Origin: Argopecten irradians
Lineage: Eukaryota > Mollusca > Bivalvia > Pectinida > Pectinidae
DNA length: 64,000 nucleotides
Assembly: GCF_041381155.1 (NCBI RefSeq)
Contig: NC_091134.1
Span: 35,345,540-35,409,539 of the forward strand
Direction: 5' to 3'
The notes below the pieces were generated by a model. The model was not told where the DNA came from. It worked only from the letters and a program-made list of their open reading frames with translations, and ran no database searches. Made by a program: the position numbers and the translations under genes. This document shows positions 1-64,000 of this stretch, piece by piece (position 1 is the stretch's first letter; the number at the start of each line of letters is the position of its first letter).

Positions 1-111
1 GATTGGGCCACTTTAACACTGTGATTACCATCAACCATTTCATACTGCCAAGGATTTATAACGTCCTTGATACTGCCTTCTATTGGAGAAAAGACTATCA
101 ACCCACAGACA

Positions 112-352
112 TCAGTCACTTTTCAAAGGGAGGCTTATCAACGTATATGAAATATCCTATTATCTTCTTTCTGGAGTAGGATCATCATCAGTAACATTGA
201 AAAACTAGGTCACCGACCTTTTCAAAGGTAGGCTGATCAAAATATGAAATATTATATTGTGTCATTTCTTGGGTAGTTCTGGTAAATATCATATCTATCA
301 ACCATGAAAATTAGGTCACTTTTCAAAAGGAGGCTCATCATCATCTACCATA
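112..352. repeat. degenerate tandem repeat, about 3 units of roughly 95 bp
   Basis: Three diverged copies of a block reading roughly GTCACTTTTCAAAGGxAGGCT followed by ATCA and an AT-rich stretch with ATGAAATAT begin near 115, 210 and 312. Spacing is irregular and identity is partial. No coding potential was recognised. The array may extend past the left window edge. Confidence 0.5.
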
Positions 353-814
353 TAAAACCTCCTTTCTGGCAATTAAAGTCTTACAGATATATTTCTAGTT
401 AAATTTGATAACCCTTTGTCCTTGTACATATGTACATGCTTGTAAGCGGTACCATATGCCAGCTACATAGATATATTATAATTTATTTGAAGTTGTAATG
501 TATTTAGTTATGTACCAGTATTGAATTTGATAAATCAAAGTATTTTTGCTTTGAAATTATATATATATTTACATCACTTTCATTGGGTATGCTTTATAAT
601 GATGAGTTTGATGGCTGATTTTTATTTGTTAGCTTGTTAAATGTTCTTCAATTGTTTGAAGCCATTTGCAATTAGCTTAGAATAAAACTACTTGAAGAAA
701 TGCCTGAATATGGCAGATTGAAGAATAATCTACAAATTGCACGTCAAAGTAGAAAACATATTATACAACGAGGACAATAAAAAGACAATAAGTCTTAATA
801 GTAAATATTAATTA

Positions 815-1812
815 GGGCCCCGCATCGAGATGCGGGTGCCCTATGGTAATCAGGTTGTCCGTCTGTCTGTCCGTCCGTCCGTCTGTCCGTTTTTTTTCTT
901 TTGCACATTAATGATGGAAGGGAGTGGAGTATTTTCCCCATATTTTACATGATGATCCCCCATACATCCTAGATCTGCTTGGTAATTTTTCAGGCTGAAA
1001 TTAAATTAAAAAATCGGCCATCTTGGATTTTAACATTTAAAAAAATCACAATGTTGTTGCTCTTAACTGATAAACATTTTGTTATAACATTATGATGCAA
1101 AGTTGTTCAGAATTAAACAAGGAGTTGACTGTCCAAAGGTAAGGTCATGGGCCAAGGTTACTAAGTCAAAGGTCAAGGTCAAATTTAAAAAAATTATTTT
1201 CTCATGAACATTTTGCTACAACATTTATAATGAAGCAGAGTTGTTCAGAATTAAACAAGAAGTCAACTCACCAAAGTTTTGACTGACCAAAGGTAAGATC
1301 ATGGGGTCACTGCATCAAAGGTTGTGGACACATTTTCCATTTTTGGACTTATTAACAATTTGTTATGACATAATAAATAAAATAAGTTTTTCCAGAGACA
1401 AAGAAAAGATATACCATTCCACAGAGTTTATTTGCAGATACAACTCTTATGGAAAAAAACCTTTTACATGATTAAAATATTTTAGCAAGACCTTTATTCC
1501 CTTCCTTTCACATTTGTTATGTGTTTCTTCAGCAAACTATGAGGTTTACCTTGTTTAAAAGGGGTATTTGAGTTAATTGTATGCTCTTAATGTAATGTTA
1601 GCTTGGAATCAGGATTCAAGTTAAATACTTGGAAGACTTTTTCCAAAGAATTATAATAATGTACCATCATCGGTTTCCCAATTAATGTTGACATTAATTA
1701 TTTATTAGCAACATATAGCTAACATGGAAGAATTCGTTGTCAAAATACTACTTTTCCACTTAAGCACGTCAGACACATAGCGGGGCCCTTTCTGACGTGT
1801 CAGTGTTCTAGT
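815..1812. mobile_element. non-autonomous interspersed element, unclassified (about 1 kb)
   Basis: The left end carries a GC-rich hairpin (GGGCCCCGCATCGAGATGCGGG) followed by a GTCCGTCTGTCTGTCCGTCC-like tract and a T run. The right end has GCGGGGCCC and a hairpin with arms ACGTCAGA/TCTGACGT, followed shortly by CTAG. The GGGCCCCGC and GCGGGGCCC blocks are inverted relative to each other. Inside are two imperfect copies of a block containing TTGTTCAGAATTAAACAAG. There is no open frame for a transposase. The 3' hairpin followed by CTAG is reminiscent of Helitron ends, but the 5' end does not show a clear TC terminus, so the class is open. Confidence 0.5.
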
Positions 1813-2166
1813 TACTTTTTAAGAAGTAGACAATAACGCAAAAACTGCATTTATTTGATAAACTATACAGAATATGTTTCAAATTCATAAAGGAATATTC
1901 AGTTCTTCAATTCAGCAATAAACAGCTAATAGTAAAATGCGGTTCAAACTCTACTGCATAAAACTTGAAACTTAATACGAAAATATTAATGCGCTATTAG
2001 CATTTTCTTCAAAACTGCTAAAGTACTGTGGAAGTACATTGTATGTTTCCAGTTGTTATAGTGCAAAGTGATTCTATGCTCTAAAGCGATAAAGCTATCG
2101 TTTTGACACGAAGTTGGCAATACACAGAATAACTAGTGAATTAGAATAAAATATATCAACCTGTAG

Positions 2167-2281
2167 AGGCAACCTAAAATATAACAAGCTATTTAAGTAA
2201 CCTACAATATAACAAGCTATTCAGACAACCTACAATATATCAAGTTGTTCAGGCAACCTACAATTTATTGAGTTATATTCA
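2167..2281. repeat. short tandem repeat, about 4 x 28-30 bp
   Basis: Four successive copies of a unit close to GGCAACCTACAATATAACAAGCTATTCA with scattered substitutions. Non-coding. Confidence 0.7.
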
Positions 2282-4504
2282 GGCAAATTTGATGTCACTT
2301 GATTCAAAGTTGTGCAGTTATATCTTGCTGATGTGGCCTTTTCAATGATGTGTTGTGATATATCATTAAGTAAAGAGTTTTTAGAAAACTTTCATAAATG
2401 AATGAAGACGTGCTATATATTTGAGATAATCTTAAATTGAAGCAGTTGCCAGTTTGCATTTTTGTGAAAACATGATATTCGATTAAAAAATAAAACGATG
2501 AAAATATTGAAATTCGTTGGCAAGAGAGTCTCTTTATTGTTTGAGTTCTTGAGATGCGTTTCCGCGTATCTGCGTTGAATTTTGCGAGATCCGCATTTGG
2601 TTTAAAACACTTTTCAAACCCATACTGGTTACAAAATAATATTCACAGTTAAATACTTTCTTTACCAATTTTTACTACCAACAAAGTTTGTAATTTATAC
2701 ATAACACCGGGGAAATTTGAGCGCAAACACGTGGAAAGCCATCTTTAGATTTGTTACATATGATTTGATATTTTAATCCGTTGCCAAACTAACATGAATC
2801 ATATGTGCAGATATTGTATGTAAGTTTGATATTGATTTTAATTGTTTATTGAATCTTAATCAATAAATGTATAAATATAAAACTGTTGTTGATATTTTTC
2901 GTTCATTTTGATGGATCCCAGTGCCAGTGTTTGCTAGGATGACTTTGCTGGTTAAAATGAATGTTAAGGCTACGTATAAAATCATACTTTAACTGATTTC
3001 CTAGGTTTAAATGTTCCGTCTACACATATTAGCATCATTGTTAGAACAGCCATATGTCAATTATCTTCACTATTAGGCTTACCGCTACAAACGAAGATGT
3101 GTTCCTACAATATGATTTTAGCGAAAAATGAAAGTACATATTGGCACAGTGTTGAATTTGCGTAAATGCAATGATAGAAACAGTGTTTACATCATACAAA
3201 TATCCAATTAGCGCAACAATATGATAACAACACCTACGATAAATAGTATTTTGCAAATTTTGTACACAAAATAAATTCAATTGAGACATACATCGCATAT
3301 TGCAAGTTATACAGTTACATTCTTTATTGACATTATGCAATTTCTCATAATTTTCATGTATTTATATCTAGCATTTAATGGTTTTCGATGATTTTCGTAG
3401 ATAAGTATGAGATAAAAGTTTCATGATTTCTAATGTCTCTTTTTCAGAACATGTTTAAACACCGTTATGCATAATTGTCATTTCGAAATATCAATTTATA
3501 GACAATACGTTTAAGTTATATGTGCAGCAATTTTCAAGATTTTTATATGTTATTCACCACAAAAAGAAACAAACATTTTGAGATATACATTCCACAGACA
3601 AATAACAGAGGTCAAATTGTTGGCAGTACTGTCAAAAAGCATTATATTTACGTCTACATTACAGTAAAAAGTACATGTATACATGGTAAGACAAGGTGGC
3701 CTAACAGTTCATTTCACATTTATATTTGTTATCACTTATAGTAAAGCGACTTTTCCATGCATGTTAAAATACTAATGCAAAATAATTGTGTAACTAATAT
3801 TGATATGGCACCAAAATTTGTGCTTTGAATGATTTCTACAGCTTTATTTGTCAAACCTTCCCGTGTGGTTTCCGATAGATAACTGAAGAAAAATAACTTG
3901 TCAAGAATTCGCACAGTTATGGCATAACAGAATTGAAAAGTACATTACACTGTTAAAGGTGATAACATAATTTTGTAAGAAAAGGATTTAACTATGAAAA
4001 TATTGATTTTACTCCCACTTCTCTCCTAGAACGAAACTGTTATACATGTAATTATGTACTACAGATGTTTAAGCCTCCAGATGTTTATTGACATCAGGCG
4101 ACTCTCATCGAACCGAGACAATGAATTATAGATTATTCAATGTTCTAGCATGACCCATCGCCAAATTATGAAATTTCAGTTTATACTGAAGTTGTGATAT
4201 TAGACTGGATGTATGCCCTCTGAAGTTCTAATATATACAATTTAAAGATGCTCCATCGCTGACATATGGTATTTTTTCACTATCAAAAACAGCAGCAGGC
4301 GATTTAGTATTTTTCTTCAGTTACACAAGTTATTTAATTTACACCATTACCACCATTGAAAAGTTTGATCTTCTAATTTTACTTCAAGTTAAAAATATAA
4401 AATATATTTAATTGCATCCCGAAAAAAAATCCGTGGCACTATATCCTATATGGAATGGGGTAATGATTGCTCATGCAACAAAGGCAAAATAAATTATCTT
4501 ATAT

Positions 4505-4612
4505 TATTTTTATGTTAATTAGACATATATATACACGATTAAACACCAGTTATTGTTCAAATGATGAATGTCATTTATACTCTGTCGGCGGTGGAGTATC
4601 TTTAATGACTTT
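4505..4612 (+). repeat. dispersed repeat copy 1 (related copies at 7318-7413 and 14080-14180)
   Basis: A block of about 100 bp containing ACACGATTAAACACCAGTTATTGTTC and ending CTCTGTCGGCGGTGGAGTATCTTTAA-like sequence recurs at 7318-7413 in the same orientation and at 14080-14180 inverted. A shorter fragment sits near 4222-4265. The copies lie in spacer or intron sequence of genes A and B. They probably belong to a small interspersed family; no coding function is seen. Confidence 0.55.
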
Positions 4613-4834
4613 TGTGTATAATTCGTATACAAGTTATTCCAAAATCTTGGTTAATTAATTGTAATGTATGCAAATTATCATAAATGTTGTTAGACAAACG
4701 TGCATACAAATTATCAAGAATGTAGTTTGACAAAAATGTAACCAAATTTGCATGAATATTGCTGGATAAACTCGATAGGTTCTCAATACATGTTATAGGA
4801 ATATATATGGTGTCTCCTGAGTAATTGGATAAAG

Positions 4835-7800
4835 TCACGTGTCGCCCAAGTTGATGTAGCATGGCATAGAGAAAGAGTTAGGGCTCACGATAATAATGAT
4901 GGCGGACACAGAGGTAGCTACACCAAACAGCACACCTATGCCAATAATCTCATAGTGCAGCACTCTCCTCCATAGGGGTATTACTCTACAACACACACGT
5001 TCAAACGTTATAGAAATCATCTCATAGTGCATCATTCTTCTCCATATAGGTATTTCATCACAATAGAAACATTAAGAAAGTCAGAAATAAACTTATAGTG
5101 CATCACTCTCCTACATAGAGGTATGACTCTATAACAGACACATTCAAAAGTTATAGAAATAATCTCATAGTTAACAGTGCATCGCTCTCTTTCATAGAGG
5201 TACAATGTATCAATGCTGCACAGACATATTCAAAAGTTATAACAATATCATAGGTCAGCTCTCTCCAACCTCCACATCGACATCACACATAACAAAATGA
5301 TTCAAATGCAGCAGCTTTGTTAATTTCATAATGTTTGCGAATGTTTTGAAATTATCGAAGACACGAAATACCGTATAGCCGCTTATCTTCACGGGAACGA
5401 TTTTTTTGCGGGGATGATATTTTCGTGATTTCGCGTACCATTGCTATGATCGCGAAATTTGACTCAAAGAATATTAAAGTGAATAATCGGACAAAGAAAA
5501 CCTGCATAAATGTGTTAATTGGCCTTCCAAAAGTCCTTACATATCAAAACAATGGTCAATTTCTGCTTACGTTGCCCAGTTTTGACCAAAGAAATTATGG
5601 AAAAGTCCTGTGTAAATTAAACACAGTTCTAAAATCAAATTTACCTAAGTCTTCGAAAGCGAGGCTGCGTGGAAATGTTCACAGCTATGTTCACAGCTAT
5701 CCGGGGGGGACGTTTTAGGATTCCTATAGTATAAATAAATTTCCTCGCTTGCAGAGCGATTTAAGGGAAGATGGGAAATATGCTTTTTCTATTTCATTAG
5801 AAATTATACTGTATATACTGACACCACTTTTACCGACTTTAGCTTTCTTTTGCCCGACTATCCACTTTCAGAAATGATTGAATTTTTATTTTTTTATTTT
5901 TAGATGAAATCGCGGAAATTTTGCGAAGATACGGTATATGTATTGAATATGCAAAAATAAAGTTTAATATCCATTCAAAGAATGTATTTGCATTTAAGTA
6001 CCCTTCCATGAAAAAACAAAATGTTTGTCTCTGTCTAAAATTACTCTATGTATACGTATATTCAATAAAAGTGAATTATTGTTGCATAATTTACTTACGT
6101 TTTGTGAGTCGATAAGGAACTCGTTTCCATAGTAAAATGGCTGCTATAATTGTCCACCTGGGCGCCAGCAGCGGCCGTGATTTTGCACATTTTGGTATAA
6201 AATAGAACAGGGAAGATCGTACCCAGAAGAGTATACGTCGATCCGCCTAACAATGATTGTAATGAGCTAAACTTTGGTATTGTTTCGGCCACAAATAACA
6301 TACCAAAGAAAACACAAGACCTGGATACACACCTCTTCCAGGTAAATACTGAAATAAAAAAGAGAAAATAATGAGAATGACACATTTACAATACATTCAA
6401 ACATGTCTATAAAAATGCCCCATAGGATGAAAAAATGGTGCACAGGCCAAATTGTCAGGAAATTGACCGTTTGTGACTCTGAGAAAATGGTTTTATTAAT
6501 TAAGTAATCGTTATAGATGATGGTCGCTAAAGCAGGTTTGGAAGTAAATATTTAATTAAAACTGAACAATGATTATATGTGTCACCATTTCTTCGAACAT
6601 CAACCGACGGTGTAAGACAGTACAAACGTTATTAGCAAAAATCTCTTGAGATAAGAAGCTTAACAAACAAGCCCACATATATTAAAATAATGTCACTGCT
6701 AGGTGGCACTGTAACGGCATATTCTGATAACTGATAAAAAAGCGATGGACCAATAGAATACTACAGCACTTGGTAATTAATAAACAAATGGACCAAAACA
6801 TTTCTGAGTAAAATCAAACCTTTTGGTACATGGAACACCAGCTCGACGGCTTGGAGGATAGGGTTAATTGATGTTGTGGTAGCCAACAGTAGATGTAGAG
6901 TGATGAAAATAAAGACGATGTAGTAAAATACCCCGTATGGTAGGTTGTTCAATATGTTATCTTCTAGGTCCTCCCCGTACACAAGGTATCCAGGGATCGC
7001 AGACGATAAGAGGAGGATGAGTACGACTGTTAATATATTAATAACATGAGAACTATTCGTTAATATTTCCTGTCATCATTTAAACCTACATAAATGTATG
7101 AATACGTTTGGTTCTTTTCCAGTGAAGCAATTCCGTCTTTGCATATTACAGAGTTAGCTCCCTTGTGGGTAGGTATCGATTGTTACGTCATTATTTCGTA
7201 AGCGCAATTTACGTCGTTTTCTCCGAAACGTATGACGTTACGTTCCCAAACACATGACGTCACAATCACATGGATTTAGGTACTGATTTCACAGACAACG
7301 AAAGCAAAACACATTTTTAACATGTATATACACAATTCAACATCAATCATTGTCCAAACGATAAATGTGATTTATGCTCTGTCTGTCGGCAGTGGAGTAT
7401 CTTTAAAGGACTTTAGAAGACACTGAATAGATATAGATGGAATTGGTGTGTTCAATTCTGCTTACTTATGCTGCCAATGACTGCTGCTACTTTAAATTGT
7501 TTGGGTTTTCTCATATCCATTAGAAATGTTAGGCAATATGGCTGTACCCCGTCGATATATGCAATTATACCTATACCGAGGCTAATCTTCTTTAAGTCAG
7601 GTCCTGGATGGCGGACAATAGGATGGTTTGGAGCATCCAAACTACAACTGATCACTATGGCAACTACACATAGGACGGTGGCCGCTACAGCGCCATAGGC
7701 CATCCACCTTAGAGCAAGAGAAACAATTTGTAATTTTTTATAACGAAAACAATAGAAAAAATAATATCCTAATTATGTTGATGATTAAAGGGAAAATATT

Positions 7801-10033
7801 TGTACGCATAAATACCGGTATTGACCAGCAAGAACATCAATTCAATATGTTTTAATTCTTTCCAATTAAAACGCAAGAATGATGGAAGTCCTTTCGCAAT
7901 GCCATATACTGAAAATATCAAATTAAATTCTAAAACGAAACATTTCAATGAATGTTAACCATCAATTTACGCATCTAAAATTGTACTAGTTTCTCCTTTC
8001 ACCACGAACAGTTATATACAGTATGCTGTTGGATAGTGTATTAAAACCCAATAGAGGAAAACAATAACCAGTCTTAACAGAAAAAAAACTACAAAAAACT
8101 ATATTTACCAGAAATCTTTTGGTGTTCCGAGCCACGATACCGGCGTTAAACAACCAACGATGATCAAAAGCCAGAAACATTTGGAGACATCGTATCCTAG
8201 ATCACGTACAAGGATCTCCAGGTTATCGGCAATGACCAGTATCATTACTATAGTACTACCAAACATGCTAATGTAGAGGCAGACGGATACTAGGTATCTG
8301 GAAATCGAAATTTAGAGGTCAAATAATACTTTTTACAACTGACCTTTGTTGTGATTGAGATACATGCTGTTAATATGCAATTGAGACCAACCAACTTTTA
8401 GTAAATGTTTTTACAAAGACCATAATATTCAAAGTTTTTGGTGTTACAGTATTATCAATTAGTTGAATACTAATTGTGAACTATAAACTAAAGTCAATGT
8501 AACCATATAACACACGATGAAAAAAGATAGACATTCAGCTCAAACTCAAACCAGGGTAGCCATTTTGAACTAAGATGCATTTTGTACTGAAAAATTTTGG
8601 ATTTTAATGTTTTTTATATGATTCATTAAATAGATATAAAATTGATATTTTGAGCCTAAATTTCAATCTGGATTTTATATTCATATCATTGTTACCTCCG
8701 AATAATTACCTGTCAGAAAATACTTTTACTTTTGAAATTCATAACAAACCATTGGCCAGGTCAAAAATCTATCCAGAGCTGAATCTTCTATACGAATGGG
8801 CCGTTTGAAAGGTTTAATTTTCATTAGTATGTTGTTCCCTATATTACGTCCTTAATTATCTATGATGTAATAATAAGAAATTTTGAATCTTAAGTGCAAC
8901 CTCTTTGAAACATATTGTTGAAGTGACGAAAGAATTATTGCCAATAAATTCTTTTCGTGATTATTGATACATGGAATTGAAAAGTAACACGTCATTGTCT
9001 CATACTTATATCATATTTAATATATAATATCATAATCAGGTTAAGATTAGGTCACTATAACAAACCTGATACTGTTTCCGTAGGTTTTCTGTGCCAGTAG
9101 CTCATACGGGTTCTGAACATGTCCTCGGCAGTCGTCGTATAGGTCAGCCGCCATATTCCACGCCTCACCCAGCTGTATACTAGTATATGTAGATAGTATT
9201 GCATAGAATACAATTAATATCAGCCCAGTCCAGCCTGGAAATACATTTATTTATCACGTAATTCGCCTGATTTCCAGTGATTTCGCCCATGTAATATTTT
9301 TGCATATGTCACTTGTATAATATGACATGGAGAGATTCTCATTGGCTGGAAATTCATTGTGACGTCAGACAAAAACAATACATTAACGTTAGGATTACGC
9401 GGACGGCGGGACAAAATGGCAGCCTCTACTAGATTTTCAGAATTTCTTTGTTTTGTAGGTATTTGTAGATATGTGATAAAAAGCATCTTTTTGCGTTCAT
9501 TTCATATGAGGTTTTAAGAAACTCGTTTCGAAGTTTTAATTTTTGTTCGCCACGGCTCACAAGAATAAAAACTTCTTGCATTCGTTTCATATCTTATCCA
9601 AATGCGTATACACCTTTTAATTAGTAATAACATATAATATGGTTTAAAAATAAAGTGTAGAACGCATCAATACTTTGGACCGCTTGCTCTTCCGTACCAA
9701 TCCGAGTAGTGTTGTAGCCGAATATTATATAACTTTTAATGTATTGGTTCAGTGGTCAGAAGAAATATAAAAGTATTCGACATTCCTCCATCTACATCAA
9801 ACATTACACGTAATTAAATCAAATATTCAATGTATGATATGTGTTGGAATATCACATCATCACATTCATTACCTCTGTCATTCTGCATTATTCTTATTAA
9901 AATAACAAAAGCGTCATCAACCATGACATCAACCATCAACATCTTTAAATCCTCCTCCTCCTCATCTTCATCATCACATTACCATCATTATCATCATTAT
10001 CATCATTCATCATCATCATCATCATTATCATCA

Positions 10034-10078
<45 letters not shown>

Positions 10079-12550
10079 TCGTTCTCCATTATTCTCTTTA
10101 TATTATCATTATAACCATCAAATACGCGAATTTCTTGTCGTGAATTTACATATAGATTGAAATCAAAATAATTAATTTTTATTTATTTTCATAATAAATC
10201 CAACTCTCTGATAGGCAGATTCATTTTCTTCATATAGGCAGATTCTTTTTCTTCATATAGGCAGATTCTTTATGAGGAAAAAATCTTAGAATGACAGGAA
10301 AACCCGACGTTATCATGACGTCACAATAGAGACGTTGACGTTGCGTATTGATTTAGAAAAATAAACCAATGGAAAATCAATGGAATCGTAATTTTTAACG
10401 TATTTTATATTAACAGGTAGTCTGAAAAATTGATTACAAGCATTGATGTAACTATTTTCTAACTTTCATGAAATATATTTTGGCAAACTTTTGTGAGAAT
10501 CCGTTACGCGGTTCACACAGTTTGGAAGAAAAAATTCTTTAATACCCTGATGAAGTTAAAAAAAATAGTGACATCAATGCTTAAATGAAGACCACAATTT
10601 GTTTCTAAAAAAGAATCAACATATACGTTATGTATACAATATAATTTGACCTGTTTTTGACATGCTACATGTGTAACTCAGCCTGGTCGATCGTATGCAT
10701 ATATATTATGTGACCAATTGGCTAGGAATTTATTGTGACGTCATGACAGAAACATTAAAATGACGTCAGGAAATATCATGTGTCGTCAGGATTTCGAGGA
10801 CGTCGGGACAAAATGGCGGCCATAGCTAGATTTTCGCCACACATATTGAAGTGAGATTCTTAGAAATGTAGTTTTTGTTTTGTAAAAATTATCTTAAATT
10901 TGTGTTCATTACGTATGAGATTTATGAATCTCCTCTCAAAGTTTCAATTTTTGCTCGCCTTGATTAAAAAAAAACTCGTTTCTTTTCATAAAACTATTAA
11001 GGATGTACTCCTCTGAGAAGTCAACATTTTCATGTATTAAACTTTTTTCTCACATAGATTTATTTTTGGAAATAGCAGTTCAGGCCATAAAAGAAAATGA
11101 AAGAAAAACATATGTTCGTGTGCTCGTTTTTGAGCTATTGTCACTCAAAGATATCTAGTTGATTTTTTTTAATTTTGCCGTTTTGACCATATACACGAGA
11201 GTTAAACGCCATATTTTCCTGTTGAGGTGTTTGATATTTATAGATAATTGCAGAATTTATTTTCCTGTAGTCTTCTTTAAAATACACAAATTTTTATAAT
11301 AAGACTAATATTTTTCTCAGAATAACAACATATGCTATCCCGTCCCCTTAATTTTGAGCTACAAAATACACCATTTACAGTCATTTTTGCCAAATTTAAT
11401 TCTTTATAGAAACAGTTGTGGTATTAAACTTTTGTTAATATTTTGCATATCAATAGGAAATGGGTTGCTCTTTCTAAAGGCAGAAAAATCGGGGGTCTGT
11501 GTGTTTACTTTTTTGCCCCATTCGAATATTTGTTATTTTTCAGTATTTTAGAGTAAAAGATAAAAGAGCTCAAAGTAGCATTAAATGTAAAAATAAAGTG
11601 ACAAAAGTGTATTCACGCATTAATGCGCATTATTTTAATTACCATGAACCTAGTCAAGATTTACAGAAAAAAATAGTTCGATACAGCTAAAAATGCTGGC
11701 GCAGTGATGATTTAATTAAAAACAATTTCAGTAAAAAATGGTAAAACTGTCGCTGTAATGAAAGCGAAAAAAGACACAATTTCAAAATGGCCGCCAAATG
11801 GGCCATTTCTTAAAATCCATTTATAAAAAAAATCTACCAAAAATAGAAATGTAATTTTTTGACAAAATTAGCATCTGGCAACTTGTTACAGATATTGATA
11901 AATTGTATTTGAAAATCTCATAACTTCTTTGATCTTTGTCGAAACGAGACTTCAACGGGACCTCAGAAGAATATATCTTTAAATGAACAGTAATTTAAGA
12001 TCCTATATACAAGATATTATATCCATTTAATGTATTAATAGTGACAATATTTACCAATGTTATCTACGGCCTTTGGTAAAGACAATATCCCTGTGCCCGC
12101 CAACAAACCCGCAATGAACATAGCGGTATCCAGAACCGTCAATCCTTTCGTCTCGATAATCTACGAAAAGAAATATCCTTATCTTCTAAAGAACAGCATA
12201 TTTGTTATAACTACTCAAACTAATATTCTCTGTCGATCCATCTTACAACTTTTATTAGACCACATTTTACCTCTGTTATGAAAATAAAGCTTAATTAATG
12301 ACTATGCTACAATACTGTACGGAAAATGATATTTATGCTTTCCTATCAGCTTTCACTTACCTAATAAAACTGAGGATTTTTTAACTCCAAAGAAAATGCA
12401 ATGGTGTACATGGGCTGTCAATGCCATATGCAAATTCACCAACAACATCCTGTCCAATATTGGCAGCAAAGTCATTATTTCTTTATATGAATTATGTTGC
12501 CCTACTTCAATATATTTTGACGATATACTTACCAGTCTCTCTGATGACAT
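4835..12550 (-). CDS. gene A: AAAP-family amino acid transporter, 8 exons, intact
   Basis: Predicted multi-pass membrane protein of 443 residues, likely moving amino acids across a plasma, vesicular or lysosomal membrane; substrate unknown. Exons in transcription order: 12550-12533, 12160-12055, 9234-9066, 8297-8109, 7707-7466, 7026-6820, 6348-6099, 4985-4835. All introns are GT-AG and phases join without a frame break. Exon 1 encodes only MSSERL before GTAAGT. Eleven hydrophobic segments are visible: helix 1 (about 14-40, with [12 protein letters not shown]), helix 2 at the start of exon 3, two in exon 4, two in exon 5, one across exons 5/6, one in exon 6, two in exon 7 and the last in exon 8. 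A hydrophilic tail follows helix 10 (about 370-393). The C terminus has [10 protein letters not shown]. The GGH of helix 6 in genes C and D is GVQ here (residues 214-216). The exon 8 acceptor lies in a 72-bp tandem repeat. Family assignment is firm, subfamily (SLC32/AVT1-like) tentative. Confidence 0.87.
4945..5245 (-). repeat. minisatellite of the intron 7/exon 8 junction, about 4 x 72 bp
   Basis: Units start near 4945, 5017, 5088 and 5160. Each holds about 41 nt matching the 5' end of exon 8 of gene A and about 31 nt of the adjacent intron end, so each carries a version of the acceptor region. Only the exon-proximal unit (4945-5016) is used in the intact reading frame; the outer units have drifted. 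Gene B shows a second, decayed unit at about 15598-15640, suggesting that the first duplication predates the A/B split. Confidence 0.8.
5369..5937. mobile_element. MITE-like element starting TACCGTATAGCCG
   Basis: Left end TACCGTATAGCCGCTTATCTT; right end (reverse strand) TACCGTATCTTCGCAAAATT. The shared TACCGTAT termini suggest imperfect terminal inverted repeats. A second copy starts near 52538 with TACCGTATAGCCGG. The 97-codon open frame inside (5425-5718, plus strand) matches nothing I recognise. The element lies in intron 7 of gene A. Confidence 0.5.
7131..7270. mobile_element. MITE family 1, truncated copy
   Basis: Begins ATTCCGTCTTTGCATATTACAG and continues with CTCCCTTGTGGGTAGGTATCGATTG and several CGTCA/TGACG blocks. 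The left half matches the full-length copy at 14547-14737, but the right terminal repeat is not recognisable. It lies in intron 5 of gene A. Confidence 0.65.
7318..7413 (+). repeat. dispersed repeat copy 2 (see 4505-4612)
   Basis: Matches the 4505-4612 block: TATATACACAATTCAACATC, then a CTCTGTCTGTCGGCAGTGGAGTATCTTTAA-like end. It directly follows the truncated MITE at 7131-7270 inside intron 5 of gene A. Confidence 0.5.
9270..9595. repeat. dispersed repeat, copy 1 (second copy 10700-10985)
   Basis: Shares with 10700-10985 an ordered set of blocks: ATTGGCT...AATTTATTGTGACGTCA, GGACGGCGGGACAAAATGGC, CTAGATTTTCG/A, then TTTCATATGAG...TTTTTGTTCGCC and a terminal CTCGTTTC-like stretch. Both copies lie in intron 2 of gene A. 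No open frame for a transposition protein. Confidence 0.6.
9946..10080 (+). repeat. (TCATCA)n / (CAT)n microsatellite
   Basis: Long run of TCA/CAT trinucleotides with TCC interruptions. The apparent open frame of Ser, His and Ile runs across it is a product of the microsatellite and not a gene. It lies in intron 2 of gene A. Confidence 0.95.
10200..10590. mobile_element. dispersed non-autonomous element with internal inverted repeat, copy 1
   Basis: Closely similar to 57502-57849: CCAACTCTCTGAT, CCCGACGTTATCATGACGTC, CAATAGAGACGTTGACGTTG, then AAGCATTGATGTAACTATTT and the inverted partner AAATAGTGACATCAATGCTT at the right end. The two arms flank a segment with CCGTTACGCGG. This copy has a local triplication of GCAGATTC...CTTCATATAG near 10217-10268. 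A fragment of the 5' half occurs at about 46455-46640 (intron 6 of gene D). Confidence 0.65.
10700..10985. repeat. dispersed repeat, copy 2 (see 9270-9595)
   Basis: Second copy of the family with GGACGTCGGGACAAAATGGCG and CTAGATTTTCG. It abuts the TTAA-bounded element that starts at 10997. Confidence 0.6.
10997..11982. mobile_element. TTAA-bounded element with short terminal inverted repeats (piggyBac-MITE-like)
   Basis: The left end is TTAA followed by GGATGTACTCCTCTGAG. The right end, read on the reverse strand, is TTAA followed by AGATATATTCTTCTGAG, an inverted repeat with four mismatches over 17 bp. Both ends sit at a TTAA tetranucleotide, the target site used by piggyBac-type transposases. 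About 980 bp long with no transposase frame. It lies in intron 2 of gene A. Class assignment is inference from the ends only. Confidence 0.55.
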
Positions 12551-14079
12551 TTCGTTTGAGATATATCCGTATTTATTAGAGATCGCATTGGCACCATTAA
12601 ACGTTTGCAGACATGTGTTTATTCCTAACACACTTGTATGTATTATGCTACGATATGATTTCAAAATGAGAAAGCAATCTATTTGATTACTATTTTCATA
12701 TCCCCGACGACCAGCAGCTGTTATTGAAATGTATACATATAATATACATCTGTCATTGGGAAGTGTTTGATGTGTTTGATGGGAGTATATATTTGTTTTA
12801 TATACCTATTGCGTAGACCAATATAGACAAATGTGCTTTGTAACTATATGGTTGAGCAAGATCAATATGTATTGATCTACTGCAAATTTGCATTGTCGAA
12901 ATACACATATCACATATATTTTTGCTGTATTTTTTAGCACGTGCGCTGATTCCATCGAAATTTTATTGGTTGATTTATTGTTTATAAGTCGGACAAAAAA
13001 ATTTGTTGAACATTTTGATACGAATATATGTTAATAAATGTAACACTGCTACATATAAAAATCTTATTATGTATTGTTGAAATATAGAAAGCATATGCGA
13101 CACAAACTGTATATGGTTGTATCTTGAAAAGTGTAGCCGGTGACTCGCCAGTTTGTCTTTCTCTATATCCTGCATCCAGCATTGGCGTTTTCTAGAATTC
13201 ACCCACAGTATATATTTTTGTGTTTGGCACTGACTGAAACAGATTTATTTTAGAATTGTAGCATATGCGTCGTTTCGATTAAAATACTTCTTAGACGATA
13301 CCCTGTTTGAGAGACGAACTTGGCATAAGCTTCAATTATGTTGTTTTTATAAATGTTACAGCTAAAATAAGTATACATGGCGAGGGCTTCTGAACAGAGT
13401 AAAATATGGTTTTATTTTTGAATACTGGCCATATGTTCTTTCAGGACTAACGATTTTCAAAACTATCAGCGGGATTTATAAGATTGGGCCGATAACGTTC
13501 GGTATGTTCCCACAGACTTGATTAATATAATGATATGTTTATAGTGGTGAATTAGGGCTTGTAGACAACCTTGTGGTACAATGTAAGACTTTTCTTTTTT
13601 ATGCAACGGAAGAGCCTCATTCGAACATATACAGCTTACCATCAAGTGACATGTGAAATCTTTAATATTCCTTATGACTAGGACATTTTGTAATTATTAT
13701 CGATATTTTAGTAGCTACTATAACTGTTGTTAGTATCCATCCCTGAGATATATCATATGATAAACTCGAAGGCATTTCAGGAGAAAAAAAAAGAGCTGAC
13801 CAATCAAACGCCTAAATAGTCTTTCATGTTTTTTTTCTGGGGTTGATATTACGACAATGGTAGTAAACTCTGAAATATCGTGGATGAATTTAAAGTATGA
13901 TTACTCAAAGTACCTCATTTCAAACGTTAGTAAGTACTCTCATAAGTCATTAAATGGATTGGCTATTATGAATTCACAAGTGGTAAGATTTATAGTGTAC
14001 TGACAATAACTGTGATGTACGTGGTAAATGGAGCCAAAAGCCAAAACGACATCATACATTTGATAATCAGTATAAGATA

Positions 14080-14180
14080 TCATTATTAAAGATGCTCCAC
14101 CACCGATAGAGCATAACTGATACTCATATTTTGAACAATAACTGATATTCAATCGTGTATATAATTTGATAATTAACACC
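14080..14180 (-). repeat. dispersed repeat copy 3, inverted (see 4505-4612)
   Basis: On the minus strand it reads TATACACGATTGAATATCAG, TTATTGTTCAAAATATGAG, then CTCTATCGGTGGTGGAGC, matching the copies at 4505-4612 and 7318-7413. Confidence 0.55.
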
Positions 14181-14546
14181 AAAATGATATATAATAATAA
14201 TTTATTTGCTTTTGGTACATGCGCAATCAGTACTTCATTCTATATAGGACATTAGTGTCATGTTTTGTCATGGCAGCAAATAATAATATTTTTTTATGTT
14301 TTTCTTGAAGTAAGTAACTTTTGTAACTGAAGAAAAATACTAATTCGTCTTCTCCTGTATTTGATAGAGAAAACATGTCATTCGTCAACGGTGTATCAAC
14401 TTTAATGATTTTTAATACCATGATGCACTGACAGAGAGCTAGAGAGTAACTAATTACAGCATCTGTTGATCAGATCTTCATAATAACGTCATTTTATTTC
14501 TAAAATTTACATTGGCTACATGGTCAGAAATAAAATTTACATACAG

Positions 14547-14737
14547 TATTCCGTATTTGCATATTACAGAGTTATTTAACCTTGCGGGTAGGTATTAATT
14601 ATGACGTCATGTGTTTTCGAGCGTAACGTCATACTTTTTCGGAGAAAATGACGTGAATTGCGCTCACAAAATAATGACGTAACAATCGATACCTACCCGC
14701 AAGGGAGCTAACTGCTGTATTATGCAAAGACGGAATA
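14547..14737. mobile_element. MITE family 1, full-length copy (191 bp, palindromic)
   Basis: Left end TATTCCGTATTTGCATATTA; right end (reverse strand) TATTCCGTCTTTGCATAATA. The arms continue inward through CAGAGTTA...CCTTGCGGGTAGGTAT, so nearly the whole element is an inverted repeat. Related copies are 7131-7270 (truncated), 17583-17640 (fragment) and 23007-23190 (full length). No coding frame. Confidence 0.8.
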
Positions 14738-15010
14738 TCTTAGCCTAGATGAGAGCCTAGGTGGGAGCTGATGTTTGGTTCTGCTCCACAATGGTTGATA
14801 ATTCAAATAGTACTTAACGGAAGTCAGTCTTGGAAGAGGGAGATAACTAACAAGGTTTATCTTGAATATCGCATACACTCTTTTACACGTTTGGCACCAA
14901 TCAGTAAATATGTCTGGATCCTACCGATATACATCGGTTGAAAGACATAAATACTACAAATAATAGTTATATATCACGATGAATCGTTTTCTTAATAAGA
15001 CCGAAAAAAA

Positions 15011-15207
15011 TATGTCTGTTTAGGGTTACCCAACCGACCTTTTTTGTACCCCCGATCCTAATTTTTCCACTTTTCTATGAAAAAAAATTGAAGTCGGGAT
15101 TTCGATCTCAGATTCCGGTTCCGGCCATTATTTTAGAGTGAAAGACACTAAATAAATCCCTACCTACCGACCCTATATTTTTGCCAATGTAACCCTAATC
15201 AGACATA
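15011..15207. mobile_element. MITE, 197 bp with 19-bp terminal inverted repeats
   Basis: Left end TATGTCTGTTTAGGGTTAC; right end (reverse strand) TATGTCTGATTAGGGTTAC, a single mismatch. The interior contains CCTACCTACCGACCC and GATTCCGGTTCCGGCC but no frame. It lies about 200 bp beyond the stop codon of gene B, so it may be in its 3' untranslated region. Confidence 0.75.
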
Positions 15208-15407
15208 CATTTTTTTGTTCTGATTCTTTTCTGGTATTCAGTCAACTAATGACAAGGTGCTTCTCCTTTATTTAATGCGATATGATGACGTGGGGCTTCT
15301 TCTATGACATATTCGGTCATATGATGATAGGATGGCTTTTTGATGTGGTGCTTCACCTAAAATATCTCAAATGGCATTCTGATATGCTGCTCCTAAGATA
15401 TACTTTG

Positions 15408-18400
15408 TCACGTGTCCACGACACTAACGTAACAAGGCAGTGTGAACGAGTTAGGACTGACTATACTGATAATGGCGGACACGGTGGTAGCGACACCAAA
15501 CAACACCCCTATACCAATAATCTCATAGTTCATCACTCTTCTCCAAAGGGGAATAACTCTACAACAGACACATTCATTCATTCATTTGTTATAGATGTAA
15601 TGTCATAGTGCATCAACACCTGTATGACAGTTGTAACAACATAAACAATCAAATGCTACGGTAGTAGTATATTTCTATAGAGGAATCACTCTAAAACAAA
15701 ACCATTCAATATCTTATCGTTTCTTTATTTTAGTTATTTTGTGGTGCTGAAAATCGACGTATTTATGTAAACTGTCTCCAAGTGTAATATAATCATCGGT
15801 ATTTGTTAATTGAATCACAGATTTCTTACCCAAATTTAGTCTTATAAATCATGATTACTTAGGGTATTCAGTTCAATAACCCTACGTTGGTTATGATGTT
15901 CCGTCCCTTGAAAGGTTACCTTTATAAACGATTTATTAATATACTTCTTTTCAATTGTTAAGTATTGTTTTATGAACAAACAGATGACGTTAACATTTAC
16001 TTACTCTTTATCGTCTGTCGGAGAAGCTATTCCCATGCCGCTGTTGTTATCTACCTTGACCTCCGCTGCAGCTTTGATCTGACACATCTTTGTGTGAAAT
16101 AAAATAGGGAATATAATGCATAGTAGGACGTACGTGGATCCACCCAGTAGAGATTGTAAGGAACTAAACTTTGGTACAGTCTCTCCGACAAACAACAGAC
16201 ATATGTATATACAGGACCGAACAACACATCTCTTCCAGGTTAAATCTGAAACGACAAAAAGAAAAGAAAAAAAGAGAGAATCGATGCATTTTCAAAATTT
16301 GAAAAAAATACACTCATTGTGTTTTTCAGCTGCGAATTCTATGACATAAGTATAATAAATAGAATTTCTCATTAAGTTTTGTGAAAAACATAACGAGAAT
16401 TCCTCTGTGTGGTTTATTTTAAGAAATGAGAAAGTTTTGTGAACCTCTATTCAAAAACAAAATGAAGATACCATTGTGGAATGAGAGAAAGGATATTGAT
16501 ATCAAAATTATGACCTTTATCGTGACGGTTGATTTAATACAAAGAATGTATATTTTCAGTCATTACAGCGATACACACTGCCAAAACACAAAAACACATG
16601 TACATACAATGTATAGGGATAACGTTAATTTAAAGCACTGACTTGTTGGTACATTGAAGAAGAGCTCGGTGGCCTGTAACAAAGGGTTGCAGCAGGGTGT
16701 GACGGCGAACAATAGATGCACGGTGATAAAAAAGAACACTATGTAGTAAAAAGCCCCGTATGGAAGGTTGCTCAATATGTTTTCGTCAAGTTCTTTTCCG
16801 TAGACAAAATACCCGCTGATCGAAGGTAGAAGGTAAAGGAATACTCCAACTGGTAACATAGAGAAATATTACAATATAATATAAATAAGATGTTATTAAT
16901 TACATATTCGACCAAATGAGTGGGTAGAATGTCCAAATCGTTCAAAGATATTTTTTCTCTCATACCTCGACGTTTTTATTTCAATTTTACAATTATGATA
17001 TCCCAGCCTTTTGGGAAAAAAATGACAAAAACCATGACTGCAAGTCAATTCTCCATACATGAGAATTTTGTGATATTTCAAGCAAAGATCCCTTTTATTT
17101 GCAATCTTCATTGTAAAACCAGCTTTGTTTCTCACTGAGAAAATAATAATTTTGTTAACACAGTTAAGCCACGAGTTTGTATTGCATGAGAAGCCATGTA
17201 ATATAGCATCAGCTAAATCGTCATATTTGAACATGGTTTGCCTGGATCATTTGGTTAAAAACGGAATGTCATATACTTACTTATACCGGCATATATAGAC
17301 GCTGATCTGAAATCTCTCTTCCTCCTCATATCAACTTGAAAAGTAAGAGTGTTAAGTTGAAGGCCGTATACAAAAACCAGTATACCAATTCCGAGGCTTA
17401 ACTTTTGTAAATCGGGTTCCTGATGGCGGACGATTTGATGGTTTTTGACATCCAAGCTACAACTCATCACTATAGCAACTACACATAGGACAGTAGTTCC
17501 TACAGCTCCATAGCCCATCCACCTTGAATAAAAACCGAACAATATTAACCATATGTTCAAATAATTTAACAGACAATGATCTTCCGTATTAACATATTAC
17601 AGATTTATGTGCCCTTGCGGGTAGGCATTGATTGTGTTTGCACGTGTTTAGTGTTGTAACTTCATCTAGACACATTGGCATAGACATTATGATTGGTATC
17701 AAGAATATTTTAATATTTGCTTGAAATCTGCCTCATTGCATGAAAAAAGAATATAAGATGTTTTTGTAGGTAGGTTCTTACTTAGAAAAAGACGTGCGTT
17801 GAGTCAATGAAACTACATAAATTGTCTACCGTTTGATAATATTTACCAGAAATCCTTAGGTGTTCCGAGCCACGATACCGGCGTTAAACAACCAACGATG
17901 ATCAAAAGCCAGAAACATTTGGAGATATCGTATCCTAGATCACGTACAAGGATCTCCAGGTTATCGGCAATAACCAACAACATCACCACCACGGTTACAA
18001 AGATGCTCACGTGTAGACAAATGGATGTTACGCACCTGTAAATACATCAAATATCACATCCTCGACATTTCAGGGGTTAATATCACTGTTACCATATCTT
18101 GAACTGTACTATAACAAAACTGAGACAGGTAGTTTTGTCGTGCATCAAAAGTATCATATAGCGGTAAACTGTATGCCTTTGAAATAACAATAGGCATCAC
18201 TCTCTATAAATATTTAAAGGAAGTTTCTGTATAGGCGGCGATTGATCAGTTTATTTTTCCTGAAATGCCTTCAGTTAAGCTATGACTTAATTCAGGGTGA
18301 ATATATATAACAACAGTGATAGTAACCCATTGAATATCGACGATGTAAATAGCAAGACATTGGTATTGAAACCGATACGATAGTTAACTGAATCATATGC

Positions 18401-20660
18401 ACCAGCGTTAATAAACTTGCTGTTTCCGCTTGGTCTTCTCATCGAAATATATTATACTGTATGAACAGCATCGTCCGTATATCTCTTTATAACTTTCCCC
18501 AACTGCTAAGTAAAATAAAATAATACATTTTATATAAAAGAACACTTTTTTCATTAATGTTGCAAAAATTTACCAACCTGATACCGTTTCCGTAGGTTTT
18601 CTGTGCAAGTAGCTCATACGGGTTCTGAACATGTCCTCGGCAGTCGTCGTATAGGTCAGCCGCCATATTCCACGCCTCACCCAGCTGTATACTAGTATAT
18701 GTTGATAGTATCGCATAGAGTACAATCAATATCAGTCCAATCCAGCCTGGAAATACATATATTTATTTGGAATTTTGCTTGATATAATGACAGATTCAAC
18801 CTCTGCAATTTTTAGTAACAGGAGCTCAATATGAAACCATACTCAAGTGTGAAAGTATTAAATATTGCAAATCATGTTACATTTATATAGAAGTGATGTA
18901 ATTATTTGCGTCGAAAAATCACTCAAGATTTGATCTTTGCTTAATAAGAACAATACAAAAACGTAAATAATATAGGTGAGAAAGATATACAGAAAATAAA
19001 TGTTCTGAAACAAAAAGTAAAGTTTTGTATTTAGACATCAAACCTATAAAACTTATAATACAGCTGTATTTGATATTTAAAAAGCTATATCTACTAGATA
19101 TTTTAATTCACAAATCATTTATGGATCAAGAAAACAGAAAATATTAATGCTATAAAATTGAAATATATCTCACAATATGATGTTCCACTTGCTATCCGAA
19201 ATGATGGATTGTAAAAGGACGTGTAATATAAATGGTGCTCCACAACTTAAATATGGTTCTGTGAAATATCATCATGTTGTCTGTACGTTAGTGTTAACTT
19301 ATTATGATTTTGTATGTGTTAAGATATTGTTCAAGTTAGGATTATATATGGTGGAAATTAATGTAGTTATATTTACCAATGTTATCTACCGCCTTTGGCA
19401 ATGCCAGCACTCCGGTTCCAGCTAATGACCCCGAAATAAACATAGCCGTGTCGAAGACGGTCAAACCTTTCTCCACGCTGATCTGGGTACATATTGAACG
19501 TTATGAACACATATGGCTTCCATATCAATAAAGCACCCAAAGAATAGCATTATTTCACAAATAACCTTAATGGATCAAATTCAAAATCTAAATGCTCATA
19601 TTCTATACCATAAGGAGTTGAAGATTTTTGTCTTAACAAGTAATCAAATTAATCGTTATAATTTTAATTAGCCCGAGATACTCTGGCTCTGCCACCAGAC
19701 TTAGGTCTTAGACAATATGACAGATAGATGTCTGGTGTAGGGCCAGAGCGTAGTGCTATATCAAAAGCTGGAACTCGCCGACACCGTTTGGTATCGGGCC
19801 AGGTCATCTCAAAATTCGAGATTAGAGGCGATTTGCATACTATGAAAATTGGCGTCGACGAGGAGGAAAATTTAAAGTGGCGAAAAGTAAACTACTGTAT
19901 TGACATAATATAATGCGCATGCATGATAAAATGGATTGCTATGTGTAGATGAATTATTCATTTATTGAAAAGACCAAGTTAGTGACGCTTCTCGGTGGTA
20001 ATGTTTTTAAGCAGTCTCAATCGAAGATGACCTGGCCCGATACCAATTTGTGTCGGCGAGTTCCAGCTTTTGATAAAGCACTGCGCTCTGGCCCTACACC
20101 AGACATCTATCTGTCATAATGTCTAAGTCTGGTGGCATGGCCAGAGTATCTCGGGCTAAACTTTAATATACCAAAGAAAATCCAAATTCTTATTTCGTGA
20201 AAGAACTCTTTCTATTCAATCATAACGCCGTTGTTTCAGTCAATCAGAAGTGACGTTACCAACGGTAACTTTCCTTCATTGACTGATAAAGTATGTCTAA
20301 GCCAATGAAAATGTTTGTTACAAGGATTATTCACAATTAACAGCAACCGAGTGGTAATGTCCGTTTTATGATATAAAACCAAAGATCAGTCTACAATACG
20401 ATGCACATTTGAATTCACATAACATAAGTTCCTTAACATTTCCATATATGCCGTTATAATCGAGTGTAAAAATATGAAAACTAAATTTCACCAACAGCTA
20501 TTGAAACACGAGTGATCAACTTCCAACTATAACTTACAGAAAAAGAGTTGGTATCTTAATTTTGAAAAAAAAAACATTTTCACAATTAGCTCTTACACAT
20601 CAAGTTCATTTGAATAATAACTGCATTTGACGATTAACTTACTAGTCTTTCTGAAGACAT
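15408..20660 (-). CDS. gene B: AAAP-family amino acid transporter, 8 exons, intact
   Basis: Predicted 440-residue transporter. Exons in transcription order: 20660-20643, 19482-19377, 18746-18578, 18035-17847, 17522-17281, 16849-16643, 16245-16005, 15558-15408. Lengths match gene A exactly except exon 7, which is 9 nt shorter. Exon 1 is MSSERL again; an in-frame TGA 15 codons upstream of that ATG, with no other ATG between, supports the start. Exon 6 ends VPTS where the other members have VPKG or similar. Helix 6 reads GLQ in place of GGH (residues 214-216), as in gene A. The C-terminal motif is SPNSFTLPCY. Exon 3 differs from gene A at about 8 of 169 positions and the 3' two-thirds of exon 4 is nearly identical, whereas the 5' 59 nt of exon 4 and exon 5 are strongly diverged. 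Closest relative in the array is A. Confidence 0.87.
17583..17640. mobile_element. MITE family 1, short fragment
   Basis: TTCCGTATTAACATATTACAG followed by GCCCTTGCGGGTAGGCATTG matches the left end of the 14547-14737 element. The rest is missing or too diverged. Lies in intron 4 of gene B. Confidence 0.55.
19669..20158. mobile_element. MITE with long terminal inverted repeats (about 140 bp arms), TA-flanked
   Basis: Left end TTAGCCCGAGATACTCTGGC; the right end on the reverse strand begins TTTAGCCCGAGATACTCTGG. The arms run through CCACCAGACTTAG, GATAGATGTCTGGTGTAGGG, AAAGCTGGAACTCGCCGACA and GGTATCGGGCCAGGTCATCT, about 140 bp each side of a centre of about 200 bp. The TA at both edges fits a Tc1/mariner-type target. 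A 61-codon frame inside is accidental. Located in intron 1 of gene B. Confidence 0.85.
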
Positions 20661-22459
20661 GTTGTTTTGATTTAATCCGTAACTCCGTGTGTTACATTGC
20701 TGTCATCTTCCATCACCCAGAAAAAGTTCCAGGGTAAACCACAGGAAAAGTATTTTATACGGTAGTGTTTGATGTACATGTATGAATGATATGGGGAAAC
20801 ACACACATTTTATTGCAGCCATTTTCGGACCAGCTGTTAGAAAGATGAATGTTTCTAAAAGCATTTATTTTATTATCGCACTTTAAAAACAATGGTGGTG
20901 ATTAACTTTTGTCCGCCGTTGGAGATGAATATACAATAGGTTACTAAAATGAGTTTATAATAAAACGGTACAGCGTTATAACGGGGTTTTAAAGGCCAAT
21001 TCTTAGTAAGGTTAAGTACAAACTCAAGTAGAAATTGAAAACATTGATCAGAAACATTCCTGTGATTAATGTTATTGACATCTGCAATATTCATGATAGT
21101 ATCGGAAAGAGATACGACTGCTGCAGTAGTTTAAATGAAACTTCACACAAATAAAAACATGCACCTCGATTATGCATTGAAATTTTATGGATCTATATAT
21201 TGAGAATGTTGTATAGCTTCAGCTGGTTGGGTTTTTATTCTTTTTACTTCACTTTGTTTTGTTGCGACCCATTGTTGCGATAAATTTCAGGCCAAATGAA
21301 AATATTATCCTGGTATTGGATATTAAGAAAATTTAACATTTGCAGTCAACCCTATCTACAAAGACCGACTAATGGGCAAAAAACATCTCGATTTTATAAC
21401 TAAGTGGTGTTTATACACAGGTTAAACTGTGCTTAAATGAGTCCCACGAAAGTCTTCTCAAACAAGTGGTCATTATTATTCTATTATGGCCATTTCCAGA
21501 GGGAAGTGTTCTCATATAATGTTGTCTGGCGAGGTATAGTCCCCAAGTCTAAGACGAGGGGACTATACATTGTACCTCGCCAGACAACACTATAGGAGAA
21601 CTGTTCCCGAGGGAAAGGGCCATAATAGATTTAGTACGTCACATGACATTCATTATGATGTCATATATTTGGTCGCGTGCTCATTCCCGGGGGACTATAC
21701 TTTAGTATAGTTCCCGTAGTCAGGTCTAGTCTCCCGTAGTCAAGAAGGACAGATAACTGTCGCAAAATAGACCATGGCTGTTATCCAATCGCATTCCTAG
21801 TAATTATCATGTGATGTACTAAAATAATGTGGTCGCAAATAAGATGAGATTCAAACATCCATAACACGTTATTTCTGCGTGATTCATAGAAATATACAAC
21901 ACTTACATGTATCATTGATAAACATATCTATGCACAAAAGACGCTAAAGTTACAAGTAGCTTACCCCGACAAAAATATATCATTCTGTCAATGGATCTCT
22001 CTAGATTTGTTTTGTAATCGTTTCACTATATTTGATACTTTATTTCTTTACAAAGATAAGCCCTGAAATGATACCATTATAACAAAACTATTTTTCCAAT
22101 TCATTATTGAAAAAACCATTTTTGTGTTTACAAAATTCTACGCTTGTAATCATTGTAAACTATGCTATTTTTGCGCCTATCAAAGTTTACGTTGTTACGA
22201 ATTAGTTCATGGCGTTTATGTTTCATAGTCCCAGTCTTTCAAATCTGATGTTCTTACGAATTAGAATTAACCCTACCTCCTTCCACTGTATATAATACCT
22301 TAATCAGTATTCTCTGCCATAAATAGCTTGTAATGATGATTTAATTAAAATGAAGAATGAACACAAAAATGACGAAAATATTGTTTAATAGACATAATTC
22401 ACTCAATTCAAAAACACAATCATTAAAAAGATTTAGAGATCCATTAATCAATGCTTGGT
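20661..22459. other. spacer between genes C and B
   Basis: No gene recognised. Holds the presumed promoter of gene B just above 20660, the hairpin element at 21481-21629 and, beside it, a short palindrome-like run at about 21680-21745 (GGGGGACTATACTTTAGTATAGTTCCCG). Confidence 0.6.
21481..21629. mobile_element. foldback/MITE-like hairpin, about 149 bp
   Basis: CTATTATGGCC at the left pairs with GGCCATAATAG at the right. Inner blocks CAGAGGGAAGTGTTCTC / GAGAACTGTTCCCGAGGG and TGTTGTCTGGCGAGGTA / TACCTCGCCAGACAACA pair as well, leaving a small loop around 21550. No coding frame. Confidence 0.75.
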
Positions 22460-25400
22460 CTAACTGAGATAGCAGGGCATCGATAAAGAATCTGGGCTAA
22501 CAATGTTTATTATGGCAGAGACAGAGGCAGCTAGTCCTGATAAAATCCCTACTCCGACAATGATGTAGTTTAGTGCCTTCTTCCACATTGGTAATACCCT
22601 GGAAAAAAAGTACAATATTAGTGATGTTATACATCTTTACTGTCGTTCAGCAACATTATTTTCACAATAAATCATTTTATTGCGAAATGAGCAATGTAGA
22701 AGCTTTCGTACATTTCTATCTTCAAATTTAAAATTGAAAACAATATTTATGAAATATGTTTTATATGTTTGTTTATGCTTCTCCTTTTTTATTATTCGTA
22801 TATCACTTTGCATTAAACCGTCGATAATATTTCATATTTTCAGAATCATAAATATGTGAAATGTTCTCTTTTGGTGATGTCATCAAATTTACATAAAGAT
22901 CAAAATATCGTTTTTCATGCGTGATCCATTTCTTTATCATTTTTAATAATAACAGAACGTGGCTCAATAATGACTGTAGAGTTAATCACTGTAACGCAAG
23001 AGAAGATATTCTGCATTTGTACATTACAGAGTTACCGCCCTTGAGGGTAGGTATTGATTGTTAAGTCATGAATTTGCTAGAGTAACGTCATATTGTTTTC
23101 AACGACGAAGATTTCGATCACAAGTAATGAAGTCATAATCGATATCTACCTGCAAGGGAGATTACTCTTGTAATATGCATAGACAGAATATAAGGGGTCC
23201 AAACATACCTTTTTGGTCTATCCAAATCTGAGTGTATCTCTAGATTACTGTCATTCATTAAAGAAGCGTTATGTTCAGTCTTTAGTTTGCACATTTTCAT
23301 ATACAGTAATGCGGGGCACACAAAGTCTGTCAGAGTAAAAGACGATCCACCAATTAATGCCAACAGATTGCTGAATTTTGGAATCGTTTCCGCAATAAAC
23401 AGAATACATGCTATGATAATGAGTCTAACAACACATCTTCTCCATGTGAATTCTGAAAATGAAACAAAACAAGTACACGATATTGAAATGGAATGTAAAA
23501 TATTAAGGAATAATGTAAAGAGTAATGTAAAATTTAGCTATCTGAATATCGTTAGATGTCTATATATATATTTATTATAGGACATACTTTTATATAACAA
23601 TCTTTACATTGTAATGTAATAGAAAATATCTTGACCAATTTCAGTTTCAATAAGTATACATAATACAAATGTGTTTTTGATTGTTTTTTGTTTTTAGAAC
23701 AAAAATAGACGTCCATCCAACATAGACATACAGACAAGAAAGCGACTGTTCTTGGCCTTAAACGTCAATAGTTGAAATACTTTTTCCTGAGATACAACGT
23801 ATGTTGACGAACTCAATTACCTTTACACTTGACAGCACTAAGAAAGAGTTATATAAACAATATGAAGAATGACTTTTAAGGTTAGCTTTAAATGAGGTGG
23901 ATTTGTATTATATTCTCACCATATTGGACGACTAATTTTATTTCATTTACTATATTTGTTTTTGAAAATCGACTAATCACCTATGGCTTACCTTTTGGTA
24001 AATTAAGGGCCATTTCGACCTCCTGTAGAGTAGGACTAAGGACAATGATAAAGGCTAGAATTAGATGCACGGTGACCATTAGTATTACAATATAGGACAG
24101 AGTTCCTATTGGCATGTTGCTCAACACATTTGGTTGTAGTTCGGACCCATATACAAAGTATCCGATGGCTGTGACAGGTACGTACATCAGTAATACAACT
24201 ACAAAGTATAAACATGAGTATAATGTTATATAAAGTATCCCATGGAGGTGACAGATACGTACATCAGTAATACAACTACAAAGTATAAACATGAGTATAA
24301 TGTTATACAAAGTATCCTATTGCCGTGACAGGTACAATGTACGTACATCAGTCATACAACTACAAAGTATAAACATGAGTAAAATGTTATACAAAGTATC
24401 CTATTGCCGTGACAGGTACAATGTACGTACATCAGTCATACAACTACAAAGTATAAACATGAGTAAAATGTTATACAAAGTATCCTATTGCCGTGACAGG
24501 TACGTACATCAGTAATACAACTACAAAGTATAAACATGAGTATAATGTTATACAAAGTATCCGATGGCCGTGACAGGTACGTACATCAGTAATACAACTA
24601 CAAAGTATAAACATGAGTATAATGTTATACAAAGTATCCCATGGAGGTGACAGGTACGTACATCAGTAATACAACTACAAAGTATAAACATGAGTATAAT
24701 GTTATACAAAGTATCCCATGGAGGTGACAGATACGTACACCAGTAAAATAAATATAAAGTATAAATTTAAACATTACCAAACAGTATATCGACGGGACTG
24801 CAAAATACGGTTGTTATAAAGCTACAAAGTATGACATTTATTACATCGCAATACAAGTCCTTTATCGTCGCAAAGACTTCAGAAAACAACTAAACATAAT
24901 TTTAAGTATTATATTGGTATATAAAGTTAATACATGATATTCGCGTTTAATTAAGAAAGAGATAATATTCGTACGGATGTATCCAAAAATTACAGCTGGT
25001 TTGAAATCTTTTGTCCTCTTCATGTCCATTTGAAAAGTAAGAAAACAAGAGTGACCACCAAATGTGAAAGAGAGGGTACCAAATGCCAGTACAATTTTCA
25101 TTATATCTGGGCTTTGATGCTGAACATCTGTCTGATTTGGCGCATCCATTCCAATACCGACAGCAATCAGAATGGCAGCTACGAAAGTAGCTACTGTAGC
25201 CCCATAGCCGATCAACCTAGGGAAGGGAACCAATTAATATTATTAATATTTTCAATATTTTCCAATAATTTTGTAAAATACAAATAAAACAATTAATATT
25301 TTTATTTCAAATATTTTTTAAATAACATTTCAATCATTTCTAAATTCACAATATTAATATGTATTTTTATATCATAATATAAAAAATGTCAATTTCATGC

Positions 25401-28400
25401 ATCTGGACAAAAGAATGCTTCTATGATAAGATAAGGGGGTGACAAGCGCTAATATGGTTTTTAATAATAAGGTTGATATCAACATTATATATGGACTTGT
25501 AATATAACACTTTGGAAGTTTTATTTTCCACACATGTTGTAGTTAGGAATACAAAAAGGCCTAACTAATTTATTTCAAACACTGGAAGTACCTTTTTTCT
25601 TTGAGTTGTGATTAATTTCAATTAGATATCATATACATTCGTCACGTTTTAATTGTGCCCGTGAAATATTAATATAGTCGCAAAGATCCTTCCAGATTTA
25701 GTGTCATTCCCTCACCAGAAATCTTTCGGCGTCCCAAACCATGACAGAGGAACCAAACACCCGGCGATTACAGCTAACCAAATACAGAACGTGATGTTGT
25801 ACCCAACAGCTGCAAATAGCGTTTCTATGTTGTCTGCAGACAGTAGGAGAAACACAATAGCTGTCCCAAACATCGACACGTGCAGACTCATTGACACAAC
25901 ATACCTGTAAAAATAGAAATCGAATCTTCTACATTAATGATCGAAGATTTAACAAAACTTGGAACTCAACAATGTTTGTGTTTCAAGAAGATAACGATGA
26001 CGTTTGAAATTTTCTTTTGATTATTTGCAGTTGAGAAAGATCATGATAATGATCCAAACCATTTTTAATCAACTCCTGAATAATATAATCCAATGTGTGT
26101 GGGGTTTTTTTCAAACTTATACTTTTAAAAGATGTTACCACAGAATATAATAAAAAAATCATGTAAACTTTCTGATGTAGTAATTGTTTTTTAAAGATGT
26201 CACCACAGAAAATAATAAAAAAATCATGTAAACTTTCTGATATAGTAATTGTTTATTTAAGATTTATTTTCCAAATCATCGGTTGTATTGTCAAACTAAT
26301 ATATATTTTTTGAAGTAATAATAAATACCAAAGTGTACATTTATTCCTTGAAAAATATTACTGATATTTGTGCTTAGTAAGTAGCAAAACTAATGCTTAT
26401 ATGGCTGAGTAAAAGCTGTATGCAACTTTGTCACATGCGGAAATCATGATATTCAGTTCTGATTAAAATCAAATATCAAAAAATTATAGCAGCGATATTA
26501 GCATCCACTTGTCAATTATATATGGAATGCTGAAGTCATATTAACATATTTCCAGTTATCTTATTCCTAAACGAATTATCAATAAGTAGGTATATTATAT
26601 ATAGGACCTTTGAAATGGTAATATACATTGTCAAATCTCATTAACTCGAAGCCGACAGGACTCGCGTTATATCGACTTATTTCCCGAAGTGCGAAAAGTG
26701 AAGTCACTTCGAATGTGTAGAGTTCGAGTTTACGCGGTTTGGCATTATATTAAAATACGGGGATTTCGAGATCCCATAATGACACGGGTAAAGCACAATT
26801 TACCGTAAATCAGTCCCTTCTTCCGTTAAATTTGACGTCACAATCACCGGAAAGTAGGACTAAACGACGGTAAACCGTACTCTTTACACGTCGTTTTGGG
26901 ATATCGAAACCCTTGAATGGGACTCATTCGTGTACCACGTGATACCCGATGACGTTTGTGTGAGACGTTAGCGCGAGATATCATCTTTTGACGTCATTAC
27001 ATCACCAATAGATACAATAGTCGAGTAGCACGTGGTACGCGAATTATTCCCATTATTACAACCTGCCAATTTTGCCGTAGGTTTTCTCCCCGAGTAGTTG
27101 ATATGGATTCTGCACGCGTCCTTTACAGTCATCAAACATGGACGCTGCCATAATCCATGATTCTCCGAGTAGTATGCCCGTATACGTCGAGACAAACGCG
27201 AACAGTAACATCAATATAAATCCGGGCCATCCTGAAGAGTTGAACAAATACATCAGATGGTATCTCATAACGAAAAAAATCAAGTACCTCTGATATACAC
27301 ATACATTAACTACTGATGGTTATTTTGAACTATAATGGATATTGGCGTTTCAAAAATCATTTAGATAATAAAAGGGCTTTTATAAATAACAATTAAGTTG
27401 GCATATACATTTTGTATAAAAAACGAGCCCTACTTCCGTATTTGAGAACATCATCTGGTATTTTTATTTCATTGTGACGTAGGTTAGTGATTTTTATTCG
27501 AATACAACGGTTTCTCCACCGCCAAAACTTGAAATTCATTGAATAACAATTTATTGTTGATATCAGGTAATTTCCCAGAAGCCCAGATGAATTCAGAATG
27601 CTTTAATTGGTGGTTTACAACATCACCTATATCCTCGACGGCCTTAGCTAAGGCTAATATCCCCGTCCCAGCTACGTCCCCTGCTATGAACACTGCGGTG
27701 GACGGGATGGTCAAACCTCTTTCAATGGGGATCTATAATAGACATAAAACAGGTTAATTTACCTATATATTTACAGTCAGTGGTGAATTGATAGTATAAA
27801 CCCCGTTGATTTCTACCAAAGGCTACTCAACTTTATTTCACGATAGATTGAGTATGTCACGCGCAATTTGGAGCCGCGCGGATGAATTTATGATGGTCCA
27901 AATCAGAAACTTTTGGTGTTTTCAGTACCGAACGTACGTTCGATGAACATGTACGACTAAGTATCAAAATAGGTTTCAACACATATCCTACAGGTACGTG
28001 TGTAAATACAAATGTAGAAAAGTTACATTGTTTATGTTACTACCGTGCCTCTTTGAGCAATGCTTCCATGCGTAAGCTAAATAAACAATGTTGTACAATG
28101 TACAGTTTTGCACATTCCGATGACGTCGCAATGTTTACATGTTGTGTGTCGGTGAGTGTGTGTCGGTGAGTGTGTGTTGTTCGCTACAACATGTAGATCT
28201 ACATCCTATTATATTTTGTTTACATCTTTGGTTGTAGGCAAATGGATAAGATATGTCAGGATAACATCAGTCTTTGAGTTGGATAAGTTTAACCAAAACG
28301 ACCTAGCACGAAAATGCATTTTTGTTAAACTCGCGGGACAGTCCTGTACGTTATCTACTCGAACTGTGAATCGGCGATAGTAGGCCCTCCTTACTTATAC

Positions 28401-30219
28401 CTACACAATGTACGTTTGGGTGATTCGAAATATCAATGAAACGGAATCCTACAATTGTAGCTTTACAATACTTGTAATAGACATCTCTAATATTTATTGA
28501 AGTGTTTGAAACAACAATATAGATATAAGCTAACATTTTGAGAGCGGTAAACGTGTACAGTTAGTGACCTACCTGTGTTTGTACATGTTCCTCGAAGCGA
28601 CGTCCGATACATTTGAAAATCTCCAAAATCCGGAAATAATGACATGAAACTATGTAAATATCCATGTATTCAAGTAATTTCAAACGTGAACTGATTAAGT
28701 AGAACTCAAGTGATCACAAAATTGAAGAAACTCTCCGTTTGTCACACCTCCTTGACACAGGCGGTTTGAAACGGACGCCGCGTCACAACTACGTTAAATA
28801 TCCTGCCACGTTATGAGTTGTGTAAGCGTGTGAAATAATACTAAGCAAAAGATTAAAACCAAACTGCTTTGCACCATGGTGTTTGTGACAACAGATAAAT
28901 AGAACGATTTATAGCTTCATACCGGGAAAACACCAGATAATATGCTTCATCAGACGGAACTCATTTTATTTGTATGTTCATTGATAAATTGGCGGGAATT
29001 TCCGCCACTTCGAGTGGCTGTTCCAAATGCCCGTCGGAACCAAACGATATAATCCAATTTTAGTCTTATAAATGCCATAAACACTATTAAGTGTAAGTTT
29101 TGAGCTATGAAAATAATAGTTAAGACTGTAAATATAAGAATTAAAGTCTCTTTCTGGTGGTTCTATCGAAGGATAAAGTTGAGTAGGGTATCGATATTTG
29201 TTTCATGGACCGCTTCGCGGTCCATTCCAAATATCGATACCCAACTCAACTTTATCCTTCGATAGAACCACCAGAAAGAGACTTTAATCCTTAAATAATA
29301 AGAAAAAGTAAAAACCGTAGTTCGGACCAATAAACGAAACGAATAACTTATTAAACTGTATGTAGGATCTCTCTCTAACGCAAATCGTCACAGAAAAGAT
29401 CTCAAATCCAAACACCTTTTTTTATCGCAAAATATAACAATATTATTAATTCCAATAATTAGCATGCTTTACATATTGTAAATTATTCCGTGTTATATAA
29501 ATCGACTTCTTCGCTTTATTTACGTGTTTTATCTTCATTGTTTTGATGGGTTTGAATTTTATTTTATTTATTTCATGTTTATTTATTTTTATTTTTGCAT
29601 TACTAGACACGTTTACTCGTCGTTTGTCACTTTAATTTTGCCCAATGACATTTTCCATTTGATTTGTTTTGATTTCCTTCAACCTATTTCACTCTTACTG
29701 TCTGTTAGTTTATTTGAAGCACACATCGTGTTTCACAATCTTCAGAAGTGATTTGTTGAAAGGCGGCGTCATACTCACGCCAGCGGCCATTTCTCTATGC
29801 CCTATAATTGGTTCGTCTTCTAATGGTAATATCATTATTAACTAGGTATATATAGAAGCATTATAAAAGTGTACACGTATGTACATATTTTGCTTAAAGC
29901 CATCTTTACAACACTCTAATGAATCTCCAATTGAAATAGCAGGTATTGAGACACACTTTATTTATGTGTAACAAAAATTAATAATACATTATAAAAGAAG
30001 AAGAAAAGGAGTTTTAACGAATATCAATTATCATATTATTTTGTTTATTTGACCACGTGTCGTTTATAGCCTAGAATGAATGTATAAATCATTTTTTATC
30101 ATTTGTTATTTAACCAACATTTGACCTCCAATACAAAAGGAATCTAAATATCGGGAAATTTTAGATGTATACAATTATATTATAACGAATATCATACTTA
30201 CTAGATTTTCATCTGACAT
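22460..30219 (-). CDS. gene C: AAAP-family amino acid transporter, 8 exons, intact
   Basis: Predicted 437-residue transporter. Exons in transcription order: 30219-30202, 27732-27627, 27231-27063, 25904-25716, 25216-24975, 24198-23992, 23452-23209, 22598-22460. Exon 1 encodes MSDENL before GTAAGT; an in-frame TAA three codons before the ATG fixes the start. Exon 2 has [12 protein letters not shown] in helix 1. Exon 4 ends GTPKDFW and exon 5 begins LIGYGA, both typical of the array. Helix 6 keeps GGH (214-216). Exon 7 encodes [20 protein letters not shown] and GGSS. The C terminus, SPDSLSMPCYLS, is the shortest of the intact copies. Intron 1 is 2.5 kb and holds a palindrome. The exon 6 acceptor lies in a tandem repeat whose units each contain the same splice site (24158-24770). 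It groups with D and E. Confidence 0.87.
23007..23190. mobile_element. MITE family 1, full-length copy (184 bp)
   Basis: Left end TATTCTGCATTTGTACATTA; right end (reverse strand) TATTCTGTCTATGCATATTA. The interior shares CCCTTGAGGGTAGGTATTG with the copy at 14547-14737. It lies in intron 7 of gene C, ending 18 bp short of the exon 7 donor region (exon 7 starts at 23209). Confidence 0.75.
24158..24770 (-). repeat. minisatellite of the intron 5/exon 6 junction, about 8 units of 77-84 bp
   Basis: Units start at 24158, 24235, 24312, 24396, 24480, 24557, 24634 and 24711. Lengths are 77, 77, 84, 84, 77, 77, 77 and a decayed last copy. Two units carry a 7-bp insertion. Each unit contains about 41 nt of the 5' end of exon 6 of gene C (encoding a VLLMYVPVTAIGY-like stretch) and about 36 nt of intron 5, including the acceptor TTTGTAG. 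The exon-proximal unit carries the acceptor used in the intact gene model; the others are potential decoy acceptors. Confidence 0.9.
26130..26263. repeat. short tandem duplication, 2 x about 68 bp
   Basis: AAAGATGTTACCACAGAATA...ATCATGTAAACTTTCTGATGTAGTAATTGTTT is repeated immediately with a few substitutions. In intron 3 of gene C. Confidence 0.8.
28143..28180 (+). repeat. short (TGTGTCGGTGAG)n repeat
   Basis: About three copies of a 14-bp TG-rich unit. In intron 1 of gene C. Confidence 0.7.
29140..29288. mobile_element. near-perfect palindrome, about 149 bp
   Basis: The left arm begins ATTAAAGTCTCTTTCTGGTG and continues through TTCTATCGAAGGATAAAGTTGAGT and ATCGATATTTG. The right arm is its reverse complement with very few differences. 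The centre is ACCGCTTCGCGGT, itself palindromic. It lies in intron 1 of gene C. Probably a foldback-type MITE; the extruded form would be a long cruciform or RNA hairpin. Confidence 0.85.
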
Positions 30220-33200
30220 CGCTGCTTAAATGGGATGTTAGATTTGTAATCTTGGTCCGAAACCATATAGCTTCCTGTAAAGTTAATATAACATTTTATA
30301 GATATGTAAATATTATATATCAAACCGTGTGTCATCTATATATATATATAAATATCAACATTAAAATGAATGTCCTTCGTAAAAAGTTACCCTACCTTAT
30401 TACGTATGATCAAATGACCCAATGCATATAAAGTCACATAACCATATATATTTGAAATGACCCCGATTCCTGATGTCCTCTCGGGTACCGATTAACGAAC
30501 AATGTATATCCAAGATCTTCAGAAGAGACAACTCATTATAAGGAGTGGTAGAACAAGCCGGTCACACAACACCATTATTTGTAATGATGAAAAATGACTC
30601 TATGCTGCAGGCGTTTACATGTGCGCAATGACCTTAAGACGTGTCACCAAGCCTAGCGGCGTGCTCATAATTAAAAAGTGTTTACAAATATCGAAAGAAA
30701 ATTCTTTTTAGTACTATACAAGGGTACCGAAACTAACACACGTGTATACTTATGGAAAGAAGAAAATAATACATTGAGATAATTCCCTCAAATATCAAAA
30801 AATGTATATCAAATAAGTAAAACCTCCAACACGAATTCAGAACTACATTTGCAAAAACAAAAATAAAACTAAAAATAAAACAACGCTCTATTCATAGTGA
30901 CCATATTGAATTTATACTGCTGGATTCAAAGGTTTTATATAGGTTAATAAAGTAGAGTTTGCTATCTGTCACACAGTATTAAATTTCATTCTATAAAACA
31001 CAATACTATTTCAATATATACTGTGTGCTTGTGACACCAAAACATTAACATATCGCTAGAGTTTAAAAGTACGCAACCTACTTATTTTAGTACATAAAAT
31101 ATACTGGGATCTACGATCAAACGCGCCTTATAGATTATGAATGATAAGTATATAAAAAGTACAAGTATGTACATACAGCACTATTTTAATACTTACAGAA
31201 AGAAGAAAAGCTATTATGTTAATAAATGGATAGCAGAGTGTTTTAATATCGATCACATTGTTAATGTAATGATCTATTGACGGGTTTGCATGATTTTTGA
31301 AGATTGTCAACACTTATATAAAGCTACGGTCAGACTGATAAGCTGACAGGTTCATATTGTGTATTGTTGATATATTCAAGGTTTATCGTGCTCATTTATT
31401 CTAGAACTTCAAATCACAAGCTCATATGACGCAACGTGTTGATACTGTTATAATAAACAATAAGTTGGGTATTGCCAGAACAAATTTGAATAATAATTCT
31501 GTTAATAATTCTACGTTTAACATTGTCGTCTGAAAATGTAGAAATTGATAAAACGGCCCTTTGTTTTAACTAAATATTTTGCTTAGAATGATTTTTTGTA
31601 TGCTAAATATCTTCCGTCTATTTTGTCTGCATGGTGTATATGTACGGTCCATTTTGAGCTCAGTGGCAAATGTAAGTGTGAATGTTTGATATACATTTCT
31701 TTGGTGTATATCATAATTTATTGATATATATTGCATTACATACAAATTAATGTAATTAATGTATTTGAAATACAACAAAAAGTTAACATAATTTCTGTTT
31801 TATAAATTTTCTGGCATTGTAAAATGTTCAATTAAATATTTCTGCATGCCATTTCATTTTCCATTGTAATCTACTACTTGGTACATATGGGTGCAAGTAG
31901 ATTACATAGTGTACGATCTAAGGGAGATAGATATATAGCCTTTAATGAATACGGATTATTTCCCTTTACTAAACACTATGTTTTGAGAACAAGAAAGACG
32001 TGTTGTTGTTTCTCTGTCGAAGATGTAGCGAGCATGCTCTTAATATATTTAATGTCTCAATCGCACAACAATCGCCATAAGCTTATCAGCTGTAACTCTT
32101 TAATTTTACAAACTTTGAAATATTATAAAAAAAATGTATTGGAATGTATATTACATGTTGCATAAACACATTTCAAATGCATTGAATGAAGCTTAGAAAA
32201 TCCTGACAATGGAAAGCAAGTAAATCAGGAAGTGAACGCTATTTAAGACCATTTAGTGTTAGAATTATAACTAAGTCAGGTGTAGATATGGTTCATGTAT
32301 CAAGCATTACCTATAATTATGTATATATCTAGTTAACTAGTAATAATATAAATATGGATATAAGATATAAGAAACACCCTCACATATTATCTATTATAAT
32401 AGTAATAATATAAATATGGATATAAGATATAAGAAACACCCTCACATATTATATATTATAATTATCTTGTTTTGTGAGTAATGGCGAAAAAATATTCGGG
32501 TTTAATTTATTTTAACTTTAAAAAAGTAAACATGGACAGATAGTAAAGCCAAACTCTTATTCTTATAAAATCAAACGAAGTTCACAATTTTGTAGCATGG
32601 TCATCTATCCTGACCTTGCCATGACGCTCGCTGTGTCTTAGCCCGAAACGGCTACATTTTTGTTCACACTCTGTATATGACAACGGAAGCAAATGCAAAA
32701 TATACAACATTGACGAATTCAGTGGACAATGTTATAAATACGTGTCTTTAATATACATATGTATATTATTGACCATTAAGTGTGTATCCGGAATTTTAAT
32801 TTCTTTGTATGTTATTACACCGGCAATTGTTATGTACCCGTAGCAGTTGAAAATAAATGTTGGAAGAAGACAGACTTCTTTTTATTTCACTGCAAGCGAG
32901 TCCCCACAACTATCTATTTTAAGCACGACAGTAAAATTGAAAACAACAAATGTCTGTTTAAGTGTAATAAACTGACAGGTGGTGTATAGTTTTTTATGAT
33001 TTGACCCAGAATCGATGTTACTGTTGAAAATAAAATATTTAATATTGTCATCCTTCAAATGAACTATTCTCTTGTATTTAATTGTGAACTGACTGTGAAA
33101 CTCTTTTTACTGGATTTTTCCCGTGGATGGATATACTGGTCTGTGTTAAGAAACCGTAGAAACAAGCAAAAATTAGATCTTTGAAAAACTCCTTCAAAAC

Positions 33201-33918
33201 AGAAGAGTTTATGGGGAAGTTAATGTGTCGAATTTTGGTGGTTGGATATGCAGGTGTCAAAATTTTCAAAAGTTCAAAAATATATAACTTTAATATGTAT
33301 ATGTAAAATGTTTCTATTCAAGAATCTGAATTATTTGTCATTTGTTTTTGTAAAGGGGATGTAATAATTAATTTTGTTGTAAAAGTCGTAAATATTTTTG
33401 TTATGTAGTTCAATACAAGATGCAAGATACAAGTCAACATAAAAGATATAAAATAGTTCACGAGAATGCGGGATGGCCTTCTTCAAAGTCAGCCATTGGT
33501 ATATTACGGTTCAATTGATTAAAAGTGAGACATGAGCTTGTATCTAAAAAGGAGTGTTTATTCCGCGATATACCGGTACTTTAATAAAATGATTCATTAT
33601 TACCCATGTCTTTGAAAAGGTGAGTGTGGAATAAAACTTGTCAATGTTGTTGTCGTTTCTGACTTCCACAATCGTACTGAAATGACTTGAATTTCAAATT
33701 GAATGATATTGTTGTTGTGATAATATTAACTTGTTATTTCGTAAGCTATTTTAAGTCTTTATACAAATTCATTCGTTTTTTTGGAAAATCGACAGTTTTC
33801 CATTCATGACTTTAATTTTCTCCTTCAGTGAAGTCTCATTATTTGCGACTCTCTGAAGTTCTGAGAAAATAATTGTAAATAAATGAATACAAAGTAGTAT
33901 TTATGGTTAGGCAGAGGC
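30220..33918. other. spacer between pseudogene E and gene C
   Basis: No gene recognised. The 95-codon frame at 31878-32165 (plus strand) shows no familiar domain and no splice or codon-use support. A 62-bp tandem duplication lies at 32340-32463. The presumed promoter of gene C lies just above 30219. Confidence 0.55.
32340..32463. repeat. tandem duplication, 2 x 62 bp
   Basis: GTAATAATATAAATATGGAT...AGAAACACCCTCACATATTAT is repeated directly, nearly identical, indicating a recent event. Confidence 0.9.
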
Positions 33919-35714
33919 TCATTTAATGTCGACATAACAAGGCACGGAGAAGGAGTCTGGGCTAACGATGTTAATAATGGCGGACACTGAGGCAGCGACT
34001 CCGGCCAGAACACCCACACCTACTAGTTAAGTATTCTTCTTATAATTGTGTCGGTCTACAAAACAATATTAATAAAATTACAAAAAAAGATATATAAGGA
34101 AATAAAAAACAACATTATTTAGCGCTATATATACATAAAGCTAACATAATTAGTCTTTATAGATTTATTTTTTTACTTTTATTAGTTATTTTTTACAAAT
34201 AAACACACACACATACGAAAAGCTTTGGCGAATGCATTTTGTTATCTTTAGAATATAACTTACTAGTGTAAAATAAATACCATTTTAAACAATATCAGGT
34301 CGTCTGACACGTTTAATATTGATAAAATTATAATGATTAAGGATAAACTAAGCTGGAATCTAAAACACTGTGGCAAAATTTCACTTTCAATGCGAAAATA
34401 TTGATGATTTAACGAAAACATATCAAGAAAACTTTTTTTTACAAAACAATAATATACTTATAAACACACTTTAAAAATCGAAATACAAAAAAAAGAGCTT
34501 TGGAGTATTTGCTTCATCGACAAAATCCTCTGTTTGAATCTTTATCAAATCTGCGTCAAATGCAGATAAATGATAGCCTGAACAGATACTCATTAAACTT
34601 AATATACTGTAAACTAATGAACGAGTTTTATTTGAAAATGTATTTAAATATCAACACATAAAACAGATTAGGGGTTATGGAGAAAATAAATAACCTTAAA
34701 ATTAAATAAAAATATCATCTGTTGATCTGTGGATATACTCACGTACCTTCATCATGTGTTATATTAAAGGTCTCAGTTTTCACCTTAATATCGTTTTCGT
34801 GAGCGTCTGATTTCAGATGACACATCTTCATGTGTAATTATCCAGGACAGATGAAAACCAACAGTGTCACTAATGATCCGCCAATTAATGATAATATATA
34901 ATTAAATTTTGGGATAGTCTCGGCTATAAATAGCACAGAGAGAACAAAACAGGATCAGGTGACACAGCATTTCCATTTGAATTCTAAAACAAAAGAACAG
35001 AGCTTGGTAATATTATGTAGCGTTATACCGCAATGTATGGAGGTTAAAGGGATAATTCAGTGAGGCTAATTCTATTACATAACCAGAAGCAAAATGTGGC
35101 ATAAATGAATTGTTCTACATTCCTTATGAAACGTATAACAAGAAATATTGACAAATTTCACGACATTGTTAAGTATTTTGATTGATACCGTTGGAAATTC
35201 CAAATCGTTGATCAATACGATTAAGCAGGCACAACATGTATGCTGTACTAATACTCGGGCTAAAGTGGCACACGTTCAACAAATGCAATATATAACCACT
35301 GAGGAGTTAGTGAAATTATTTTTAGACAAGAAGATGTATCTAATAAGGTAAACACAATACAGTAAGAGCGATTTGAGTAGTTCTCAAATTCATTATTTTT
35401 ATATAAGTTTTACTTATTTATGTTTTACATCGCATTAACAGCAATGGTGATTCAAGGACGTGTCACATCTCAGAGGTGAGGAAGCAACTAACTTAGGCAA
35501 CTAGAGAAAACCACAAAGTTTCAGTTATTACATGGCAACTGTCACCCCAGAGATGGAGGGTTAGTGGTAATATATCACAACATCTTAACTATTGGGCATT
35601 CGAACCCTCTTTTAGTAAGAAATAATGTCAGGATAAATTGGGATGCAATTATAAAAATATAATGCATAATCTTTTTCTCTCAAACGTATTTTAAATCATA
35701 CCTCCTGGAGTTCC

Positions 35715-36570
35715 AGGGGCGTAGGAAGCGGGGGGGGGGGGGGGGGGGGGGGCAGGGGAGCAACTGCCCCCCCCCCCCCCCGTTCCCCAGGACGGGGGGC
35801 AAACATGTCTTTTTGACCCCCCCCCCCCCCATTTTCGCCGACTGAAATTTTCTTAAAATGCTTATTTGAAAGAAAAAAAGGGTCCTCCTACACATTTTTC
35901 GTACTTCATTCTAGAAAATTTTCCGCTGCGCGGCGCATTTCCTAAAACGTTCAAGCACATAATGTCAAACCTTAAATAGTGAAAATTCAATACACAAAAA
36001 CTAGACTAAAAATGTCCATCAAGGGATTCTATGTGCTATTTAAAAAAATGTCTCTTAAAAGATCAATTTGTTTATATGTCTTAGCGAGACAATTAATTCA
36101 TTTTTTTTATGTTACACAACAATGTGCCGATGGGTGTGAAGCCGGTATATTCAGATCGAGTAGGGTTGCATAATGTTATGGCGACACAATTGTCATTTCT
36201 AAATGCAGGTAGCTTTAAATCGAAAAATTACCATGTTAAGAACGCTTTATAATCATTAAACTTTATCGTAAAACTCATCTCAGCCATTCTAAATCGTAAT
36301 TTTTTTTCCCGGGGAGACCCCCGGACCCCCCTAACACCAAATTCTCACGCCTTTTGGCGCTCGCAAATTCATCAAAATGCATCGTAAAACTCATCTAAGC
36401 CATTCTAAATCGTAATTTTTTCCGGGGAGACCCCCGGACCCCCCAAACACCAAAATCTCGCGCGCTGTCGGGCGATCGCAAAATCATCAAAATACATAAA
36501 ACTCATCCCGGGGGTCACCCTCAGACCCCTAATAAAACACCAAAATCTCGCGCCTTCGACGCTCACACAC
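35715..36570. repeat. homopolymer G/C block and three-unit GC-rich repeat replacing exons 4-6 of pseudogene E
   Basis: Begins CCAGGGGCGTAGGAAGC followed by a run of about 23 G, then runs of C near 35767-35781 and 35816-35830, a low-complexity stretch prone to assembly error. Downstream, three units of about 100-130 bp start near 36264, 36383 and 36497, built on AAAACTCATC...CCATTCTAAATCGTAATTTTTT, GGGGAGACCCCCGGACCCCC and AACACCAAAATCTCGCGC. Probably interspersed-repeat debris; it occupies the place where exons 4-6 would be. Confidence 0.6.
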
Positions 36571-36689
36571 GCTAATTCGGCCAATTTGCGTATGTTTTCT
36601 GTGCTAGAAGTTGATATGGATTTTGTACGTGTCCTCTACAATCCTCAAATGATCAGATGCCATCAGCCAGGACTGACACATAAGGCCGA

Positions 36690-39600
36690 AGTGTACCCGG
36701 AGAGGACCAGAAACACCACAATCAGGATCATACCCACTCATCCTAAAATGATTAGATTGACACAGTATGACTGCAGTGTACCCGGAGAGGACAAGAAACA
36801 CCACAATCAGGATCAGACCCACTCATCCTGAAATGATTAGACTGACAAAGTAGGACCTCAGTGTACCCGGAGAGGATCAGAAACACCACAATCAGATCAG
36901 ACCCACTCATCCTAAAATAATTAGATTGACACAGTATGACTGCAGTGTACCCGGAGAGGACTAGAAACACCACAATCGTATCAGACCAACTCATCCTAAA
37001 ATGATTAGACTGACACAGTATGACTGCAGTGTACCCGGAGAGGACAAGAAACACCACAATCAGGATCAGACCCACTCATCCTGAAATGATTAGACTGACA
37101 CAGTAGGACCTCAGTGTACCCGGAGAGGACAAGAAACACCACAATCAGGATCAGACCCACTCATCCTAAAATGATTAGACTGACACAGTATGACTGCAGT
37201 GTACCCGGAGAGGACCAGAAACACTACAATTAAGATCAGATCCATCCATCCTAAAATGATTAGACTGACACAGTATGACTGCAGTGTACGCGGAGAGGAC
37301 AAGAAACACTACAATTAAGATCAGACCCATCCATCCTAAAATGATTAGACTGACACAGTATGACTGCAATGTACCCGGAGAGGACCAGAAACACCACAAT
37401 CAAGATCAGACCCATCCATCCTAAAATGATTAGACTGACACAGTATGACTGCAGTGTACCCGGAGAGGACAAGAAACACCACAATCAGGATCAGACCCAC
37501 TCATCCTAAAATGATTAGACTGACACAGTATGACTGCAGTGTACCCGGAGAGGACCAGAAACACCACAATCAAGATCAGACCCATCCATCCTAAAATGAT
37601 AAGACTGACACAGTATGACTGCAGTGTACCCGGAGAGGACAAGAAACACCACAATCAGGATCATACCCACTCATCCTGAAATGATTAGACTGACACAGTA
37701 TGACTGCAGTGTACCCGGAGAGGACCAGTAACACCACAATCAGGATCAGACCCACTCATCCTGAAATGATTAGACTAACAAAGTAGGACCTCAGTGTACC
37801 CGGAGAGGACAAGAAACACCACAATCAGGATCAGACCCACTCATCCTGAAATGATTAGACTGACACAGTATGACTGCAGTGTACCCGGAGAGGACCAGAA
37901 ACACCACAATCAGGATCAGACCCACCCATCCTAAAATGATTAGACTGACACAGTATGACTGCAGTGTACCCGGAGAGGACCAGAAACACCACAATCAGGA
38001 TCAGACCCACTCATCCTGAAAATGATTAGACTGACAAAGTAGGACCTCAGTGTACCCGGAGAGGATCAGAAACACCACAATCAGGATCAGACCCACTTAT
38101 CCTAAAATAATTAGATTGACACAGTATGACTGCAGTGTACCCGGAGAGGATCAGAAACACCACAATCAGGATCAGACCCACTCATCCTAAAATAATTAGA
38201 TTGACACAGTATGACTGCAGTGTACCCGGAGAGGATCAGAAACACCACAATCAGGATCAGACCCACTCATCCTAAAATGATTAGACTGACACAGTATGAC
38301 TGCAGTGTACCCGGAGAGGACAAGAAACACCACAATCAGGATCAGACCCACTCATCCTAAAATGATTAGACTGACACAGTATGACTGCAGTGTACCCGGA
38401 GAGGACCAGAAACACCACAATCAAGATCAGACCCATCCATCCTAAAATGATTAGACTGACACAGTATGACTGCAGTGTACCCGGAGAGGACAAGAAACAC
38501 CACAATCAGGATCAGACCCACTCATCCTAAAATGATTAGACTGACACAGTATGACTGCAGTGTACCCGGAGAGGACCAGAAACACCACAATCAGGATCAG
38601 ACCCACTCATCCTGAAATGATTAGACTGACAAAGTAGGACCTCAGTGTACCCGGAGAGGACAAGAAACACCACAATCAGGATCAGACCCACTCATCCTGA
38701 AATGATTAGAATGACACAGTATGACTGCAGTGTACCCGGAGAGGACCGGAAACACCTCAATCAAGATCAGACCCACCCATCCTAAAATGATTAGACTGAC
38801 ACAGTATGACTGCAGTGTACCCGGAGAGGACCAGAAACACTACAATCAGGATCAGACCCACCCATCCTAAAATGATTAGACTGACACAGTATGACTGCAG
38901 TGTACCCGGAGAGGACCAGAAACACCACAATCAGGATCAGACCCACTTATCCTAAAATGATTAGATTGACACAGTATGACTGCAGTGTACCCGGAGAGGA
39001 CCAGAAACACCACAATCAAGATCAGACCCACCCATCCTAAAAAGATTAGACTGACACAGTATGACTGCAATGTACCCGGAGAGGACCAGAAACACCACAA
39101 TCAAGATCAGACCCACTCATCCTAAAATGATTAGACTGACACAGTATGACTGCAGTGTACCCGGAGGAGGACAAGAAACACTACAATCAGGATCAGACCC
39201 ACTCATCCTAAAATGATTAGACTGACACAGTATGACTGCAGTGTACCCGGAGGGAACCAGAAACACCACAATCAAGATCAGACCCGTTCATCCTAAAATG
39301 ATTAGACTGACAAAGTATGACTGCAGTGTATTCGGGAGACCAGAAACACCTCAACCAAGATCAGACCCACTCATCCTAAAATGATAGACTGACAAAGTAG
39401 GACCTCAGTGTACCCGGAGAGGACCAGAAACACTACAATCAGGATCAGACCCACTCATCCTAAAATGATTAGACTGACACAGTATGACTGCAGTGTACCA
39501 GGAGAGGACCAGAAACACCACAATCAGGATCAGACCCACTCATCCTAAAATGATTAGACTGACACAGTATGACTGCAGTGTACCAGGAGAGGACCAGAAA

Positions 39601-40992
39601 CACCACAATCAGGATCAGACCCACTCATCCTAAAATGATTAGATTGACACAGTATGACTGCAGTGTACCCGGAGAGGACAAGAAACACCACAATCAGGAT
39701 CAGATCCACCCATCCTAAAATGATTAGATTGACACAGTATGACTGCAGTGTACCCGGAGAGGACCAGAAACACCACAATCAGGATCAGACCCACTCATCC
39801 TAAAATGATTAGACTGACACAGTATGACTGCAGTGTACCCGGAGAGGACAAGAAACACTACAATCAGGATCAGACCCACCCATCCTAAAATGATTAGACT
39901 GACACAGTATGACTGCAGTGTACCCGGAGAGGACAAGAAACACCACAATCAGGATCAGACCCACTCATCCTAAAATGATTAGACTGACACAGTATGACTG
40001 CAGTGTACCCGGAGAGGACAAGAAACACCACAATCAGGATCAGACCACTCATCCTAAAATGATTAGATTGACACAGTATGACTGCAGTGTACCCGGAGAG
40101 GACAAGAAACACCACAATCAGGATCAGACCCACTCATCCTAAAATGATTAGACTGACACAGTATGACTGCAGTGTACCCGGAGAGGACCAGAAACACCAC
40201 AATCAGGATCAGACCCACTCATCCTAAAATGATTAGACTGACACAGTATGACTGCAGTGTACCCGGAGAGGACAAGAAACACCACAATCAGGATCAGACC
40301 CACTCATCCTAAAATGATTAGACTGACACAGTATGACTGCAGTGTACCCGGAGAGGACCAGAAACACCACAATCAGGATCAGACCCACTCATCCTAAAAT
40401 GATTAGACTGACACAGTATGACTGCAGTGTACCCGGAGAGGACCAGAAACACCACAATCAGGATCAGACCCACTCATCCTAAAATGATTAGACTGACACA
40501 GTATGACTGCAGTGTACCCGGAGAGGACCAGAAACACCACAATCAGGATCAGACCCACTCATCCTAAAATGATTAGATTGACACAGTATGACTGCAGTGT
40601 ACCCGGAGAGGACAAGAAACACCACAATCAGGATCAGACCCACCCATCCTAAAATGATTAGACTGACACAGTATGACTGCAGTGTACCCGGAGAGGACCA
40701 GAAACACCACAATCAGGATCAGACCCACTTATCCTAAAATGATTAGACTGACACAGTATGACTGCAGTGTACCCGGAGAGGACAAGAAACACCACAATCA
40801 GGATCAGACCCACTCATCCTAAAATGATTAAACTGACACAGTATGACTGCAGTGTACCCGGAGAGGACAAGAAACACCACAATCAGGATCAGACCCACTC
40901 ATCCTAAAATGATTAGACTGACACAGTATGACTGCAGTGTACCCGGAGAGGACAAGAAACACCACAATCAGGATCAGATCCACTCATTCTAA
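36690..40992 (-). repeat. 85-bp minisatellite, about 50 copies, of the intron 2/exon 3 junction
   Basis: Consensus blocks on the plus strand: AAAATGATTAGACTGACACA, GTATGACTGCAGTGTACCCG, GAGAGGACAAGAAACACCAC, AATCAGGATCAGACCCACTC, ATCCT (85 bp). On the minus strand each unit reads ATTTTAG followed by GATGAGTGGGTCTGATCCTG and so on: the 3' splice site and the first 70 or so bases of exon 3, encoding a GWVGLILIVVFLVLSGYTAV-like stretch. Most units differ by only a few bases. Variable positions recur (ACAAGAAAC/ACCAGAAAC, CACTCATCC/CACCCATCC), hinting at higher-order patterns. Because 85 is not divisible by three, the many 67-107-codon frames here are artefacts that pass through all three frames. 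Confidence 0.95.
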
Positions 40993-42689
40993 AAGACTAG
41001 ACTAATGACAAGACTGGTATCAGCTGTTCATAGAATAAGGATTTCACAATGTTATAAGTACTGGCTTCTCCGTATTTAAGTACATGTAGCAGGCTCTCAG
41101 ATTACCATCTCAAATCCCGCCATATATATCTGTCCCGGAAATCCATTACAAAACAAAGCATTAGTTTCTACGATGGAACTTTATATAGAGAACCAACGCC
41201 CCAAACTCGTCCTGATACTTTTATAAGATGAAAACTTTAGCGTATGCAATAGAGGGATATCATCTGTGCTACTTAAGTCAATATTGGAGGAAAAGACAAC
41301 CATGCAAAAAGTGATTTCATTTTACTGACAATTAAATACATTTTATTGCTTGTGTTTTAATTTGTCCAATGTTCTATTAATAGCCAGTATCATTGAAGGA
41401 TATTCCTAGTTTGTTGTCGAAAGAAGACGAAGTATCCGGAGAAAAAAACACACCGAGAAGTGATCCGTACCTAGCATCTGCCCCACATAATATTCAAGCT
41501 CACTAACCCAGAAGTGGTTGGCACGTGGTAATATGTCGGGACATCTGAACCAATTTGCCACCGTGGCTCCTACATATATTTTCACGTAGATAAAACATTT
41601 TTTTATTTATTTTATACAGTATTATTTGACCCCGATATGGTGGATATGTTTCATTACCCTGACTAGCAGAGTTATTTCTGCCTGATGCTTACCTGTGTGT
41701 GGGATTTTGGACCCTATCTTTACCTGTGACCTCTACTGCCCTGGAAAGGGAGAGTATGCCAGTTCCTGCAACGTTTCCAACAATAAAGAAAACGGCGTTC
41801 AGGGCACTTAATCCCTTCTCCTGTGGAATCTGTGTCAGGTTATCAAAAGTAATATTGAAAGATCTTAAATACATGCTCATTTCATTTATGGAACGGGTCT
41901 AATAAGTTTCGAGTTTCGTAACATCGCATATAAAATGCATACACATTTAAAATACTTTTTATCGCATAACTAAAACAACCTTCATTTCGAAGAATATTAA
42001 CATCAGAATTTGTTATGAAAATCCATGCCATTCTGTCACAAGTCCCCCGAATCCTGACGTCAGTTTTACACCTACGTTAAGAAAAAATGTCACAATTGAT
42101 TTTAGACAATGGGAATCGCTCCAGGTTGTATTACTATGGTGACATGTGCAAACATATTACACGGCCAAGTCATTGAATATCAGTCGGATTATGTGATAAA
42201 ATATTATATGCATATACTGTGCGCAGATGATACACAATATTATGCTTTTTTCTCTCATCACATTGATATGATGTGCGTAATATAAACGACAAATACCCGA
42301 AGAATAAAACAGTATTTGACGCTCTTTACATTACTGGGGTCTTAGCCGAACTATTTGGCGTTCCAACGGACAAGTCCTTGAAGAGCGAAACAGCTATATG
42401 GTTTCCCTTACTTTACCGGCGAGTTATAGATGGACAAATCATTTGCATCACTGACGAAGTAAACAATTCTTTTTAAATATGCAGTTGCTTATTATCTTAA
42501 ACATCTTTTAAATAAATCTCAATTATGGTGCCCTTATATATCCTCGTTACGATGGCATCACAGGTTAAATATGTTTTGTTACTATTTTCAAACCTCTTTT
42601 TGTTGGTATATCATTTAAGTATTAAATATATTCTATGCAAAATAATGCTATATCTTTCTTCGATTACTAACCAAATTATTTGATGACAT

Positions 42690-44892
42690 TTCGGAATATG
42701 TTCCCGTTGTTTTATCAACATCATATGCACGTTCATCATTAGATCTTCATTTTGTCTGTTATATCTTATGCAAAGACTGACATGTGTTGCATGAATAGAT
42801 TATAAATATGATATTTTCAAATTTTGATATTGCATATAACATTTTTGATAAAAAAAAATCAATGCATGTAGTACCGACAGCATTATCTAGAGTATTATTG
42901 AATCTCTGTCAGTAGCCGGTGTTACGTAAAAAAATGACCTAGGTAGGAAATTACCAAGTTTCATTATTCTACGTAGACATCATACCCAACTTAAAGCAAC
43001 TGAAATGATTGACACCTGACCATTGATAAACGATCCGGGAAACCGGAAAAAAACTTTTTCTTTACCACTGTGTCAACTGAAATCTTCATTTATTGTGAGC
43101 TTATCACTTTTAATAAGGTGCTGCGTTTCCTGCACTCCCTCACCCCTTTCACCCTCTCTTTCAAACGAGTTTCCCTTTGTTTACATCATATCATGTCGGT
43201 AAAGACTGTGAAAAGTTAGATTCGGAAGTAGACAAGTTCCGGTAGAAGCAGGGTAAATATATGTAAATATACATAGTTACATGTAGTGCTACAGGTGTGT
43301 CAGTTCCGAAAAATGTGGTCGGTATGGTCAGATTTCACTGTAATAAAATTTGAAAGAAAATGTTTTAAAATGACCGTTGTTTAAGTTCTCAAAAAAATCA
43401 CACAAAGAGCATATAATGTTTGTTGTTTTTAAATATAAGTGTATTATTCTAAGATGGGCCATTTTTTTCTTATCTTATCTTTCCTTTCTTTTTCCACGGG
43501 ACGAAGAACACAAATGATAAGGAGGATCATTTTTCTAATGTCACCAAAGTAGTATTTCTTCAATGGTCCCAGGGATTTTTTCCTCGAATATTGACCCCGG
43601 ATATTTTCTTATGCCAGGGCATTTTTTCACGTTACACCGGCAACCAACTGATATTCATTTTCGTCACTACTTTACATTTATTTTGTACACCAACATATAC
43701 AGTCGATACATTTCCAGAGATGAATGCGCATGACTGTCATACTAATACAACAGAAGCTGTGACCAGTACATGGGCGTTTTAAGTTGCCATTGCTATGCAC
43801 AAGATGAAAGTATGCGAGGTAAAATGTTATACATACACGCGATACTTATTTGTGATAGGATTTTTGCATGCGTATTATTTATGTTAGTTTTTATTGTTTT
43901 TATTTTTTAACATTTGTTTTCGATTTTTCTTTTTGAATCTGCAATCGTCCATTGTTTACTTTGTAAGTGTAAGTTTAAAATTCAATAATCAAATGTACAT
44001 AGTTTGGTTGTTGTGAGTGTTAGCGTTATAGGTAGAAAAATAGTTAAATAAAAAATGAACATCAATAATAGTTAAATACCATTATTTCAAATAAACATTT
44101 CATCATACAAATTCTCAAAATATTTAGATTTAACAATACTATTTTCAAATAAATATTCTTTTATCTTTTTAATATAAAGTTGCAATTTTAAGAAGCTAGG
44201 GAAATATTACATACCGGTACATATCACAATTTGTAATCATATGTATATTCATCATAATGTCAATCGAAGGTACTGTACTCCCTCAATTCAGAAGAGAAAA
44301 TAGTAATCTGAAGATTTGGGGAAATCAAACGATAAATAATTCAATGATATCTTTTACAATAAGTGTATAGCATTGTGTGATGGAAACGCTACTGAGGAAA
44401 AATAGATTTGAATGTTTCCATTAATTTGTATTGACATAGGAGAATAAGATGATGAAGCATTATCCAGGTACTTGATGTTCATATACATGCACACAGTTAT
44501 ACAAAGACAGATGCGTAATACGTTGTAGGCAACTAATATGCAAATATCAAAGTAATTACAAAAATTATCCAATTCTAAATCTTGTGTCACTACTTGTTCC
44601 AGTACAATCAATATGTTGAATAGCCTGCTTTGAGGGTATTGTTAGGGTATTGTTAGGATCTTGTCATCTGAAAAGATGATTTAAAAAATAGACGTTCCAC
44701 TGTTAATTGATTAGCTTCTGCTTATCTTCTGAGACAAGAGAAAACAGATGTCTCAGCTGATGCGATGTAGATTAATCACCGGACAATATTGATCACCACC
44801 TCGTCATCACGGAATCTTTTCAGGAGAACACTATGTCTGTTTTATACAATGTGGGTAAGGTATATCCATGTCTCATTGTTACTTTTGGACGG
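42690..44892. other. spacer between gene D and pseudogene E
   Basis: No gene recognised. It should include the former promoter of E (just above 42689) and the 3' untranslated region of gene D (below 44893). AT-rich, with no clear transposon ends. Confidence 0.5.
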
Positions 44893-47800
44893 TTATGTGG
44901 CTGCCCTACTGATATTGACATAGCAGGGCATGGAGAAGGAATCTGGACTGACGATGTTGATAATGGCGGACACCGAGGCAGCCACACCTGCCAGAACACC
45001 TATTATTAGGATTTCGTAGTTTAGGACCTTTCTCCACAGAGGTATTTGGCTACAATGGAAATATCATGTACGTATGAATAAATATGTCGTAATATAACTT
45101 TCACAAAAAAATGATAATATTGTCCAAAAAAATAGCACCATACCGTATCCTTGGAGCTGGTATAGCTAGTACTTCATTAATTAACCAATCAAAGCGACAG
45201 TCATGTGTTTGACAAAATTGCTAAAATGTTGCCTTTTAAAGCTATCAAGAGATACTTGTGAAAAATATTTAAAATCATTTCCCAGACTTAAATGCCTGGT
45301 AGCCTTAACTTACGTAGGTATTGCAAGCTAGAGATCATTGATATGGCAATAACGGATATAGAAATCTAGAATCACCATAGCGTGTCAATTATAAACCATG
45401 CATAAGGGAATTTCATATATAGGAGAGCGCTCTTACATAGTTCAAGAAAAAGGTACAGCAGAAATATTACAAGAAAAGTTTAAGTATCACCATCAAAATA
45501 CTGCAATTGGAACAAACGATGCCCATGAACTGAACAGCTAAGGTTAAGCTAAACTTATTGACAGAACAATACTACGAAAATATTCTTTCGTCAGGGTTTG
45601 ACTATCTATGATTTTTTGACCATAACGTCAAATCCATTAATTATTTTTGAATTACGAAACTGGACATTTCAATTCTATCTATTTAAATAAAATGTGATAA
45701 CAGATACTTTAAGTCAATTAATGATGCAATTGTTTGTTTATATAATAATTCTATAGGCTACATAGTACTTACTCTGATGGCTCATCCCACGATGCCTGGA
45801 CTGCCTCTAGGCTTTTATTTACGACTGCTGGTTTATCGGCTTCCGCCTTCAGGCGATGCATTTTCATATGAAATAAAATCGGACACACAAAATCTAGCAT
45901 TGTCAATGAAGATCCGCCAATCAAGGACAAAAGAGAGTTGAATTTAGGGACGGTCTCAGCAACAAACAATACACAGGCTACGACCAGCAATCTGGTGACG
46001 CATCTCTTCCATGTAAATCCTAGACAAATACAATCATAATTAAAAGATATACTCAAAAAAGTTTTGGTCTCTGTCATTTGTTAAAATTCAACATAATGTA
46101 AGTATTTGTTAAATAAAAATTTACGGATTATGCAGGAAGAAACTTCATTTAACCACTAATATTGAACGATTTTAATTACATAGTATTATTAAGTTGGTTT
46201 TTCTAATATCAAAGTTCATTTTCGGCAAGAAAATGTTTCTAGCAACTGTGATTTGATATCATAAAGATTTTTTGTATATAATTAAGCTACTTCATCAATG
46301 TAGGATCTCTAGACATTGATTTTGGTTTTGATTTCTGCATTACTTTTCTACCGGTTTATAATAATACACTAATGGGTGAAAATATAAGCTCGATGAACTT
46401 CTACTTCGTGTACATATTGGCTATTCTCCCTGCAGGCTTATTATTAAATTGTCTTTGTTTTCATGCTAAATCCGACTAATTGACCGATTTTGTTCTTCAT
46501 ACTTCTATGACGGAAAAAATAATCCGAAAATGTGACGTCACAATAGAGACATCCACGCTAGGTATTGATCGGGAAAAAATCCCTTGGAAAATCAGTAGGT
46601 TTAAACGTATCTTATTTTATCAAGTATTCTGCAAAAAAAAATCATTGATACGACTATTTTTTAATTTCATAGGGATATCAAATAAATTTTGTTTGTATAT
46701 CCTTCTTGAATGATGAACACGACTACTTTACCTCTGGGTACATGAAGTACCATTTCGACTTCTTGTATCACTGGACTGATTACTATGACAATGGCTAACA
46801 ACAGGTGTATCGTAACTAGTAAAAGGACAGCATTAGCCAGTCCTCCAGATGGAAGGTTCGTCAGGATATTGGCGTCCAAATCCTTCCCGTAGACGAGATA
46901 TCCAGCGGTCGTTACCGGGAGGTAGAGAAGGCTGACGACTGTAAAATATTCAAAACATATCCATCATTTATATTAAAGGGGTTACTATCACTCGTTCTAC
47001 ACACCCCGGGGACTATGTCGTTACAAATCTTTATAGGCAGTTCAGGATAAAACAACTGACAATTTGTAGGCCTGAAGAGACTTCCTTTGAAAAGTCCATA
47101 CAGAAACAAACGCCATGTTTCAAAATATACACTGTACTGTTATTTGATTCACGACCAAATTACCTGCTCATCTAATGTTACAGAGCCATTTAGTCCATGG
47201 GTGGATATAACGGCAGTGATAGTAACCCCTGTAATATCGAGGGTGAAGCATGTCATGAACACCCGGATTCAATTTTTCCTAATAATTCTGTGGATTATGG
47301 GAAACTGGTCTTTGAATAATTCGTAATTAAGAAATATAGAAATACTTGCTTTTTCAGGGAAACTGACATTTGAATAATTAAGAATTATAGAAAACAATAA
47401 AAGCATTATCAAGACATTTGGCTTTTTAACTTTAATGAATTTGTCCGAAATTTGAACATAACATTACAGTTAGCATTCAAACGTTTCATTTTCTAAACTT
47501 TCCCTTGTGTTAACATTAAGGTGTTAATTATGGTCAGTGATGCAGCATTAAATACTACAGTTGTAAAACAATTCGATACATAACTTACTTATAAATCCGA
47601 AACAAACTGCCTTTTTGAAATCCTTTTGCCGCTTCATGTCCATTTGAAAAGTAGGGAAAGCAGGATGTCCTCCTAGAGCAAACACTATTGTCCCTAGTGC
47701 TAAGGCAATCTTTTTGAACTCGACCTTTTCGTGCTCTGTGGACGTGTGGTTTGAGGCGTCCAGACCTACACTGACCACTATGATGACCGCAGCGGATGCA

Positions 47801-50061
47801 GTAGCTATTGTCGCCCCATAAGCAATCAACCTGAACCAAGACATTGACACCTGATACATGTATGTTATTTAAAATGTACTACAAAAAATTCTACTTTGTA
47901 GCTTATTTTTTACAATTCGGGTGTTATTGCTGTACATGAATTTTAGAACATGGAGAATTATCAAAAACGAAAACAACTACATATTATATATTTACTAATT
48001 TTTGCGCAATCAATATTTAGCTTGAATTTGGTTTTAAACCGCAGAATCAATTCGCGCATCGCAATAGTTACTTTATAACGGCATACTGAATATGCAATAC
48101 AAAACCTTATAGAGAGAAAATCGCTAAAACACCACAACCGGCAAAAAAATGTAAACATTAATACCAGAAGTCTTTTGGAGTTCCAAACCAGGTAAATGGG
48201 ACCAAAACTCCGGCTATTATTAACAGCCAGAAACAGAAGGAGATGTCGTGACCTAAATCTTTCACTAAAGTCTCCATGTTTTCGGCAGCCAGAAGGAGAA
48301 ACACTACTGCCCCACCGAACATGGTGATATGAAGGCATACTGACACTGTATACCTGGGAAAAACGGTGTAAGTGTATACTCTTATTATTGTTATATTTCC
48401 ATCACATCAAAAATATATTCAATTTGACTCTTAAAATTTAATCTTTTACCTGTTATTACCCTTTTATGAATATTTTTTCTCATAGAAATTATTATGCTGA
48501 CGTATCTACCAATTATAAACATAAACAGAAAAAACTTCAATCATAACCAAAGTATAAGACGTTAACACGAAAACTGCGTTAAAACTTTAATTAAACACAC
48601 AAAAAAAACAGTATAAACATGTTACATTACTTCTTGAAAAAAACATTTAGAAGACTAAAGATGTTTTGGTCAATAGAAACAAATAGACGGAAAACAGTAT
48701 GGGGATTAAGATACATCAAACTTACCTGCCAGCCTTGCCGTATGTTTTCTCTCCAAGAATTTGGTATGGGTTTTGAACATGTCCCTTACAATCCTCGAAT
48801 ACCTCGGCTGCTATCGTCCAAGCCTCCCCGAGGATGATCCCTGTGTATGCCGAGAGGATGGCACAGAGAATGATCAGCATCAGCCCCACCCATCCTAGTC
48901 AACAGAAAACGTTCTGATCTACCAGAGTTGCCTCCCTTCGATTTATGCACTTAACATACATACTAAGTAAAGCTGACATAAAAATAACTCAGTGTTTCTT
49001 TTTTATTTTTTGACCATATACATTTTGTATATGTACTATGTTTTAATACAAGTTATTCATGAATATAGTATGATATTTAATGATATTCGAGATATATGTG
49101 GTTGTTTGACTAGTTTATGTATCATATGTTATTCCTTTGTGAAAATATTTTTGGGAATATCTTTGGATATCTTAAGAATTTTTCTCATACTGGAGAGACG
49201 TTTTCGTCGGAGACAGGCACTGATACATTGTGGGTCTCCCATCAAAACAAGGGAGTTGGAAACCAAGACAAATAAATTCAAAGAATGACAACTCTCAGTT
49301 CGTAGAAATGTTTTTGTTATCAAAATGATACACATATATTACATAAACATGTGATAGAATTTGATAGATAAATACATAATTTTGTTTAATAATGACCTAG
49401 ATATAAGCAGTGCAACGTACTTACTTGCATTTTTTATAGTTTGAATGTCCTGTATGTGATAGATACAGTACTTGCTATTTGTATATCGTTTATCAGTGAT
49501 TTTATTGATTAATCTACTCGTACGCGCTAACTAAAGTGTCTATATTCACTTCATTTATAAATACAGTATATTGTGTACTTGAGGAAAAATGTCGAACAAT
49601 ACTATTGTTGCCGATTCTTTGAGGCAATGTACCCCATCATCGAGACAAAGTCATACAGAACAAAAGTATAAAATCAATAATGAGACAGGAATTCTAAGAA
49701 TATAGTAAAGTACAGAGTGCTATGCGTAGCAATTAAATAAGTTACTAACACACAATAAATTACATTTATCATATGATGTTTGTATTACCTGTGTCTTCCA
49801 CAGCTCTAGGGAGAGCTAGTATACCAGTCCCAGCGATTTCTCCTGCGATAAAAACAGCGGTAGACGGGATCGTCAATCCCCTTTCTCCTTGAATCTGATG
49901 GAAGAAACCTCATAGAAGTTAGTATAGAGAATACACTAAACCCAGAGGTAACAACAGAACTCAAACCTCAACTTGTACTAACGTATTGGGTGATGTTACT
50001 GATTTGAAAGGCTAATGTGTTACATTTATAGTTACTTACTTACCAGCGGAGTTGTTGACAT
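44893..50061 (-). CDS. gene D: AAAP-family amino acid transporter, 8 exons, intact
   Basis: Predicted 444-residue transporter, the first gene of the array in transcription order. Exons: 50061-50044, 49894-49789, 48894-48726, 48353-48165, 47830-47589, 46938-46732, 46019-45773, 45049-44893. Exon 1 encodes MSTTPL before GTAAGT. Helix 1 carries [12 protein letters not shown], helix 2 [20 protein letters not shown], exon 4 ends [15 protein letters not shown], and helix 6 has the fullest motif of the array, [14 protein letters not shown] (about 213-226). Exon 7 has [20 protein letters not shown] and a polar tail of about 35 residues. Exon 8 ends [10 protein letters not shown] plus nine residues. 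Introns are mostly under 1.3 kb, so this is the most compact copy. It lacks the junction minisatellites seen in A, C and E, and its helix 6 motif is the one most like other AAAP/AVT1-type proteins, so it may be nearest the ancestral form (inference). Confidence 0.88.
46455..46640. mobile_element. fragment of the 10200/57502 dispersed element
   Basis: Shares CAATAGAGACATCCACGCTAGGTATTGATC and TTGGAAAATCA-type blocks with the two longer copies, but lacks the right-hand inverted repeat. Lies in intron 6 of gene D. Confidence 0.5.
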
Positions 50062-50641
50062 TTCAGGACATTTGTCTGAAGGATTTGTTTATCAGTCACA
50101 TGTTAACATGTACATATGTACCATATCTCGGACAGTTGAGACGACCCATACCCGTTCTAATCAACAGGTGATCACTATCTGTTTTTTTAATATTAACATA
50201 TCGCAACTACACCTACATTCAATTTCTGTATTTGAGGTGCAAAGTTGTTGTTTTTAGTTAATATTTCAGTTCACTTTCAATGGCACATAAAGAATGTAAA
50301 AATATGTAAATAGAATATTGTTTGCTGAAACAATGATTTTAATAATGTCTTAGTGTTTTTAATTTATTTGCGATATCATGAAAAAAGTGACCGATATTAC
50401 CCTTTATAAGTCTTAATTGACATAAAATCTATTACAAGAAGAATATGAACAGGTGAATCCGATGTTTCCTTTTAATCATACAAAACAGAACCTTAATTTG
50501 CACAAAAAACATTACTTTCCCAATTATTATATAAAGCTTGTGAATGTATTTTATTGATTTAATTTGTGTTTGTGCGCGTCAGTTACCTAACTTAGTGACG
50601 ATTCTCTCCGCTAGGCTGCGCTTATAAATTCCAAAGTATTG

Positions 50642-51293
50642 AAACACATTGGAATTCGTATCAGAACGTTAAATTTTGAATATAGTCTTTTTAATATTTG
50701 AGTTTCATACGCTGATGTCATGTTGAATGTACCAGAACGGAGCGAAGCCTAGCGGGAAGAAGAAAAAACACTATGGTTGGCAATCTAACCTTAGATAAAC
50801 GTGTTATATGATATGAGAGTACACGTCAACTGTTGTACTGGTGGATTGCCATTTTTTATTCATTACGACATAAAAGCTGTGTTCAACTTGATATAACTGA
50901 AAGAAAGAATTACCTAAAGAAAGAATTTGTATAGACTTTGCTTTTTATTCGATCCTTTTGACATTGGAAATCGTATCAGAACGTTAAATTTTCAATTCAA
51001 CATCTGATCACTTTTGTTCTTTTATGTTTCATACGCTGATATCATGTTGAATGCACCAGAACGGAGCGAAGCCTAGCGGGAAGTAGAAACAATTCTGACA
51101 CGCAATCCAACCTAACCTTAAATACACATAGACGGGTTAAATGATGTGAGAGTATACGACAACTCTTATATTATTGGTTTGTATTCATTGCGACATAAAG
51201 GCTTTGTTTATGACGTAATATAGCTGAACAAAAGAATCACCTAAGGGAAGAATTTGTATAGACTTTGCCTTTTATTCTATCCTTTTAACTAAC
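50642..51293. repeat. tandem duplication, 2 x about 325 bp
   Basis: Both units contain, in order, ATCAGAACGTTAAATTTT, CATACGCTGAT, ACGGAGCGAAGCCTAGCGGG, ATGAGAGTA/GTGAGAGTA, AAGAATTTGTATAGACTTTG and TTTTATTC. They begin near 50642 and 50967. Identity is moderate, so the duplication is not recent. Confidence 0.8.
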
Positions 51294-51902
51294 ATCTTGT
51301 CAATGAATTTTGATGAAATGAAATGCATATAGATGGATCCACAAGTCTAAGACGTTGGTTTTGTCGTGTAATTAAACGTTCTGAACTTAAATTTCTAATT
51401 AATACCTCGTCGCGTTGAGTGTTGTAATAAACACATACAAAACAGTGTCCTTACATCGATTTAAATATCCTAAACCCAATTTCGCTCTGCATGTGTAAAC
51501 TAATACTGACCAGTCCACCTCAGTGCAAGTGGACCACAAAGTTTCAATTGCATCTATAACATAGTAGGCCTAAATACAAGCCATCATTCAAAGAAAACAA
51601 AGGAAAAATAAAGACCTTAATAGTGAACACATTAGCAGAGTATTGCTACTTTCAGCCGAATGAGCTGGATGGAGAGGATTCCGTGAGAGGAGAGCTGATA
51701 GCCCTAATAAGCTTACAAAAGGACTCGGTATAATCAGGGATATTTCTCTGTTGTAACATGAATGCAAAAAAATTATTTGAATACATTGATCTCTTTATAA
51801 TGTAATGATGGACAGGTATAACTCATCCTATTGAATAATTACATGACATCGTGACAATACATTCATTCATTTTTGTTCTGTTTGTTTGCCTCTACCATGG
51901 CA

Positions 51903-52098
51903 ATATAATTACAATGGTAATTGTGTGAATGACTTTCGAGTATGTGTCTCGACTTCAGTGTAGCTGGAGCATCAATATAATTACAATGGTAATTGTGTGA
52001 ATGACTTTCGAGTAGTGTCTCGACTTCAGTGTAGCTGGAGCATCAATATAATTACAACGGTAATTGTGTGAATGACGTCTCGACTTCAGTGTAGCTAG
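51903..52098. repeat. tandem repeat, 3 units of about 63-75 bp
   Basis: Unit: AATATAATTACAATGGTAAT, TGTGTGAATGACTTTCGAGT, GTGTCTCGACTTCAGTGTAG, CTGGAGCATC. The third unit has lost the TTTCGAGT segment. Confidence 0.85.
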
Positions 52099-52537
52099 AA
52101 TTAGAAAGGGTGATTGTCTTAAGCCTATACCAGGAGCCAATATTGTCCACATGAAAATCAATATTGAACAGCAATAGTAGATCTTTCTGCAATTGAGTGG
52201 AAATACAGGTAAACATGCCTACAAACAATGTTTCTTTGACGACTTGATAATTCAAATGTTATCGAGTGGTCAGCAAATTGTTCTCTCACTGTGGTCGGTT
52301 AGCTGTGGGAAAAATCTATGTTTGGTTGTAACTACATGTATATGATACTTTGGATAAACGGTGATTAAATATCGACAATGAACTGAACTTCGTATAACAA
52401 AAGCAGCATAAATGTCGGTTGCGCAAATGAAAAATTCATTAAGCAGCACTCAGTTAGTGTTTTAACGACAAATATTGGCAAGCATTTGTTCGGGAAAATA
52501 AGGATAACAATTTGATGCAGGTAAGTGGTCTTTTTAA

Positions 52538-52935
52538 TACCGTATAGCCGGTCAAAGTTTTCGTGATTTTGATTAAAAAGAAAAAGAAAATTATAGCGGT
52601 TTTTAATTTTCGGGATTATTGGTCGATAATCCGCCGATAAAATTTTTGTGGTCATTGAAATGTCCCACGAAATCGAGAAAGCATCATCCCTATGATATAA
52701 TCGTCATTACGATACTTTAAATCAACCTTTTTTCGAGGCTACTAAATTTTGCGATTTCAATTTCAAAACAAGTTCCCGAAGATAAACTGTCGCGCATTTG
52801 AAAATTAAATGCAAATATATATTAACTTAAACGTTGTTCATATGCATTCGCGGAGATAAACATTCGCGAATTTACTGTAATCGCGAAATTCGCGAGAGCA
52901 AATATCACACGCGAAAAAAGTTCGTTAATGGTATA
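52538..52935. mobile_element. second copy of the TACCGTATAGCCG element
   Basis: Begins TACCGTATAGCCGGTCAAAG and carries TTTTCGTGATTTTGA. The right part has several CGCGAAATTCGCGA-type blocks and ends near GTTCGTTAATGGTATA. Related to 5369-5937 by its left end. Confidence 0.45.
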
Positions 52936-55900
52936 GCATATATATTTATGTACTCTGTTCAAGACCTAAGTCAAAAACAACCTTAAATAAAATGAATGTA
53001 TTTGGCTTGTCTTTATCATCTTGCTTTGCCACCATATCTTGATGTATTCGTGCATCTATTTCTTATTTAGTACCAAAAAGATTATAATTTTTTCTCTGAC
53101 TTTATTTCTATAGCAATCTTCATGTTTTGTGCAGTTCAAAAATAAAAGAGCCGCATTGATTTTTACCTAATTACGTCATCACTTTGTTTTATTGAATACC
53201 ATACTTTTAGAATAACACTTGGAAGTCCTCGAATGTAATTGTCGTACATTGACCAAGAACATCCATTTTGAAATTAGGGACTTTTTTTTAACAACAGGTT
53301 GTCACCGAGGACACAACCCCACAAAAAGTGTCACTTTATCATTCGATTTTCTTACAAATTCTTACACCTATCTCATCCTTGGAAATGTTTTACATCCGGC
53401 GAGTTCCGATTGCCAGAATAACATTGTAATTTGTCAAAATCGGTCCTTGCGTAATCCGGACCCCTGTATATTCTGAGGTAATAATATAGCAAATTCCTTC
53501 TTAATTTCACAGTATTGAAACCTGTATAAACCGGAAACTAAACTGAACCAAATATGCTGCTGCGGTGATGTTCTGTTTAGACAAATAGCACTTTACTATA
53601 TTTTACTCGCTAATATTCATACCGTACATTGTATGAGGTCTTATATTCCACCTGATTACATTGAGTGGATATGCGATCTCATACGAGATCCGTATGTCCG
53701 CCGTGTTGCTGGCAGCGCCCGCTTATATTTAAACGTATCAAAGACAATTTCAATGGCAAGATATAAAACCGATTACTGATGACTTAGTTGATGATTATAT
53801 ATCAATTCATTCCTACAAATAATTTTGTATGACACCACCCATATATTGTTGAATCCATGTTAAATCGTATGCAAGTCGATTTGCTCAATTCTACTGTTAC
53901 TAAAACATTATGGCTGCTTTGGTTAATACAAAACACAAAATTTAAATTAAGCGAAACGCATAATGGAAATGACGTTAACTTTGTTCCGCTTGTTTTGCGT
54001 ACAGATTTAGATAAATCCTAAATTTCATAAAACCTTAATAATCCTATTCAAATTAAAAATGGCGGTTAATACAAGTGAAAATACGATGAATGTTATAAGA
54101 AATGCATTTTCATAGCTTCTTGGACTAATTTGTTGGAAATGTCTCGCAAATATGTTTATTTATGATAAATAATCCAAAAAGGTAGGGTGACAATATCTAA
54201 AATGTGACTTTTGATACATTTTACATCATTTTGATCAGCTGTGGCCCAGCAACATGAATCAATGGCATTGCTCGTTAGAGGTCACACGACGCAATGTTAA
54301 AAGTATCTCGTCGTGTTAACATCTAACAATGTTGGAGTAGCTTTACATCTGCTATCATAAACCGGCATACAGGCTTTTTAATTTACTTTGCTCATATTGT
54401 GTTGTTTTCACATATTGGCATGGTACAGTTTAACACAAAAGCCATCGTTACACATCGCAGACAATAAACTGGGGTTATGCATGTAATTATCTCACAAAGA
54501 CTCTATAACTATTCATAGATATCTTTACATTTTTACATGGAATAAAGATATGAAAATGTTAATAAGTTTAATGGCCAGTCTAGAGAGAATACCTGAGGAT
54601 CAGTTTGATACGTAAACAATGCTTATGAGTGAGTTAATAGGTTTATTTGTTGCTTTATATATCGTTCGCTTTAGAATTTGCACCCATCTGTACGTTAATG
54701 CTGAGCAATCTTACAAAACCAACGTATTTAGGTAGACAATCCTAAAATAACGTGTAGTTGTGGCTAAATTCCACTGAAAATTATGTTCAGATGACTTGTT
54801 GAGTCTCTCATCAAATTATTGTATTCCTAACAAGGTCTGCCATATAATGTTGAAATTTAAGCTCAATATGTGTATTGTGTTACCTATGATATTTAAATGT
54901 CGTCAGCTATGCCAGTTTGGTAGTGTCGTTTTGGACCAAAACAAAGTAATTTACCGCTTACATCCAATTGTTTGCCGTTAAAATATCTAAGGTCAGAAAA
55001 TGTTTCAAGGTCAGTGGTTGTAAAGTACATGTAGGCAGAATCTGTTTCGCTGGTAGAGGTTCAAAAACAACAATATTGAAATTGAAAATAATGAGAAGCT
55101 TTTCATATTATCAACGCCAATTAAATTATTGATATTTTCATAGCTACTCTAGCATAGAACCTTGAATGATCCAGATAGAGTGAACCGTGAATATAATTTC
55201 TTCTTCGCCTTACATATCACAAAACATTTTGAAAATATAAGTTATTTAGAATATCCTGTTATCTTAATCCGTGATGCACGAATCTTCTCCAAATATATAT
55301 ACAGAAAATGAAAGAAAACTTGCCATTTTTACTTTTTTTCCTGTGATTGTAATTCCATAGAATGAAAGTGCACATTACGCCCAAACTATACTATAATCAT
55401 TAAAATGTCGAGATAACGTCTATTGGTGAATATTAATGTATCATGCAATATTATCTTAACAGGTGTTGGAAATTTACCTCAGATATTTATCGTAGAACTT
55501 CCTTGCTGAAGTGGTTGCGTAAGATTTATACCAAACAAATATTGACTTCATTGATCGAGGTCTGTGCATGTTGTTAGGTAAGCCTATACGCGTGATACGC
55601 GTGATAACTTGTGACGAAACAGTTATTCATTAACACGACGATCGGAGATCGCTTGTGACTGGTGTGTGTGTCGAGATGATGTAAACTGAACTGACACCTG
55701 ATTAGATATCGGATTATGAGAGTGTATTTCAAGGTAAGTTCACACTAAGGCTGGAGGCGTTTCAGTTTGTCACACCTACCGTTGTTTACGATATCTTAGT
55801 TGTAGGGAAATGCATAGTAATTATGTATATAGTTTCATGACATTGCAGAATGCTTGACTTTAAGACAAAATTTGTGAGAAAGCTGTTATACGATGTTCAA

Positions 55901-57501
55901 ACATATCGAAAACGGTAGATGTGATCGCTTCTTTAGAAAATTATGTCAACTACGGATTTCAGATTGATTTCTTGTACCAGTTGTTCTAAAAAATTAATTA
56001 ATTGTAATATGTCGGCAAAATCATAATATGCTATTTAAAATGGAAATCGTTTTCAATTCATGATTACAAACAAAGTACTCTGAAAGCCTAAATATGTGAA
56101 GGTATGATGAAATATTAAAGTTTCTGATTTGATGTTTAAGCTTTTAATGATATATCGTGTGTTTTGAAAGCAAAAAATCATTGAACTTATGCATTTATTG
56201 ATGAGCAATGTACACGTAGAAAATGTGTCCTTCGTACGTAGACGGACACCATGCGCTACATCCATCCAATATTTTGAAATACAGTGACGTTTTGATATCA
56301 ACCAATGGAGAAATGTAAGGGGAATTTAAATAAATGAATAAATAAATCAGAAAAAATATAACCTAAGTTCACAATTTGCTGTTTCTGGATACCTGTTTAT
56401 GCATTAGCTGTGTGCCTACCGAGATAATACAGACGACACCCTAGTTATCTCGAGACCGACTATCGTAATGTCAATATTAGGATCAGTGATCTGTGATTCA
56501 GACTGACTTGGTAAGGGACCGCTGTCTGGCTAACTACAAGGTAAGGTGTGTGCCTTACATTGACATAGATATGTACATTGATTGGCATTTCCATCATGTG
56601 GCGTCTAGATTTTGTTATGTTTATACGAAAGGTAATGTAAAATACATGTCAATATATTTACCATACTTATCATAAATCGCACTATTAATCTTCTTGTCAG
56701 GGCTCTGTGGGACTCAATAATTTTGAATCACTGATTATGTTAGATATTGATATTCAATTTTATGGCTGATCTAGCTAATCTCAAATTTGTTATGATATTT
56801 TTTCAGTGATTGATATGAAATATATTCTGTTATTTATAATAACTTTTTATATGACATTTGACGTTCTACTGATGCGACTTGCCCTACAGTATGACTGAAT
56901 TCCATTAACTGTCCATAATTCAACTTGTTTAGTCCAGCTAAGACGTGGTTTCCTCAACATTTATTGCCATGCAAAGGTCAAGGACTCTTGTCGATATAAC
57001 ATAAAGACAATAATTGCAATAAGACAAGCAGAGTTTTTGAAAATCTGTAAACTTAAGTGAGTTTCTAGAGTTTCTATGAATTTAAACACTTGACCTTCGA
57101 TACAGATGCCCCCTTGCATTGGATCGTTTTACATGATGAGCAAATCTTTTGTTATATATCTAAATACTCGAGATTCTCGAGAACTATCAGAGCATAACCA
57201 TTGTTCGTCCTATAGGACCCCTAACAAAGTGCTCAAACTCTCTCTCTCTCTCTGTTTACGTTATCAGGCGAATGACCTAGTTACATAGTCCGGACGCCCC
57301 AGAATCCGATCCCGAGTCAATCTAATATAAAGAACAAATATAACAAGGACATGTCTAGGAGGTGGTTCGGTCATTTTATGCTTTGTCAACAAATTTCGGT
57401 TATTAAGATGTAAATGTTGTTATGCGGCATGCCAAGATATGAAGTAAGTGGAGACAATTACAAGTTATTATAATTGATTTTTATGTGTTTTCATACTAAA
57501 G

Positions 57502-57849
57502 CCAACTCTCTGATTGGCAAATTATTTTTCTTCATATGAAGAAAAAATCCGAGAATGGCACAAAAACCCGACGTAATCATGACGTGACAATAGAGACGTC
57601 GACGTTGCGTATTGATTTAAAAAAAATAATCCTATGGAACCATTGGAAAATCAAAAGAATCGCACATTGCCACGTACTTCATGTTATGAAGTAGTCTGAA
57701 AAAAAATATTATAAGCATAGGTGTAACTATTTTTTAACTTCATAGGATTATGAAATAAATCCGCTACGCGGATTCACACAGTTTGCAAACAAAGTTTTTT
57801 CCATACTCCTATGAAGTTGAAAAATAGTAACATCAATGCTTAAATGAAG
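57502..57849. mobile_element. dispersed non-autonomous element with internal inverted repeat, copy 2
   Basis: Matches 10200-10590 over most of its length: CCAACTCTCTGATTGGCA, CCCGACGTAATCATGACGT, GACGTTGCGTATTGATTTAA, then arms AAGCATAGGTGTAACTATTT and AAATAGTAACATCAATGCTT around CCGCTACGCGG. Confidence 0.65.
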
Positions 57850-60436
57850 GAAGTCTCCGGCTGAATTGAAAAATAAAGTTATCAAACATGCGTTTGTAAA
57901 CTATGTAACTTCACATGGTTGAAGGTTTTATAAGGTTCCCTTTGATTGTGCATTGCGTTTGGTAGTATCCCATTAACTTTGTAAATACTCTAGACACTAC
58001 ATACTTAATTGTGAAATTTTGTTTGTACTAGAAATAAACTAATGTAGAAAAGAAATAGGTATTAATATCATAGCGAAATTTCATATGTTTATTGTTTTTA
58101 CATAATTGTTTGTTATTTACCTGTGAATATTTTGATAGTTAATTAGTCACATCCTCAGATCTACCTTGCGTCCGTATCTTGGGGAATTACGCTCAATTCT
58201 TCACGTGTCAATCAAAGTGTTTATATTGTCGATATCTCCACCTGAGGCGATGGTGTCATCAATAGGCCTGGGAAATCTTTTTATATCCAAAGCGCACACC
58301 CTACTGTCTATTCTTTTAAATAATTAGGTAATTAATCTTACATCCGGAGTTACCTGCCAAACTGGGCAATAGTCGCTTCATAAAAATGTCTTTTTGATAT
58401 TTGGACACCAGTTGGATCCCAACGGGCAAACGGACAAGACGGTCCACCATCGGACATTTATTACATATTTGTAAGTTGGATTTCCAAATAGAGAAAAAAA
58501 GTGTGAATCTATGGACTTATTGGTGGATTGCCATCTACGGACATAATATACAGTGCCTACATTGGAGTACCAATATCAGTGAACTTTAAAGTTACCTTCT
58601 AAGCAAGGTGCCACTATCTTAATTTATTTATGATATGAAAACCAAATTCAAATTAGCAATACAAGAAACGAGTGCAAGCCAATCGAACTCTTTGTTTTGT
58701 GTCCTGCTAATTAAACCAATACCAACGGTCCGAAAACAACCAACAATCAATCAACAATCATAAACAGCACAATGATTCTTATGATACTAAGTTCACAATT
58801 TTTTATAATTACTAATAAAGACAAATGGCATATCTCATTCAAGGTAAGTGTATTACGTTTGACGCATCAGTAAACACATCTTTTTAAAACACTTTTAATG
58901 GAGACCTAACTGCAACTGTCAATATACAATAAGTAAACTTAAAAACGCAATAAGATCAAATGTTCACAAATCGTGTTCCAATATATAAATGCATACGAAG
59001 TCGATGCTACATCTGTTACGCTGTAGCTAAGTCAACTGAATGTGCATTTTTATTTATCTGTTCTTTATCAGTTTCTTTATATTGAATATTACCAATAATT
59101 TGGGTCATGTTTTGTATTGCCAATTTCAATTTTAGTTTTATTGTCAAAGACGATGACAAAGGAATCAGCCATCAGACATTGACTATGTAGGTCTTCTCGT
59201 TTATTTGCAATTTTATTCTCCAACTGCAACATACTAGTGAACATAGCCAAATCTTAAATAATTTTTACCATGTAAACGTCTTAGTTAAACAGCAGCTACA
59301 TCAACATTAATAGGATTTAGCAGGAAACAGTTAGATTTCAGACATGGTAATTATAGAGCCTTTGCCAACCGTTCTCCCTTTGATTGCTTAACGTGACTAG
59401 ACAAATAAAACGTTAAGATTGTTCGTTTTCTTTCAGACAGGTATTAACTTTTTCGGAATGACTGTTATGAGAGTATAATAAACTTAACTATGACAACTAT
59501 TTTCTGTGCTTTTACTGTGCATACCAACACTGGCTGATCATCAATAGATATCTGGGTTCTGAATCTTCTCTTTTACATGTATTGGTGTTGACGTCTTGAT
59601 GAAAGTCGTTAAATTGGTGTTCTTTCCCCCCATTATTTCACTGACATAATGCTAGAATATTTGACGTCTCGACTACGTTTGTGATAAAGAAATTGTTCCA
59701 AGTTTCATTCTCACTATGGGAGTAGGCAGAAACCGAGGATTCAGTAACATCGAAATCAATAAGATATTTATATAATCATTTCTAAGATTCTACTGTGTAA
59801 TTAGACAGGTTTGTGCGAGAATCCAGTCACTTTGGTAAATGAAGTGACATTCTTAATATTACAGAGGAAGATATACGAAGAGTTAAATATTCGCGACTAA
59901 TTACTCTTGTTCATCGTGCTTACACAGAATAGTTAGAGACGAATCCAGAAAAGGGAATGAAAACGAAGGGCAAACCATGATTACGGAATGAAATGGTTGA
60001 AGGTTCCAGATATCAATGAATAAGTTAATATGGAAACATATATCAGCCATTGTGAATACAAAGTGAATAGATTAGTGAAGACAATCGAATAAACACAACT
60101 TGAAAACACATAGGAATTATGTGGATGTTCAAAATAAACTATAGTTACTTTGACAACGACATACTTGTTGACATTTGAGACAAAGACAATTGCTAACGTT
60201 TAATTGCATTTATAAAGTAAATTGATAAAATGCTGAAATGTACTACTAGCAGTTCTGTTGTATATTACACGTATATGTAGGTTAATCCAGTCACACCGAA
60301 CACATGGCGATTATATGAAAACAAATCTACACGTTATTGAGGTCCAGGGTCATGTGTATAAAGTTTCTGTCAGCACTTGTTGTTGTTATTTCAGTCTGTC
60401 TAGACAACAACTTGACCACTTGACCATTCGGACAGG

Positions 60437-63400
60437 ATGGGTGTGTTAACCTACGTCTTGGTTCTGGTCTTCGCTGTACTCACTGCTCTGCTGTTTATGG
60501 GGAGCTCTGGTCCACAACCAACTAAATACTTGAATGATACATACGATTACATAATAGGTGAGTGAACTTGACAGAACAGCAGTTAGATAATCGGCTCTTC
60601 AATCTATTTTGCATATTTCCCTACAGGCAGTAGGGAGTAGGACGCCTGGTTCGCATGTTGTCAGTATAATGTGACCGGATGGGATGTGTTGCTTGGTGTC
60701 TCGATCAGCATGCTTCAGTGATATAGCGCTATAAAAAGGACAAGAGTTTCACTATACAAAAAGACATAAAATGAATATACTGCAGTCTTCCAAAACACGC
60801 ACGCACGCTACACACTGCATACATGGGAGACTGTCCTTACATGACCCTATCTGTTAATAGAACGTTAATTAAACAAACAAGCAAACAAACAAACAGTTTG
60901 TCTTTTACTCTGTTACCGGGTGCAACATGTATTTCTGGATTTAATTAGTGGTCATGTCTTATAAGGTAAAAGATCAATTGAAATAATTATATGTCTCCAC
61001 TATCCAAATCATGGATGTCCTTTAGGTGCTCATAGCGGTAGGTTGATGCGAAATAAGCTAAAAATCAAAGCAATAACATTTGTTTCTAAATCGATTAGAC
61101 TGTACTACCAAAGTTTCTTATTGGATAAGATTACACAATAGCAAATAGGAAATTCTAAAATTGATATGATTGCACAGAAATACCACGATAGTTTCTAATA
61201 GTATATATGCTTGTACCAAAGCAAACAAGAAGGGTTTTAATAGATAAGATGGCACACATCCAAGATAATGAGCCACTTAAAATGAACTAAACTTCATTAT
61301 GATATGCGTAAAAGTGATTTTTCAATAATTGTATTGGTAGTGACAATTAAATAAATAAGAACGTACCATGCTGGCTGAGACACGATGAAGCCTTAATCAT
61401 ATATATGTTTTAAATTACGTAATTAGTAAATGATGCGTCAGACAACTTTGGGGCCATTGATCAATATGCTACATATTTGATAGATACTAATCGAAGCTTG
61501 GTCTGCGGGCATTTAGCTTCTTCACAGAAGATTAGTTCACATGCTATGCGTTATGATATCAAAAGCATGATGGATAACATGACAAGCTGTATTAATGCTG
61601 TAAATCGCAGGCGTTATTTGATACGTCATTGATAAACCGATCTCTCCATATTGAAGCACACAATCTTTTGATATCAACGGTCAGTACATTTGTAGCTGAA
61701 CAAGCCATTACAGATAAATGACACAATGGAAAGTAGTACATGTATACCAATATTAGTATTTCCATCATAATTCGTGTACAGAGCTATTTAAATTCCTAAA
61801 CCTCATTGAAAATCAGCTTTTATCTGACAAAAATTGATAAAATAGATCGATCGCCAGTATATTTTTAATTTTGTTTAGATGGAAAATATTTTTTATCATA
61901 TATAATTATTGTTAGGACCAACGCCGCAGTTAAACGCCGCAAATGTGTAATAAGGTATAAAGTATGCCCGACCTTAACACAGAACGTCCGGTACTGCAAA
62001 CCATAGCTCTTTACCGTGTGCTGATCTATTAATTTGCAAATTTTGCGATAATATTAAATTAACAAAAGATTGTCTTCGCAAAAACAATCATTTCTATATT
62101 GAAAGGAAATTATATTTAATTTTCATTCGACGAATATTAACTCCACGCATTTGGTTTGAAACAGAAATCGCGAAATTTGATAGCCATGAAAAATAGTTGA
62201 AAATATTATATAGAGATATTGTATTTTTGACAAATATAATTCATGCTAAAGAAAATATGATACTTATTTCAATTTTATATATCAAATTCGAATTTGTTTG
62301 CTATGATATAAGCTTTATCCACCCATGACGGTCGAACTTATATATTATATCTATCAGATCTCTTAAAATTACCTTTGATGTTTTTTAGAAACCTTTTAAA
62401 ATTTATCTCTATTTTACTCGCTCTTTAATATCAGTTAAAAATGGCCAATAAGGCTAAACGTCGAGCCAATAAATTACGTATAAGGTCATGAAAACAAGAT
62501 GGATCTGCGTGCGTGTGCACTGTGTTTAATTATTTCAAAATAAATAGTAATGTGCGTCGTCATATTTCAAAACACGTATTCTGCTGTGTTTATACCAACA
62601 CCTGCTCGCAAAAACATCAACCTTTAAAAGCAAATATTGTTCTTGATAAAGATGATATTGTAAATTTCAGTGTATTCTCTGTCACGTGTTCGAGGCTCAG
62701 AAGGATCCTTTCGTTCGTGTATGAAATATAAACCATGTTTACATCATTCACGATAAACTCATTTAAGAAAGGTTAGGTCGCAAAACAAATGCCTTAAATG
62801 AACATTCTTGAAATGTTTTCCCAATATTTAAAGAAGAGCCTCACATTGCTTAATCTTTGTGACACCACCGACAACCCCTACAGTAATTGTAAGCAGTTAC
62901 TCAATAATGACGAGTTGGCATTGTTTGGTATAACAACTCTTTACATAACTTTAACAACATGCCAATAAGTTAACGTCCATTGGTTATTTGTTTACGTACA
63001 TAGTCGGTGGTGGATCTGCGGGTGCAGTATTGGCGACTCGGCTGTCCGAAGACAGGGAAAGTAGTGTGTTACTGTTAGAGGCTGGGGGTACAGGAGACAG
63101 CAACTGGTTCATCAACCCACCGTTAACTGGCGCTCTGATTCAAAAGTCGAGCGAAGACTGGAACTACCTCACAGAGCCACAACAACATGCTGCATTCGGT
63201 ATGAAGGAGCAGGTAGGTGTTTAGGTCAACAAGAATTCAGGTTACTGTTAATGATGATTGTTTCATGGTTTTAACAGGGAACATGGTGACGTTAGCATTT
63301 ATATCGCCATTTGCAACCTTTCGATTGGCTGACAAAATTTTATTATAATGAATATTTAAAATCAGCGATGTATATCCTTTTAACTCATTGTGTTAAACAC

Positions 63401-63853
63401 GCAAAGAGTAATCGCAACTAAAATATCAGGTTATCAATGTTAACACTTCGTATTCTCATTCAAGTTATTGCTTGAAAAAGCAAAGTCTTGTGAACGGGTA
63501 TAAATCGTTAACAGTGTTATATTTCTAATTTTCGAGAAAGCGGTGAAATTTATTTGTGGAAAATATCTGCTCAAAAAAAAAAAAAGTAAAACGAATACCC
63601 GTACATGATAATATATTGTTCTGTAAGTCATTTGTTATGTACAGAATTATTTGACACCATCAGAGAGGCAGCTGGCCAAGAGGGAAAGTCCTGGGAGGAT
63701 GTAGTTCTATAAACATGATGGTTTATATCCGGGGTAGCCGCCATGACTACGACAACTGGGCGAAGGAAGGATGTGAGGGCTGGAGTTACAAGGATGTTCT
63801 ACCATATTTCCTTAAATCCGAAGATGCTCAGACAGACGAACTCAAAAATTCAG
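60437..63853 (+). CDS. GMC-family FAD-dependent oxidoreductase, 5' part (exons 1-3; continues beyond window)
   Basis: First three coding exons: 60437-60557, 63004-63212 and 63664-63853, with donors GTGAGT, GTAGGT and GTACAC and acceptors ending CATAG and ATCAG. Frames join cleanly (phases 1, 0, 1), giving about 173 residues so far; family members are usually near 600, so most of the gene lies to the right. Residues 4-21 are hydrophobic and fit a signal peptide or membrane anchor. [20 protein letters not shown] with LLLEAGG about 18 residues later is the FAD-binding Rossmann start; the intron interrupts it after [16 protein letters not shown] then [12 protein letters not shown] is the GMC signature region, with Cys where Ser/Gly/Thr is usual, and RHDYDNWA follows. 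Relatives include choline dehydrogenase and insect glucose dehydrogenase-like enzymes, which oxidise alcohols or sugars; the substrate here cannot be inferred. Transcribed away from the transporter array. Confidence 0.9.
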
Positions 63854-64000
63854 GTACACAAAGAGTGAAAATTTGAGTCATATGTTCTTAAACTTAGATC
63901 TTTTTCGATGTACTATTTTTTTTCCAAAGTTTTGAAAAGGGTATCTAAGTTGAATGTCTATTAAAGTATCAATGTTGTTTAAATTGTACTATTTTTCGTT

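Follow-up and report, generated by a model that had tools for sequence, protein, structure and literature searches.

An 85-bp tandem array across the intron 2/exon 3 border of a scallop transporter pseudogene

Gene E and its transporter neighbours

The window, the whole 64,000-nucleotide stretch of Argopecten irradians DNA analysed here, contains a cluster of five transporter genes, A to E. Judged by its sequence, gene E is an AVT1/Aa_trans-type transporter gene that is now a pseudogene. A protein search gave 58 matches, transporters with Pfam PF01490, the best of them scallop proteins. Among the proteins compared, the closest full-length relative of E by the text of exons 2 and 3 was a Pecten maximus protein of 442 aa (P0007), which was used as the reference for mapping the gene.

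All features of gene E lie on the minus strand. Exon 2 (41724..41829) was matched by tblastn with residues 7-42 of P0007 (match 41829-41722) at 69% identity without a stop codon, and is bounded by the acceptor ACACAG and the donor ACAG/GTAAAG. Intron 2 upstream of the array occupies 41002..41723, as delimited by the sequence and the edge of unit 1, followed by the 85-bp unit array (36671..41003) and the remainder of exon 3 (36571..36670), which was located by tblastn and reading frames. The P0007 match to this remainder, at 36649-36590, is 90% identical over 20 residues. Comparison of the exon 3 ends revealed no AG/GT donor in E at the position where A-D carry it. Further downstream are relics of the FTWKR exon (34793..34984, residues 311-374) and of the last exon (33910..34044, residues 396-442), each 64% identical to P0007 and interrupted by stop codons. 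Residues 94-310 gave no tblastn match at 33000-42500 with E<=10. With these residues unmatched and stops in the later relics, the locus lacks a complete set of coding exons for a P0007-like transporter. The sequence-only reading had described E as a pseudogene of the transporter cluster that keeps exon 2 and its donor, and both statements agree with these results. No Argopecten protein for E was present among the 35 matches of a protein search with P0007, which is weak evidence because the same search also missed the Argopecten proteins P0009 and P0020.

Near the truncated end of exon 3 lies a dispersed repeat some 820 bp long (35714..36536, no strand assigned), which is 93% identical to a copy in the stretch L028. 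The repeat itself contains an internal duplication with a spacing of about 116 bp.

A whole-genome search with P0007 yielded 41 matches at E<=0.001, comprising the five-gene cluster, a partial copy of gene D on contig C833, and a paralog at C1:47.11 Mb. P0009 and P0020 matched genes C and A, respectively, the mapping of P0020 in gene A leaving out residues 1-22. The paralog has one short array (31 bp x 2.1), with none at an exon start, and four family proteins gave no match in the neighbouring stretches L009 and L010. The contig with the partial gene-D copy is 27,605 bases long, and 10 kb of it (L031) has no match to the window; this contig may reflect a haplotype whose surroundings differ, a further copy, or an assembly error.

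The 85-bp array at the intron 2/exon 3 junction

Analysis of the window by TRF identified a repeat of period 85 at 36671-41003, with 51.0 copies and 94% matches. Cutting of the array on the minus strand gave 52 pieces, of which 51 were counted as units, because piece 52 and the tail of piece 51 constitute the remainder of exon 3. Each unit consists of about 12 bp of the end of intron 2 (TAATCATTTTAG) and 73 bp of the start of exon 3, and reads TAATCATTTTAG/GATGAGTGGGTCTGATCC...TGTGTCAGTC on the minus strand, the slash marking the intron/exon border. Its translation is G-stop-VGLILIVVFLVLSGYTAVILCQ. The first exon base is at 40988 in unit 1 and at 36742 in unit 51. The array had previously been described from the letters as some 50 copies of an acceptor plus partial exon 3 with an 85-bp period, and the unit alignment confirms this description.

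Both ends of the array join the authentic gene, with intron 2 preceding unit 1 and the exon 3 remainder following unit 51. Translation across the latter boundary gives ...CQSWLMASDH, after which the 20-residue exon 3 peptide continues in another frame. The array had been placed inside intron 2; since unit 51 is continuous with the exon 3 remainder, it does not simply lie within the intron but spans the intron 2/exon 3 junction, each unit repeating one and the same border. The continuity of the remainder with the last copy is an addition to the sequence-only reading. The exon part of the unit is the start of gene E's own exon 3, and the array is best interpreted as an in-situ tandem duplication across its 3' splice site.

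For comparison with exon 3 of genes A-D, a 26-residue query was prepared from the unit peptide, in which Trp replaced the stop codon and the end was extended by two residues (CW). Identities of 42-54% were obtained with E values of 7e-7 to 5e-5, consistent with the kinship to the neighbouring exons that had been proposed. At the DNA level, the best match to the unit in the window outside the array is 22/25 bp, in gene D, and the possibility that the unit is a DNA copy of exon 3 of A-D was rejected on this basis.

The units differ by a mean of 6.0% over 1275 pairs, and 39 of the 85 columns are invariant. Mean divergence is 2.5% for units 1-18 and 7.6% for units 19-51, and turnover has therefore been uneven. 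The order signal is weak, neighbouring units being slightly more alike (225 of 5000 permutations were as low at lag 1), and variant types recur across separated units. Private changes are present in the edge units 1 and 51; the edge effect is not clean, because the interior unit 20 has diverged at least as much. The Trp codon reads TGA in 36 units, including both edge units, TGG in 12 and TAA in 3.

The units show no sign of coding constraint. The 39 distinct changes comprise 13 synonymous changes and 26 that are not (expected synonymous 31.7%, p 0.86). Counted over all units, changes amount to 5.7% at third, 2.9% at first and 2.0% at second codon positions, a hint of constraint that was not upheld by the distinct changes.

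To score the splice potential of the units, an acceptor matrix was built from 19 acceptors of the window, with the array exons left out, giving a small local model. In leave-one-out scoring, the 19 true acceptors range from -2.6 to 11.9 with a median of 5.6, versus a median of 0.6 for the 51 E units (minimum 0.5, maximum 6.2), and in the consensus unit another AG located 14 nt upstream scores higher, at 2.5. A low score does not by itself exclude use, since in the array exons of genes C and A, too, the true acceptor reaches only 2.2 and 3.5, respectively. The earlier proposal that every unit offers a 3' splice site thus stands as far as the dinucleotide is concerned, YAG being intact in 51/51 units, and falls short in acceptor strength, in the presence of the better AG upstream, and in the loss of the exon 3 donor. 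By this model the E units would be weak acceptors whose efficient use is doubtful, and if E is transcribed, little productive use of the array is to be expected.

Acceptor-spanning arrays in genes C and A

Two further arrays spanning acceptors, which had not been reported in the sequence-only reading, are present in genes C and A, both on the minus strand. These two genes appear intact. In gene C, the array at 24150..24765 (TRF, 77 bp x 7.8) consists of eight head-to-tail copies of an intron end and exon start, with two of the spacings being 84 bp. Seven copies have a GTAG acceptor and the most upstream copy is without AG. The seven acceptors all score 2.2 over the 22 scored positions. Only the last copy, with its first exon base at 24198, continues into the real exon.

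In gene A, the array lies at the acceptor of the last exon (4943..5171; TRF, 72 bp x 3.2, 75% matches) and is decayed. The true acceptor, with its first exon base at 4985, belongs to the last copy, the real exon; about three decayed copies come before it, and a further degenerate one extends to about 5240. The database proteins P0009 (gene C) and P0020 (gene A) pass straight into the last copy, and are possibly only predictions.

Across the genes, tandem copies cross the boundary at 3/29 acceptors versus 0/23 donors, several of these coordinates being approximate and taken from alignment ends, and the difference was judged not significant. Placement of arrays was also compared with random expectation, using 31 acceptor positions that are partly approximate. 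Of the six arrays with a period of at least 60, three meet an acceptor, with P values of 0.076 (window) and 0.157 (cluster) at real array lengths, and of 0.006 (window) and 0.015 (cluster) with arrays cut to 170 bp. The enrichment of arrays at acceptors is thus only suggestive.

Origin of the array and its known parallels

We interpret the E array as an acceptor 'mirage', a minisatellite formed in place by tandem duplication across the intron 2/exon 3 border of gene E and subsequently amplified, and assign this interpretation a probability of about 0.86. The first step would probably have been a duplication at short homology, as AGTC occurs both at the breakpoint in the exon (CAGTC) and in the flanking intron (TTAGTC); this homology is 4 bp, its alignment needs a one-base gap, and it could be due to chance. 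Unequal exchange or slippage would then have amplified and partly homogenised the array. In a pseudogene, whether E was one already or turned into one later, nothing would have checked the copy number, allowing it to reach 51. In genes A and C, the upstream copies would act as intron and be skipped, most likely by exon definition. The smaller arrays, we propose, persist there because protein comes only from the last acceptor, to which the remainder of the exon is attached.

Minisatellites are common nearby: after merging, 20 arrays with periods of 40-300 are present in 210 kb of neighbouring sequence, one of which has about 50 copies. A dispersed repeat also lies beside the truncated exon 3. 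Both are what might be expected if an anonymous satellite or mobile-element repeat, resembling or having captured part of exon 3, had landed here. The dispersed repeat, however, lies beyond the exon and outside the array, and the unit is in register with the exon 3 remainder. Moreover, a search of the 846-Mb Argopecten irradians genome with the unit gave at least 51 matches, all within the E array and none at another locus, these counts being lower bounds and the absence of a match elsewhere no proof of rarity. We consider such an arrival barely credible. An assembly artefact, with a real array that is much shorter or one that the assembler collapsed or expanded, is very unlikely. Long arrays are error-prone, and the partial gene-D copy on C833 reflects haplotype or assembly complexity; against this, individual units are set apart by their own mutations, variant types recur among them, and 1236 of the 1275 pairs differ while 39 are identical, which argues against simple assembler looping. 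The copy number of 51, as counted in this assembly, may nonetheless be off.

It is similarly improbable that the array is functional, with E transcripts using many of its acceptors or the acceptors titrating splicing factors as an RNA decoy. The intact YAG of all units and the presence of both splice sites of exon 2 accord with such a role. Intactness of AG in every unit is, however, only mildly unexpected (0.025 under independence, which does not hold; 39 of the 85 columns are invariant), and among 2930 AGs the median unit ranks at the 65th percentile. Exon 3 lacks a donor, and each of the three frames read from unit 1 contains 83-86 stops.

Formation in place by duplication of the border has parallels in lancelets, in which mirages were reportedly described at an earlier date by Canestro et al. 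2002. In these terms the E array is an acceptor mirage of large size, residing in a pseudogene of a scallop, and this kind of structure is already known from lancelets.

In amphioxus, mirages are minisatellite-like tandem duplications across exon-intron borders, including those of the globins BflGb6 and BflGb9 (PMC3087553). The segment repeated in BflGb6 joins the 3' end of an intron to the 5' part of the exon that follows it, and the two haplotypes carry 6 and 3 units, each 150-160 bp long. Splice signals are kept in many, not all, repeats, concerted evolution operates within the cluster, and the edge units of BflGb6 are reported to be exempt from homogenisation (PMC3087553). Adh (Adh3) and TnC also carry mirages, and PGBD5 has similar repeats (PMC3902484). 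Like these, the units of the E, C and A arrays each span a single splice junction and include intron as well as exon sequence, the E array is continuous with an authentic exon and intron, and the splice dinucleotides are kept in many copies (51/51 YAG in E; seven GTAG in C, with the most upstream copy without). The scallop case differs in its host, a bivalve mollusc, in its size of 51 units of 85 bp compared with the 6 and 3 of 150-160 bp in BflGb6, and in residing in a pseudogene. Whereas amphioxus has both acceptor and donor kinds, the scallop cluster has three arrays at acceptors and none at the 23 donors tested. With regard to the exclusion of edge units from homogenisation reported for BflGb6, the pattern in E is not clean: units 1 and 51 have private changes, but unit 20, in the interior, matches or exceeds their divergence.

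Two other frameworks share features with the E array. In the Rogers model, cited in the part of PMC3087553 consulted, introns are gained by tandem duplication at a splice-like sequence, and here too additional splice signals arise in place through tandem duplication. In contrast to that model, the E unit starts from an existing acceptor, and no strong donor by eye and no new intron are evident. The 85-bp unit, partial homogenisation and uneven turnover resemble an ordinary gene-associated minisatellite (VNTR), from which the E array differs in having a unit built around a splice junction and a portion of a coding exon.

No report of exon-border minisatellites in a mollusc was found in the literature searched by titles and abstract openings, with subscription journals mostly outside this search. 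The present arrays add a mollusc to the hosts of exon-boundary minisatellites and take their copy number to 51, with three at acceptors within one cluster, and indicate that the edge of a coding exon can seed a satellite-like array. Acceptor-spanning arrays may arise repeatedly in scallop genes, with three in different exons of a five-gene cluster that range from decayed to young, and be tolerated because the spliceosome ignores locally matching upstream acceptors and takes the last; we hold this generalisation tentatively, at slightly less than even odds. If true, such arrays would offer a naturally graded series for testing exon definition, and a means by which introns lengthen, outside lancelets. 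Gene C has seven equal-scoring acceptors and its database protein fits the last only, making the choice of the last acceptor directly testable, and the E array would be useful for testing spliceosome choice among near-identical acceptors.

Other minisatellites were also observed in the region. A 71-bp unit is repeated 2.5 times at 51901-52076 in near-identical copies, and a six-frame search of 50301-55100 detected no Pfam match around it. The neighbouring 210 kb also contain a long minisatellite of 96 bp x 50, at about C1:35501953-35506742 (L019).
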